Below, piece by piece: positions 1 to 64,000 of a stretch of 64,000 nt of DNA. The notes under the pieces were generated by a model. It was not told where the DNA came from. It worked only from the letters and a program-made list of their open reading frames with translations, and made no database searches. How positions within the stretch are numbered: the first letter of the stretch is position 1; each line of letters starts with the position of its first letter. Source of the stretch: Phellopilus nigrolimitatus (Eukaryota > Basidiomycota > Agaricomycetes > Hymenochaetales > Hymenochaetaceae); contig JAJOHG010000041.1 of NCBI GenBank assembly GCA_021029095.1, positions 217,643 through 281,642 of the forward strand. The letters are read 5' to 3'. The position numbers and the translations under genes were made by a program.

Positions 1-1564
1 GTCCTGGTCGGGACCCAGCTATAGAACAGGACTGCACATTCTACTCTGTTTCCCACCGACATTCGTCCGATCCGTCCGAAGACTTCGAGATTGAGGGCAA
101 TGGCCCTGCGTCATGTCTTGTACTGACTCCGAAACTCAAACCGGACGAACAGATGCCGTACTATCACCCTGCAGTCCACCATCTGGCATTCCGTTATCTA
201 AGCGCTCCTCTGTACAAGTCGCGAAACTCAGATACGCTTGAATCGAGCCATCAAGCTACCCGCGTTAGTATCGAAGTTGTTCCTCAATCAGACGCATCAG
301 ATCCCAGGGACGTAAACTCACGCTTGTACCGAACCTGTCTTGCCTTGCTAGAGACTGTGCAACGCTACGGCTGGGGCATCTCGACGAACTACCAGAAACG
401 GGTTCATCATGATTGCTTGGTATCAAGAGAGGAATATCAGGATCTTTACTTGATAATGCGCGAACGCCACAAACACCTTGTATACCAATGGCACGAGGCT
501 ACTGATCCTTTGAAGCATGTTTTCGAGGTAAGGATCACGAATTATAACAAGTCATTTGAAGCTGAAAAAAGAAAAGGACATCGGTATAGCTACGTTCCTT
601 ATGCTTTTGTGGAAGCAAGGCACATTTGCAGGACCTTCTCCTGCTCATACTCCGTCACGGAGAAGTGAAGAAGGGGAAGTGCCCTGGCGTTCTTGGCCTC
701 GCCCTCCTGGCGGATTTCTTGATTTCGGGTGAGAATATTTCTTCCATTGTGCGCAAAATAGTCGTACTGAAATAATTTGGGGCTGATTCACTCATGGCAA
801 GCTGTGGCAATGGGCTCCTCGTGCACATCTTAGTCGCCGAAGGGTACACTGGCACAGGCATAGATGTCCGCGCGCGTACGTCCTGGACGCACTACCCGCA
901 GGAAACGCAAGCACATTTGCACGTCCACGCGCTCGACCCCCTTGACATCAAGCTCGATCCCACGCATGGGAATTTGCACGCGCACCCTTTCCTTTGCCCT
1001 GGCACATTCATAATCGCAAACCACGCCGACGAGCTTTCGCCATGGACGCCCGTCCTCGCGATGCTGTGCGACGCAGCCGGCTATCTCTCCATCCCGTGCT
1101 GCGCATGGTCGTTCGACGCGCGCTTCGAGCGCGTGCAGCTCCACGAATCGGCGGCAGCGGCGTTTGCATTCGCTCTGCCGTCGGACATGGATTACGACGA
1201 GTTCGTCGCGTCGTTGCGGCTCGGCGGCGACGGTAGCGGCAAGAGTGCTTACTCAATGTTTCGCATTTGGCTCGCAAGTCTAAGTTTGCACTGCGGCTGG
1301 GAGATCGAGTGCGAGACTCTGCGGATTCCGAGCACGAGAAATTGGGCCGTCGTTGGTGAGTTCCAGCTAATCTAAATATAACTTTTTCTCAAAGAAGAGA
1401 AGTTCACTAAATATTACGTTCATATAGGGAGAAGTTATCATACTGTGAACGGATCCGATCGAGCATTCGCCACCGGAAACGCGAGGAGTATAATACAGCA
1501 GGTCCGCGAACGGGGGCTTTTCAAAACACGGAAGCCCGAAGGGAAGGCTGGTGATCACCAATAG
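1..1564 (+). CDS. TRM44: tRNA(Ser) Um44 2'-O-methyltransferase, 5'-partial
   Basis: This is the C-terminal part of the AdoMet-dependent methyltransferase that makes 2'-O-methyluridine at position 44 of serine tRNA. The open frame runs in from the window edge. I place exons at 1-527, 577-728, 802-1355 and 1428-1564, with introns of 49, 73 and 72 nt that all keep frame. The family signature is clear: DIGIATFLMLLWK, then a glycine-rich AdoMet site read across an intron (DFG|CGNGLLVHIL), then GYTGTGIDVRARTSW, a PCCAWSFDARF block and the C-terminal STRNWAVVGRSY block. The stop is at 1562-1564. The start codon lies outside the window. Frame and motifs are intact in what is visible, so I treat it as functional. 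Confidence 0.9.
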
Positions 1565-1618
1565 ACTTAGCATCACAGAAGCTATACATAAAACTATAGC
1601 CAGGTCTTCAGCCTCGAT

Positions 1619-2767
1619 TTATGCGTCACAATCCTGCTTAAGATGATCGAAGGCACTCTTTTCGTGCCAGTCACGCAGGTACTCGCATGCTCTAGAGGTT
1701 CGCGGAAGGTTCGTTTGCACGATTCCGATCCCGTGTCCTTCGCGTTCGATACGGAACGTGCATGCCTGCCAGGTAATGTAGCGAAGCCACGGTGGGAGGA
1801 AAGTGGCGAGAGCGGCAACGTGTTCTTGGGAAAGCAACTCTGCGAGGGAGTCTGAGATGGAGATGGCCAACAGGTGGTTGCTTGACCTGAAACACCTCAA
1901 AATCGAGCCCTGATTTCGAAATCAGTTGAAATTCAGGATCAAACGAGAGCTTGTGTACATACCATGTCAAGTGCAACGCCCTCGATCTTCGAGCTCCGCA
2001 CTTCCAGCGACAGCTCGACTAACACAGGAAATATTTTACTCGCATTTTCAAGCATTGGTAAGAAGCCTTACTACATCGCGGTTCACCACACCAGCTCGAG
2101 GCAGCGGAGCTGTTTCCCGAGCGGCGCTATAAGTTGCTGCACTATGTCGAAGTTGAGCTCGGGAATTGTAATACGTGGATGACGATAGGCTGTTTCTCGA
2201 TTCGGAAGAGGCCGCCAGCACGTTCTGGAACCAAGTGAGAGTCGAGTAGTCTACCTGCAGAGACAGGAGATCAGGCAGATCGTGTTCAGAGAGAGGCTCC
2301 ACGTCATCGTCGCAGTTGGTCTATACGCTTAAATGCTGCAGAGTCATGTGTTTTGCGATAAAGTGCCTCACTTTGGAATTTGATGCTGAATATCTTAGCA
2401 CGAACGACTGAAAGTTGGGAAAGTAAAGGTCCGGCAGGTCCAAAGAGTCAACTTGAGGCCCAAGGTGGAGATACAGGTTTCTGAGGTTCTTGTGCTGGTG
2501 GAGAAATGCGGTGAGTGTGTTTGTTGGGTTGGGGGATATGTCAAATAAAGACAGGTCGAAGACTGTACCAAGAGAGAGATGCAAGTATTGCAAGTTGCTG
2601 TATTGGCTAGTCAAAAACGTATGCTGTTGGGCAGCCACAATAATTCTGAATATATGCACTACGAGAATGCCTTTCCGCATTCACCCATTTATCTGAACAC
2701 AGCTCAACATACATACCCTGAAACGAGCCAGACAGTCCCTCAGAGCGATCCAGACATCTTCAGGTAG
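1619..2767 (-). pseudogene. F-box/LRR-like gene relic (copy A)
   Basis: This is a decayed paralogue of the F-box gene at 31269-32952. Shared blocks include NLQYLHLSLGTV, HLGPQVDSLDLPDLYF, KVRHFIAKHMTLQHLSV and EHDLPDLLSLQVDYSTLTW, in the same order. The F-box exon itself is missing: homology stops near 2767, just past an exon boundary. There is an in-frame stop directly after LQHLSV where the paralogue has tyrosine, and a frameshift after the ESR that follows NVLAAS. It is therefore not expected to make a product. The family would act as substrate receptors of SCF ubiquitin ligases, but that is family knowledge and not visible here. Confidence 0.75.
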
Positions 2768-3186
2768 AACTCATTCCTTCTATTGTTTCAGGTTTGTACA
2801 TGTAGTGTAGGTAGTAGGTAGTATATTATTGATGAAGGAACACCGGCTTAGCAAAATATATAATACAAAAATATGCACTATTTACTCCGGTGAATTATGC
2901 TCCGGAAGCCGGCAGTTGGTCATCTCCTACAATTCGTTTCTGGATATTGAGGGCAAACGAAAAACGAGGTGTAATGAACGACTATCCTATTTCATTCTAT
3001 ATTCTTGTATGGAATCCTCAATACGGTACCAAGAACATATTTGCCTTGCACCGTCGGTCAAGCAAATGAGACACCGATATATCCATCGGGATGCTTTACT
3101 TTGTAATGCGCATGGTACAGATTATAAATTCGACAAACTCTGCTGTTCTCTCTTTTCTTCTTCCTTCGACCGGGCAGTCATAATAG
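2768..3186. other. non-coding, diverged flank of the inverted repeat
   Basis: No convincing gene. The last part (about 3110-3186) still matches, with indels, the sequence outside the other inverted-repeat arm near 30540-30610. It therefore looks like older duplicated sequence that has diverged further than the core repeat. Confidence 0.4.
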
Positions 3187-4272
3187 CTTCCGAGAACGGC
3201 AGAAGATGTCAGTACTTAATTTCAGGAGCGTACTGCGAGCGGCAAATAACACACCATGAGATGACAGCAAGAGCCGTAAGGGTCCAAGTCAGACATAGGA
3301 GTCTTGCGATGCCACACGGCATCCTCGGAGGCCCAGGAGGCTGACGCCGCTGACTGCGCAAAGCTAGACAGCGGCTTGCTTCGACTGGACACATCCGAGC
3401 AGCGCCAACTTCCGCGCAGCAGACATGTCTGCCACCCCGCCGACAGCGCACAGCTGGACGGGGCTGACACCATCGGTCTAGCTACATTACGGAAGTCGAG
3501 GGCTGGCTCCGTACGACGTGAACTTCCGCGGCTATTCGCCAGCAGACCTGTCCGCCTCCGCTCCGTTGGCGGCCGAAGCCGGGCGGAGCTGAGACCACAT
3601 CGGAATGCCACATTATGGAAGTTGAGAGGTCGCCCAAGTCGACGGACGGCGAAACACAAGGGTCTTGATTTGTCGTAACATGAATACAGCGAGGAGTGAT
3701 AGGTGGAGTATGGGAGAAGGACTCGGACAGGGTACTGCTAGGCGAGTATGTGTCTGAGAAGTGAAGATATTAGTGGCAAGGAGGTATGCCGCCAAATGGC
3801 TACTCACATTCAAGAAGCAGCATCGTCATTCAGCCATAAAAATGGGCCGCAAGAGTAGAAGGGTAATTTTCGACGACGAGATGGTCGCATTGGGTGATCA
3901 TGGTGGTATGCGCTGGTTAGGCTGACGGTAGTTAGGTGGCACACACTCTGCTCAATGGGACGTCAGGGAAGCTGCGATGAGTGGAGGAGAGCTGCTTACC
4001 TGGATTAATGAGCGGCATACGGTGGAGTCCTCATGCTGAGGTAGGAGTTTTTCTCGCAGAAGAGGTGGTGGTAGGAGGGAAAGAGAGGCTGACGATGGAG
4101 GGCGCGAAGGGACGCGACTTTATGCGGTCCAAGACAAAGTTCGAACTCCGACACAGCACGTGATCATCTTGACCATATTCTCGGGACGGGTATGACGCAC
4201 TGCAGATCCTTCGGCTGGATGCTCTTCAGTTGCAAACACCAAATTCGCTACTTCTTCAGCCGCAATCTTTCT
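3187..4272 (+). repeat. 1,086-bp inverted repeat, arm 1
   Basis: This block matches 29452-30537 in reverse complement. Paired positions always sum to 33724 across the whole block, so there are no net indels, and only a few substitutions were seen when reading corresponding frames. It contains no recognisable gene: the open frames on both strands are short and low in recognisable motifs. I see no terminal repeats, target duplication or transposase, so its nature (unclassified repeat or segmental duplication) is open. Confidence 0.8.
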
Positions 4273-4989
4273 ACTTTGGTAGTGGGCCATTGCTGCGCAT
4301 GGCAGGCTACGATTCCTTTTCTTTTTCTAAATCCTTACCATTAGCTTTAGGGTCCATCCGCGGGAGCAGCCGTCACGTGTGCCGAGGCGTATTTCGTGTC
4401 CGTCGCAGACGTCGTCCCGATTTCCCGTGGTGGTGGCGGAGAGGAGGCGGCGGCAACAATCATAGTGAGTGCTCACAGGAACATCAATTTTATCTCCTTT
4501 CGACGTGACAGGCTTTCTTACACTTGCCAGCTGCACGACACCGCTCAGCGCCTCCGGTACGCGCTCTTCCTCCTCCCGCCGCTCCTGTGCCTTCTCCCGC
4601 CGTCGCGCGCACGCGCGACCAGTTCGCTCGCCGCGCTGCTGCAGATGCTCGTGCAGGCCGAGCGCACGCGCGCGCACGCCTGCAGCTCCTGTGGCTTGAC
4701 TCCGCCGCGCGGTCCGTGCACCTGCGCTGCGCGGGGCGAGCAAGTGGTGGTGGAGCAGGCAGCGCGCGGAGGGTGCTTGCGCACTAGGCGACTGGGAAGT
4801 GCGAGAGATGGCGGTAAAGTTGGGCTTGGACGTGGGTGGGGTGCAGATGATAGTGCAGTGGGAGAGGGTGCGTTGAGGGCGGGAGTAAGAGCAGGAGTGG
4901 TGCTCTCCTGGGCGGCTTTCGCCCGAGCGAATATAAGTAGAGGGACAACCGCTCGTTCCCCACCAGCCCCCAAGTCCGCCCAGCATCGA
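4273..4989. other. GC-rich stretch without an assignable gene
   Basis: Several overlapping frames are open on both strands (for example 4396-5154 plus and 4327-5205 minus), as expected of GC-rich DNA. None shows a domain or family motif. It may include decayed exons of the remnant that follows. I see no other feature. Confidence 0.3.
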
Positions 4990-5830
4990 GCAGCGTGCGT
5001 GGCTTATGCAGTCTGGAAACGAGGCCCAGGGGAAGATTTTGCTCAAGCAGTTGATGTCCGGGTAAGTTTTTTCTTTCCTTTTCGACTCATCTTTGTGTAT
5101 GATGCGGCTTCCGTACGCTTCGATATATCCTTTATGTTGCAATCCTCCCTTTGAGCCGAAGATCTCTTTTCTTATTGCTTCCCTGTCCGATCGACTAGGG
5201 AACACTTGTACTCATGAAAATTCATACAGTACTCTCTGAAACTCTGGTTTCGGCGACCCGTCTCAGGGTATCCCCAGTCCGCACCCCTGCCTTACCTACC
5301 CTCCCAAGTCGTACGGCCCTTTCCCCGCAGACGCTTATCAAGCACAGTATATCCAAGAGCCGCCGCGCGACTTCCAGCCTCAGGCTCCGCAAGTACAGCA
5401 GCAAACCCCCTCTCCGAGTCGCAAGTCCATGTTCCATTTCATTCCGCCTTTCGACGCCCTTGTGTCGACTGACCGTCGCAGCCGCCTCTTCTGGAGTAAA
5501 GAAAGCTGATCTGGTCGTGCTCGTGCCCGACCGCGAGACTCCGAGGACGCCTGGACGTCGCTCGCCACGGATCCGAAGCGCACAATGATGGAGAACCTCA
5601 TGGACCAACTGACCCGCTGTCAGGGCCCTCCGCCACAGCGCCAGCTTGACTCGGACAGCCCCGAGCCGGGTCCGCTGAGCGAGCCCATCCATTTCCACGA
5701 AGGTGCAGGACGCCCCCAAGTCGCGGGCCCCTAGCTCGCTGCGCGGGTCACCGCCTCGGGCGTGGGGTCTGGATATGCAGCGCAGTGACCCGTTCGGACC
5801 TTACTCTGCATACCATTGCCATGCGGATAG
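4990..5830 (+). pseudogene. remnant of a Pro/Gln-rich protein gene
   Basis: Read in changing frames, the plus strand gives GNEAQGKILLKQLMSG up to a GTAAGT donor (about 5060), then QPQAPQVQQQTPSPSRKSMF followed by HFIPPFDALVSTD, then WTSLATDPKRTMMENLMDQL. The codon-like texture and splice donor suggest real exons. The frame breaks (a stop after FWSKES, further shifts near 5700) show decay. The pattern reminds me of the low-complexity N-terminus of fungal mRNA-decapping scaffold proteins of the Edc4/Pdc1 type, but this is recollection and unverified. A hAT end at 6065 truncates it downstream. Confidence 0.3.
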
Positions 5831-5899
5831 ACCGGTCTCACCGACCATCTGAGCTTTTAATGACCCCTTCTGCCAGTCGAACCAGCAGTTCCCACCCGT

Positions 5900-6065
5900 A
5901 GCCAATGGATCGCGGGTCCCGTGGGTCACCCACCATACCGGTCCTGACCCAGACCCACAGGTTATGAATGACCCACATATCCGGGTTATGCATGGGTCTA
6001 GATATGCATTTTGAAAATCTCATACCCGTGCAAATGAGTCCGGGTCTACCCGCGCATATCCCCTA
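5900..6065 (-). mobile_element. solitary hAT right-end fragment
   Basis: This is the same subterminal sequence as the right ends at 24743-24918 and 25329-25500: CCGTGGGTCA-type inverted blocks, a TTTTGAAAATCTCATACCCG stretch, and a terminus ending in ATCCCCTA (TAGGGGAT read inwards). The opposite end was not found upstream, so this is a deletion remnant or the partner end has been lost. The sequence just outside (6066-6122) looks like a coding exon, so the element probably sat inside a gene. Confidence 0.55.
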
Positions 6066-6122
6066 GCTCGATATCATCGCGAGTAAAATAAAGCTAGGAC
6101 ATTGAAAATGCGGGGCCTACGC
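6066..6122 (+). pseudogene. exon of an unknown gene, split by the 5.1-kb element
   Basis: Reading 6066-6122 and jumping over the inserted element to 11230 gives one continuous coding frame: DIENAGPTPEQF, then AEIYSSDPGLDREFKQ. The repeated 7 bp CCTACGC sits exactly at the junction. The second half lies at about 11230-11300. I do not recognise the protein. The exon is strong evidence that the 5.1-kb element inserted into a gene. Confidence 0.5.
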
Positions 6123-7365
6123 CACTGCTGCCAGCCAACTGATTCATTCAAGGCCAGCAAATGCTTGCTTGCGCAAAGTGTATGAAGCCCAGGTATAGCT
6201 GGTTAACTTTGGGCCAGCTACGCTACAGGCATTGAATAATAGGTATACCAGCTGCTTGTGCTTTATTAGGCAGTGTTAGCTAATTAAACTACTTTATAAT
6301 ACGACACTGGGTATTATTAAATGTATATGCCTCGCAGAGAATTTTTTGCTTTTAAATATTGATCTAATCACTAATCTTTGCTTCTTTAGTATTAGACTGC
6401 AGCCCATCAAACATCTGACAGGTGGCCTCGGCCTTGGCCTATGGAGGGTGATGCACTGCCGCCCTTTTCCCATTATATAATTCAAACTCTAATCAGTGCC
6501 GCCGCCCGCCGTTACCGCCGCACTTACTTATAGGACTGCTGACAGGCCGCTCATCGTCGCCCGCCCTCGCGCTCACTGTTCTCAATGTTGTGCTCTTTTT
6601 TTTTCTTCTTTTTTTTACTTCAATTTTTTTTGTACATTATAATCTAGCTACCGGACATAACTAAAATGAAAGGATATACTTATTTACTTTGAAAAATGAC
6701 TGGGGGAGCAGTCGAGGAGCGGCAAACAAAAAGAAAAGAAAAAAAAGGCGGAGCGGCTCCTTTTGCCGATCGCCCGCCTGCTTTCCCGTCCTGTGCATCG
6801 TTTCCGGTCCGCTCGTTCCCTAGCTGCCTGTGTGCGTACCCCGGAGGGCTTGCTCGCCCGTTCGCGGTATGCGGCGCACCGTTCCGCATTTCCGTGCTTC
6901 CTATCCAACTGCCACCCCCACGTTCCTTAGCCAGCCCGCTGTATCTCGCTAGCGCGGAGGTTTGCTCGTCCCCGCTGAGTAGTCAGAGATTGGCAACGCC
7001 AACTCACACATCCACATAAAAGCACTCACCAAAATTCGGCCGCGCCGCCACGGTGAGGCAGCGGCAGCGCGAGGCTCACTCTCTTGCGGAGATCACGCGC
7101 GAGGACGAGCGCGGGGAGCTCAGTTGAGGCGAACGCGGAGACGGATAAGCGGCGCTGGTCCTGGCTGACCTTGACGTGCAAGCGTCACCAGCGCTTGGTC
7201 GATGCGAGCAGGCACTCGCTGCGGTACGTCACAGCAGAAAGCCATACATCCTACTTTATTTCCTGCTGCACCCCTCGGCCCTTAGTCCACCCGTAAGGAG
7301 GTGTTTCGAGTGAGGATCGGTCAAAGCGAAAGCAAGGTACGAATAAACAGCTGAAAGTCGAAGCA

Positions 7366-8036
7366 ATCAGGAAGTGACTTTCGTAGCGGCAGCATCGGTA
7401 GCAGCTGCGACGGCAGGACTGACCATTTTGCTGTCCTTGTAACGCACAAGAGGGGGAGGGTACATATGCGGCGGCCTTCGCGCAAATGGACACGGACAAC
7501 TGTGTACCAAGAAGTCACCATAGAAAGGAGAATGAATGAGACACGAGACGCACCGTTCGAGGGAATGGTGCACGAGACGCAGAAGGCGACCTTGAGGTAG
7601 AGTTTCAGGGATCACGTATTCTACTCAAAAATCAGGCGAGGAATCCTCGAAAGTGAAGTTTCGGCTTACCCTAATAGACCGACATCTCTGAGATGTCACA
7701 GACAGCGGCGGACTCGACCATGTCGCGCACAGTGAAGCACCTGATGGCCTTATCCTTGGGAACACAGCGCGAGCAGTTCGAGCCGCGCATGAGCCTGTTG
7801 CAGGGGCCATCGAGGGACACAAGGCGAAGACGTCGCGGATGATTGCAGGTTCGACCATGTCGCGCACAGTAAAGCGCTTGATGGCCTTGTTCTTGGGTAC
7901 ACAGCGCGAGCAGTTCGAGTAGCGCATGAACCTGGCGTGGAAGCCGGTGGGGGCAAGATAAAGAGACAGAGTTATAAGCAGAGACGATGAGCACGACGAG
8001 CACGACGACGTTGACGACGAGCACGAAACTCAACAT
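7366..8036 (-). pseudogene. RPS26: captured RPS26 gene fragment (copy 1)
   Basis: The minus strand encodes broken pieces of 40S ribosomal protein eS26, a small-subunit protein near the mRNA exit. Visible blocks are [51 protein letters not shown] and, in a shifted frame, KMVSPAVAAATDAA. The CVPKDKAI exon occurs twice in tandem (about 7680-7800 and 7815-7927), the second time as [18 protein letters not shown]. Frames shift between blocks and the N-terminus is missing, so it is a non-functional captured fragment. Splice-like borders are still present, so genomic DNA rather than mRNA was captured. Confidence 0.8.
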
Positions 8037-9149
8037 GTCACGAGTGACTTACCGGAATAGGTCATCACTTTCGTCCAAATAAAGTATGTTTTGGATCAAA
8101 TGATATTGATGGGCTCGCCACAGCTACAAAACATAGCTGTAGCGCTCCAACCTCTCAATTATAAATCGCAATTAATTTACTTTATAATTATACATCATAT
8201 AATCTTTCTTTTTAGAAAAAATTAGATCTTTGTAAATGCTATATATCAAGTTATTAACCCGATAATGCAAATATCGAGTTTTCCTTCGTGTTGGCTTTGT
8301 AGTGCTATATACAGGGTTCCCGAAGCACTGTAAGTATTTAGTATAGGTTTCTAGTACATACTTCTTCGAAATTGGAAAGTTTAAGTACCTGAGAAAGCCT
8401 ACATCTTGTGTATAATAGCTTTTAGTATGGGATACACTGTATGCAGCAGTTTCGGGTCTGTTAGATTTCTCCTACATCTGAAAGGGCATTTAATCACATA
8501 GATGCTATTCATACAAGACTATATAGTATATTTATATCATTGAAAAAATCCCTGAGCTGTTTAAGAGCTGGACAGTTGCACTGGAAGGCAAAGATGCTGC
8601 AAAAAGCTGTTTTCCAAGCTGTGGCAAATTCTGAATATTTTATGGGCACATAAAAATTATTTTGTTGTTATCTTGAAGCACTTTTAATACACACAATGAC
8701 CCCTATATTTTTTGTTTGGGAGTTGTCTATGAAATTACAAGGTGTCAAGGCTTCGAACTGGTAAGACAGAACTGGTTTCAAGAAAAGCAAACCGATCTTC
8801 AGCTTTGAACGTACCTGTTTCCTAGATCTACATATTCTAGACCCTCATCCAGTAATCAAGGTACATTAAAAGTTTATAAACATGTTAAAGACATGTGTCA
8901 TAAAGTTTGGGCCCGTTTGGCCCAGCCGATCGAGGTCGAAAATTGTTTTAGTGAAAAGTAGCACAGATTCCGTTTGTACGTTAACTAAATGCGTTATCTG
9001 TCAGCATCGTACCCGTCCTGGAATGTATAAATTTTTGAGGAGATAAAGAGCAGGTGTTAAAATATAACTACACGGTTTTAAGCCAATCCGTTGCGTGTAT
9101 GAATTGCAAAAAACGAAACAGTTGTGCGCTAACGCGAGCGCTTACGAGC

Positions 9150-10050
9150 GCTTGCGCGGTTCGACACAACTTTCGCACGGTTGAACTTGCGTGCTCGCTG
9201 GGATCGACTTGCTCAACAACGTCGTTCACGACATCCAGGACCGTAAATAGCTCAAGGTAAGCGTTCAAACACTCAGGGGGCCCATACATAACTAACTTTC
9301 TTGCTTTTATATCTATTCTATGTATTCAGGAGTCGCTAACACAGCTGTCGACGACGATAAGGCACGGGTGCACCGACTTCGCCGCGACGAACCTCAAAGG
9401 TACTACGCGCCCGCCGCGCCGGAGCCCGTGCAGCACAAGACACTCCCGCAAGCGCTCGGGGGTGCAGCGACGACCACGGCGCAGGCACTGCAAAGCACGA
9501 GCACCGGGCCCGATGAGAAGACGACGACATACCAAGCGGGCCTCTGGGACAGGGTGCGTGTTCTTTACATCTTTCTCTCCTCTCTTTTCTTTCTTATCTT
9601 AGTCTGCTTGAAAGACGCGCGTCTCACGCAAGACAGGACGATCCGCACGCACTTCCTGCGTCTCTGGAAGGCGACACTCATCAACGTAATGGCGGGCACG
9701 CTCAAGGTGTTGCAGGCGGCCTCCGCATCGCGGCCCGAACACGACACGGCGAAGCAGACGTTCAAAACCGTGGTCCCGCGAGGCAGGAACAATCGCGGCT
9801 CGAAGTCGAGAACGCCGAGGACGACCTCGTGCAGAAGACGGAGGTTGCGACCACCTGAGAACGCGCTTCCAAGCTCGATTTAATCGATGGTACGTCCTCG
9901 CGCTCGATGCCGGACTGAATATGCCCTTATTGCAGCCTGAACCCCTGAAGAACCTGAACAAACTCGTCGGGCTCAATTCGCCTACCACGCGTCCGCTGCC
10001 GAGGCGCTCTCTGCCACAATCGCGTGCGCGCTTGCGCGTCGACACACAAA
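9150..10050 (+). pseudogene. captured BAR-domain protein gene fragment (copy 1)
   Basis: Degenerate exons resemble the fungal Gvp36/endophilin-like BAR proteins that bind curved Golgi and endocytic membranes. Recognisable blocks in changing frames are HKTLPQALGGAATTTA, DARLTQDRTIRTHFLRLWKA, then RLEVENAEDDLVQKTEVATT and PEPLKNLNKLV followed by RAQFAYHASAAEALSATI. A GTGCGTG donor follows the WDR at 9555. Frame changes and stops show that it is broken. The family call comes from the pattern of the helical BAR segment and has not been searched. Confidence 0.6.
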
Positions 10051-10162
10051 TCTGTCACGACGAGCAGCTGCGGCTCCTTAAACGAGCGCGTGAGGTCACC
10101 TCCAACGCGCACATCGCCCTCGTCTGTCTCCCCGTTGCATACCGATAGCACCGACTCCGCCA

Positions 10163-10494
10163 ATCTCTCTTGCGGATGCGGCACGCTCGGCGTCCAAAGC
10201 GAAGCGCAAGGTCATCTTCAAACGCGCAGAGTCGTACGTGAAGAGCTATGTTTCGAAGGGGAAGGAGGAGGTGCGCCTGAAGCGCGCGGCCCGCGCTGCG
10301 GGCGACTTCTACGTCCCGGCAGAGCCGAAAGTGTACTTCGTTGACCGTATCCGCGGTATCAACGAAATCGCACCGAAGCCACGTAAGTTTCTGCAGCTCC
10401 TCTGCCTGCTCCAGATCAACAACGGTGTTTTCGTAAAGGTCACGAAGGCGACGCAGCAGATGCTCCGTCTCGTCGAGCCTTACATTACTTACGG
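10163..10494 (+). pseudogene. RPL7: captured RPL7 exon (copy 1)
   Basis: This is a clean exon of 60S ribosomal protein uL30 (L7): [63 protein letters not shown] and [10 protein letters not shown]. It ends exactly at a GT donor, where the next exon of a real RPL7 gene would be joined, but that exon is absent. There is no start codon of its own, and it is fused upstream to the BAR fragment. It is the best-preserved of the three captured pieces, with no internal stop in this exon, which fits a recent capture. Confidence 0.85.
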
Positions 10495-11231
10495 GTGCGC
10501 AATTCTTCTCTTGCGCGGGTGCGGCGTGCTCGGATACTCTGGCCTTCCGAATCCCTTCTCCCCCTTTCGTAATTAATGCGCGCCGCTTGCTCCTTGCAAG
10601 TGGCAACTCTTGTTTAATTTAATCTCACATATAATTACCCCCCCCTCCCTCCCCCATATGGTTTTAAATAGAGAAAAAAGAAGAGTGCAAGAACAATAGA
10701 ATAGACAGTAATAACTACAGTATGCAAAATATACTAATTTATTTGATGAGTTTTTGGTTGAGCTACGCGAAGGCGGCGGCAAACAGTGAGCGGGAGGCGG
10801 GATGTCTGCTTATGTGATCCCGACGAATCGGCGCGCGATGGATAAATAAATAGAAGCATCCAAATGTATTTGTAATTAGTCCCCTGCCCCGATGGCAATG
10901 ATATCACATCAATCAAACTTCAGGGCACAATCATAGAAGCTCCCTGTAAACTATAATCATGACACCCCTGATATTTTTAGTTTTTTGATAATAAAGAGAA
11001 TTAAATTAAGTACTATTTAAAAAAGTGGCCCCTAGGCTGCTCGGATATCATTAAAAAACCCAAAATCGCTTTTTTCGGCCTGCCAGATAGCTGACCAAGC
11101 CTGCTACACAGTGAATTCAATCCCGGCAGCAACGCTGGCTTGAATTATTCAATGAATGCAGGGCCTCATACACTTTTGCCATGCTAAGCATTCGCTGGTT
11201 GGTATTGAATTATCTTCCTGGTAGGACTGCC

Positions 11232-11522
11232 TACGCCGGAGCAGTTCGCAGAGATCTACAGTAGCGATCCCGGACTCGATAGAGAATTCAAGCAAGTGAC
11301 GCATTTTCATTCTTTTCGCAGCAATTTTCTTACTATTTCCATAGAACCCCACACTCAATACGAGAACAAGTCGGTACCTACCAAAAGTCTCTTTTCCTCC
11401 GTTGCGACCAGAGACAACACTCGAACCAGCCGATCATCTATTCCTATGACGTACTACTCGTTTTATTTCTTCTCAGCAAAGCGAGTGGTACGTCATAAGG
11501 TACAGTGCACGTGATAATACCC
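11232..11522. other. short non-coding spacer
   Basis: The first ~70 bp finish the split exon described at 6066-6122. The rest, up to the ATG of the Ca2+-ATPase relic at 11523, shows no gene and could hold its former promoter. I see no other feature. Confidence 0.3.
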
Positions 11523-11940
11523 ATGGCACACCTGTGCATCGTCCTCAACGTCCACTGCTCCGGTCCGCCTCCTTCCTGCTCGCCGTCCCCGTCGCCCTCA
11601 CACGGGGACGACTCCTCTTTCCTCACCACCCCGCCGTCCCCGACGCTCTAAACCCGCTCCACTCACGCCGTAGGGCAGGGCCATGGCCCGAGTATCGACG
11701 GCTACCAGGGCCATTCACGGCGCACGAGTATCACCATTGCCGCACTGTCTTCTCCCGGCTAGGGCTATGCACGGGTCATGTATACCCGCAGGTCACCATG
11801 GGTAGACCCGTGGGAATACCTGCGGGTTTGGGTCACCCGTGCACGGGTGACCCGTTTCCCACGGGTCAGTCAAGGGTCCGGGTATGGATTTTTGCAGATT
11901 TTACAGACCCACGGGTTACCTGTGGGTAACTCAAGATCCG

Positions 11941-12916
11941 TGCTTGTAGAGTACAACGGATGTGCGAATGGGAAAGGTTACAGCAACGAGGGGGCACACG
12001 CAGACAGTGGAGACAGTTGTTTTGCAGCCGGCAACAAAATGGACGCGGCTCACGGTGAGACAGAGGGTACATCCTTGAGACACCGGGATATCCTACCAAC
12101 TCCGGCGCAGTCGAGGCAGCGCACATGTTCAAATAACGACGACAACGGCTTCGATGCGGCATCTCCTACGTCCCACACGCTCGGCGGGCAGCGCGCGATG
12201 GAGAAAGCAAGAGCGAAGGGCAATGGGAAGATTAACTCTCGTATCATCGAGCAGAGCAGAGACGTGCGATCCCGCCGACCTCAGGGTCTGCGGCCACGAA
12301 GGCGATGGGGATGAGGATGAGGATGCATCTGTCCGTCCTTCCTATTTGCGCTCGTTCTTCAGCTTTTTGGACTGCCTCTGTCCCTGCACAGAATGAGACC
12401 CAGTGTACGCTCACGAATAATCCCGCTGCCGAAAGCAACTTCCCGAAGGAGCTTGCGTCCCTGTACATGCAGTCCCGGGCGCATGCCCAAGCTCCAACGC
12501 CGACCTAGTCAGGAAAGCGTTGTGGGCCATATGCAGGTACAACATATATCTAGATTAGTGACACTTATTATGTCCAATAAACATCGTTGCTAAATCGTCA
12601 AGTTGGGAAGCCGATATGGGATCGGGTTGGGTAGCGGCACATGCTGCCACGGAAACGGATGTGTTCGCGGATCCAACCGAGGATGACTTCGAGAGTAAAG
12701 AATCAGTCGAAGAAGAGACTGTCGAAGGTGTTGAAGGAGTCGTTCGGCCTCGCTGGTACAGAGTTTAAGGAAATATCTCTACGGGACGAGGAAAGTGTGA
12801 GTGCGGATGGAGGTGTTTCGTTTGCCAGCCCAGATGTGGACATCGTCGATGACTCTTGCATAGATGTAAATTGTTATATAAACTGTTTTCGAGAGTGGTA
12901 CGAAGCTACGAAACTA
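11941..12916. other. interior of the large hAT element, no clear gene
   Basis: There are short overlapping frames only. One plus-strand frame at 12641-12940 (99 codons) is charged and unrecognised. I see no terminator, repeat or RNA gene. Confidence 0.3.
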
Positions 12917-13918
12917 TCATATATTAAGATCACTCAGTAACCCCGGCATGTCATTATATCCATCATCTGAAAGTATTGCATCACTCTGCGGTCTGGTGCG
13001 GAACATGTGAGCGAGTGCGGACTCGGACGTTGTCGCTGAATCGGTCGTGCAGGATGCGATTGTCGTGATAAAGCTAAGGGTGTCAATAAGACTGAAGTAC
13101 GCGGAAAAAGGATCCATCTTGTCCCAGACGGAGTTGCCACCCTCCGCACGGCCTGCCTGGTAGAACTTGACGATCTCCTTGCCGGCCTGCGAGTTCTCCT
13201 CCTGCTCCGACCACGGGATGCCCGAGTCCTGAAGCAGCAGCTGCCGCCGGTGCAGCAGGCCCGTAAGCTCATCCGTGCTCGCGTTGAACCCGGAGTGCGT
13301 CGGGTGCACGGGGTCGTACAGCGTGCTGATTTCGGGATTCTTCGAGCCGCTCATGAAGCGCGCGCCCTTCTTGTCCGAGCCCAAACCCGAGGCCGAGACT
13401 ACGTCTGAGCCCGACCCCGAAGCGCTCGAGGGGCTCGACTTGGAGCGCGAGCGCGTGGCGAATGTGTGCTCGGGGGAGACGTCGATGTGGGTGGGGGCAG
13501 AGGCAGGCGGAAGCAGGGTGTGGAGTGCGGGTTCAGCGGTGTAGTACGGGTCAAGGGCAGGCGGCGGTACATTAGGCAGCGAAAGGCGACGCGGCGTGGC
13601 GCGCTCGGGAGGCTCCTGTTGTGGGGTGAATAAGTCGTTGAGGTTGACGGTGTTCTGGCGCAAGGGGCGTGGCCGCGGCGAGGTCGCGGCGGTCATGATG
13701 CTGTCGTCGTCCTGCCTCTGCTGCTGCTTGCGCTGGTGGGGTGTTTCCTGGAGACTGGCGCGAAAGCGCTCGCGGCGCGGAGAGGTGGAGGTGTTGTTGG
13801 TGCCGTTGCCACTGTCCGTCGTCGCGGCCGTCGTCGTCAGCGTCGTCTGCAGCGGAGGCGTCTTCGTACGATGGAGAGGGGTAGCTGTGAACGGCGGCTG
13901 CGAGTCCTGTTCCGTCAC
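12917..13918 (-). CDS. hypothetical Pro/Ser-rich protein inside the hAT element
   Basis: A 333-codon open frame on the strand opposite to the transposase. The first two thirds are low-complexity (TTLTTTAATTDSGNGTN, PPERATPRRLSLPNVPPP, SSPSSASGSGSD). The last third looks globular (STDELTGLLHRRQLLLQD, SQAGKEIVKFYQAGRAEG, SVWDKMDPFSAYFSLIDTL). I do not recognise it. The conserved-looking C-terminal block and biased codons suggest a host gene fragment carried by the transposon rather than a transposon gene. The last 40-50 codons may be retained intron. It has a tandemly duplicated 5' region (13757-14256). Confidence 0.45.
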   Translation of the reverse strand: MTEQDSQPPFTATPLHRTKTPPLQTTLTTTAATTDSGNGTNNTSTSPRRERFRASLQETPHQRKQQQRQDDDSIMTAATSPRPRPLRQNTVNLNDLFTPQQEPPERATPRRLSLPNVPPPALDPYYTAEPALHTLLPPASAPTHIDVSPEHTFATRSRSKSSPSSASGSGSDVVSASGLGSDKKGARFMSGSKNPEISTLYDPVHPTHSGFNASTDELTGLLHRRQLLLQDSGIPWSEQEENSQAGKEIVKFYQAGRAEGGNSVWDKMDPFSAYFSLIDTLSFITTIASCTTDSATTSESALAHMFRTRPQSDAILSDDGYNDMPGLLSDLNI

Positions 13919-14256
13919 GATGGACGGGGACGCTGCGCGGAATTCAAAAGAGCGGTGGGGGACGTTGAGCTGATAACTTGCTAGCTTGCGTGCGCTGCGG
14001 CCTGGATGTGAGAGACCTGCGCGAACGCGCTCGCGGCGCGGGGAGGAGGAGGTGTTGTTGATGCCGTTGCCACTGTCTGTCGTCGCGGCCGTCGTCGTCA
14101 GCGTGTCTGCAGCAGAGGCGTCTTCGTACGATGGGGTAGGCGGCTGCGAGTCCTGTTGCGTTACGATGGACAGGGACGCTGAGCAAGATTCAAAAGAACA
14201 GTGGGGGACGTTGAGGTGATAGCATGCTAGCTTGCGTGCGCTGCGGCCTGGATGAG
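13757..14256. repeat. tandem duplication, about 250 bp x2
   Basis: 13757-14006 is repeated at about 14017-14256. Shared landmarks are GAGGTGTTGTTG, GCCGTTGCCACTGTC, GTCGTCGCGGCCGTCGTCGT, TCTTCGTACGATGG and GCTAGCTTGCGTGCGCTGCG. The second unit has several substitutions and small deletions. It duplicates the start region of the minus-strand frame 12917-13918. Confidence 0.7.
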
Positions 14257-14559
14257 AGGAAAAGTCGTTGTATTCCTGGATGGACGTCCTACGCGATGTG
14301 ATGTCGACTGGTCACATCCGGATTAGGATGCAGCTGATCTTTGCCAGCTCACCGTCTCTCCACGACCTCGTTCAACGACTGATGCTGCTTTTTTTTGCCA
14401 CTCAATGCTTCTGTATGGACCTTTGGGCCCCAAGCTCTGTGCCGTGCACTGGGCTACGCAGGTGCCGTCGTCTCGCGTTTCAATTTCTATGCTTCTTTCT
14501 GACCTTCGCGACGACGGCGACCTTTTTTTTGCATCAGGGGCCATATCATTTGCTGAGCT

Positions 14560-16121
14560 TAGAGCTCACCACGAGTCCTTAAAACCCGTGGAAACCCGTG
14601 ACCAAACCCGGACTACAGATCCGTATTCACAGATCACCCGTCAACGGGTGATCCGTGGGAAACGGGTTGTCACGGGTCCGGGTCGAGAATTTGTAATTTT
14701 TCAATACCCGCGGGTAGTTCACAGGTTTTCATCGCGGTGCAGGACCTCCTCGAGCGCGGGTACAGCGTGCGCGGCACCGTGCACGCGGAGAGCAAGGCCG
14801 CGCACGTCCGCAGCCTCTTCAAGGCGTATGCGGACAAGCTCGAGATCGTGGAGGTGCCGGACATCACGCAGCCGGGCGCGTTCGACGCGGCCGTGCAGGG
14901 CGTCGACGCGATCGCCCACACCGCGTCGCCGTTCCACTTCAAAGCGGACGACCCGAACGAGCTCATCGAGCCCGCCGTGAAGGGCACAGTCGGCATCCTC
15001 GAGTCCACGCTGAAGCACGTGTGAGTACACCCCCGCTCCCTCCACCCGTCTTTCGTCCCCAACTGACCCGGATGTCTTCGCTTTTCTTTTCTTCGTTGCG
15101 TACGGCAGCGGCCCGCAGCTGCAGCGCATCGCGGTGCTGTCCTCGTGCGCGTCCGTCGCGAATGCGTCGGACCGCGGGGAGCTCGACGAGCACTCGTGGA
15201 ACGAGGAGAGCACTACCGAGGTGCGCGCGCAGGGCCGCGCCGCGGAGCAGTCCGCCAAGTACCGCGCATCGAAAGCGCTCGCCGAGAAGGGTGTGTCTGC
15301 CTCGTAAAATACCCTCTGGTCGAAAGCTGACGTGCATGCAGCCGCGTGGGATTTCGCCGAGCAGCACATGTCCGAGATCTCGTGGGACCTTGTCGCGCTG
15401 AACCCGCCCTTCGTGCGTCCTCACCTCCCTCTGCTCTCTCCTTTCTCCCCCTCTCTAACCCATCTACTAGGTCCTCGGCCCGATCCTGCACGAAGTCGCC
15501 TCGCCCGCCGCGCTCAACAGCAGTGTTGCGTTTTTCTACGAGGCGATCCTGACGCAGAAGAAGACACCGGAGCAGCTCGCAAGTTTCCAGGGCTCATGGG
15601 TCGATGTGCGCGACGTCTCGCTCGGCCATGTGTGCGCGCTCGAGGTGCCAGCGGCAGGCGGGCAGCGCTTCATCCTGTCCGCCGGCGCGTTCATCTGGCA
15701 GGACTGGTGTACGTTTCCTTTTGGTTTAACCATGCTCTTACTGTTTACAATTCGGACTGACGCATTTGGCTTACAGTCGACGTTGCGAACGAGCTCCCAG
15801 GACTTACCGTGCCCGCTGCTCGTCGCGCTCGCATTCAAGCTCGAGGAGAGCCGCTTCGACATTGTGAGAATGCAGGCAGGTGCTCACATGTTTTCTTTCA
15901 TCTTTAACATTATAATAAATGTACATAGTGCTGCAAAAACCCGTCAGGACTCGTGAACTAACCGTCGACCCGCTTGACCCGCACCCGCGGGTTTCTGAGG
16001 ACCCGTGGATCCGTGTCCCAACGGATCCAGGTCAAGACGGGTCCGGGTCGAGGATTTTTCGTCACGGGTGACCCGCCAACGGGTCCGGTTCAACCCACGG
16101 GTGGACTCGTGGTGAGCCCTA
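14560..16121 (+). mobile_element. 1,562-bp hAT element carrying a dehydrogenase gene fragment
   Basis: The left terminus is TAGAGCTCACCACGAGTCC and the right terminus, read inwards, is TAGGGCTCACCACGAGTCC. Perfect 8-bp target duplications GCTGAGCT flank it (14552-14559 and 16122-16129). Subterminal blocks are rich in CGGGTCCGGGTCGA and ACCCG motifs at both ends. The terminal sequence differs from the larger element's ends apart from the outer TAGRGCT, so it is a separate subfamily. It has no transposase; the interior is a short-chain dehydrogenase gene fragment. It is inserted inside the 13.2-kb element. Confidence 0.85.
14734..15880 (+). pseudogene. captured NAD(P)-dependent short-chain dehydrogenase/reductase fragment
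   Basis: Exons of an extended SDR of the dihydroflavonol-reductase/Gre2 type, which reduces aldehydes or ketones with NADPH. Blocks are QDLLERGYSVRGTVHAESKA, DKLEIVEVPDITQPGAFDAA, VQGVDAIAHTASPF, IAVLSSCASV, KYRASKALAEK (the catalytic YxxxK), WDLVALNPPFV and WVDVRDVSLGHVCALEVPAA, separated by three short GT-AG introns. The Rossmann start (GxxGxxA) is reduced to FIAV and the C-terminus is cut by the element end, so it cannot be functional. Exons and introns lie in the original order, so genomic DNA was captured. Confidence 0.8.
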
Positions 16122-16129
16122 GCTGAGCT

Positions 16130-16351
16130 ACATGCGTACCGAGCGTACCGAGTCTCTTCACGTCGCGTCGCACAAGCTTGTTGTGTCTTGTGGTGGTGGG
16201 TAATGCTGCTGTGTCTTTTTTCTTCGGTGAAGTCCGTAACTGGTGAGTTGGCCGCTGCTGAGCAGCCGAAATAAATATCTGTATAAATACCAGTCTAATA
16301 TCTACGTTTGTTTTGCCCGTGTGCGTTTCGCTCTCATAATCCCCCCGCTTC
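16130..16351. promoter_or_regulatory. probable former upstream region of the hAT transposase
   Basis: When the 5.1-kb element is removed, this stretch joins directly to CGACTTCTGGCTCTCCAACA and the transposase ATG. It contains AATAAATATCTGTATAAATA (16270-16290), which is TATA-like. I infer that it is the promoter/5' UTR now separated from its gene by 5.1 kb. Confidence 0.4.
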
Positions 16352-17594
16352 CACTGCTGCCAGCCAACTGATTCATTCAAGGCCAGCAAATGCTTGCTTG
16401 CGCAAAGTGTATGAAGCCCAGGTATAGCTGGTTAACTTTGGGCCAGCTACGCTACAGGCATTGAATAATAGGTATACCAGCTGCTTGTGCTTTATTAGGC
16501 AGTGTTAGCTAATTAAACTACTTTATAATACGACACTGGGTATTATTAAATGTATATGCCTCGCAGAGAATTTTTTGCTTTTAAATATTGATCTAATCAC
16601 TAATCTTTGCTTCTTTAGTATTAGACTGCAGCCCATCAAACATCTGACAGGTGGCCTCGGCCTTGGCCTATGGAGGGTGATGCACTGCCGCCCTTTTCCC
16701 ATTATATAATTCAAACTCTAATCAGTGCCGCCGCCCGCCGTTACCGCCGCACTTACTTATAGGACTGCTGACAGGCCGCTCATCGTCGCCCGCCCTCGCG
16801 CTCACTGTTCTCAATGTTGTGCTCTTTTTTTTTCTTCTTTTTTTTACTTCAATTTTTTTTGTACATTATAATCTAGCTACCGGACATAACTAAAATGAAA
16901 GGATATACTTATTTACTTTGAAAAATGACTGGGGGAGCAGTCGAGGAGCGGCAAACAAAAAGAAAAGAAAAAAAAGGCGGAGCGGCTCCTTTTGCCGATC
17001 GCCCGCCTGCTTTCCCGTCCTGTGCATCGTTTCCGGTCCGCTCGTTCCCTAGCTGCCTGTGTGCGTACCCCGGAGGGCTTGCTCGCCCGTTCGCGGTATG
17101 CGGCGCACCGTTCCGCATTTCCGTGCTTCCTATCCAACTGCCACCCCCACGTTCCTTAGCCAGCCCGCTGTATCTCGCTAGCGCGGAGGTTTGCTCGTCC
17201 CCGCTGAGTAGTCAGAGATTGGCAACGCCAACTCACACATCCACATAAAAGCACTCACCAAAATTCGGCCGCGCCGCCACGGTGAGGCAGCGGCAGCGCG
17301 AGGCTCACTCTCTTGCGGAGATCACGCGCGAGGACGAGCGCGGGGAGCTCAGTTGAGGCGAACGCGGAGACGGATAAGCGGCGCTGGTCCTGGCTGACCT
17401 TGACGTGCAAGCGTCACCAGCGCTTGGTCGATGCGAGCAGGCACTCGCTGCGGTACGTCACAGCAGAAAGCCATACATCCTACTTTATTTCCTGCTGCAC
17501 CCCTCGGCCCTTAGTCCACCCGTAAGGAGGTGTTTCGAGTGAGGATCGGTCAAAGCGAAAGCAAGGTACGAATAAACAGCTGAAAGTCGAAGCA

Positions 17595-18265
17595 ATCAGG
17601 AAGTGACTTTCGTAGCGGCAGCATCGGTAGCAGCTGCGACGGCAGGACTGACCATTTTGCTGTCCTTGTAACGCACAAGAGGGGGAGGGTACATATGCGG
17701 CGGCCTTCGCGCAAATGGACACGGACAACTGTGTACCAAGAAGTCACCATAGAAAGGAGAATGAATGAGACACGAGACGCACCGTTCGAGGGAATGGTGC
17801 ACGAGACGCAGAAGGCGACCTTGAGGTAGAGTTTCAGGGATCACGTATTCTACTCAAAAATCAGGCGAGGAATCCTCGAAAGTGAAGTTTCGGCTTACCC
17901 TAATAGACCGACATCTCTGAGATGTCACAGACAGCGGCGGACTCGACCATGTCGCGCACAGTGAAGCACCTGATGGCCTTATCCTTGGGAACACAGCGCG
18001 AGCAGTTCGAGCCGCGCATGAGCCTGTTGCAGGGGCCATCGAGGGACACAAGGCGAAGACGTCGCGGATGATTGCAGGTTCGACCATGTCGCGCACAGTA
18101 AAGCGCTTGATGGCCTTGTTCTTGGGTACACAGCGCGAGCAGTTCGAGTAGCGCATGAACCTGGCGTGGAAGCCGGTGGGGGCAAGATAAAGAGACAGAG
18201 TTATAAGCAGAGACGATGAGCACGACGAGCACGACGACGTTGACGACGAGCACGAAACTCAACAT
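17595..18265 (-). pseudogene. RPS26: captured RPS26 gene fragment (copy 2)
   Basis: Counterpart of 7366-8036. It shows the same broken eS26 exons, including the tandemly doubled CVPK(D/N)KAI exon and the same frameshifts. I noticed no differences from copy 1. Confidence 0.8.
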
Positions 18266-19378
18266 GTCACGAGTGACTTACCGGAATAGGTCATCACTTT
18301 CGTCCAAATAAAGTATGTTTTGGATCAAATGATATTGATGGGCTCGCCACAGCTACAAAACATAGCTGTAGCGCTCCAACCTCTCAATTATAAATCGCAA
18401 TTAATTTACTTTATAATTATACATCATATAATCTTTCTTTTTAGAAAAAATTAGATCTTTGTAAATGCTATATATCAAGTTATTAACCCGATAATGCAAA
18501 TATCGAGTTTTCCTTCGTGTTGGCTTTGTAGTGCTATATACAGGGTTCCCGAAGCACTGTAAGTATTTAGTATAGGTTTCTAGTACATACTTCTTCGAAA
18601 TTGGAAAGTTTAAGTACCTGAGAAAGCCTACATCTTGTGTATAATAGCTTTTAGTATGGGATACACTGTATGCAGCAGTTTCGGGTCTGTTAGATTTCTC
18701 CTACATCTGAAAGGGCATTTAATCACATAGATGCTATTCATACAAGACTATATAGTATATTTATATCATTGAAAAAATCCCTGAGCTGTTTAAGAGCTGG
18801 ACAGTTGCACTGGAAGGCAAAGATGCTGCAAAAAGCTGTTTTCCAAGCTGTGGCAAATTCTGAATATTTTATGGGCACATAAAAATTATTTTGTTGTTAT
18901 CTTGAAGCACTTTTAATACACACAATGACCCCTATATTTTTTGTTTGGGAGTTGTCTATGAAATTACAAGGTGTCAAGGCTTCGAACTGGTAAGACAGAA
19001 CTGGTTTCAAGAAAAGCAAACCGATCTTCAGCTTTGAACGTACCTGTTTCCTAGATCTACATATTCTAGACCCTCATCCAGTAATCAAGGTACATTAAAA
19101 GTTTATAAACATGTTAAAGACATGTGTCATAAAGTTTGGGCCCGTTTGGCCCAGCCGATCGAGGTCGAAAATTGTTTTAGTGAAAAGTAGCACAGATTCC
19201 GTTTGTACGTTAACTAAATGCGTTATCTGTCAGCATCGTACCCGTCCTGGAATGTATAAATTTTTGAGGAGATAAAGAGCAGGTGTTAAAATATAACTAC
19301 ACGGTTTTAAGCCAATCCGTTGCGTGTATGAATTGCAAAAAACGAAACAGTTGTGCGCTAACGCGAGCGCTTACGAGC

Positions 19379-20279
19379 GCTTGCGCGGTTCGACACAACT
19401 TTCGCACGGTTGAACTTGCGTGCTCGCTGGGATCGACTTGCTCAACAACGTCGTTCACGACATCCAGGACCGTAAATAGCTCAAGGTAAGCGTTCAAACA
19501 CTCAGGGGGCCCATACATAACTAACTTTCTTGCTTTTATATCTATTCTATGTATTCAGGAGTCGCTAACACAGCTGTCGACGACGATAAGGCACGGGTGC
19601 ACCGACTTCGCCGCGACGAACCTCAAAGGTACTACGCGCCCGCCGCGCCGGAGCCCGTGCAGCACAAGACACTCCCGCAAGCGCTCGGGGGTGCAGCGAC
19701 GACCACGGCGCAGGCACTGCAAAGCACGAGCACCGGGCCCGATGAGAAGACGACGACATACCAAGCGGGCCTCTGGGACAGGGTGCGTGTTCTTTACATC
19801 TTTCTCTCCTCTCTTTTCTTTCTTATCTTAGTCTGCTTGAAAGACGCGCGTCTCACGCAAGACAGGACGATCCGCACGCACTTCCTGCGTCTCTGGAAGG
19901 CGACACTCATCAACGTAATGGCGGGCACGCTCAAGGTGTTGCAGGCGGCCTCCGCATCGCGGCCCGAACACGACACGGCGAAGCAGACGTTCAAAACCGT
20001 GGTCCCGCGAGGCAGGAACAATCGCGGCTCGAAGTCGAGAACGCCGAGGACGACCTCGTGCAGAAGACGGAGGTTGCGACCACCTGAGAACGCGCTTCCA
20101 AGCTCGATTTAATCGATGGTACGTCCTCGCGCTCGATGCCGGACTGAATATGCCCTTATTGCAGCCTGAACCCCTGAAGAACCTGAACAAACTCGTCGGG
20201 CTCAATTCGCCTACCACGCGTCCGCTGCCGAGGCGCTCTCTGCCACAATCGCGTGCGCGCTTGCGCGTCGACACACAAA
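19379..20279 (+). pseudogene. captured BAR-domain protein gene fragment (copy 2)
   Basis: Counterpart of 9150-10050, with the same Gvp36/endophilin-like blocks and the same frame breaks. Confidence 0.6.
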
Positions 20280-20391
20280 TCTGTCACGACGAGCAGCTGC
20301 GGCTCCTTAAACGAGCGCGTGAGGTCACCTCCAACGCGCACATCGCCCTCGTCTGTCTCCCCGTTGCATACCGATAGCACCGACTCCGCCA

Positions 20392-20723
20392 ATCTCTCTT
20401 GCGGATGCGGCACGCTCGGCGTCCAAAGCGAAGCGCAAGGTCATCTTCAAACGCGCAGAGTCGTACGTGAAGAGCTATGTTTCGAAGGGGAAGGAGGAGG
20501 TGCGCCTGAAGCGCGCGGCCCGCGCTGCGGGCGACTTCTACGTCCCGGCAGAGCCGAAAGTGTACTTCGTTGACCGTATCCGCGGTATCAACGAAATCGC
20601 ACCGAAGCCACGTAAGTTTCTGCAGCTCCTCTGCCTGCTCCAGATCAACAACGGTGTTTTCGTAAAGGTCACGAAGGCGACGCAGCAGATGCTCCGTCTC
20701 GTCGAGCCTTACATTACTTACGG
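20392..20723 (+). pseudogene. RPL7: captured RPL7 exon (copy 2)
   Basis: Counterpart of 10163-10494. It is the same uL30 exon ending at the same GT donor after EPYITYG. Confidence 0.85.
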
Positions 20724-21484
20724 GTGCGCAATTCTTCTCTTGCGCGGGTGCGGCGTGCTCGGATACTCTGGCCTTCCGAATCCCTTCTCCCCCTTTCGTA
20801 ATTAATGCGCGCCGCTTGCTCCTTGCAAGTGGCAACTCTTGTTTAATTTAATCTCACATATAATTACCCCCCCCTCCCTCCCCCATATGGTTTTAAATAG
20901 AGAAAAAAGAAGAGTGCAAGAACAATAGAATAGACAGTAATAACTACAGTATGCAAAATATACTAATTTATTTGATGAGTTTTTGGTTGAGCTACGCGAA
21001 GGCGGCGGCAAACAGTGAGCGGGAGGCGGGATGTCTGCTTATGTGATCCCGACGAATCGGCGCGCGATGGATAAATAAATAGAAGCATCCAAATGTATTT
21101 GTAATTAGTCCCCTGCCCCGATGGCAATGATATCACATCAATCAAACTTCAGGGCACAATCATAGAAGCTCCCTGTAAACTATAATCATGACACCCCTGA
21201 TATTTTTAGTTTTTTGATAATAAAGAGAATTAAATTAAGTACTATTTAAAAAAGTGGCCCCTAGGCTGCTCGGATATCATTAAAAAACCCAAAATCGCTT
21301 TTTTCGGCCTGCCAGATAGCTGACCAAGCCTGCTACACAGTGAATTCAATCCCGGCAGCAACGCTGGCTTGAATTATTCAATGAATGCAGGGCCTCATAC
21401 ACTTTTGCCATGCTAAGCATTCGCTGGTTGGTATTGAATTATCTTCCTGGTAGGACTGCCGCTTCGACTTCTGGCTCTCCAACA

Positions 21485-24400
21485 ATGGCGAAGAAACGGT
21501 CCGTGCGAAGCAAGCGGAAAGCACAGGCCATCGTTATCAGTGACGACGAAGGTGACGGGACGACACGCGAAGCAGCCAGCAGCGCCGCCACTGAGCGCGA
21601 AGCCGTCCGCAAATCCAAGAAGCGCCCCAAGAAGGTATTTGAAGATCGCTTCGACACTACTAAAAACACTAATCACGCAGTGCTCAGTACGTTCTTCTTT
21701 TATATTTGGTTTGAAAATAATACTCAACTCGTCTTATAGTTGCGCAAATGAAGCTATGGAAATCGTCGGTCTACGCTCACTTCCACACACCTCCCGAAAT
21801 CAAGACGTTCAAGGATGGCACAATCAAATATATGTTTAAGTGCAGAGGGTGAGTCGCTTGTCTTATTTATTCTTTATTTATTGATATCGTATCTTAATAA
21901 TTAATAATTTTTGTAGAGTACCAGTCGGCACACCTGGTTGGGCGAGCGCGCGATGATGCATCAACGGCGAATCTCGTGCGTCACGTCAATGCCTGCGCGC
22001 CGCACGAAAATGCACAAACGGAATTTCTCAAGGCTTTTGCGCAAGGTTCGACATACTCTCAGTCACGCCTGCGGTTTCTCCTTGTCCTCTGGATAGTTAG
22101 ACATCACCGGCCGTTTGTTATTGTCCACGATGCAGAACTAGTTGCGATTTTTCGTATGTTCTGTTCCTCGGCTATAGTCCCCTCTCCTACGACAATATCA
22201 CGCAACATTCAGCAAGTCTTCCGTCTGGCAAGAAAAAACATGTTATCAAAGCTCGAGGTGCGCTTTGAGCTCGGTTTACTTTTATTTTACTAAACTTAAA
22301 CTTCGTAGGCATATCCAGGGAAGTTCCATGTCGGTATTGACGGGTGGACTTCCCCGAATGTCATTTCGTTTCTAGGTATAGTTATCTATATGGTTGAGGA
22401 CAAGAAAATCATCTCGTTTATACTCGACTTCGTAAAGTAAGTCCCTGATCTTTCTTCGTCTACGAGCTACTAACAATTGAGAATAGGCTCACGAGGGCTC
22501 ACAAAGGTGACTACCTCTCGCAAGAACTAGTCAAATGTCTCAAAGCATTTGGCATCGACAAGAAGGTACGCATCGCGACCTCAGACCCGTCCTTATATTT
22601 ATATAGGTTTATATAATAACAGATTCTCGGTGTCGTCTGCGATAATGCATCAAACAATGATACTCTTATCTCGGAGCTTGAGCTTGCGTTAGACAGTCAC
22701 AATGGGTCTCACACACGCATTCGCTGTTTCGCTCATGTTCTAAATCTCGTCGTCAAGGTCAGTCGCTTTTTCACTCATTTAAATGTCTGCATATTTATAT
22801 ATTAATCAAATATCTAGGCTCTTTTATCCCTCTTCAACTATGAAAAGCCCGCAAAAAAACTTGCGGGCTCGGCGGGTGACAGTACTGATGGCGACGAGGA
22901 CGTGCCAGCTCTTGCGGACGATAATGACAGCATCGACGAAGAAGAAGACATCGACGAAGAAGAAGACATCAACGATGAGAATGGTGCGGATGACGAAGAC
23001 GACGACAAATCTGAGGATGACGATGAAGAAGAGGAGGAAGATGAGGAATCTACTGACGATGATGATGATGATGATGATGACGACGACGACGATGAAGATG
23101 GCGAAGTGTCTGCATCACCAATGGCTGAAAATACTGACCTCGACGTTGACGCTGATCGTGAGGCCAGCGACAGTAAGTACTTTAGTGAGCTGACAAAGGA
23201 GATCCGTAAGTACGAGAATGTCAGGCCTGACCAAGTCCGCCTTGGACGTAGTGCTATAACTAAGGTTTATTTGTTTCTAATTTACTTTGATTATTCAAGG
23301 GCTAATATATAAACCTTGTAGCTCAGGAGACTTGCAAAACGAACCTGCCACTCGCCGAATCTCGTCCAGGCCCTCAAACAATGTTGTCGCTCAACTGGTG
23401 TCAGTCCAGCTAAAAAAATGCTCCGGCCAGTCGCAACTCGATGGAACTCCGTTACGGAGGCTCTCGGTCGCGCAATCTATCTTCGGTTGGCACTGGATAA
23501 GCTCGTGGACCTCAAGCATCATAATGGACCACGCACGTCGCAGCTCAATCGATACAAGTTCAAGTCTGAAGAGTGGGACATTATGATTCAGCTCTACGCT
23601 GTCCTTAAGGTACGTCTTAATAGACATAACCTTTTCTCCGTAAAATATCTTCTAATTGTTTTTCTAAGCCTTTCCTCGCCGCAACAAAGAGAATATCACA
23701 TTCGAAGATTCCCCTTCTTCACGAGGTGATCCCCATAATTGATGTACTCACGAAAATGCTCGACGTTGCTATTCTCAACAAGGACCACCACCCTGTTGTC
23801 CGCGCGGCTGCTGCACGTGGTCGTGAAATACTCAATAAATACTACGCAAAGACTGATGATTCAATTATGTACCGGATGTCAATGAGTACGTCTGTCTTTC
23901 TTCTTTTGCAACGGGTTCGAATGGATCCTTGGAAAGCAGTACTGCAAGACTGCGCGCTCTCAAACGCGATATTACCTCCAGTTTTTCTCTTCTCAATGAC
24001 GTAGTCTGACATTATATTTCCTTGTACAGTGCTCCATCCCGGGTTCAAGACCACATACTTCGAAACACAAAACTGGCCAGCCGAATGGATCGCAGCTGCA
24101 AGAACAGTTCTTATAGACGAGTGGGACATTAACTACAAGCCCTCCGAGGACGGTCAAGCTGAGACCATGAGTAACGTACGTCAGCTCTAATTCTTAATCA
24201 AAAGTATATTAAATATCTTTATAATAGTCTGCTTTGGCTAGCAAAGGCGACAGTAGCCTCTTCTCAAATATTGACAACTGGGGGAAAGGTGGTGCACTAC
24301 GAACGAAGATGGATGAATACCTGCAGAGCCCAATCCTCCCGCTAGTCAAAGACCCTATTGAATGGTGGTCAACAATAGCAGACACGGGTGATCCGTTTGC

Positions 24401-24691
24401 TCGCATGGCTCTCAACTATTTGTCTGCTCCTGGTACGTTCTTCTTTCCCTTTTCTTTCCTTTACTAATACTTCAAGTTATAGCTACGTCTGTTGATGTTG
24501 AACGTGCATTCTCGCAAGGCTCATTGACAGTATCGAAATATAGGCATGCTCTCACGGATGAAGCAACACGTGCTCAGGTCACTCTTGGTTCCTGGTCTCA
24601 GGTATCAGGTATCATAGATGAGTCTGAGGTTCTTTATGCCTTTGACTGCATGTCTAACAAGCATAGGGGGAAAAAGAAGGCCGTAAAGTAG
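21485..24691 (+). CDS. hAT transposase, 12 exons
   Basis: It would cut and paste hAT elements. Exons: 21485-21686, 21740-21848, 21917-22257, 22309-22436, 22487-22565, 22623-22757, 22818-23264, 23322-23609, 23669-23885, 24030-24175, 24228-24432, 24483-24691. Order: basic N-terminus (KKRSVRSKRKAQ), a BED-like zinc-finger region (YMFKCR ... ANLVRHVNACAPH), the catalytic core with VGIDGWTSPNVISF and VVCDNASNND, an RCFAHVLNLVV block, a long Asp/Glu run (about 23040-23100), MLRPVATRWNS, and the C-terminal dimerisation domain (ATSVDVERAFSQGSLTVSKY). Phases agree at every junction except exon 2/3, which is one base out. It may therefore be disabled, or have an assembly error there. Its promoter is displaced by the 5.1-kb element. 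Confidence 0.85.
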
Positions 24692-25328
24692 TTTTCATAT
24701 AATTGCAATGTTGTAGATACTTTTTTGCTACTTAATACTGAAGATCCGCGGATCACCCGTGATACCCATCCTGACCCGGACCCGCCAGACCCAGATCCGT
24801 GGGTCATGTATGACCCACGGATCTGGGTCATGCACGGGTCCGGGTCTGAGTTTTGAAAATCTCATACCCATGCAAACGGGTCCGGGTCTACCCACGGATC
24901 GACCCGTGCAGAGCCCTACTCCCGGCAGAGACAGCAGCTTCGACGCCGCAGATGCCTCTTCTTCGGGAAAGCATGGCAAAGGCCAGAAAGGCAAATCCGA
25001 CACAGATGCGGCAGAAGAAGGGAGGAAGGAGAAGGAGTGGGAGGAGCGGGAATGACAGATTGTGCTCGACAGCGACAAGCCGGGTGCGGAGGCGGATATG
25101 GGCCCGTTTCCTGTGCAGCTCAGCGCGCTCACGACTTGTCGACCCGAAGAGTCTGCACGTGCTCGAGGCACTCGGCGGTGTCAACGGGCTGCTCCACGGG
25201 CTCGGCACAGCGTGGCCTGTCCAATCAACAATCCGCGAAGAGGGCGGAACTTGGTGGCAGGAAAGGGTCGAAAGGGAAACGGCGACCTCGCGCCCCCGCA
25301 TTCTTCTCCACGGACTCGGGGGCACACG

Positions 25329-26244
25329 TAGGGCTCTGCACGGGTCGATCCGTGGGTTGACCCGGACCCGTTTGCACGGGTATGAGATTTTCAAAACTCA
25401 GACCCGGACCCGTGCATGACCCAGATCCGTGGGTCATGTACGACCCACGGATCTGGGTCTGGCGGGTCCGGGTCAGGATGGGTATGGCAGGTAACCTGTG
25501 GGTCACTTTACATTTTGTTTTAGGTTTAATTACAACTTTTTTTATCTCATAAGATTGAATTTGAATCCCCACACTACATTCATGGCGGCGAAATACCAGT
25601 GATGCGCCTGGTGTGTACTATTGTGCTGCGGCTACTGTGCAGAGTATGCAGCGATGAGCGCGTCCATTGCATCCTGTGAGGAGTGCAAGATGTTGTCACT
25701 CAGGTATGGTGGCAGCAGCTGGCAGTCTAGTGACAGCTTGTGCCCAGGTTGATGTCGCTGCTGCCCATCGTCAGGCATATCAAGCGGCGAACACTGCCAT
25801 TCTGTGTGGACCTATGGTGGCCGAATGCCATGCCAAGGCTGCCAGGCGGGGACGGCCACTGAGCATTGAGTTTCGCATTTCCGAGCGAAGTGGAGGAAAC
25901 AAAGTTGCTGAGTCAGGCGGGTGAAGGCCCATCTCACCCATCAATGTCTTACCATATATGAAACACAGTTACTTTATTTGGATAACATGAGAACAATTTG
26001 GTACAACTCAGCAAAAACTTGCTTGAAATTCTGACAATCTATATACATATGTCTCATTTAGATACGGGTCCTCGATACCCACAGGTAACCTGTGGGTCTG
26101 TAAATTCTGCAAAAATTCAGACCCAGACCCTTGACTGACCCGTGGGAAACGGATCACCCGTGCACGGGTGACCCATACCCATGGGTATTCCCACGGGTCT
26201 ACCCATGGTGACCTGCGGGTATACATGACCCGTGCATAGCCCTA
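25329..26244 (-). mobile_element. 916-bp non-autonomous hAT derivative
   Basis: Its left end matches the right end of the 13.2-kb element (TAGGGCTCTGCACGGGTCGA) and its right end matches that element's left end (ATACATGACCCGTGCATAGC). It is therefore the same family in reverse orientation with nearly all of the interior deleted. The flanks are GGCACACG and GGCACACA, an 8-bp duplication with one mismatch. The remaining interior (about 25510-26060) has no gene. It interrupts the Ca2+-ATPase frame between DSGAH and TTHADR. Confidence 0.85.
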
Positions 26245-27690
26245 GGCACACACGACGCACGCGGACCGCCAGTGCGTGTATGGGCAGAACATGCTCCCCG
26301 TGCATGCGAGCAAGAACCTGCTGCTGCTCATGTGGCTCGTGCTGAATGACAAAGTGCTCGTGCTGCTGAGCATCGCCGCGGTCGTCTCGCTCGTGCTGGG
26401 CCTCTTCCAGGACTTCGGCACGCAGCACCCGACGTTCTCATGCGGGAACGGCCAGACGTGCATGCAGCCGCCGGTCGATTGGGTTGAGGGTGCGCGCAGC
26501 TTGTTGTTTGAGTAAGAGGAATCACTTATTTTTTGTCTGAAGGCGTGGCGATTATAGTTGCTATCGTCATCGTCGTTGTCGGCTCAATGAACGACTGGCA
26601 GGATGAGAAGCAGTTCAAGAAGCTGAATGAGAAGAAGGGGGACCACACGGTCAAGATTATCCGCGACGGTGCTGAGAAAGTCATCAATGTGAAGGTGCAT
26701 GTTCACTTAATCATATAATTTTTATTTTATTTTTGTTGATTTTCTGCGAAAACATCTTTAGGATGTGGTTGTCGGAGACATCGTGCTGCTGGAGCCGGGC
26801 GAGGTTGTCCCCTGCGATGGCGTCTTCCCTACTGGGCACAATGTCAATTGCGACGAGTCGGGCATGACGGGCGAGAGCAACACAATGAAAAAGGCGCCTG
26901 CAAGAAGGGAGAGGCGGACAGTTCCGTAAGCTCGCATACGGACTGCTTTGTCGTGAGCGGCAGTAAGGTCCTCGAGGGTGCCGGCAGTTACGTCGTCATT
27001 GCGGTCAGCATCAAGAGCTTCAACGGGCGGATCATGATGGGTAAGTGTGTGCTTTTAATCTTGCAGCGAGCGGCTATTCTAATTTAATTACATTCACAAC
27101 GCTGCGGACGGACAACAACAACACGCCGCTGCAGATGAAGCTGAACAACCTTGCTGAACTGATCGCCAAACTCCGGAGCACCGTAGGCCTCCTACTCTTT
27201 GTTGTGTTGCTCATCCGCTTCTTCGCGCAGCTGAGCACCGGCGACCCTGTGCGTTTGGTGGACCAGAAGGGGCTTGCGTTCGTGCAGATCCTCATCATCA
27301 GTCTGACGCCTGCGTTGAAGCGCATGACGCATGAGAACCTGCTCGTGCGCGTGCTCGACGGCTGCGAGACAATGGTGAACGCGAGCATCGGGTGCACGGA
27401 CAAGACGGGCATGCTCGTGCAGAACATGCTGAGCGTTATCATGGGCTCCGTCGGTATCCGTGTCAAGTTCGTCCCAGGCATACACGAATGTCGGCGAGGA
27501 GCCCGGCGTGCATGAGACGCCAGAGGAAAGTGCCGGCAGCACCCGAGTGACTTCTTGATCAACCAGAGCGAGCTGCAGACGTGCTGTCCCCTGCGCTGCG
27601 CCGGCTGTTCAATGACGCGCTCGCGGGAAACTCGACAGCGCTCGAGGACGAGGACGGCAAGACCAGCGCGCTGCGCTGCATGCCCACCCA

Positions 27691-28400
27691 CTATCTCCGT
27701 CGTTACCGCACTCGAAGACAACCCACTGGAGAGTGTAAGCAGGAGGGCAGCGGAGGACAGCGGTGGCATGCATAAGGTACGTACTAGAGTCCTCTCCTGT
27801 CCCACGCGCAGGCTGTCTAGTAGAGTTGCGAGATGCATCTGTTTTGCGGACACTCGGGCAGCATTTATTTTGTGATAGGGTAGTATTGATAAACACAGTT
27901 AATTACTATCAGACAACATTGAAAAAACTGATACAATAAGATAGACATGATGCATACAGTCGAGACAATACAGATCAGCACCCAAATAGAATAGAAAAAA
28001 GGATTCAATTCTGTGTTTGCATGGGTGGAAACAGGAGTCACACAGGGAGCGCACAACCAATCAATTTTTCATGAAGTCTAGGTACAACATAAGCACACAA
28101 AAAATCACATTGAAACATAGCCTAGACACAGGCCATCCCAGCAGATTAGAAACAAACACCATACAAGTAAGAGTAAACAAAAAAGAGGGAAAATACGAAC
28201 CGGAAAGCTCACGAGGAAGACTGTGACGCGTGGCGACGCCCTGTGGCTGTGACCACTCACCATTATAAGGCATACGTTCCCACACTGTTTGTACACTTTT
28301 CGACAACTTTGTACACTTTTTTGTAATCGTGACCGTGACAAGCGTGCACAGCCACGGCGGTGAAAACGAGGATGTAGAAAGGACGATCCTTCCTTACGTC
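27691..28400. other. intergenic, nothing recognised
   Basis: Short frames only, AT-rich between about 27860 and 28200. I see no RNA gene or mobile-element end. Confidence 0.35.
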
Positions 28401-28410
28401 AGGAATCGTA

Positions 28411-28511
28411 AAAGTTTTGTCAAAAGATGGCAGATGGGTCGTCGTTGTGGATACTGTATGTCGGCATCGAATGTAACATCACCCAGTCTCGAATCGCATT
28501 TCGTACGCAAC
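28411..28511 (+). repeat. 101-bp inverted repeat, left arm
   Basis: It matches 29351-29451 in reverse complement; paired positions sum to 57862. Only about three mismatches were seen. The arms enclose 839 bp holding an F-box relic. The right arm directly abuts the large inverted-repeat arm at 29452. Confidence 0.8.
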
Positions 28512-29050
28512 AAGATACGCACCGGCCGTGCTGGTCGTCTCGGCTGAGCTCTTGAGCAAGACAGACTACTTACGTAAGCGAGCTTTAGACGAACACTGTA
28601 GGGTATAGCATTCGAGCTCGACCAACGACTGCAGCGAACGTCCGACTAAACACTTCCGTTTTTATAGTGAATACATCTATGCAATCGGACTCAGGTGTGA
28701 TCTTATTTGATGCGAGCGAGGCACCTCACTTGAAGCGAGACCGTGAAAGGTACTTCATTAGTAGCTCTCCTGGCCGTTCAAGTTATACATGACACACAAG
28801 AGTATCATTACTAAGAATCCTCTTATCCCTGGGATGTTTTTTCTCACATCTGATCTTCCGTGCCTCTCTCACCCTAATTTCACCATTGGCATGTACATGT
28901 GCTTTGCTTCTGAACAAGTTGTTCAATGCATAACCTTCAGCACCCTCCTTGGCAACACCATGCAAATTTCTATTGACGCTCTATTCCTTGTAGAAAGGCA
29001 TGGAGACGATGAGTGATCGCGACACGTCGCTCAAAATAAACCAGAAGATC

Positions 29051-29320
29051 TGCTATCTTTCCGCATTGGTTTGTGCTTTAAGTTGAGTCTTTGCACATTG
29101 CACTGCTCAGCCATGGGTTCGCGACATGTTACTTGGCACTCTCCGACATACCCACTGGCTGGCCTCTTATACCCCGGGAGTACACAGTATCAAAGCGTTG
29201 TGGATGCAATGAAGACAATTAGGTGCCTAGCGCCCTCTGAGATAGTATATGAAGTCGCATCGTACCTCAACAATCCACAGGACCTTCTCTCTGCATCGAG
29301 TTTCAGCCGCATACATATCA
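29051..29320 (+). pseudogene. F-box gene 5' relic (copy C)
   Basis: Upstream sequence plus the first exon of an F-box gene: the RCLAPSEIVYEVASYLNNPQ block followed by DLLSASSFS matches RCLTLPEIIYEVASYLDNPQ, DLLSASSCS of the gene at 31269-32952. The promoter-like block before it (29051-29150) also matches that gene's upstream region. Coding similarity stops after FSRI, so only the F-box start survives. Confidence 0.7.
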
Positions 29321-29350
29321 ATCACCACGACTTCTACATCCATGTGTCAT

Positions 29351-29451
29351 GTTGCGAACGAAATGCGATTCGAAACTGGGTGATGTTACATTCGATGCCG
29401 ACATACAGTATCCACAACGACGACCCATCTGCCATCTTTTGACAAAACTTT
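29351..29451 (-). repeat. 101-bp inverted repeat, right arm
   Basis: Partner of 28411-28511. If single-stranded, the two arms could form a hairpin around the F-box relic. Confidence 0.8.
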
Positions 29452-30537
29452 AGAAAGATTGCGGCTGAAGAAGTAGCGAATTTGGTGTTTGCAACTGAAG
29501 AGCATCCAGCCGAAGGATCTGCAGTGCGTCATACCCGTCCCGAGAATATGGTCAAGATGATCACGTGCTGTGTCGGAGTTCGAACTTTGTCTTGGACCGC
29601 ATAAAGTCGCGTCCCTTCGCGCCCTCCATCGTCAGCCTCTCTTTCCCTCCTACCACCACCTCTTCTGCGAGAAAAACTCCTACCTCAGCATGAGGACTCC
29701 ACCGTATGCCACTCATTAATCCAGGTAAGCAGCTCTCCTCCACTCATCGCAGCTTCCCTGACGTCCCATTGAGCAGAGTGTGTGCCACCTAACTACCGTC
29801 AGCCTAACCAGCGCATACCACCATGATCACCCAATGCGACCATCTCGTCGTCGAAAATTACCCTTCTACTCTTGCGGCCCATTTTTATGGCTGAATGACG
29901 ATGCTGCTTCTTGAATGTGAGTAGCCATTTGGCGGCATACCTCCTTGCCACTAATATCTTCACTTCTCAGACACATACTCGCCTAGCAGTACCCTGTCCG
30001 AGTCCTTCTCCCATACTCCACCTATCACTCCTCGCTGTATTCATGTTACGACAAATCAAGACCCTTGTGTTTCGCCGTCCGTCGACTTGGGCGACCTCTC
30101 AACTTCCATAATGTGGCATTCCGATGTGGTCTCAGCTCCGCCCGGCTTCGGCCGCCAACGGAGCGGAGGCGGACAGGTCTGCTGGCGAATAGCCGCGGAA
30201 GTTCACGTCGTACGGAGCCAGCCCTCGACTTCCGTAATGTAGCTAGACCGATGGTGTCAGCCCCGTCCAGCTGTGCGCTGTCGGCGGGGTGGCAGACATG
30301 TCTGCTGCGCGGAAGTTGGCGCTGCTCGGATGTGTCCAGTCGAAGCAAGCCGCTGTCTAGCTTCGCGCAGTCAGCGGCGTCAGCCTCCTGGGCCTCCGAG
30401 GATGCCGTGTGGCATTGCAAGACTCCTATGTCTGACTTGGACCCTTACGGCTCTTGCTGTCATCTCATGGTGTGTTATTTGCCGCTCGCAGTACGCTCCT
30501 GAAATTAAGTACTGACATCTTCTGCCGTTCTCGGAAG
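29452..30537 (-). repeat. 1,086-bp inverted repeat, arm 2
   Basis: Partner of 3187-4272. The arms are inverted and 25 kb apart, enclosing the whole transposon region. Beyond 30537 the similarity continues weakly for about 70 bp. Confidence 0.8.
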
Positions 30538-30959
30538 TATTACTGCCCGGTCGAAGGAAGAAGAAAGAAGCGAATTGCAGAGTTTATGTCGAATTTTGGC
30601 ATAATTTGTACCGCATATACATAGAGTAAAGCACCCCGATGTATTCAATATCTTGTCTTCGATTCTAAAAGCTCTGCAGCCGATGGCTGAAATCACTCTA
30701 CAGCCAAATAGTTTTAGTGTCACATTGAAGACTTCACATACAAAAAATAGAATATTGGAATGGGGTAGTTCGAATGCATGTCGAAGAACTGAACTGGAAT
30801 GTTGAAGCGCATAAGTTCCATATTTCACTCCCAAGTAAAGCCTTTTGTGTTTTTGACAATCAAGCAAGCAACACTTTAATTTGTCGGCCTGACCAGAGGA
30901 GCAGGTCTTCTAAAGCAATGCTCAGCTTTTACCCGGAGACGTTCTGTTGCTCCCTAAAG
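30538..30959. other. intergenic, nothing clear
   Basis: A 120-codon minus-strand frame (30505-30867) spans this interval but has no family motif and resembles, weakly, the diverged flank near 3110-3186. I do not call a gene. Confidence 0.3.
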
Positions 30960-31200
30960 TTGTCAATATAGTCTGAGCCCCTTCTGGCTGCAGACTTTCA
31001 GTTCGTGCTCGACTAGCTTCAGGCTCACTTATTTCTGTGCAGATTGGCTCGAGTGTGCAAGACATATCAACATTCACTCTTTCAATTTAATTCCACTCTG
31101 GAGGTTCTAAAGATAAACCAGCAAGCGTTCCATGCATCCCATTCGCATATATCCTCGCATTTCTCTATCGACATGCACTGGAATATACATCTGTATCAGA
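30960..31200 (+). pseudogene. highly decayed anthranilate phosphoribosyltransferase relic
   Basis: Nucleotide blocks match the TRP4-like pseudogene at 35678-36849 in the same order: CTTCTGGCTGCAGAC, TTCAGTTCGTGCTCGAC, GCAGATTGGC, GGCTCGAGTGTGCAAG and CGCATCCCGTTCGC-like sequence near 31135. No frame is left. It lies next to an F-box gene, as the better-preserved copies do. Confidence 0.45.
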
Positions 31201-31268
31201 AGGAAGTCTGGGCAGCACCCTCCTGCAGATGCAGTACATAGAACTATGACTAGGTATTGAGCATTGAT

Positions 31269-32952
31269 CTATGCGTTGTAAACGTCCCTGATATAAAACG
31301 TTTCTTCATGGCAATCCTTCAGGTACCAGTGGCTCATGTACCCGCTTCCTATTAGGAGCCTTGGGTGATACGTACGCACGACTTTGATTGTGTGCTCTTC
31401 GCGCTCGATACGTAACACTTGTTCATTCCAACCAATGTAACGAAGCCGTGGTGGAAGGAGCGGCAAAAGCGCGACAACGTCTTCTCTGGAAACCTTCTTC
31501 TCGAAGTCGTAATCTAAAACAGAGATGGCCAGCAGGTGGCTGCTCATTGCGAAACATTTCAAAATCGAACTCTGAACCCGAAAGCAATTAAAATTCAGGA
31601 TGACGCGGGAAGTTGTGTACATACCATGGTAACTGTAGCAGCACTGCCTTCATCACTTATGCCGCAGCTCGGCACCTCCAGGGACAGCTCGACCAACTCG
31701 GGAAACATTTTATTCACATTTTCAAGCATTGATAAAATCCGATCATCAGGGTATACAAAGCTCAACTGGAGGCAGCTGCGCTGCCTCCCGAGTGGCGCAA
31801 TTATTTGCTGCACATTATCTAAATCCTGCTGGGGAAACAAAACACGTAAATCACGAATAGGCTGCTTTCTCGACGTGGGAGAGGCCGCCAGCACGTTCTG
31901 GAACCAAGTGAGAGTCGAGTAGTCTACCTGCAGAGACAGGAGATCAGGCAGATCGTGTTCAGCGAGAGGCTCCACGTCATCGTCGCAGTTGGTGTATACG
32001 CTTAAATGCTGCAGAGTCGTGTGTTTTGCGATAAAGTGCCTCACTTTGGAATCAAATGCTGAAGATCTCAGCCAGAACGACTGAAGGTTGGGAAGTAAAG
32101 GTCCGACAGGTCCAAAGCGTTAACTTGAGGCCCAAGATAGAGATGCAGGTTTTGGAGGTTCTTGTGCTGGTGGAGAAATGCGATGAGTGTGTCTGTTGGG
32201 TTGGGGGATGTGTCAAATAAAGACAGGTTGTCGACTATACCAAGAGAGAGACGCAAGTATTGCAAGTTGCTGTATAGGCTGGTCAAAAATGTGTGCTGTG
32301 GGGGAGCCGCAATGATCCTGAATATATGCGCTGCGAGAATCGAGAATGCCTTTCCGCACTCACCCAATTATTTGAACTTAGCTCAACATACATACCCTGA
32401 AGCGAGCTAGACAGTTTCCTCAGAGCGATCCAGACATCTTCAGGTAGAGGTATACTTGTCTGTCCGGGGAGCGCATATGTGAAGAACTTGAGTCGTCCAT
32501 TAGTCGAAAGCAGGTGAAGGATGCTCATGATGGCGCTCAGGTCAACTGCATTCCCTGGCTGTTCTTTCTGCTCATCAGTAATGTTATCGTCGTCTTTCTC
32601 CTCGTCGCTGTCTTCGTCTTCGTCATCTTCTGCTTCAGAACAAATCTATACAGGTCTTTTTAGCACTAGTCACTTTGAAAACAATCATCACTAAACGCAC
32701 GCGCAACGCTTGGCAATGATACACCGCACCTTCATTTGAGCTTAGAAAATCCCGAAATGATGCAGTGTTGCGCAGGTGCACGCAAGGAGACTCCATGCGT
32801 AGTGGAATCAGTGTTTCATACCATATGTGGCTGCAACTCGATGCGGAGAGAAGGTCCTGTGGATTGTCGAGGTACGATGCGACCTCATATATTATCTCTG
32901 GGAGCGTTAGACACCTACTTGTCATCGCTGCACTCGGGTTGTTTTCATCCAT
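31269..32952 (-). CDS. F-box/LRR-like protein (copy B), one frameshift
   Basis: Likely substrate receptor of an SCF ubiquitin ligase. Exon 1 starts at 32952 with an F-box (LPEIIYEVASYLDNPQDLLS). Exon 2 follows a short intron and opens with an acidic stretch (EAEDDEDEDSDEEKDDD). Later exons hold leucine-rich segments (LQYLRLSLGIVDNLSLFD, NLQNLHLYLGPQVNALDLSD, LPDLLSLQVDYSTLTW, LVELSLEVPS). The last exon ends at 31269. Near 32085 one T is missing relative to copy A (ACTTCCC versus ACTTTCCC), which breaks the frame after LYFP. Either the gene is newly inactivated or the assembly has an error. The rest reads as a normal gene. Confidence 0.65.
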
Positions 32953-33470
32953 AATGATAACTTACTCTGTGCTCCCTCGTTGACAAGGTATAAAAGGCCA
33001 TGCCGTTGTTAGGCTGAAGGGTGCCAAGTACAATGTAAGCTGTTGTGATCCTATGGCCAGGCAGTGCAATGTGCAAAGACTCAACTTGAAGCACAAACCA
33101 ATGTGGAAAGAAAGTAAATCTCGTGGTTTAGGGGCATTGCAGTTGCGCCCCGTCACCATGACTTCCTGTGACGAGCAGAGAGTCAATGCCCAACAGTAAC
33201 TTGCATTGTGCATTGTGTGGTCAAGGAAAGTGCTAGTGGTTCCACGATCAATGGGAGAAAGCCATACATTGAAGACTTGGTCAGAAGCAAAGCACACGTA
33301 CATGCCAGCGGTACAACTGAGGCGAGAGGCTTGGAAGGTCAGACGTAGACAGCAATATTTCAAGGGAAAGAGAATCTTCAGCAATGATACCTTTGTGTGT
33401 TATGTACATATCTACGGTGTTGAGAACACATTTCCTTTTTTCGGAAGTAGATGTCGATCACCACGGCTTT
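32953..33470 (-). promoter_or_regulatory. upstream region of the F-box gene with a shared block
   Basis: It contains a block around 33030-33125 (minus strand: TTTCTTTCCACATTGG, TTTGCACATTGCACTGCC, GGCCATAGGATCACAACAGC). The block recurs upstream of the F-box relic at 29051-29150 and in the TRP4/F-box intergenic at 44290-44390. Conservation at three loci suggests a common promoter or simply shared ancestry. No gene is seen in it. Confidence 0.45.
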
Positions 33471-35307
33471 CTACATCCACCTGTAGTTGTGCGTGTACCT
33501 GACATACGGCACCTTCGCCTGCATCCATGGCAGCGTGGCTCGGTCGAATGCCTTGCAATCATAGAGAATCAGCGTCCGTATCGGGAGCTGAAGCGGCGGC
33601 GGTACAACCATCGTAGATGTAGAAGGTAGATCTGCGCCTGAATCTCCTTCCGACGGCGCAGGTGGAAGATGAGCCTTGACAAGCCGCATGATGGGTGTCA
33701 CTTTCAGATCCACGGTTCCAGTAAAATCCAAGTGTTGCAAACGCGGACAGCAGATCGGTCGCTCGTTTGTCTCCAATTTCTCATCGGAAAAGGGACTTGA
33801 AGCCGGCTCCGCCAGCGCCGTAAGGATAGTGTTGACTGCCTCTGTCTCTGTGCATTGACAATAAGCAAAGCGCTGTAGCTTAAGCGCAGATTGGAGGAGT
33901 GGTATAAGTACGACCTGGCGTTCGAGACTGCAACGAGTAAATCGCAGGTCCATGAGGTTCGGCAGGGGCTGACCCACTAGCATGTCGAGGTAGCGCCTGT
34001 CCTCAACCCGGGACCCTGCCCTTTCTATGCTAAGTGTCCCAAGATTCGGGAAGCGGAGACAGCGGAGGTATAAGCTGGTGCTTCCGGGGACGACGAGATG
34101 GAGGTAACGGAGGTGAACAAGTTCAATGGGCTCGGGAATCTCAACCAACTCTGGCGCAAGGAAATCAACCGAAACAAGGATGAGTGTTTCGAGAAGAGGA
34201 TTTTGCGCAAGGACTGGGAGAACATCCCCGGGCATAATTTTGCATTTGTGGATTTCGAGCGTCCTCAAGACCGTACATTGAAGAAGGCACTTCCATGAAA
34301 CGCTACTCCAACATGCATTCCGTAATACGAGCGAAGATAAGCGCGTCAAATCCAAATTTCCAGAGGAGTTCTTATCGAAATAGAACGCGCCTTCATCCGA
34401 CAAGTCCACCTCTAACTCCTGCAGCTGAAGCTGGGCAAGTATGCCTGGGGGAAGAACAAAACAGAGTGACATAATTTCACGGGGTAAGTGCACTTTCAAG
34501 CTCTCGAGCTTTGTCCAAAAGCTCTCCGACGCATAGCGCAAAACGTTCGGTAGCGCATCGAAATCGAAACCTCTGCGAATCTCCAGGCTCGAGAGCGTTC
34601 CTTTGGACCGTTGCAACCACGCATCGACCTTATTGCCACTCGTCTCCCGTGTGAGTACCAATCGCTGCCACAGCGAAGTCATGTTGAGGATGATTTCCCG
34701 CCAGTTTCGGCAGACGCGCGTGAGCGCGAGCGTCTTCGCGCTACTTTTATCTGCTACGAGGGTTAATATATCGCCGCATATCTCGACCGGTAATTTGGAG
34801 AAGAAGCAGGGTGGAGATTCCAACTCTTTGAGCGCCCGTTGTTTCAGAGCATCGAGCTCAACGCGCCTTTCCTCGTCCGAGAGTTCTAGTCGCTCTAGGG
34901 CAAGCTCCAGCATTTCTAGTGAAGCTTCAGGTTTTTTAATTTGAGCTAAAAGATGCGCTGATTGTGCATATCCCTATATGGCGTAGAAGTTTGAGAAAAA
35001 CAAAACATTGGACAATCGGAGACATTGGACAACCTGCCATAAACCCGGCACGAGATCTATGACCTTCTTGAAGTCCTCTAGCGCATCTTCCGGTCGGTCT
35101 AACATCTCGAACACAGCTGCCCTGTAGACATAAACAGACACTTCTTTGCTATTTTCTAATATCGCCTGTTCATCCGTGGTGAGAACGAGCTCAACAGTGG
35201 ACGGATGTGATGTGAACACGGACCTCATTAAATTCTATTAAGGCCTCCTCGTACTTTCCCTGCCCGAACATGTTGAAGCCTTGCTCGAAAGAATCATTCC
35301 ATGACAT
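33471..35307 (-). CDS. TPR + F-box/LRR protein (copy 1, intact)
   Basis: Exons 35307-35224, 35165-35034 and 34973-33471, with introns of 58 and 60 nt in phase; 572 residues. The first two exons encode a tetratricopeptide unit (EQGFNMFGQGKYEEALIEFN, AILENSKEVSVYVYRAAVFE, RPEDALEDFKKVIDLVPG). These are followed by a coiled segment (LELALERLELSDEERRVELD), an F-box (FFSKLPVEICGDILTLVADK, then TRVCRNWREIILNMTSLWQR) and leucine-rich repeats to the C-terminus. This layout is a typical mushroom F-box family; the TPR part would bind partners and the F-box Skp1. It is transcribed divergently from the TRP4 pseudogene at 35678. No frame damage was seen. Confidence 0.85.
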
Positions 35308-35677
35308 GGTTGTTAGCGAACAAGCTCAGAGTTAGGACCGTAGTTCGTGGCAATGCAGCGTGGGAAGACACACAAGGTGCTACTACAAAAGGAAATCGGC
35401 TGTGTGGCGTGACGCGACTCGTGCACTTTCTTCGTTTGCATATTTCCTGACAACTGCTCTGGACAAGACTACTCAAAACTGCCATGTTTCACGGTCTTGA
35501 CCGGAAAGGCCATGAAGAGAACTTCGATTTTTTGACGATCAACACTTTGGGGCATCATCATTACCGGGTTTGTGTGCATCTTACTAGGAAGACTTAAGGC
35601 TTGTATGTACGAATGGATAGCAACCCGTTATAACTGTTTAGAATCCTTGCGAGGCGGCGAATCGCTCTCATATAACA

Positions 35678-36849
35678 ATGTCCATCCTCAACTCAGAGAC
35701 GTTCCAGCCGTTGCTATTAGACGTTCCAGCCGTTGCTATTAAAGCTTGTCAATAGTCCTGAACTCTTTCTGGCTGCAGACCTTCAGCTCACGCTCGACCA
35801 TCTCTTCACTCCGAATGCACTTCTTCCCGTACAGATCGGCGCGCTCCTGACTGCATTGCATGTAAATCGCGTAGAAAGACGGCATGAGATGCTGACAGCG
35901 GCGACAGAGAACTTGCGCAATCGGGCTCTGAAGATAGAGAAGGTAGAGACGAAGATTTCATCGTTGATATTGCTGGTACAGGAGGCAATGGAAAGAACAC
36001 GTTCAATGTAAGCACAACGGCCACGGTCGTTGCTGCTGGAGCTGGAGCTCGGGTGTGCAAGGTATGTTAACGTCCACCTTTTTACATGGTGTTACTCTGA
36101 GATAAAGATTTTATTAGCACGGAAGTGGAGCATCGACATCCCTCTCTGGCTCTGCCGATATTCTGCAGTCCCTTGGTTGTCTCTTTATCACACCATCGTT
36201 TGAAAAACCATCAATGATTCCGCGCATCCCGTTCGCCTACATCCTCGCTCGGTTATATTATCCTGCCCTAGAGATTATATCTCCGTTTCAAAAGGCACTC
36301 CCCTTCTGCACGATATTTAACCTCATCGGACCGCTGGTCAACCCAGTAGTTCCGAACGGGATAGTACTCGGCGTAGCGGAAAAGAGTATTGGCGAACCGT
36401 TTGCTCGCAGTCTTCGCGACAGCGGCATTTCACGGGCGCTTGTCGTATGCGGCGCGGAAGGACTGGACGAGATCAACTGTGCGGGAGACACGCACGCGTG
36501 GGAGGTGAAAAACGGGGTGATCACGCAGTATACGCTGCATCCCAGCCAGTTCGGGTTGCGTGTGCACCAGCTCTCTCTTGTCTCAGGCGGGACAGCGGCT
36601 GAGAACTCCGAGACGTTCAAGATGCTGCTAAGGTCTGGTGCGCAGATCCCAAATTCGCTGCAGCCCGTGCTGGACTTCGTGTTGCTGAACACCTCTGCAC
36701 TGCTTGTCATAGCTGGCCTGGCTAGTGATTTTAAGGATGGTGTGAAGCTGGCGCGCGAAAGTATCACTTCTGGTAAGGCGTGGGATGCACTGCAGGCGTT
36801 CAAAATAGAGGGTGAGCGGGCGGCGGCGCTACTTGCAAAAAGTACATGA
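35678..36849 (+). pseudogene. TRP4: anthranilate phosphoribosyltransferase pseudogene (copy 1)
   Basis: The enzyme joins anthranilate to PRPP in tryptophan synthesis. From ATG 35678 the frame reads MSILNSETFQPLLL, then a 22-bp tandem duplication (35698-35719, 35720-35741) destroys it; without the second unit it continues KLVNSPELFLAADLQL. A second break lies near 35940, before [19 protein letters not shown] (family motif GTGGD). One intron ends near 36119, before HGSGASTSLSGSADILQSLG. The rest (36214-36849) is open with FNLIGPLVNPVVPNG and LVSGGTAAENSETFKMLL. The APHYHPA region of relatives is ARLYYPA here, so key residues are also gone. A working copy must lie elsewhere if the fungus makes tryptophan. 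Confidence 0.75.
35698..35741 (+). repeat. 22-bp tandem duplication
   Basis: GACGTTCCAGCCGTTGCTAT-TA occurs twice in a row within the first codons of the TRP4 pseudogene and shifts its frame. Confidence 0.9.
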
Positions 36850-37141
36850 TAGTTAGATAATTTTTTTATTGCCCTTGTACTGTACGAAGAAAGCCATGAA
36901 ACCGGAAAATCTCAGGCCTTTGCATGTACATGAAGCACACTGTTTGATTTATGAAGAGAGCGCGTCTTGAGATTAGTGTAATTATCGACCCGCGAACGCG
37001 GAACGGAATTCCGCCAGGAAGTCAAAATAGAAAGATCGACATTGCTATTTCTGTATGTTTTTCCTCGCTGAGTAAGAGTGCGCATTTTCTGAACGAATGC
37101 CGCACAATACGAAACGACGCTACTCTTCGATTCATACGGCC

Positions 37142-39095
37142 ATGAGCGGGCTATCTGGCGAAGAGACGGCAAGGCCGTCGAGCGACGTGACGGTGCCCAC
37201 TACGCCCAGAGCTGAGGACGATACTACTAAGCGTCACAGAGGCGGCACGAGGGACTTCGGCTTCCTCCCAATCCCTGAGAGGCTGCAATATGACTCGGCT
37301 CGCGCATTCAAGTTTACGACAGTTCTTAATATCACCTTTGGCTTCGCAAGCACCTTTAGTAAGCAGCTTGGATTTGTACTGATAGTTTGCTGTGGATGTT
37401 TACTTATAACCTTTGTTCAGCCGTCGCAAACTTGTATTATTGCCAACCACTTCTTTGTTCGTCAATCTCGACCGTGGTTGCATCAAGTGAATTAACGTCT
37501 CTTCCTAGTACAATTTGCTGAATCTTTCAACGTGACTCACCAGGAAGTATCTAGGTTCGTCCATGCCTCTACTCTTCAAGATAAACCTGAACGCTTATCT
37601 TAATTGAATGGGGTTCCAGAATACCTACACTTGTTCAAGCAGGGTAGGACTGGATTCCAAGTCGTCATTTAATATTTTCTTCTGAAAATGCTGTCCTGCC
37701 AGATATGCTTCCGGCCTCTTGCTTTTGTCGCCGCTCGGAGATCTGGTCCGGAGACGCCCTCTTCTCCTGCTTCTGGTCATCGTCTCCTGCTCTCTCACGA
37801 TTGGGCTGGCCGTGACGAGCTCGCTAGTTGTCTTCGAGGCGCTCACTTTCCTCGTTGGCGTGTTCACCGTGACGCCGCAGGTGCTCATCCCGCTCGCGGC
37901 AGACCTCGCTCCCCCGCACCGGCGCGCGTCCGCGATCTCGATCGTGCTCTCCGGCCTGCTCTTCGGCGTGCTCCTCGCGCGCGTGCTCGCGGGCGTCGTC
38001 TCGGAGTTCACGACGTGGCGTGTCGTGTACTACATGTCCGTCGGCGTGCAGCTCGGCATCGTCGTGCTGCTGTACGCGGTACTCCCCGACTGGCCCGCGA
38101 AGAACGCGGGCGCGGGCGTGTCGTACGCCGGCATCCTGGCCAGCATGGCAAAGTACGCGGTCACGGAGCCCGTGCTGATCCAGGCGGGCATCATGCAGTT
38201 CTCCGCGAGCGCGTGCTTCTCCAATTTCTGGGTCACGCTGACCTTCCTGCTCGGCGGGCCGCCGTACAACTACTCTACGCAAGTTGCATTGACATGCTTG
38301 CATGAAGGAAAAAGTTGCTTATCGAGATGAATGTGTTTAGGCTCGACATTGGGCTGTTTGGCCTTGTGGGGATGCTCGGTGTCTCGACGGGGCCCGTCGT
38401 CGGGCGGGTGATCGACCGGTTCGTGCCGTGGTACGCGACGCTCGTCGGGACGATCATCCAGATCATATTCCAGGCCGTGCAGACGGGCGGCGGCGGCGTT
38501 AACATCGCCGCGGTCGTCATCGCGTGCTTCGGCATTGACGTCGGGCGGCAGATGCAGCAGGTGTCGCTGACGACGGCGGTCTACAAGTAAGCTACCCTCG
38601 CGTTCGAGACAGGATCGCACCGGCTGAACGCGTCGTACAGTATATCGGACTCGTCGCGGGCACGGATGAACGCGGTCCTCATCATCTGGGTATGGAGATC
38701 ACATTCGCCTCGCCTTCGTCTGAATTTTCACTTCTTTCTTCCAGATTTTCTTAGGCCAGGTGACGGGTACGGCCGTCGGCACGAAAATCTTCTTAGCTTT
38801 CGGGTGGCGCGCTGCCGCTGCTTTCTCAATGGGGCTTTACGCATTTCAGATCGGGATTCTCCTGCTGCGCGGCCCACACTGCGGGCGGTATACGTGGTTC
38901 GGGTACGAGGGTGGACGCGAGGCACGTAAGAAGGTCGTCGAGGAACGGAAGAAGCGAGCGCCGGGAGGGGAAGAGGGGGAGGAGTCTGATGAAAAGCGGG
39001 ACGGGGACGGGGACGGGGATGGAGATGTGAAATCTGCTGAACCTGAGAGGAAGGCGGATATGGCTGACGTGCGTTCTTCAGCTGAGTTAGGCTAG
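37142..39095 (+). CDS. major facilitator superfamily transporter
   Basis: Exons 37142-37358, 37421-37456, 37509-37554, 37620-37643, 37703-38278, 38341-38586, 38641-38689 and 38745-39095 give 514 residues with all phases consistent. Sequence: a hydrophilic N-terminus, then VANLYYCQPLL, TLVQAGYASGLLLLSPLGDL, a VRRRPLLLLL motif A-like loop, about twelve hydrophobic segments (for example SAISIVLSGLLFGVLLARVL) and a long charged C-terminal tail (GEEGEESDEKRDGDGDGDGD). The substrate is not predictable; it belongs to the drug/multidrug-like MFS group. The intron 38279-38340 uses a GC donor (GCAAGT). An upstream in-frame ATG at 37097 is possible. It converges on HEM13. Confidence 0.85.
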
Positions 39096-39240
39096 TAGAA
39101 AGGTGGGATTGGGCGTATATTACAATGTACTTCATTTTGGATAGCTATACATCGGTATGGGTAGTTAGCGTTAGAAAACAACAATCACGACAAGCGCGAC
39201 GGGACAGACAAAGACACAGCAATACAGTTCCCATTATAAT

Positions 39241-40404
39241 TTAAGCCCAGTCCCTGGGGTTCTTCAATATCTCGAGCAGCTTGTGCTCCTCCGTGTTTTC
39301 CTCCGTGCCCATGTCACTCATGTATTCCCAACGCGCGGTTTCCGGAAGGCTCATGAGGATGCTCTCGACGCGCGCACCGGGCGTCATCAGGCCGAACTTG
39401 GTCCCGCGGTCGTAGACGAGGTTGAACTCGACGTAGCGCCCGCGGCGCAGGAGCTGCCAGCGGCGCATGTGCTCGTCGAACGGAGTGTCTATGCGCCGCG
39501 CGAGGACCGGCACGTACGACGGCACAAACGCGTCCCCGCACGCGCGCACGAACGCGAAGATCTCGTCCGCCGTGCGCGGGCGCACCGCGTCATCGGGCAG
39601 CCGCGTGTGCGGCGCGGGCGAGAGGTCGTCGAAGAAGATACCGCCGACGCCGCGCCTCTCTCCGCGGTGCACGATGAGGAAGTATTCGTCGCACCATGCT
39701 TTGAAGGCCGGATGCAGCGCCGCGCCGTGCGGCGCGCACGCGGCCTTGAGCGTGCCGTGAAAGTGGCGCGCGTCCTCCTCGAAGAAGTACGAAGGGGTGA
39801 GGTCCGCGCCGCCGCCGAACCACCACGCGAGGGGCGGAGCGGCGGCGGATCCTTCTTCGGACGCGAGCGCGTCGGGGTTTTCGAGCTCGAAGTAGCGGTA
39901 GTTGGCGTGCACGGTGGGCGCGGAGGGGTTGCGGGGGTGGATGACGAGGCTGATGCCGGCGGCGAAGAAGGGGAGGCTGCGCGGGTCGGCGGGGTCGAAC
40001 GGGATGGACGCGTGGTCGGCGACCATCTGGCGGATGGCGGCGGGCGGGAGCATGCCGTACACGATGGAGATGTTAACGCCGGCCTTCTCGAGGGCGGACT
40101 GGGAGAGGGCGGAGGGCGCGGCGAAGACGCAGGAGGTGCCCTGGCCGCCCTGCGGGCGGACCCAGGCGTCGCGCTTGAACTTGGGCGCGTCCGGATCGAG
40201 CGCCTCGAGGGCGCTGACGATGGAGTCCTGCAGCGAGAGAATGTATTCGGACATGCGGTCGCGCATGGGCTTGGGGTCGGCGGAGACGGACATGGTCGTC
40301 GTCGGGGACGTCTGCTCGCTGGACTGGGAACGTCGACGGCCTAAGTTTACTGATTGTTTCGAGCGTCGGCGAGGGCGCGAGCCGCCGAGAACTGCCGAGC
40401 TCAA
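39241..40404 (-). CDS. HEM13: coproporphyrinogen III oxidase
   Basis: Oxygen-dependent enzyme of haem synthesis that decarboxylates coproporphyrinogen III to protoporphyrinogen IX. A single uninterrupted frame of 387 codons, full length for the family. Motifs in order: VRPQGGQGTSCVFA, SLVIHPRNPSAPTVHANYRY, AWWFGGGADLTPSYFFEEDA, DEYFLIVHRGERRGVGGIFF, RRGRYVEFNLVYDRGTKFGL and ETARWEYMSDM. The N-terminus (RPRRRSKQSVNLGRRRSQSS) is basic and could be a leader. A second in-frame start (MSVSADPKP, near 40293) would give a shorter protein. No introns, unlike its neighbours. It converges with the MFS gene; 145 bp separate the stops. Confidence 0.93.
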   Translation of the reverse strand: MSSAVLGGSRPRRRSKQSVNLGRRRSQSSEQTSPTTTMSVSADPKPMRDRMSEYILSLQDSIVSALEALDPDAPKFKRDAWVRPQGGQGTSCVFAAPSALSQSALEKAGVNISIVYGMLPPAAIRQMVADHASIPFDPADPRSLPFFAAGISLVIHPRNPSAPTVHANYRYFELENPDALASEEGSAAAPPLAWWFGGGADLTPSYFFEEDARHFHGTLKAACAPHGAALHPAFKAWCDEYFLIVHRGERRGVGGIFFDDLSPAPHTRLPDDAVRPRTADEIFAFVRACGDAFVPSYVPVLARRIDTPFDEHMRRWQLLRRGRYVEFNLVYDRGTKFGLMTPGARVESILMSLPETARWEYMSDMGTEENTEEHKLLEILKNPRDWA

Positions 40405-41042
40405 TCCGGCTCTTTCCTCACATCTGTCTTTTATTTTATCTCCATTATTACTTGGCCAAATATTCTGATCTTTTGAAGTATATACGGAGTACTATAGACA
40501 AGCAATACCATGAAGAGCGAGCAGAGAAAGAGAAACACTGAAATATGTGGCTCGGTGCGGCTGTGTAACCGACCACACCGGTTCACCTCACTTTTGAGTG
40601 CCTGTAGTACTCATATATACTCTCGTGTAACAACATTTGGTACCAAGTCTGTCCTCATCCTCTCCTGACCATCTGCCGTGACTAACATCGTCTCATTTCA
40701 CAACTGTGCCGGCGAGGCATTCCGCGAGGATTCGTCCCGCGTCATCTTCCAAGATGCTCGCAAGGCTAACTATTGATACTAACGACACCATGCTCAACTC
40801 GCAAGCTGCCTTCATGTTTGTGCATTGGTCGCTGAGAGCGGCGAACGAATGCTTTTTCTGACCGAATCAACATGGCAGTTTTGATAATAGTTTTATTCAG
40901 AGCAGAGTCAGGAAGAGATCCACTGACTCGGATTCGTCAGAGAGAAAATGCACGTGGATGCTCGAGTCGCGCGATTCCCTTATGTAATACTAATAGCAAC
41001 ACGTGTGCCACCCATCTCCTCGATCCTTGCTCGTCAGCGACC
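40405..41042. promoter_or_regulatory. divergent intergenic region HEM13 / F-box copy 2
   Basis: It contains, from 40872, a block starting ACATGGCAGTTTTGA that recurs upstream of the other two TPR-F-box copies (35485 minus, 44487 plus). No gene of its own is seen. Confidence 0.4.
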
Positions 41043-42872
41043 ATGTCACGGAATGAGACCTTCAAGGAAGGCTTAGAATGTTTCAGGCAGGGAAAGTATA
41101 AGGAAGCCTTAATCAAATTCGATGAGGTTCGTGTCACATCCGTCGACTATTGAATTGTATCTGACGCGGTTGAACAGGCGATACTAGAATATAGCAAAGA
41201 ACAGTTTGTTCATGTCCCCAGGGCAGATTTGTTCAAGGAGCTAGGCCGACCAGCTCCGGGGCCGACCAGCTCCGGGCTTATGGGAGGTTGTCCGATCTCT
41301 CCGATTGTCCAGTGTCTTTTTCCTTAAACCTTTATCTCGCAGCGATACACACGACCAGCGCGTCTTTTCCCTCAAATAACAAATTTAGAAGCTTCACTGA
41401 AAATGGCGGAACTTGCCCTAGAGCGACTAAATGACTCGTACGAGAAGAGGCGTGTTGAACTCGATGCTCTGAAACAACAGGCGCTCAAAAACTTAGAACC
41501 TCCACCCTGCTTCTTTAAAATACCAGCCAATATATGCGGCAATATATTTGTTCTTGTAACAGAAGAAAGCGGCGCGGATACGCTCGCGCTCACGCATGTC
41601 TGCCGAGGCTGGCGGGAAATCATTCTTAACAAGCCCTCGCTATGGCGGCGACTGGTACTCACACAAAGGACGAGGGACGAGAAGGTCGATGCGTGGCTGC
41701 AACGGTCCAAGGGAACTCTCACGAGCCTGGAAATCCGTAAAGGTTTCGATTTCGATGGGCGGCCGTACATTTTGCGCTATGCGGCAAAGTGTTTCTGGGC
41801 GAAACTCGAGAGCCTGAAAATGCACTTACCCCGTGAGATTAGGCTACTCAGTCTTGTTCTTCCCTCTGGCGCGCCTGCTCAGCTTCAGCTGCAGGCGCTC
41901 GAAGTGGACTTCTCGGATGAACGCGTGCGCTGGTTCAATGTCAATGGGAATCCCTTTAGAGATCTAGATTTGACGCGCTTATCTTCGCTTATATTGCGGA
42001 ATGCTGGTCGGATCGGTGCATCATGGAAGAGCCTTCTCCCTTGTACAGCCTTGACGACTCTCGACATCCAAAAATGCACAATCGCGGCCTGGGATATTCT
42101 CTCAGTGCTTGTGCAAAATCCTCTTCTCGAGACACTCACCCTCGTTTCGGGTTACACGCTTGCAGGAAATCCGATTGGAATCACCGAGCCCGTTGAACTC
42201 TTCCACCTCCGCTACCTCCGTCTCGTCGTCCCCGGGAGCACCGATGTATACTTCGCTGTCTCCGCTTCCCGAATCTCGAGTCACTCAGCATAGGAAATGC
42301 AGGGTCCCGGGCCGAAGACAGGCGCTACCCTCGACGTATTACTGGAGCAATCCCTGCCGCACCTCATGGAACTGAAATTTACTAGCTGCAGTCTCGAGCG
42401 CCCAGTCGTACTTATATCGCTCCTTCAATCGTCACTCAAGTTAGAACGCTTTTCTTTCCAAGGGTGCTTAGAGGTAGAAGCAGTCAACATTATCCTTAAG
42501 GCGTTGGCGGAGCCAGTTCCAGGTCCCTCTTCCCAAGAAAGGTCGGAGACAAGTATGCGGCCGATCTGCTGTCCGCGCTTGCAACATCTAGACTTCAAGA
42601 AATCCATTCATCTAAAAGCGAAGCCCATCATGCGTCTTGTCGAGGCGCACCTTCCACCTGCGGACGTGCCGTCGGAAGGAAATTCAGGCGCAGACCCGTC
42701 TTCTACATTTGCGGCGATACAACCTCCACCGCTTCTGCTCCCGATACAGACGCTGATTCTCGACAAGTGCGAGGCATTCGACCCAAAGGCGCTGCCTTGG
42801 TTGCAGGAGAAGGTACCGCAGGTCAGCTTTCAGAGGACGAAGCGCAAGAAAGCGAAGGGACGAATGTGGTAA
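41043..42872 (+). pseudogene. TPR + F-box/LRR gene (copy 2, broken)
   Basis: It is a paralogue of 33471-35307. Exon 1 (41043-41126) encodes NETFKEGLECFRQGKYKEAL. Exon 2 is damaged: the TPR part is replaced by a tandem GACCAGCTCCGGGGCC-type repeat (41249-41279) and the frame to the next exon is off by one. The F-box region is good (FKIPANICGNIFVLVTEESG, LALTHVCRGWREIILNKPSL). Near 42250 a base is missing relative to copy 3 (TACTTCGCTG versus TACTTCCGCTG), and another shift follows near 42340. The C-terminal part is open again to 42872. Several independent lesions make a pseudogene more likely than an assembly error. Confidence 0.7.
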
Positions 42873-43725
42873 TTTGGTTAGCAAACTCTGCTGTTGTGCC
42901 TACGCTTCTGGAGCACATACAGTATACTACACCTCCTTTTGACACCCAATTGATTATTGCCCTTCTTTACCACACATGGCCGCTTTTTTTCAAAACTAAA
43001 TTATAGAATGAATGCTAGTTATGCCAGGAGCACTCTGCGAAATTACTGGGATGTTCTGTTTACAGAGTAAAATAAAATAAAAGGTTCACGAAAACAGGGC
43101 TTTTGTCACGTCCGCAGGTCCTTTTGACACCTGTGACGCCGTTACAGATGGCGCGTCAAGAGACCGATTTCGCTGACGACGCGCGTCGGAAGATCTGCCA
43201 GGGTCACGCTCAGACACAAACTCAGCAGTTTCTTGTGTACCCTGCTCTCTGTTTTCCATTGATAACTTAACTTAAAAGGGCGTTTGAAGCCCTTCTTATG
43301 CTGCATATTTCTGTATAATTTTTAGGACAGTCGGCAATATCAAATAATTAATAATTACAGATTTTGATTGCATTATGTCGAAAAAATGCTGATTTTGGTA
43401 CATATTCTGCTCTCAAGAATGAACAGATAGAGATTTTATTCTCTAAATACATACAGGGGTAGGATGACCTTGAGTGAACATGCATATAAAATTTCAGGCA
43501 GAAATATCGAAAATTAGAAGAGAAAATGTGGGGTGTCAAAAGGACTAGTGGTGTCAAAAGGAGGTGTAGTATACTGTAGGGGCCGAAACGATGAATTAAA
43601 GGTTTGCCATGGCAAGAGCCTACACATGCTCCCATTTCCACTTGTACAGTACAAGTACAAACAATAACTGTTTTAAATATCATGTACTTTTTGCGAGCAG
43701 CGCCGCCACCCACTCACCCTCATTT
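42873..43725. other. intergenic, nothing recognised
   Basis: AT-rich, short frames only. I see no repeat, RNA gene or transposon end. Confidence 0.4.
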
Positions 43726-44213
43726 TTAAGCCTTCCTCAGAATCACCACCAGAACAGCTACAGCGAGCAGCGCCGACGCAATCAGCAGCACAGAGTCCAG
43801 TACGGGCTCCAGCGAATTTGTGATATGCGCACCGGACGTCAGCAGCGCCTTGAACATATCGGAGTTCTCAGCCGCCGTCCCGCCTGAGACAAGAGGGAGT
43901 TGGTGCACGCGCAGCCCGAAATGGCTGGGATGCAGCGTATGCTGCGCAATCACCCCGTCCTTCACCTCCCGCACATGTGTGTCACCCGCGCCACTGATCA
44001 CGCAGGCTGCGCGCAAATGTCACACCGAGGTCGCGCTCTGCGACGCCGAGCACGAGCCCGTGCGGGTAGATGAACGGCCCGAGGGATGTTGAACATCGTG
44101 CGTAAAGGCAGCGCACGCCGGTAAGGTGCGATAAGCGCGTGTGCGGGATGGTAGTGCGGCACAAGGATGATGGTGAACGGGATACGCGCAGTGTGCATCG
44201 GCGTGTCGGCCAA
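43726..44213 (-). pseudogene. TRP4: anthranilate phosphoribosyltransferase fragment (copy 2)
   Basis: Only the middle and C-terminal parts remain: ARIPFTIILVPHYHPAHALI, APYRRALPLRTMFNI, then in other frames VLGVAERDLGVTFARSLRD and GAGDTHVREVKDGVIAQHTL, LPLVSGGTAAENSDMFKALL. At least two frameshifts separate these. It keeps the PHYHPA motif that copy 1 has lost. It lies head-to-head with the TPR-F-box copy 3, as copy 1 does with TPR-F-box copy 1. Confidence 0.7.
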
Positions 44214-44679
44214 CGGGTGTGAAGAAGGTCATGGCGACTGTGCGTGATTGCAACACCTCGTTCAAACTAAACCACAAGCCACAAGTTTGCTTTCTTTCCG
44301 CAATGGATTGTGCCAAGTTGGGTCTTGCACATTGCAGTGCCCGGCCATAGGATTGCAACAGCTTACATGTTACTTGCTATCCATTCGTACAGACAAACCT
44401 TAAGTCACAGACCCGGTTAGCTCCAAGCTGTTGATTGTCAAAACTCGAAGTGTTCTTCTTGGCCTTCCCAGTCACGACCGTGAAACATGGCAGTTTTGAG
44501 CGTAGTTTCGTCCAGAGCAGCCAGGAAGATACAGTATGCAAACGGGGAGAAAGTGCACGTGAATGCCATTCCGCGTCGAGTTGCGTCACGCCGCTGAGCC
44601 GATTTCCTTTTGTAGTAGCAGCGTTACCACGAAAAGGAACACGGGGAATCCATCTCCGTAAGCTTGTTCCCTAACAACC

Positions 44680-46556
44680 ATGTCATGGAATGATACCTTT
44701 GAGCGAGGCTTGAACTTGTTCAGACAGGGAAAGTATGAGGAGGCCTTAATCGAATTCAATGAGGTCCGTGTTCACATCTGTCGATTACGGTGAGCCGGAT
44801 CTCACCATGGTTGAACAGGCAATACTAGAAAATAGCAAAGAAAAGTCTGTTTATGACTCCAGGGCAGATTTTTTCGAGGAACTGGACCGACCAGTAGATG
44901 CGCCGACGGACTCCAAGACGGTCATAGATCTCGCGCCGGGTTTATGGGAGGTTGTACGATTTCTCCGTTTGCCCAGTGTCTTTGACTTAACCCTTTATCT
45001 CGCAGAGATACACACGATCAGCGCGTCTTTTTATTCAAATAAAGCAGCCTGAAGCTTCACTAAAAATGGCGGGACTTGCCCTAGAGCGACTAAAGGGCTC
45101 GGACGAGAAGAGGCGCTTCGAGTTCGATGCTCTGAAACAACAGGCGCTCAAAGACTTAGAACCTCCACCCTGCTTCTTCTCCGAAATACCAACCGAGATC
45201 TGTAGCGATATATTTGTCTTTGTAGCAGATGAAAGCAGCGCAGACACGCTCGCGCTCACGCATGTCTGCCGAAGCTGGCGGGAAATCACCCTCAACATGC
45301 CCTCACTATGGCAGCGACTGGTACTCACACAGGAGACGAGTGGCAAGAAGGTTGATGCGTGGCTGCAACGGTCCAAAGGAACTCTCACGAGTTTGGAAAT
45401 TTGCAAAGGTTTCGATTTCGATGAGCAGCCGAACATTTTACGCTATGCGTCAGATTGTTTTTGGGCGAAGCTCGAGAGCCTGAAAGTGCACTTACCCCGT
45501 GAAATTGGTTCACTCAGTCTAGCTCTTCCCTCAGGCGCTCTTCCCCAGCTTCAGCTACAGGCGTTCGAAGTGGACTTCTCGGATGAAAGTGCGTTCGAAT
45601 TTGCAGAGACTTACTTAGGAGATTTAGATTTGACGCACTTATCTTCGCTCGAATTATGGAGTGTTGGTTGGATTGGCGATTCATGGGAGTGCCTTCTCCC
45701 ATGTACTCATTTGAGGACGCTCCAAATCGAAGCAGACATGCTCATGCCCTGGGATATTCTTCCAGTCCTTGCGCAAAATCCTTTTCTCGAGATACTCCTA
45801 ATCGCTTCGTCTGAAACGTTGTCGCAAGAGCCGACTGAGATCCCCGAGCTTATTGAACTCGTTCATCTCCGTCACCTCTGCTTGCGCGTCCCCCAAAGCA
45901 CCACTGTATACTTCCGCTGCCTCCGCTTCCCGAATCTTGAAGGGCTTAACATTATTTGTGGAGGGTCAGAGGATGATGACAGGCGCTACCTTGATGTGCT
46001 AGTGGGCCAGTCCCTGCCGAACCTTACGAGTCTACGACTTAGCTTCTGCGGTCTCGAGTGCCCGGACGTACTTGTAACACTCCTCCGATCAAAGCTTTGG
46101 TTGGAGTGCTTTATTTTTAAACAGTGCTTAAAAGCAGAAGCAGTCAACACTGTCCTTACGGCGCTGGCGGAGCCGGCTCCAATTTCCTCTTTCCAAGAAA
46201 GGTCGGAAACAAACGAGCAGTCGGTCTGCTGTCCACGCTTGCAGTATCTGGATCTCACGGGATCCACGGATCTGAAAGCGGGACCCATCATGCAGCTTGT
46301 GAAGGCGCACCTTCCTCCTGCGGATGTGCCGTCGGAAGGAGATGCAGGTTCAGACCTGCCTTCTGCATCTACGGGGATTGTACCGCTGTCGCTTCAGCTC
46401 CCGATACAGACACTGATTCTCGATGATTGCGAGTCATTCGATACAAGCGCGCTGCCGTGGTTACGGGCGAATGTACCGCGGGTCAGCTTCAAGATGACGC
46501 CGCAGGTCAAGGAAGCGAAGGAAGTGTATTACAGTCGATATACTTTTTGGATGTAG
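44680..46556 (+). CDS. TPR + F-box/LRR protein (copy 3, intact)
   Basis: Exons 44680-44763, 44819-44950 and 45006-46556 give 588 residues; both introns are in phase and match the positions in copy 1. TPR part: ERGLNLFRQGKYEEALIEFN, EELDRPVDAPTDSKTVIDLA. F-box: FFSEIPTEICSDIFVFVADE, LALTHVCRSWREITLNMPSL. Leucine-rich repeats follow (LRTLQIEADMLMPWDILPVL, FPNLEGLNIICGGSEDDDRR, CCPRLQYLDLTGSTDLKAGP). A putative SCF substrate receptor; the target is unknown. Kozak context AACCATGTC. The upstream region (44230-44679) carries the shared promoter-like blocks. The start was chosen because all three paralogues share the M-S-x-N start. Confidence 0.87.
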
Positions 46557-47730
46557 CTCAGTGTGTAGAGCTCCGACCCGGAGTTTGGGGGTCCTGGGTT
46601 CACTTTCTTTCTGGCTCGAAGAGCGAGACCCTGAGACGGTTTCTGCAAAATGCACAATGAACGGCAGCACACTCGACTGTATACTTCTCTGGTACTGGAA
46701 ATCTAGCAGCGAAGAGCACATTTTCGTCCGACCATGGCCTATATTCACACCCAAACTCCCGCACCCGCTATGTAGTTGCTTATTTCAGTCACGAGCTGAC
46801 ACATTAGGATCTCTACGCAGTTTGAGCATTCTTCTCCATCATGCCTGTTATCCACCATCGAAAAAAAAAGTGAAAACCGCGCACAAAGCCAAAACCATTT
46901 GCACCCAGACGGTCGAAAACGAAAAACAAAATACGAATCATGGACTCAAATTTTGGCAGCATGTATATCGAGAGAGAGACTAACGATTATTTAAAAATGC
47001 CATGTCAAACCCGCTGTTCAAATTCATCAAATCGAGGAGTTTCGCAAAAAAAAAAGTCAGGTAGAGCATCAATTTGCGAACTTGATATAATCCCAACTGT
47101 CTATGCGTTATCCGAAGTCAGATTTAATGCATAATTTAGCTGTGACGAAATCGGTCCCCACCTCTTTCTATGCATTAATAGAATATCGACCGTAGGTAGT
47201 AATTTGGTGTTTGGTAGTTTACAAACTTTCGTCAAACAGAAGCTCTCATGATCCAACCTATGGTAAATATGTGCTGGATATATATTTGATTGTTCGTTCG
47301 TCTGGCAAGTTTCGCTTGTCTACATCAGCGACGCCCTGCTCCCGACGTCACCAGCTTCAGGGGGCATGGGCATCTCACCACTCCGGTCCGAGACGAATAC
47401 CTTGTATCTGCGAAAGGGAACCGCGATAAGCCCGATGATATCACAACGAATCGCCATAGTTATGGACATCGCTTACATCCTTCGTAGTCGCGCCTGCTCA
47501 TCTGCTGGCACTGAGGGGCGGGTCGAAGCGAGGGAACGCTGGAGGTGCGCGTCGGTGATCTCATGCTGTTATGACGTTTTCGCGGGCCAATCACGTTATT
47601 TTATTTGAGGTAACATCGTCAAAAGAAATACCCACAATCCGTTTTTCTGTCTTGGTCGCAGGGGTTTTCTCATAACCGGACTTCGCAGCAGAGCGAGCTG
47701 CAAGCATGAATTTAAGCTATCCATTGCATG
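46557..47730. other. intergenic, nothing firm
   Basis: Short frames only. The first 60 bp are tRNA-like (see the rejected list). AT-rich to about 47250, with runs of A near 46860 and 47047. Confidence 0.4.
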
Positions 47731-51622
<3,892 letters not shown>

Positions 51623-52083
51623 CCGTGCTTAAAGAAAAGAAAAAGAGCACTGCGAGCTGGATGGTATTCAAGACCGGGAGCGAGACGCGTCGCGGTGTTT
51701 ACGCGCCGGGACGAATATGGTAACTACTGCTCGATATGGTAGGAATGTGGCTGCTCCTTCGTCCTGGAAACTTGCTCGATACATATGGCCAGAACGATAA
51801 CCACCTGATTTATGTCGCATTATAAGCACCTAAAAGCAACATTGTAAAGTAGAGAATGTTATTTTGAACATCTCTGCATATTACATAATTACCGGGATGA
51901 GTCATCGTGACGCGTCATAATCGCCGCACACGACCACGGCGTGGTCCATGATGCATGATCCCCAACCGTTCTTGTCTTGCCTCTTTATTTTTTTCCTAGT
52001 CTGACATGCTCGGGGACGTGTTAGACGAGTGCGTTCTGTCTTTCTCCTGCTGTTTTGTGCGTCTATCTAATCGGTTTTGCAGG
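51623..52083. promoter_or_regulatory. divergent promoter region PEX1 / MBOAT
   Basis: A 461-bp head-to-head gap. A likely 5' UTR intron of the plus-strand gene runs from about 52029 (GTGCGT) to 52082 (TTTTGCAG), just before its ATG. No other feature is seen. Confidence 0.4.
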
Positions 52084-53535
52084 ATGGCGTACGGAACGAA
52101 CCAGTTCCTCCGCCTCCTCGTCCCAGAGCTCGAGAACCGGATACCAATAACATGGAGGAATTTCCCGTATACCGTCGCCTTCATCGTGCCTCTGCTTTTC
52201 ATGGCGTACCTTGCGCGGCGGCCAGATACCCACACCATCAGACTGCTCATGCTGCCCGCCGTGATCATGTCGGCAATACACTCGTGCTTCGGATACATGT
52301 GGACAGGCCACGGGATGAACGTGTTCAACTGGGGCGAAGGCGAGCACGAATATTCTGCACTCTCTTCTCCGGCTTCGTACTGACAGAGAGCTGCAGGCCT
52401 CTGCTGCCTGGTGTGCATCGGCAAGGCGCTGGACTACGCCCTCGCGAAGGAGGGCCGGTTCAAGGTCGGCGAGGTGCGGCCGGGCGCCGACCGCACGCCC
52501 GCCATCAGCAAGAAGGACTACGACCCCGCGGACCCCGCACGCCCCGCGGATGCGGACGTGACCGCCGCGGGCGCCGCCCGCCCGGGCGCGCGCGTCCTGC
52601 CGCGCGGCGTGCTGGACGCGCTCGAGCTGCTCTTTGCGTTCCGCGGCGTCGGCTGGGACTTTGGCGCGGACGTGCACATCCCGCCCGAGCGCAAGCCACT
52701 CGCGCGCCGCCCGTTCGTCGCCGCGACGCTCAACTCCTTCGCGTACAACTTCGCTGCGCTCGACCTCCTCGAGGCGAGCATTAAGCTCGTCCCGGGCGTG
52801 GGCTCCCCGCGCGGCGGGTCCATCTTCCTGCCGGCCCTGCCGCCGCTGCAGCGCTACGCGCTCAGCACGGCGGTGCACGTCGCGAGCGGCTGCGCGCTGC
52901 TCGCGGGGTTCCAGATGGTGTACGACCTCGCGGCGCTCGCGGGGGTCGCGCTGCTCGGGCACGCGCCGGCGTCGTGGCCGCCCGTGCTCGACGCGCCGTT
53001 CCGCGCGGCGAGCCTGCACGAGTTCTGGGGCGAGCGCTGGCACCAGCTGCTGCGGCACACGTTCGTCGTGTTCGGGGGCGCGCCCGGCGCCGCGCTCGCC
53101 GGCGCGCCGGGCATGGCGCTCGGCGCGTTCCTCGCGTCGGGCGTGTACCACGAGCTCTCGAGCGTCGCGATGGGCCGCGGCGTCGACGCGCGCGTCGTCG
53201 CGTTCTTCGCGGCGCAGGGCGCGTTTGTTATCCTCGAGCGCGTGTGGCGCCGCGTCACCGGCCGCCGCGTCGGGGGCTGGCCCGGGCGCGTGTGGCTGTA
53301 CTTCGACATTATGGTCCTTGGGCAGCCGATGAGTGGGTGTCCCGTGCATATTGGGTTTTGTTTTTTTGCTCGGTGAACTGATTTTGGGGTTTTTTTTCTC
53401 GCAGTCGACGCGTGGCACATGAAGGGCCTCGGTGGCGGGCGGATGATCCCACCTGTCATCAGCCCCACGCGCCAGCTTCTCTTTCCGCTCCTTTCGCGGC
53501 TTACCGGATACGAACTGAACACGTACCAGCCGTAG
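52084..53535 (+). CDS. wax-synthase-type membrane-bound O-acyltransferase
   Basis: Exons 52084-52339, 52397-53332 and 53405-53535 give 440 residues in phase. Hydrophobic helices (FPYTVAFIVPLLFMAYLARR, LLMLPAVIMSAIHSCFGYM) are followed by the CIGKALDYALAKEGR block. The family signature comes near the C-terminus: LHEFWGERWHQLLRHTFVVF, with the conserved histidine, then ASGVYHELSSVAMGR. Such proteins transfer acyl groups to alcohols or terpenoids at the ER; in basidiomycetes they often act in secondary metabolism, so the substrate is open. The first intron (52340-52396) has a GC donor (GCGAGC). The GC content of exon 2 is very high, giving long antisense frames. Confidence 0.88.
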
Positions 53536-53985
53536 GCTGCGACGCGCATCTTGCACATCTGTTGTCTTGCATTACATATACTCCGTGTAATTTGTATCAA
53601 CAGCTAATGAGGGGATAGTTCAGTGTGCTCGACTCTTGCAGCTTGTCTGAGTCATGCGGGTGACACTGTTAAATGAAGAGGTCTGACTCGAAACCACTAC
53701 TATTAACTTTGGCTCGACTAGAGTTCTTTACTAAACTGTCCTAGGGACAAAGTCCCTTTCCTCGATTACAGGTTATATTATTCACTGCCCTGACTCGGTA
53801 CTAAGAGATGAGCAGCCACAAGAAAAAATACAAAACAGGAGGAGGGGAAAGTATCTCTCAAGTCCGAAAGAAGATGAAATCCCAACGAATGTCCTAGAAA
53901 AAAGTAACGTCCCGATGTCCGAAATTAATGAAGAAGTGTCCTTTCCGCGGCAGCACGCTACGCCCTCGGCCCCGCGCGCACACAC
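53536..53985. other. convergent intergenic region
   Basis: Lies between the MBOAT stop and the secreted-protein stop. Nothing recognised. Confidence 0.4.
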
Positions 53986-54624
53986 TCAGGTGCTCGTGTC
54001 GTTGTAGACAATGTTGTTCGCGGCCATGCTGAGGTTGTTGCCGACGGTCGGCTGTGGGCAAGCAAAGTCAGGACAGATGCGGTGGAAAGAACCGGAAGGG
54101 CCGGGACGTACGTCGCACGAGCTCCACTCCTCGACGACGGAGAGGTACATGGTTTTCGCGGACGCGGACGCGCCCGCGCCGAAGCCACCCGGGGACTTTG
54201 CGAAGTCGGGCATGGTGAGCTCGGACGGGGCGGGGTTCGGCGGATCCTGGTTCGCTAAAAAAAGGATAAAACATGTAAGAACGTTTATTTTATTTTATAA
54301 TAACGTTAAGCGGGCGGCGCGCGCACTGTAGGTGGAGTACGCGAAGCGCCCGAAGTAGTGGCCTGTCTGGGTGCCGGCGAGCATGCCCTGCGGGGGCGCG
54401 GTGAGGAGCCAGACGGTGAAGTTGTAGCTCGAGAGGCAGTAGTCCGCGCGCGGGTTGTAGAGGAAGGCGAAGGCGGCGCCGGGCATGATGGTGGTGCCGT
54501 TTGCGGGATCTGAGATGGTGCCCTGCGGCGGGTAGCGCTTCGCGGGCGGGGCAGATGGGGCAGCGGCGGCGCCGAGGAGGACGGAGAGGGCGGCGAGGAG
54601 GGAGAATGTGTGTGGGAACAACAT
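53986..54624 (-). CDS. small secreted protein, unknown function
   Basis: Exons 54624-54327 and 54254-53986 give 188 residues in phase, with one intron (GTGCGC...TTTAG). It opens with a clear signal peptide (MLFPHTFSLLAALSVLLGAA) followed by a Lys-Arg (PPAKR) that could be a Kex2-type site. The mature part (GTISDPANGTTIMPGAAFAF, YCLSSYNFTVWLLTAPPQG, then YLSVVEEWSSCDVRPGPSG) has cysteines and N-glycosylation sequons (NGT, NFT). I do not recognise a domain. It resembles the uncharacterised small secreted proteins common in wood-decay and mycorrhizal fungi. Confidence 0.75.
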
Positions 54625-55510
54625 GTCCGGTGGGAGTGCGTGTGTCTGCGCTGCTGGCTGCTGGGCTGCTTTATAGCGTCTTCGAAAGAAGGCGATGCGG
54701 GGTGAGGCTGGGAGGCGTCAAGAGATACCGACGGTCTGGAATGATACACAGATCCGAAGCAGTGGCGGCTTGTGGCTTGCAGCTTGCGAGAGGTCGCGTC
54801 CGGTCTGCCCACCGACGGTGTGTGTTCACCTTACTGACCAAGGCAGGCCTCCCGCGAGTCGAAAACAAAAACACGACGAGTTAGGGATTCAAGAGTGGAA
54901 TCAGAGTTTGTACTGTGATGCTAGGATGCATCTTGACGGTAAGGTCGTGATCGACGTTGCATGCTCTCAAAGTTCGATGTCCGACACACAGAACCTCAGA
55001 AGTTGACCACTTATCAGATGTTGCATATGGAGTGCAAACCTTCCAGAGGCTGGCGAAACTCGGTGCGTATGTTGCAAGTTCGGATCGTCGGAGCCGTAGA
55101 CAACCTAGCACCGCAGCTCGGGCGACTACGCTGCGACTTGCCGGACCTTGGTAGTCTTACAGGAGGCAGCCAATTTATCTCATAGTCATAGATTCCATGT
55201 ACGGTCCGGGAAAGCATAAAGTTCGGAGGATCATGTCCAGATGGACTGGCGTGGTACAGAAATTGAGACGGCGAAGGTTCGCCGAAGGCTACTAGTGAAT
55301 GTCGATGAGTGTTAGAAAAGGCGAAAGAACTGAATCATGACGGACCGCAATTGTGCCCCCGGGCCCGTATTCTTTTTCTCCCTGTTATTAAGTGATTTAT
55401 TCTTACTACTATTCATGAATGCCCTTCAAAAGCCTTCGAGGCTTATGAAAGCACGGAGAGCGAAAATGATGAAGGCATGTCAATTTACAAGTGTTTGCGA
55501 AAATATAACA
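54625..55510. other. intergenic, nothing recognised
   Basis: Short frames on both strands. I see no family motif, repeat or mobile-element end. Confidence 0.4.
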
Positions 55511-55614
55511 TGGCCTGATGGTCTAGTAGTATGATTCTCGCTTCGGGTTTACTCCTGGGAATTTATTTCCTTACATATGCGAGAGGTCCCGGGTTCAATT
55601 CCCGGTTAGGCCCA
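55511..55614 (+). tRNA. tRNA-Pro (anticodon CGG) with intron
   Basis: It folds as a tRNA: acceptor TGGCCTG/TAGGCCC (first pair mismatched, discriminator A), D arm GGTCTAGTAGTATGATT, anticodon stem CTCGC...GCGAG with loop TTCGGGT, and T arm TCCCGGGTTCAATTCCCGG. The anticodon CGG reads CCG proline codons. A 30-nt intron (about 55548-55577) sits one base 3' of the anticodon, the canonical place. The B box GGTTCAATTCC is intact. Confidence 0.9.
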
Positions 55615-56342
55615 TTGTTTTCCTCCATCTTCTGGGATGTTTCCAGTCATTTTTTGCTATTTGTTCTGATTCGCTTTTATTTTATTTTAGTTTTTACAAT
55701 TCTTTTGAGTGATTTATGTGAGGTGGATGTTATGTCAAGGTTTGAGGGAAGAGAGGGCTTGATTGAGCTTGGTCTGGATTGAAACTCCTGCATACTTCTC
55801 AATCAATTTCTTGTAAATTTGTTTTGATTGATATGCAATGTCAAACAGTAACCAGTCAAAAGATAGCCTTGAGGTTTTATGACAAAAAGAGAAAGCCTAC
55901 CAAATCTTCAGACAAAATTCTCTAGACAAGGATTATGTAAGCTGAAACTTGTCAAAAATGAGAAAGGGACAAGACACCAATTTGCAAGAGGAACAACTGT
56001 CATATTTGGATTTGGCCTCATTTCAATGAAGCTCTTTTTTAATTTTAGGGAGTCATTATACACATATCTAATTTCAAGATTATATTATGAACTTCTCAGA
56101 ACTATACTGACAGATTGAGGCCAAGCTGTTGAAGAGAGGCAGGTAAGTTATGTAAGTTAACGCCGCTGAGCAATCCCTTCCTTTCTGAGCAGCCGACTGT
56201 CGTTCCAACTTTGAATGACCCTAATGACCCTAGTATACAGTATTCGAAAATGCGTCCGTGGTACCAGTTTATATCTCGGTCCTCATCGTCGGACAAGCCG
56301 TACAAGCCGTACGAGTTTACATACCGGTCCTCCCCGTCGGCC
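55615..56342. other. AT-rich intergenic region
   Basis: A run of T (TTTTATTTTATTTTAG near 55676) could serve as a Pol III terminator region. No protein gene is seen. An in-frame upstream ATG at 56250 could extend the kinase that follows. Confidence 0.35.
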
Positions 56343-58226
56343 ATGGCCTCGCACGGTGCCCACTCGTCGTCGACCGCCAACCTCGTCGGTGTCAACTACC
56401 GCGTCGGCAAGAAGATCGGCGAGGGTTCGTTTGGCGTCATCTTCGAAGGTGCGTGGGCCTGCTCCCACCGCTATTGATGGGACGGGACGAGATGGGGCGG
56501 CCACTCCGCCCGCGCCCGCTACACGGACGGTATGCTGACGATTGACTGCAGGCACGGACCTCCTGAATAACCAGATGGTCGCAATCAAGTTTGTGCGTGT
56601 ACCTGCTATTGAGTCGCGCGAATGCGCACGTCGGGGAGGCGGATAGGGCTGACCGGCCGCGCTCCGCTTGACAGGAACCGCGCAAGTCCGACGCGCCGCA
56701 GCTGCGCGACGAGTGCCTCTCGTACCGGATCCTCGCTGGATGCAGTCAGTCGTTTCGTCCCCGCCACTGTGGACTCCATGTCAGCCGTCTGATAGCTGAT
56801 GTTTACTTTGTTCTATTCTGTTCTTTCTGCTTTGCACTCTCGCTTCACTGCCGTTGCACAGCCGGCGTCCCGCAGATCTACCACTTTGGGCTGGAGGGCC
56901 TGCACAACATCCTCGTCATGGACCTGCTGGGCCCGAGTCTGGAAGACCTCTTTGACATGTGCGGGCGCAAGTTCTCCGTAAAGACCGTCTGCATGACCGC
57001 GCTGCAAATGGTGCGCACCGCTCCTGCTCCGTATATTTGCTGCCTGCTTTAGCAAACGCACGCACTTCGCGGATGTAATACTCTGCGCAGATTTCGCTCG
57101 TGCAGACCATACACGAGAAGAACCTCATCCACCGCGGCATCAAGCCCGACAACTTCCTCATCGGCCGGCCGGGGACGAAGCACGCGAACCTCGTGCACAT
57201 CATCGACTTTGGCACGGCGAAGCATTACCGCGATCCCGAGACGAAGCAGCATGTCCCCTACGGCGAGCGGAAGGGCCTCGGCGGCACTGCGAACTACATG
57301 AGCATCAACACCCATCTTGGCGGCGGTATGTCGTCGCTATGCTGCCCGTATCCGTCGCTCTTTGCTTAAAATTAGCTTTGACGATGTGCCGCTGATATAT
57401 ATTCACCGCTCTCGCCGGACAGAGCAGTCGCGGAGGGACGACTTGGAAGCGCTCGGGTATGTTATATTTTACTTCCTGCGGGGCAGCCTGCCGTGGCAAG
57501 GCCTCGCAGCCGCCACCAACAAGCAGAAGTACGAGAAAATTGGCGAGAAAAAGCAGATCATGCGGATCGGAGAGCTGTGCGACAGCTTTCCAGGTGCGTC
57601 TTCCTGCGCTGTTCGCCTCCGATCGAGATCGCACTTGCTTACAAGTATCTCTGCACTCAAAAATAGGCGAGTTCGGCGTATACTTGGCCTATGTGCGCAA
57701 GCTCAGCTTCGAGGAGACGCCCGACTACGAGTTCCTGCGCGCTCTGTTCTCGGGGGTCCTGAAGAACCTGGACGAGGTGGATGACTCGAGATATGACTGG
57801 GACGAGCTGAACGGAGGCCGGGGATGGGAATCGCAAGTTGCGCGTTTAGAATTTCCGTTTTCCGCCACTTCCCCATTCCTAACAGTCTCTTTCTAGCTCA
57901 CAAGCTCCAGCTCCACTCAGGGCACGCCCGACCGGCACCGGGACGACCGCGGGCGGCGCGCGTCCGCGCAGCCCACGGCTTCGGGTGTCGTGCCACCCTC
58001 GCCCGCGCTCGTGCGGCACAGCTCGAAGAAACGCAAGCTCCCCGCGGCGTTTGTGCCCGACAATGCTACGCCGAGCCGCGCCGGCGCGGAGGTCGGTGTT
58101 TCACCCGCGTCGCCCGCGGCCCTCGCGAGCATGCAGCAACACGCGGTCGCGACGGATGATGTCGTTATACGTCCTGTCCTTCGTCACTTCAGTGACGCTG
58201 CCCATGAGAGAAGTAAGCATACTTGA
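56343..58226 (+). CDS. casein kinase I-like protein lacking the catalytic Asp
   Basis: Exons 56343-56448, 56552-56592, 56675-56744, 56862-57010, 57091-57325, 57423-57593, 57667-57836 and 57897-58226 give 423 residues in phase. CK1 hallmarks: [95 protein letters not shown] and [11 protein letters not shown]. The catalytic loop reads [12 protein letters not shown]: the invariant HRD aspartate is glycine. GTARYMS is GTANYMS. It is therefore probably a pseudokinase or inactive. Its last codons contain a GTAAGC donor that could splice in frame into the next kinase. The tail is Ser/Pro-rich ([20 protein letters not shown]). Confidence 0.88.
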
Positions 58227-58250
58227 CGAGTGACACTTGCACCAATATTA

Positions 58251-59467
58251 ATGTTTGGGGCATTTGAAGCTCCCAAGGAGGTTTTAGAGCAGCTCCTCTC
58301 GAAACTCAACGAATTTGATCTGACCGATAAAATACAAGAGGGGAGGCAGTGGTGCGCAGGTGGTGGATATTCAGACGTATTCTTGGGCTTCGATTCTTAT
58401 GGCACTCGAGTTGCTATCAAGCGACTACGCTTTTTCATGCAGGGTGAACATATGTTTAATAAAGTATGTTCTTACATTTGGTGACGGGTAAAATATGTGA
58501 ATATTGATCTAAGCCACCAGCGCGCGACAAGAGAGCTTAGGATCTGGTCCAAGCTCCGACATCCCAATGTACTTCCGCTCAAAGGTTTTGTGATAGAAAC
58601 CGTAGATAAGCCGTCCAGGCTCGTTCCATCACTGGTCACCGATTGGATGGAAAATGGATCATTGGCTCAGTATATACAAAGCAGTGCGGATGTAGATAAT
58701 CTACAAATGGTGATGAGCAAAATTTGGTTTTCACTGTCATTTTTTCAACTGATTTTCACTTCATACCAGATTGAAGGCATTTTAAATGGCCTTTGCTATT
58801 TACACTCCGAGGGAGTGGTGCACGGGGATATGAAAGCTGTAAGTACACTTCACAACCCTTATACACAACTGTCTAGTCTCATAAGGTACTTCCTCTAACC
58901 CTTTTTTCATAATGTAGGCCAATGTCTTAATCTCACCTGATGGATGCCCGTTACTCATGGATTTTGGGTTATCGCATCTTCTCCTTTCAACCTCAACCCT
59001 GGAGACAGCAACTGATGCAACAAGAGGGTCTATCCGATGGATGGCCCCTGAGCTACTGGGTACAACAAAAGTTGCTGAGGCTGGGGATGATGATAAGGTT
59101 CATACCAAGCAATCTGATATCTGGGCATTTGGGATGACAGCCCTTGTGAGTCCATGAGTGCTTTGATCATGTCACTAATAAACACTGACCAACATCCTCA
59201 AAGGAGCTGTTGACCAAACAAGTTCCCTACTCAAATATTAGAGTTGATCCAGGGATTATTCGAGCCATGCTTGAAAAAACTATACCATGCAACCCCGAGG
59301 GACTAGATGATTGGAAGGTTATTGACAAGAAGCTATGGGAGTTTTGCAAAATGTGCTGGGTGTTCAACCCTGTGGAAAGACCAGATATGAACCAGCTGTC
59401 AGATGAGCTGAAGAGAATCAGAGAGGAAAGCAAGGACAATCTTAAAGTTGTAGTACAGGCTTTCTAG
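58251..59467 (+). CDS. tyrosine-kinase-like (TKL) protein kinase
   Basis: Exons 58251-58463, 58521-58709, 58770-58838, 58918-59145 and 59204-59467 give 320 residues in phase. Glycine loop CAGGGYSDVFLG, lysine in RVAIKRLRFF, ELRIWSKLRHPNVLPLKGF, catalytic loop VVHGDMKAANVL (Asp kept), DFG in LLMDFGLSHLLL, activation segment TRGSIRWMAPELLG, then SDIWAFGMTALELLTKQVPY and NPVERPDMNQLSDEL. All catalytic residues are present. This belongs to the TKL family that is greatly expanded in mushrooms. Only 24 bp separate it from the CK1 stop; it may be the C-terminal half of a two-kinase gene. An N-terminal regulatory domain is lacking if it is separate. Confidence 0.85.
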
Positions 59468-60520
59468 ATGATGCTTGTTATTATTCTATTCTGGATTATA
59501 TGTTTGAAATCCCCTCATCGAAGTGACAAAGTGGTATAGGTGTCTACTTCTACAGCCTGAGCTTTACTCCCAGTCAAAACCATAACCATCTTGTTTTTTT
59601 TTTTTTTTTTTTTTTTTTTCACCAGAACCTCAGGGCTTTAGCAAGGTTAGTTTTCAATTGTCATGGTGCAATGCTACTTATTGCATGTGTACATGTTGAA
59701 CATCCGAGTGGATGAGATCCGACATGTCCTCGCCCCACTCGAGCGCACTGCCTTACACGTCGCCCCTCCACGTCGTCGAACAGGAATGACCCGATCGAGC
59801 GCCATCTCGAGGAGAGACGCGAACACCTCCTGCCAGCTGTAGCACTCGTTCCAGTCTGTAGATGCACCAAGGAGCCCGGACGCGGCGTAGGTCTACTGCA
59901 GCCTGGTGTGGGCATGGCGATGAGAGCTAATCTTCTCAGCACTCCCTTTACTCAGCTTATTTTATCATCACATGTTCACCTTTCTCTGTGATTGAAGAGC
60001 TAGCACCTCTTATTTGAGTCCATCATGCTCAGCTTCCCCGAGCTTGGCGCTCGTGCTTCAGCACCCTTGGTCCGCCAACACACCTTCAATATGAAGCTGT
60101 GGACCAAAAACCAGTGCATCTGAGATAGCTGCCTATAAGCCTGGGTTGCTGGGCAATTCGTCCACGACACACATTGATCGTGCGTGGATGCCACAGGAGA
60201 TGTGTCAGACACAGAGAGGACGCCGGCCGCCAAAATCCAGAGGGCAGGGGGGAATGCATGGCCCTTTCCTTTTTCTTCCCGCTGCATAGACTTTTCTCAA
60301 TTACTTCATTTCATCCTGCTGATTCTTCCAAAACCAAAGTCGAAGGGAATCGAAGAAGACAAGTATATGTTCTCCTTTTTTCATTAGAGAAATTTATCTG
60401 AGGGAGAGCGCTATCTAGCAAAACAATCTTCAAGATAGTTAGCGACTCCTCTAAAAAAATGTTAAGAAGATACTCACACAGTCAAAATATAGATACAGAT
60501 GTTCGAGCAATATTGTCCTA
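59468..60520. other. intergenic with poly-T tract and a possible exon relic
   Basis: Contains the 27-T tract at 59594-59620. On the minus strand at about 59700-59890 a coding-like stretch reads WNECYSWQEVFASLLEMALD and then breaks, which may be a decayed exon of unknown origin. Nothing else is recognised. Confidence 0.35.
59594..59620. repeat. poly(T) tract, 27 T
   Basis: An uninterrupted homopolymer. On the minus strand it is a poly(A), which could mark the 3' end of a retrotransposed sequence, but no such sequence was recognised next to it. Confidence 0.85.
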
Positions 60521-62002
60521 CTACACAGCACCTACAAGCCTCTTAGGTCCGAAAATAAATCTTACAGTCCCCTCGTTCTTGCCCAGCCCCGCCGCGTCGC
60601 CGCCCTTCCCGAACACATCATCCGGACTCTCAGCACCGCCTTCGGAGTCTTCCGCGTCCGTGCGCGGCCGCGCAGGGTGCTCAGTCTCGCGGAGGTGGAT
60701 CTTCAGGCGCATAAGCGTGTCGTGCTTGTACGGGACGGGCGGTACGGCCTGGTGAGGGGCGTGAAGAGCATGTGAAGAATGCGGCGTGCGTGGAGAGGCA
60801 TAGGTCTGTGGAGAAGGGGAGGAGGGTGTAGTGGGCGAAGTGGTTGCAGACGGGTTCTGGGCGGCGTAGATGAGGAGGTCAAGGAGGTGGTGGCAAATTT
60901 CTGGGCAAAGAAGGCATGCGATAAGTCTCGTCCATGTATGCGAATTATTAAGACCTCCTTACCCTCCAAGTCCTCGACGCACGCTTTGTAAGTGGACTCC
61001 CAGTCTCCTCGATGGCCCAGAGTCTTCGCGAGTTCATGATCGGAATGCTCGTCCGGGGCGATATCAATCGGGGCTGGCTGCTCGAAAGACGAAAGTAAAG
61101 CTGCGAGGTAAATACACGCGAGGGCGACGACGTGCGGGGGGTACTGTAGCGGCGCAAGCGTGCGGCTGCTGCTCGTAATGCATGTTCATTAGCATTCCCC
61201 GCTCGAATGGAATATAGAACAGAAAGGCCCGCGAACCTATCAACAGCCAGCCTCCATGCAAGTTTCGTCAGCTTCTTCGACGCCCCGAGAGAGCGGCTGA
61301 TCTTGATCACGTAAGGGAAAGGCATGCGGACTGTGAAGTTGAAGCAGATCGTTTCGAGGACGAGTCGCTCGATGCCTAGGAGGTGCTGTCGGTCTTGCTC
61401 TACAGCCTATTTGCAAGCGATCATTCCAAGTGTTCGGAGAGGATTGGTGGAATTGCTTACGACGGGGTCCATTTCGACCTCACCGCCAATTGCTTTTGAC
61501 CTAGCTGCTAGCTCCGGATATCGAACGGTGTATGAGACCATGAGAATGTCGCGAGGTTTCTTGAGAGTGTCGTGCATCTTTGTCGAGACGTATAAACAAG
61601 CCATCGTCACATCCTACTCTCCGCACTATCAGAATCACATTCAAAAACGTTCGGCTTGAAATACGCGTACATAGTAATTGAAATCCTTCCTCGGGAAGAA
61701 GAGATGAAAGCGGTGGTAGAGGCTCTGCGCCGTAGCGATCGTCTTCCTTGGGCTACGCGATTCGTATCAATGAGCGTCAACTCTAAAATTCAACATGCTT
61801 ACAATCCTATTTTCACGCCTACCGCCTCGATGAACCCACAAGCCTGCTGCCTGAGCTTCTCCTGGTTGGCTGAGAGCTTGCCGCGCTGCTTCTCGGACAG
61901 GTATTCGACCTCTGCGGGTGAGAAGTACGGAAGGTGGAATTTTACATGTGATGCTGGCAGCTGCGATGGCGACGGCGGAGGAAAATAGTGCCCAGAATCC
62001 AT
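60521..62002 (-). CDS. CTK2: CTD-kinase-type cyclin (CTK2-like)
   Basis: Exons 62002-61803, 61752-61671, 61613-61461, 61406-61237, 61165-60963 and 60900-60521 give 395 residues, all in phase. Cyclin box: SHVKFHLPYFSPAEVEYLSE, RQQACGFIEAVGVKIGFPRK, TIATAQSLYHRFHLFFPRKD, MACLYVSTKMHDTLKKPRDI and RLVLETICFNFTVRMPFPYV. A second helical repeat follows (PPHVVALACIYLAALLSSF). The tail is Ser/Pro-rich. This family partners the kinase that phosphorylates the RNA polymerase II C-terminal domain (CTDK-I beta subunit); it could also be named a cyclin K/L-like protein. Divergent from RPT5, with 142 bp between starts, so they probably share a promoter. Confidence 0.82.
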
Positions 62003-62144
62003 GGCCGGTGTGCTTGACCGCGTCGACGAGCGCGAACGTGGACGGTCTGCGAGGCCAGAAAAGGCAATACCTTCTCTCTCGTAAGCCACTAAGGGCGACG
62101 CGCGTCCGACCGCGTTCGTCACCTCGACTTCCTCAGCTTCCACC
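62003..62144. promoter_or_regulatory. bidirectional promoter CTK2-like / RPT5
   Basis: Only 142 bp lie between the two divergent start codons, so the two genes must share 5' regulatory sequence. No recognised factor site was identified. Confidence 0.5.
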
Positions 62145-63707
62145 ATGTCTGCAGAATCACCAATAGCGCCAGCGACGATGGACACGACGCCCGACGAGGC
62201 GCCGCCTGTGGTGGAGCCCTGGGCAGACATTCCAGAGGAGATTATGAGTCTCAGCACGGAGGATATCCTGTCCCGAATACGGCTCATCGAGAACGATATA
62301 AAGGTGCGGCGTAAGCTCATTGTCGTCGGACACAAAGCTCATGGAATTCAGGTGATGCGCTCGGAGACACACAGGCTACAATCAGAGCAAAGCACGATGA
62401 AGGAGAAGGTTCGGGACAATAGGGAGAAGATAAAGCAGAACAAAGTCTTGCCCTACCTTGTCGGCAACGTCGTGGAGGTATGTATGCACATGCATATACA
62501 TCTATACACTGCTCATCTTGCTGGGCAGATTCTGGATATCGGGCCTGATGGCGAGGAGGATGGCGCGAACCAGGACCTTGACTCCATGCGCAAAGGCAAG
62601 TGCGCCGTCATTAAGACCTCGACACGCCAGACTGTCTTCCTTCCACTCATCGGCCTCGTCCCCGCCGAGAAGCTTAAGCCCGGTGACCTAATCGGTGTCA
62701 ACAAAGACTCATACTTAGTTCTTGACGCGCTTCCCGCTGAGTATGACTCTCGCGTGAAGGCTATGGAGGTGGACGAGCGTCCCACGGAAACATACACGGA
62801 CGTCGGTGGTCTCGACAAGCAAATAGAAGAGCTTGCTGAAGCTATTGTGCTTCCAATGGAGCACGCGGACAAGTTTAAGACGTTGGGAATTAAGCCGCCA
62901 AAGGGCGTGCTCATGTACGGCCCGCCAGGAACCGGAAAGACGCTCATGGCAAGGGCGTGTGCCGCTCAAACAAAGGCCTGTTTCCTCAAACTCGCCGGCC
63001 CTTCACTCGTGCAGATGTTTATCGGCGACGGCGCCAAACTTGTACGCGATGCATTCGAGCTCGCAAAAGAGAAAGCGCCTGCGATCATCTTCATTGACGA
63101 ACTCGACGCGATCGGCACGAAGCGTTTCGACTCGGAAAAAAGCGGTGACCGTGAAGTGCAGCGTACAATGTTAGAACTTCTCAACCAGCTAGACGGATTC
63201 AGCAGCGACGAACGGATCAAGGTGCGCTCTTTTTCCATAGATAATACGCCACATGAGAATGAATCTCGAATTTTCATTTCAGGTCATCGCCGCCACGAAC
63301 CGTATTGATATTCTCGATCCCGCCTTGCTACGCTCTGGACGTCTTGACCGCAAGATTGAGTTCCCACTGCCAAACGAATCCGCGCGCGCACGCATCCTCG
63401 AGATCCATTCGCGCAAGATGACGACAGCAACGGACGTCAACTTCGACGAGCTTGCGCGTAGCACAGATGAGTTCAACGCTGCGCAGCTCAAGGCTGTGTG
63501 CGTTGAAGCAGGTATGATTGCGCTCAGGGAGGGCGCGACTAAGCTTAGCCACGAGCACTTCCACAGTGGCATTGCAGAGGGTGAGTTTTTTTTTTTCCCT
63601 TTTCTTTCGATGAAACATTGTTTTTGCGGTTCACAAGTATGCTGACGAAGACTTCAATGTCAACAGTGCAGAGCAAAAAGAAGAACACTCTTGTTTATTT
63701 CGCATAG
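62145..63707 (+). CDS. RPT5: 26S proteasome regulatory ATPase subunit 6A
   Basis: One of six AAA ATPases in the base of the 19S particle; it unfolds ubiquitinated substrates. Exons 62145-62303, 62352-62477, 62529-63221, 63283-63580 and 63667-63707 give 438 residues in phase, the usual length. It has a coiled-coil N-terminus ([20 protein letters not shown]), an OB domain ([20 protein letters not shown]), Walker [16 protein letters not shown], Walker [12 protein letters not shown], arginine-finger region [20 protein letters not shown] and a C-terminal HbYX-type end (NTLVYFA). No lesion was seen. The start was chosen by a good context (ACCATGTCT); an in-frame ATG at 62178 is the alternative. Confidence 0.95.
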
Positions 63708-63891
63708 TTTTCATTTTGCTCGCTTCCTTATTTGCATCTCTCAATAAATGCTATTTTCGTCACATTCTGGTTAGACCGCTGTCTCATTCGTACATCCACT
63801 AAGAAATCACCAAGAAAAGATAGCGCGTATACACCTACCAAAGGATAGCCACACTCTTTATAATCTCTCAGGCACATTCCTCTCTCCTTAC

Positions 63892-64000
63892 CTTCGTCTT
63901 TCGTATCGCCCATCTGCTGCCGTACCAACCGGCAACGATGACAACAAATCCGCCCACAATCGCCGCGCCAATGAACCCGGAATCGTCGTTCGCCTGCGTA
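63892..64000 (-). CDS. membrane-protein gene, internal exon at window edge
   Basis: On the minus strand one frame reads TQANDDSGFIGAAIVGGFVV then IVAGWYGSRWAIRKTK and meets a GTAAGG donor at 63891. It contains a clear transmembrane helix followed by basic residues, typical of a C-terminal membrane anchor. The final short exon should lie between about 63730 and 63870, but I could not fix it. The protein is unidentified. It converges on RPT5. Confidence 0.45.

Follow-up and report, generated by a model that had tools for sequence, protein, structure and literature searches.

A probable Pack-type Kyakuja transposon carrying fragments of three host genes in Phellopilus nigrolimitatus

Two identical 5,107-bp insertions in the mushroom-type fungus Phellopilus nigrolimitatus are very likely Pack-type elements belonging to Kyakuja, one branch of the KDZ (Kyakuja-Dileera-Zisupton) group of DNA transposons. 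They lack a transposase, would be moved in trans, and carry captured, intron-containing pieces of host genes. Both lie in the window, the 64,000-nucleotide stretch of DNA analyzed here. Genome-wide, they belong to a family with a transposase-bearing member, and part of their cargo recurs in a second family.

Results

Two identical insertions with separate target sites

The copies and their flanking duplications are arranged as follows.

6116..6122, no strand: target-site duplication CCTACGC, left side of copy 1
6123..11229, plus strand: copy 1 of the family A pack, 5,107 bp
11230..11236, no strand: target-site duplication CCTACGC, right side of copy 1
16345..16351, no strand: target-site duplication CCGCTTC, left side of copy 2
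16352..21458, plus strand: copy 2 of the family A pack, with 0/5,107 differences from copy 1
21459..21465, no strand: target-site duplication CCGCTTC, right side of copy 2

A sequence-only reading of this DNA had proposed two identical, recently moved copies with imperfect inverted ends and separate 7-bp target-site duplications, and each of these points held. Base-by-base comparison of 6123-11229 with 16352-21458 found no differing position; the identical run extends over 6122-11231, and the three bases beyond the element are a chance match of the flanks. The ends match in inverted orientation at 9 of the first 12 bases. Each copy has its own exact duplication, and copies elsewhere bear other 7-bp duplications.

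Family A and its transposase-bearing member

Further copies were sought with end patterns allowing at most 2 mismatches over 56.4 Mb. The left-end pattern gave 20 matches and the right-end pattern 17; because the reversed patterns used as control gave 0, these ends are not a product of chance. This genome-wide check recovered nine elements with both ends, which we call family A: eight packs with RPS26, BAR_2 and RPL7 fragments, and one element that bears a transposase. That ninth element, C168 (16.6 kb), has the same ends, a 7-bp duplication (AGCAATA), and CxC2 (2.2e-37) and KDZ (1.1e-40) transposase domains, with one KDZ match interrupted by a stop. Its similarity to copy 1 is found at the two ends.

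6123..6316, plus strand: left end common to copy 1 and the KDZ-bearing C168, 88%
10948..11229, plus strand: right end common to copy 1 and the KDZ-bearing C168, 92%

None of the 73 KDZ matches in the genome falls in a pack, and neither window copy contains one. Perfect 7-bp duplications flank 7 of the 9 family A elements, and those of the inverted C224 pair match crosswise, as expected after inversion. The terminal inverted match is weak over the first 12 bases (9/12 in C346a and in C168, 8/12 in B_C112a of the second family, B, described below), and all 16 elements of families A and B with both ends start with CACTG and finish with GGACTG. A second candidate for a transposase-bearing copy, C25 (11.8 kb), was rejected: its extra 6,339 bp resembles an LTR element, and the insert has two 1,439-bp repeats that are 99.5% alike.

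Captured gene fragments and their host donors

The cargo of the window copies is composed of the following pieces.

7297..7797, minus strand: RPS26 fragment, copy 1, with two exons, the intervening intron and 3' flank; 86% to host gene C629/C229
7851..7940, minus strand: RPS26 exon, second copy
7941..9323, no strand: spacer, common to families A and B
9324..10014, plus strand: BAR_2 gene fragment, copy 1, with parts of three exons and introns; 80% to host gene C179
10189..10511, plus strand: RPL7 internal exon with flanking-intron edges, copy 1; 93% to host gene C555/C258
17526..18026, minus strand: RPS26 fragment, copy 2
19553..20243, plus strand: BAR_2 fragment, copy 2, identical to that of copy 1
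20418..20740, plus strand: RPL7 exon, copy 2

In Pfam searches, Ribosomal_S26e appears in two overlapping minus-strand frames, which are two exon copies 81% alike, and Ribosomal_L30_N/L30 (RPL7) appears on the plus strand of the pack. The BAR piece had no Pfam family among the three window frames scanned; tblastn aligns it with a host gene, and the exons of that gene match BAR_2. PF10455 (BAR_2) thus fits the captured gene, and PF03114 (BAR), with 4 matches and none there, was set aside. Together with the missing KDZ match, these results bear out the proposal of a transposase-less DNA transposon holding pieces of RPS26, a BAR-domain protein and RPL7. The host donor genes it called for are all present elsewhere in the genome, those for RPS26 and the BAR protein on different contigs. 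Because introns are retained in the packs and the host donors lie elsewhere, we conclude that genomic DNA was captured.

All 27 non-host S26e matches and all 8 non-host L30_N matches sit in packs. This is a warning for annotation, as 27 of the 31 S26e matches and 8 of the 12 L30_N matches are within transposons. Window positions 7057-7296 were considered as a fourth captured gene and rejected, having no Pfam match; part of this segment has about 80% matches elsewhere.

A second family shares part of the cargo

Family B, whose ends differ from those of A, comprises seven elements with both ends, each with a perfect 7-bp duplication (7/7), that carry the RPS26-spacer-BAR block as in A and are without RPL7. 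The subterminal parts of A and B cannot be aligned, whereas the block aligns at about 76-80%. The host coordinate of the BAR edge is identical for A and B; at the RPS26 flank, A reaches further in than B. C54 and C611 were noted as candidate transposase-bearing B copies, with only the left 90 bp in common with B. The C54 protein is related to another C168 reading frame (tblastn 1.5e-44), and C54 is absent from the list of 73 KDZ matches; in C611 the right end is unrecognized.

A B-type patch makes one family A element, A_C112, a mosaic. In the spacer, A as one clade is rejected (p 0.00015, for a group picked after a tree was seen), and in the BAR part it is not (p 0.238), so the case for exchange rests on the spacer. 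Four rows were removed before tree building: A_C346b and A_C224m, which duplicate a retained copy across the aligned bases; A_C168, which lacks the cassette; and B_C53, which represents the site already covered by B_C112b. The 1840-2500 tree also lacks A_C624, owing to its length. The mosaic suggests that cargo was exchanged, either by recombination or through template switching. The shared BAR edge is not predicted by plain recombination.

Discussion

Probable assignment to Kyakuja

Kyakuja elements are described as having 7-bp duplications and CA..TG ends, and two Laccaria families are reported without terminal inverted repeats (Kojima 2025, PMC12730594); in this last respect the weakly inverted ends found here do not clearly match. 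The assignment made here rests on the 7-bp duplications, the CA..TG termini, and the CxC and KDZ transposase domains of the same-ended C168. Duplication length alone is not decisive, because Cryptococcus KDZ elements are reported to make duplications of 8 bp (KDZ1) or 4-8 bp (KDZ2, KDZ3). The 7-bp duplications differ from the 8-bp duplications of Zisupton, and Helitrons leave none. The Pack-type label reflects ends and duplications placed around host gene fragments, no transposase, and parental genes elsewhere.

The sequence-only reading had called the element hAT-like, and this part of it is not supported. A hAT-type Pack element moved by a hAT transposase has precedent, in that histone gene capture by a hAT is reported from ascomycetes (PMC6710886) and hAT7 families with 7-bp duplications are reported from rust fungi; however, the element with the same ends holds KDZ and CxC2 domains in place of a hAT transposase, and 8-bp duplications are described as usual for hAT, which leaves this reading very improbable. 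Partner transposase, duplications and ends together led us to reject both hAT and Helitron assignments. It is scarcely credible that the locus is a plain segmental duplication or an assembly duplicate containing gene fragments by chance. The window copies are indeed identical, and near-identical contig pairs occur in this assembly (C229/C629, 99.4%), but the flanks and target duplications are not the same, divergence among copies ranges from 0 to about 13%, and 7 of 12 sites have a related, contiguous empty counterpart in which the target occurs once. The earlier reading had asked whether the 7-bp repeats would be target duplications in other copies and whether the 5.1 kb lay at a single ancestral locus in related strains; the differing duplications of other copies and the related empty sites speak on both counts for transposition.

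Origin and possible function of the cargo

Could A and B each have taken the RPS26-spacer-BAR block from one chimeric host locus, with no passage between families? The common BAR edge would fit, as would the near absence of anything shared outside the block. Yet the searches listed no such chimeric locus outside the Kyakuja elements, and one that used an entire B element as query listed, apart from RPS26 and BAR, no strong donor beyond these elements. The host RPS26 and BAR genes are on different contigs, A includes more of the RPS26 flank than B, and the A_C112 mosaic points to direct exchange. We therefore regard independent uptake as unlikely. As for function, most captured fragments are frame-broken, and they are most likely passengers without a protein function. 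The RPL7 exon invites the question of retention as a source of a functional peptide or regulatory RNA, since C346a, C90 and C224p have its frame open and amino-acid-site differences between packs are below neutral expectation (C346a versus C224p, 7 synonymous and 8 non-synonymous differences at 74 and 232 sites). Against this, the six aligned copies include a stop (A_C25), a frame break (A_C112) and a degraded copy (A_C624), only a single internal exon is present, and the pieces of RPS26 and BAR show slipped frames, stops or numerous amino-acid replacements; such retention is quite improbable. It is also improbable that the two families keep and trade the housekeeping-fragment cassette because it benefits the transposon, for example as a shared anti-silencing module. 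If true, RPS26 and RPL7 pieces would make silencing costly, as small RNAs against the packs would also strike indispensable ribosomal genes.

Proposed mechanism

For the preferred reading, Pack-type Kyakuja elements moved in trans, we propose the following. At either end, the pack retains some 0.2-0.3 kb of its transposase-bearing relative (C168, 16.6 kb), and it is probably moved by the enzyme of a larger relative. A KDZ transposase, acting in trans, presumably excises and inserts the pack, leaving 7-bp target duplications. Capture may have occurred by repair-associated template switching, with RPL7 perhaps acquired separately from RPS26 and BAR, and the cassette could have passed between families by repair or recombination.

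Relation to known systems and significance

Pack-type capture is already known from plants and animals, and in fungi from single-gene hAT cases; multi-gene KDZ packs were not found in the literature searched. Among described systems the nearest are Kyakuja transposons, for example Kyakuja-1_LB and -2_LB (PMC12730594), which share the 7-bp duplications, CA..TG ends and KDZ transposase, which here resides in the partner. Kyakuja is reported there to have captured a TET/JBP dioxygenase gene (Kojima 2025); the packs, by contrast, have no transposase, carry fragments of three housekeeping genes instead of TET/JBP, and have weakly inverted ends. Plant Pack-TYPE transposons (PMC8903248), likewise non-autonomous, are described as capturing coding DNA and shuffling it, but they belong to another superfamily and kingdom, and here one cassette is common to two families. 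Animal Pack-TIRs (PMC8277862) similarly enclose captured DNA between transposon ends, with template switching proposed; fungi, KDZ, Zisupton and Kyakuja have no occurrence in the consulted part of that article. In Pseudocercospora fijiensis and relatives, a hAT that captured histone H3 (PMC6710886) is likewise reported to have multiplied a housekeeping gene in fungi, but with one intronless gene (from a transcript or retrocopy) and 8-bp duplications. Pleurotus ostreatus Helitrons (PMC4289320) also bring gene cargo into a mushroom transposon, but are rolling-circle elements without target duplications, and the intact ones are reported to contain no gene fragments from P. ostreatus.

A single 56-Mb assembly thus offers a transposase-bearing partner, donors, empty sites, differing capture sets and apparent inter-family cargo exchange. 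With partner, donors, empty sites and exchange together in one genome, junctions can be used to test how capture proceeds, a debated step for which template switching in the course of repair is proposed.

Two families of elements with shared ends

The two elements in the window are identical, with 0 differences over 5,107 bases between 6123-11229 and 16352-21458 in a base-by-base comparison. Three chance bases aside, their identity stops at the element ends, where each copy has its own target duplication (CCTACGC for copy 1, CCGCTTC for copy 2), just as a sequence-only reading had described. We searched the assembly (56,438,583 bases, 635 contigs) with end patterns allowing up to 2 mismatches, using reversed patterns as controls. 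The left-end pattern was found at 20 sites (18 exact) and the right-end pattern at 17 (16 exact), and the reversed patterns at none in the whole assembly. These sites distinguish two end types, that of the window copies (family A, here on contig C346) and a second (family B).

Family A, both ends, nine elements: C346 twice, C13, C90, C112:41187, C224 twice, C25, C168
Family B, both ends, seven elements: C112:15015, C112:2193809, C53, C114, C212, C390, C625

C53 and C112:2193809 have common flanks and may be a single insertion present twice. C54 and C611 show just the left end, of B type, and C624 is a degraded A copy; copy counts from the DNA search are lower bounds (best 40 of 64 candidates).

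The reading of the 7-bp repeats as target duplications extends to the further copies, as they are perfect at seven of the nine A elements and at all seven B elements. The two C224 copies (C224:295369-306563) are identical and lie in inverted orientation, their flanks pairing crosswise (GGCACCG, GACTGGT). Two ordinary insertions and a later inversion through the copies would give this pattern; we infer a transposon-mediated inversion. For 12 insertions, the flanks (15-80 bases on the left, 80 on the right) were fused around a single target copy and used as queries. Contiguous matches span the junction at seven (C346 copy 1, C13, C90, the A and both B elements of C112, and B of C114); the matched sites are repeats or alleles, that is, related empty sites and not proven ancestral alleles. 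The other five (C346 copy 2, C25, C168, B of C390 and of C625) have no junction match among the best 40 of 152 candidates scored and are uninformative, because some true own-flank matches are also absent among those 40. The copy-1 target (6043-6122 plus 11237-11316) is itself repeated: C346:16820, C46:226776 and C2:929507 hold near-identical copies without an interruption.

A KDZ-bearing partner

One A-ended element differs in content:

C168:375969-392615: 16,647 bp, A ends, duplication AGCAATA

It is 88% identical to the packs (the transposase-less elements with captured gene pieces) over a left-end stretch of 194 bp and 92% identical over a right-end stretch of 282 bp. The comparison also gave an internal match of 32 bp and a weak inverted end-to-end match. 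Near its right end lie CxC2 (2.2e-37) and KDZ (1.1e-40) frames. KDZ stands for Kyakuja-Dileera-Zisupton, a name reportedly given by Iyer et al. 2014. A further KDZ match in C168 is interrupted by a stop, so its candidate transposase may not be intact. None of the 73 KDZ matches in the genome falls in a pack, in agreement with the earlier description of an element without transposase.

Kojima 2025 (PMC12730594) gives two Laccaria Kyakuja families 7-bp duplications and CA..TG ends without inverted repeats, and gives Zisupton and a Dileera family 8-bp duplications. The elements here likewise make 7-bp duplications, but their A- and B-type ends are weakly inverted. Duplication length alone is not decisive, since Cryptococcus KDZ elements make duplications of 8 bp, or 4-8 bp. 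The element had been called hAT-like; given the KDZ and CxC2 domains of a partner with A ends, it appears on balance to be Kyakuja and not hAT.

Related minus-strand frames occur in C168 (locus L056, 1711-4394 (-)) and C54 (locus L059, 1971-3929 (-)), with up to 47% identity over 146 aa and no Pfam match in the pieces scanned; they perhaps encode a Kyakuja accessory protein. A left end at C13:709210-709236 (locus L064) matches the opening 105 bases of family B at 74% and is possibly that of a third Kyakuja subfamily.

Captured cargo and its decay

The three proposed captures all match host genes elsewhere in the assembly:

Element 1175-1675: RPS26, two exons and the intervening intron, 86% to C629/C229
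Element 3202-3892: BAR_2, parts of three exons plus introns, 80% to C179
RPL7: a single internal exon, 93% to C555/C258

The RPS26 cargo includes a second exon copy. Retained introns indicate that genomic DNA was captured, whereas the histone H3 cargo of fungal hAT elements is intronless (PMC6710886). In the genome profile search, host genes account for 4 of 31 S26e, 4 of 12 L30_N and 2 of 8 BAR_2 matches, the remainder (six for BAR_2) lying in packs. RPS26 is present in all 15 packs (14 via Pfam, C25 via tblastn), and RPL7 in 8/8 A packs and 0/7 B packs.

Among six aligned copies, the RPL7 exon is open in one C346 copy (C346a), C90 and one C224 copy (C224p); it has a stop in C25 and a frame break in the C112 A element, and is degraded in C624. 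Differences among packs suggest mild constraint on RPL7, on small counts. The pieces of BAR and RPS26 show stops, frame slips or numerous amino-acid replacements. Two A copies have secondary inserts:

C13:554307-559703: 290-bp insert with inverted ends and a TA duplication, resembling a Tc1/mariner-type MITE
C25:21653-33497: 6,339-bp LTR-type insert, 1,439-bp repeats 99.5% alike

Multi-gene Pack elements of KDZ transposons appear in none of the titles or displayed abstracts of the open literature searched.

Proposed exchange between families

Beyond the first 39 bases the subterminal parts of A and B are unalignable; across the RPS26-spacer-BAR block the two families share about 76-80% identity. 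By eye, the BAR edge lies at the identical host position in both and the RPS26 3' flank is longer in A. Among six sequences compared, the C112 A element is a mosaic: its first 1,625 bases are 92-100% identical to C224p, 1626-2375 are 92-95% identical to the C390 B element (vs 71-85% for A relatives), and 3001-3625 are 91-94% identical to C346a. In a 12-row tree of element part 1840-2500, monophyly of A is rejected (p-AU 0.000147; log-likelihood lower by 108.29), for a group picked after an earlier tree had been viewed; the other five A rows group there (support 93/94, not starred). In the BAR-part tree, A monophyly is not rejected (p 0.238). On the best reading, cargo would have passed between the two families by recombination, or through a template switch during repair; such switching has been argued for in the Pack-TIRs of animals (PMC8277862).

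Recency of movement

The window also holds other repeats and frames:

3155-4273 and 29451-30569: arms of an inverted repeat, each 1,119 nt long and 98% complementary, separated by 25 kb; probably a different repeat family
33471-34973 (-) and 44991-46556 (+): related long frames in opposite orientation, F-box-like as judged by eye, within a 78% inverted repeat
39241-40491: coproporphyrinogen oxidase frame, 93% identity to Phellopilus nigrolimitatus and 83% to Coniferiporia weirii, which makes a host in the Hymenochaetales likely

From the window copies, C13 differs at 2 of 5,107 bases plus its insert, C90 at 141 of 5,080, and the C112 and C224 A copies by about 12-13%. With 0 differences between them, the C346 copies represent the most recent family A activity, and the recent movement first proposed stands. 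Judged from these divergences, family A has evidently been mobile over a long period, with its latest movement at the window.
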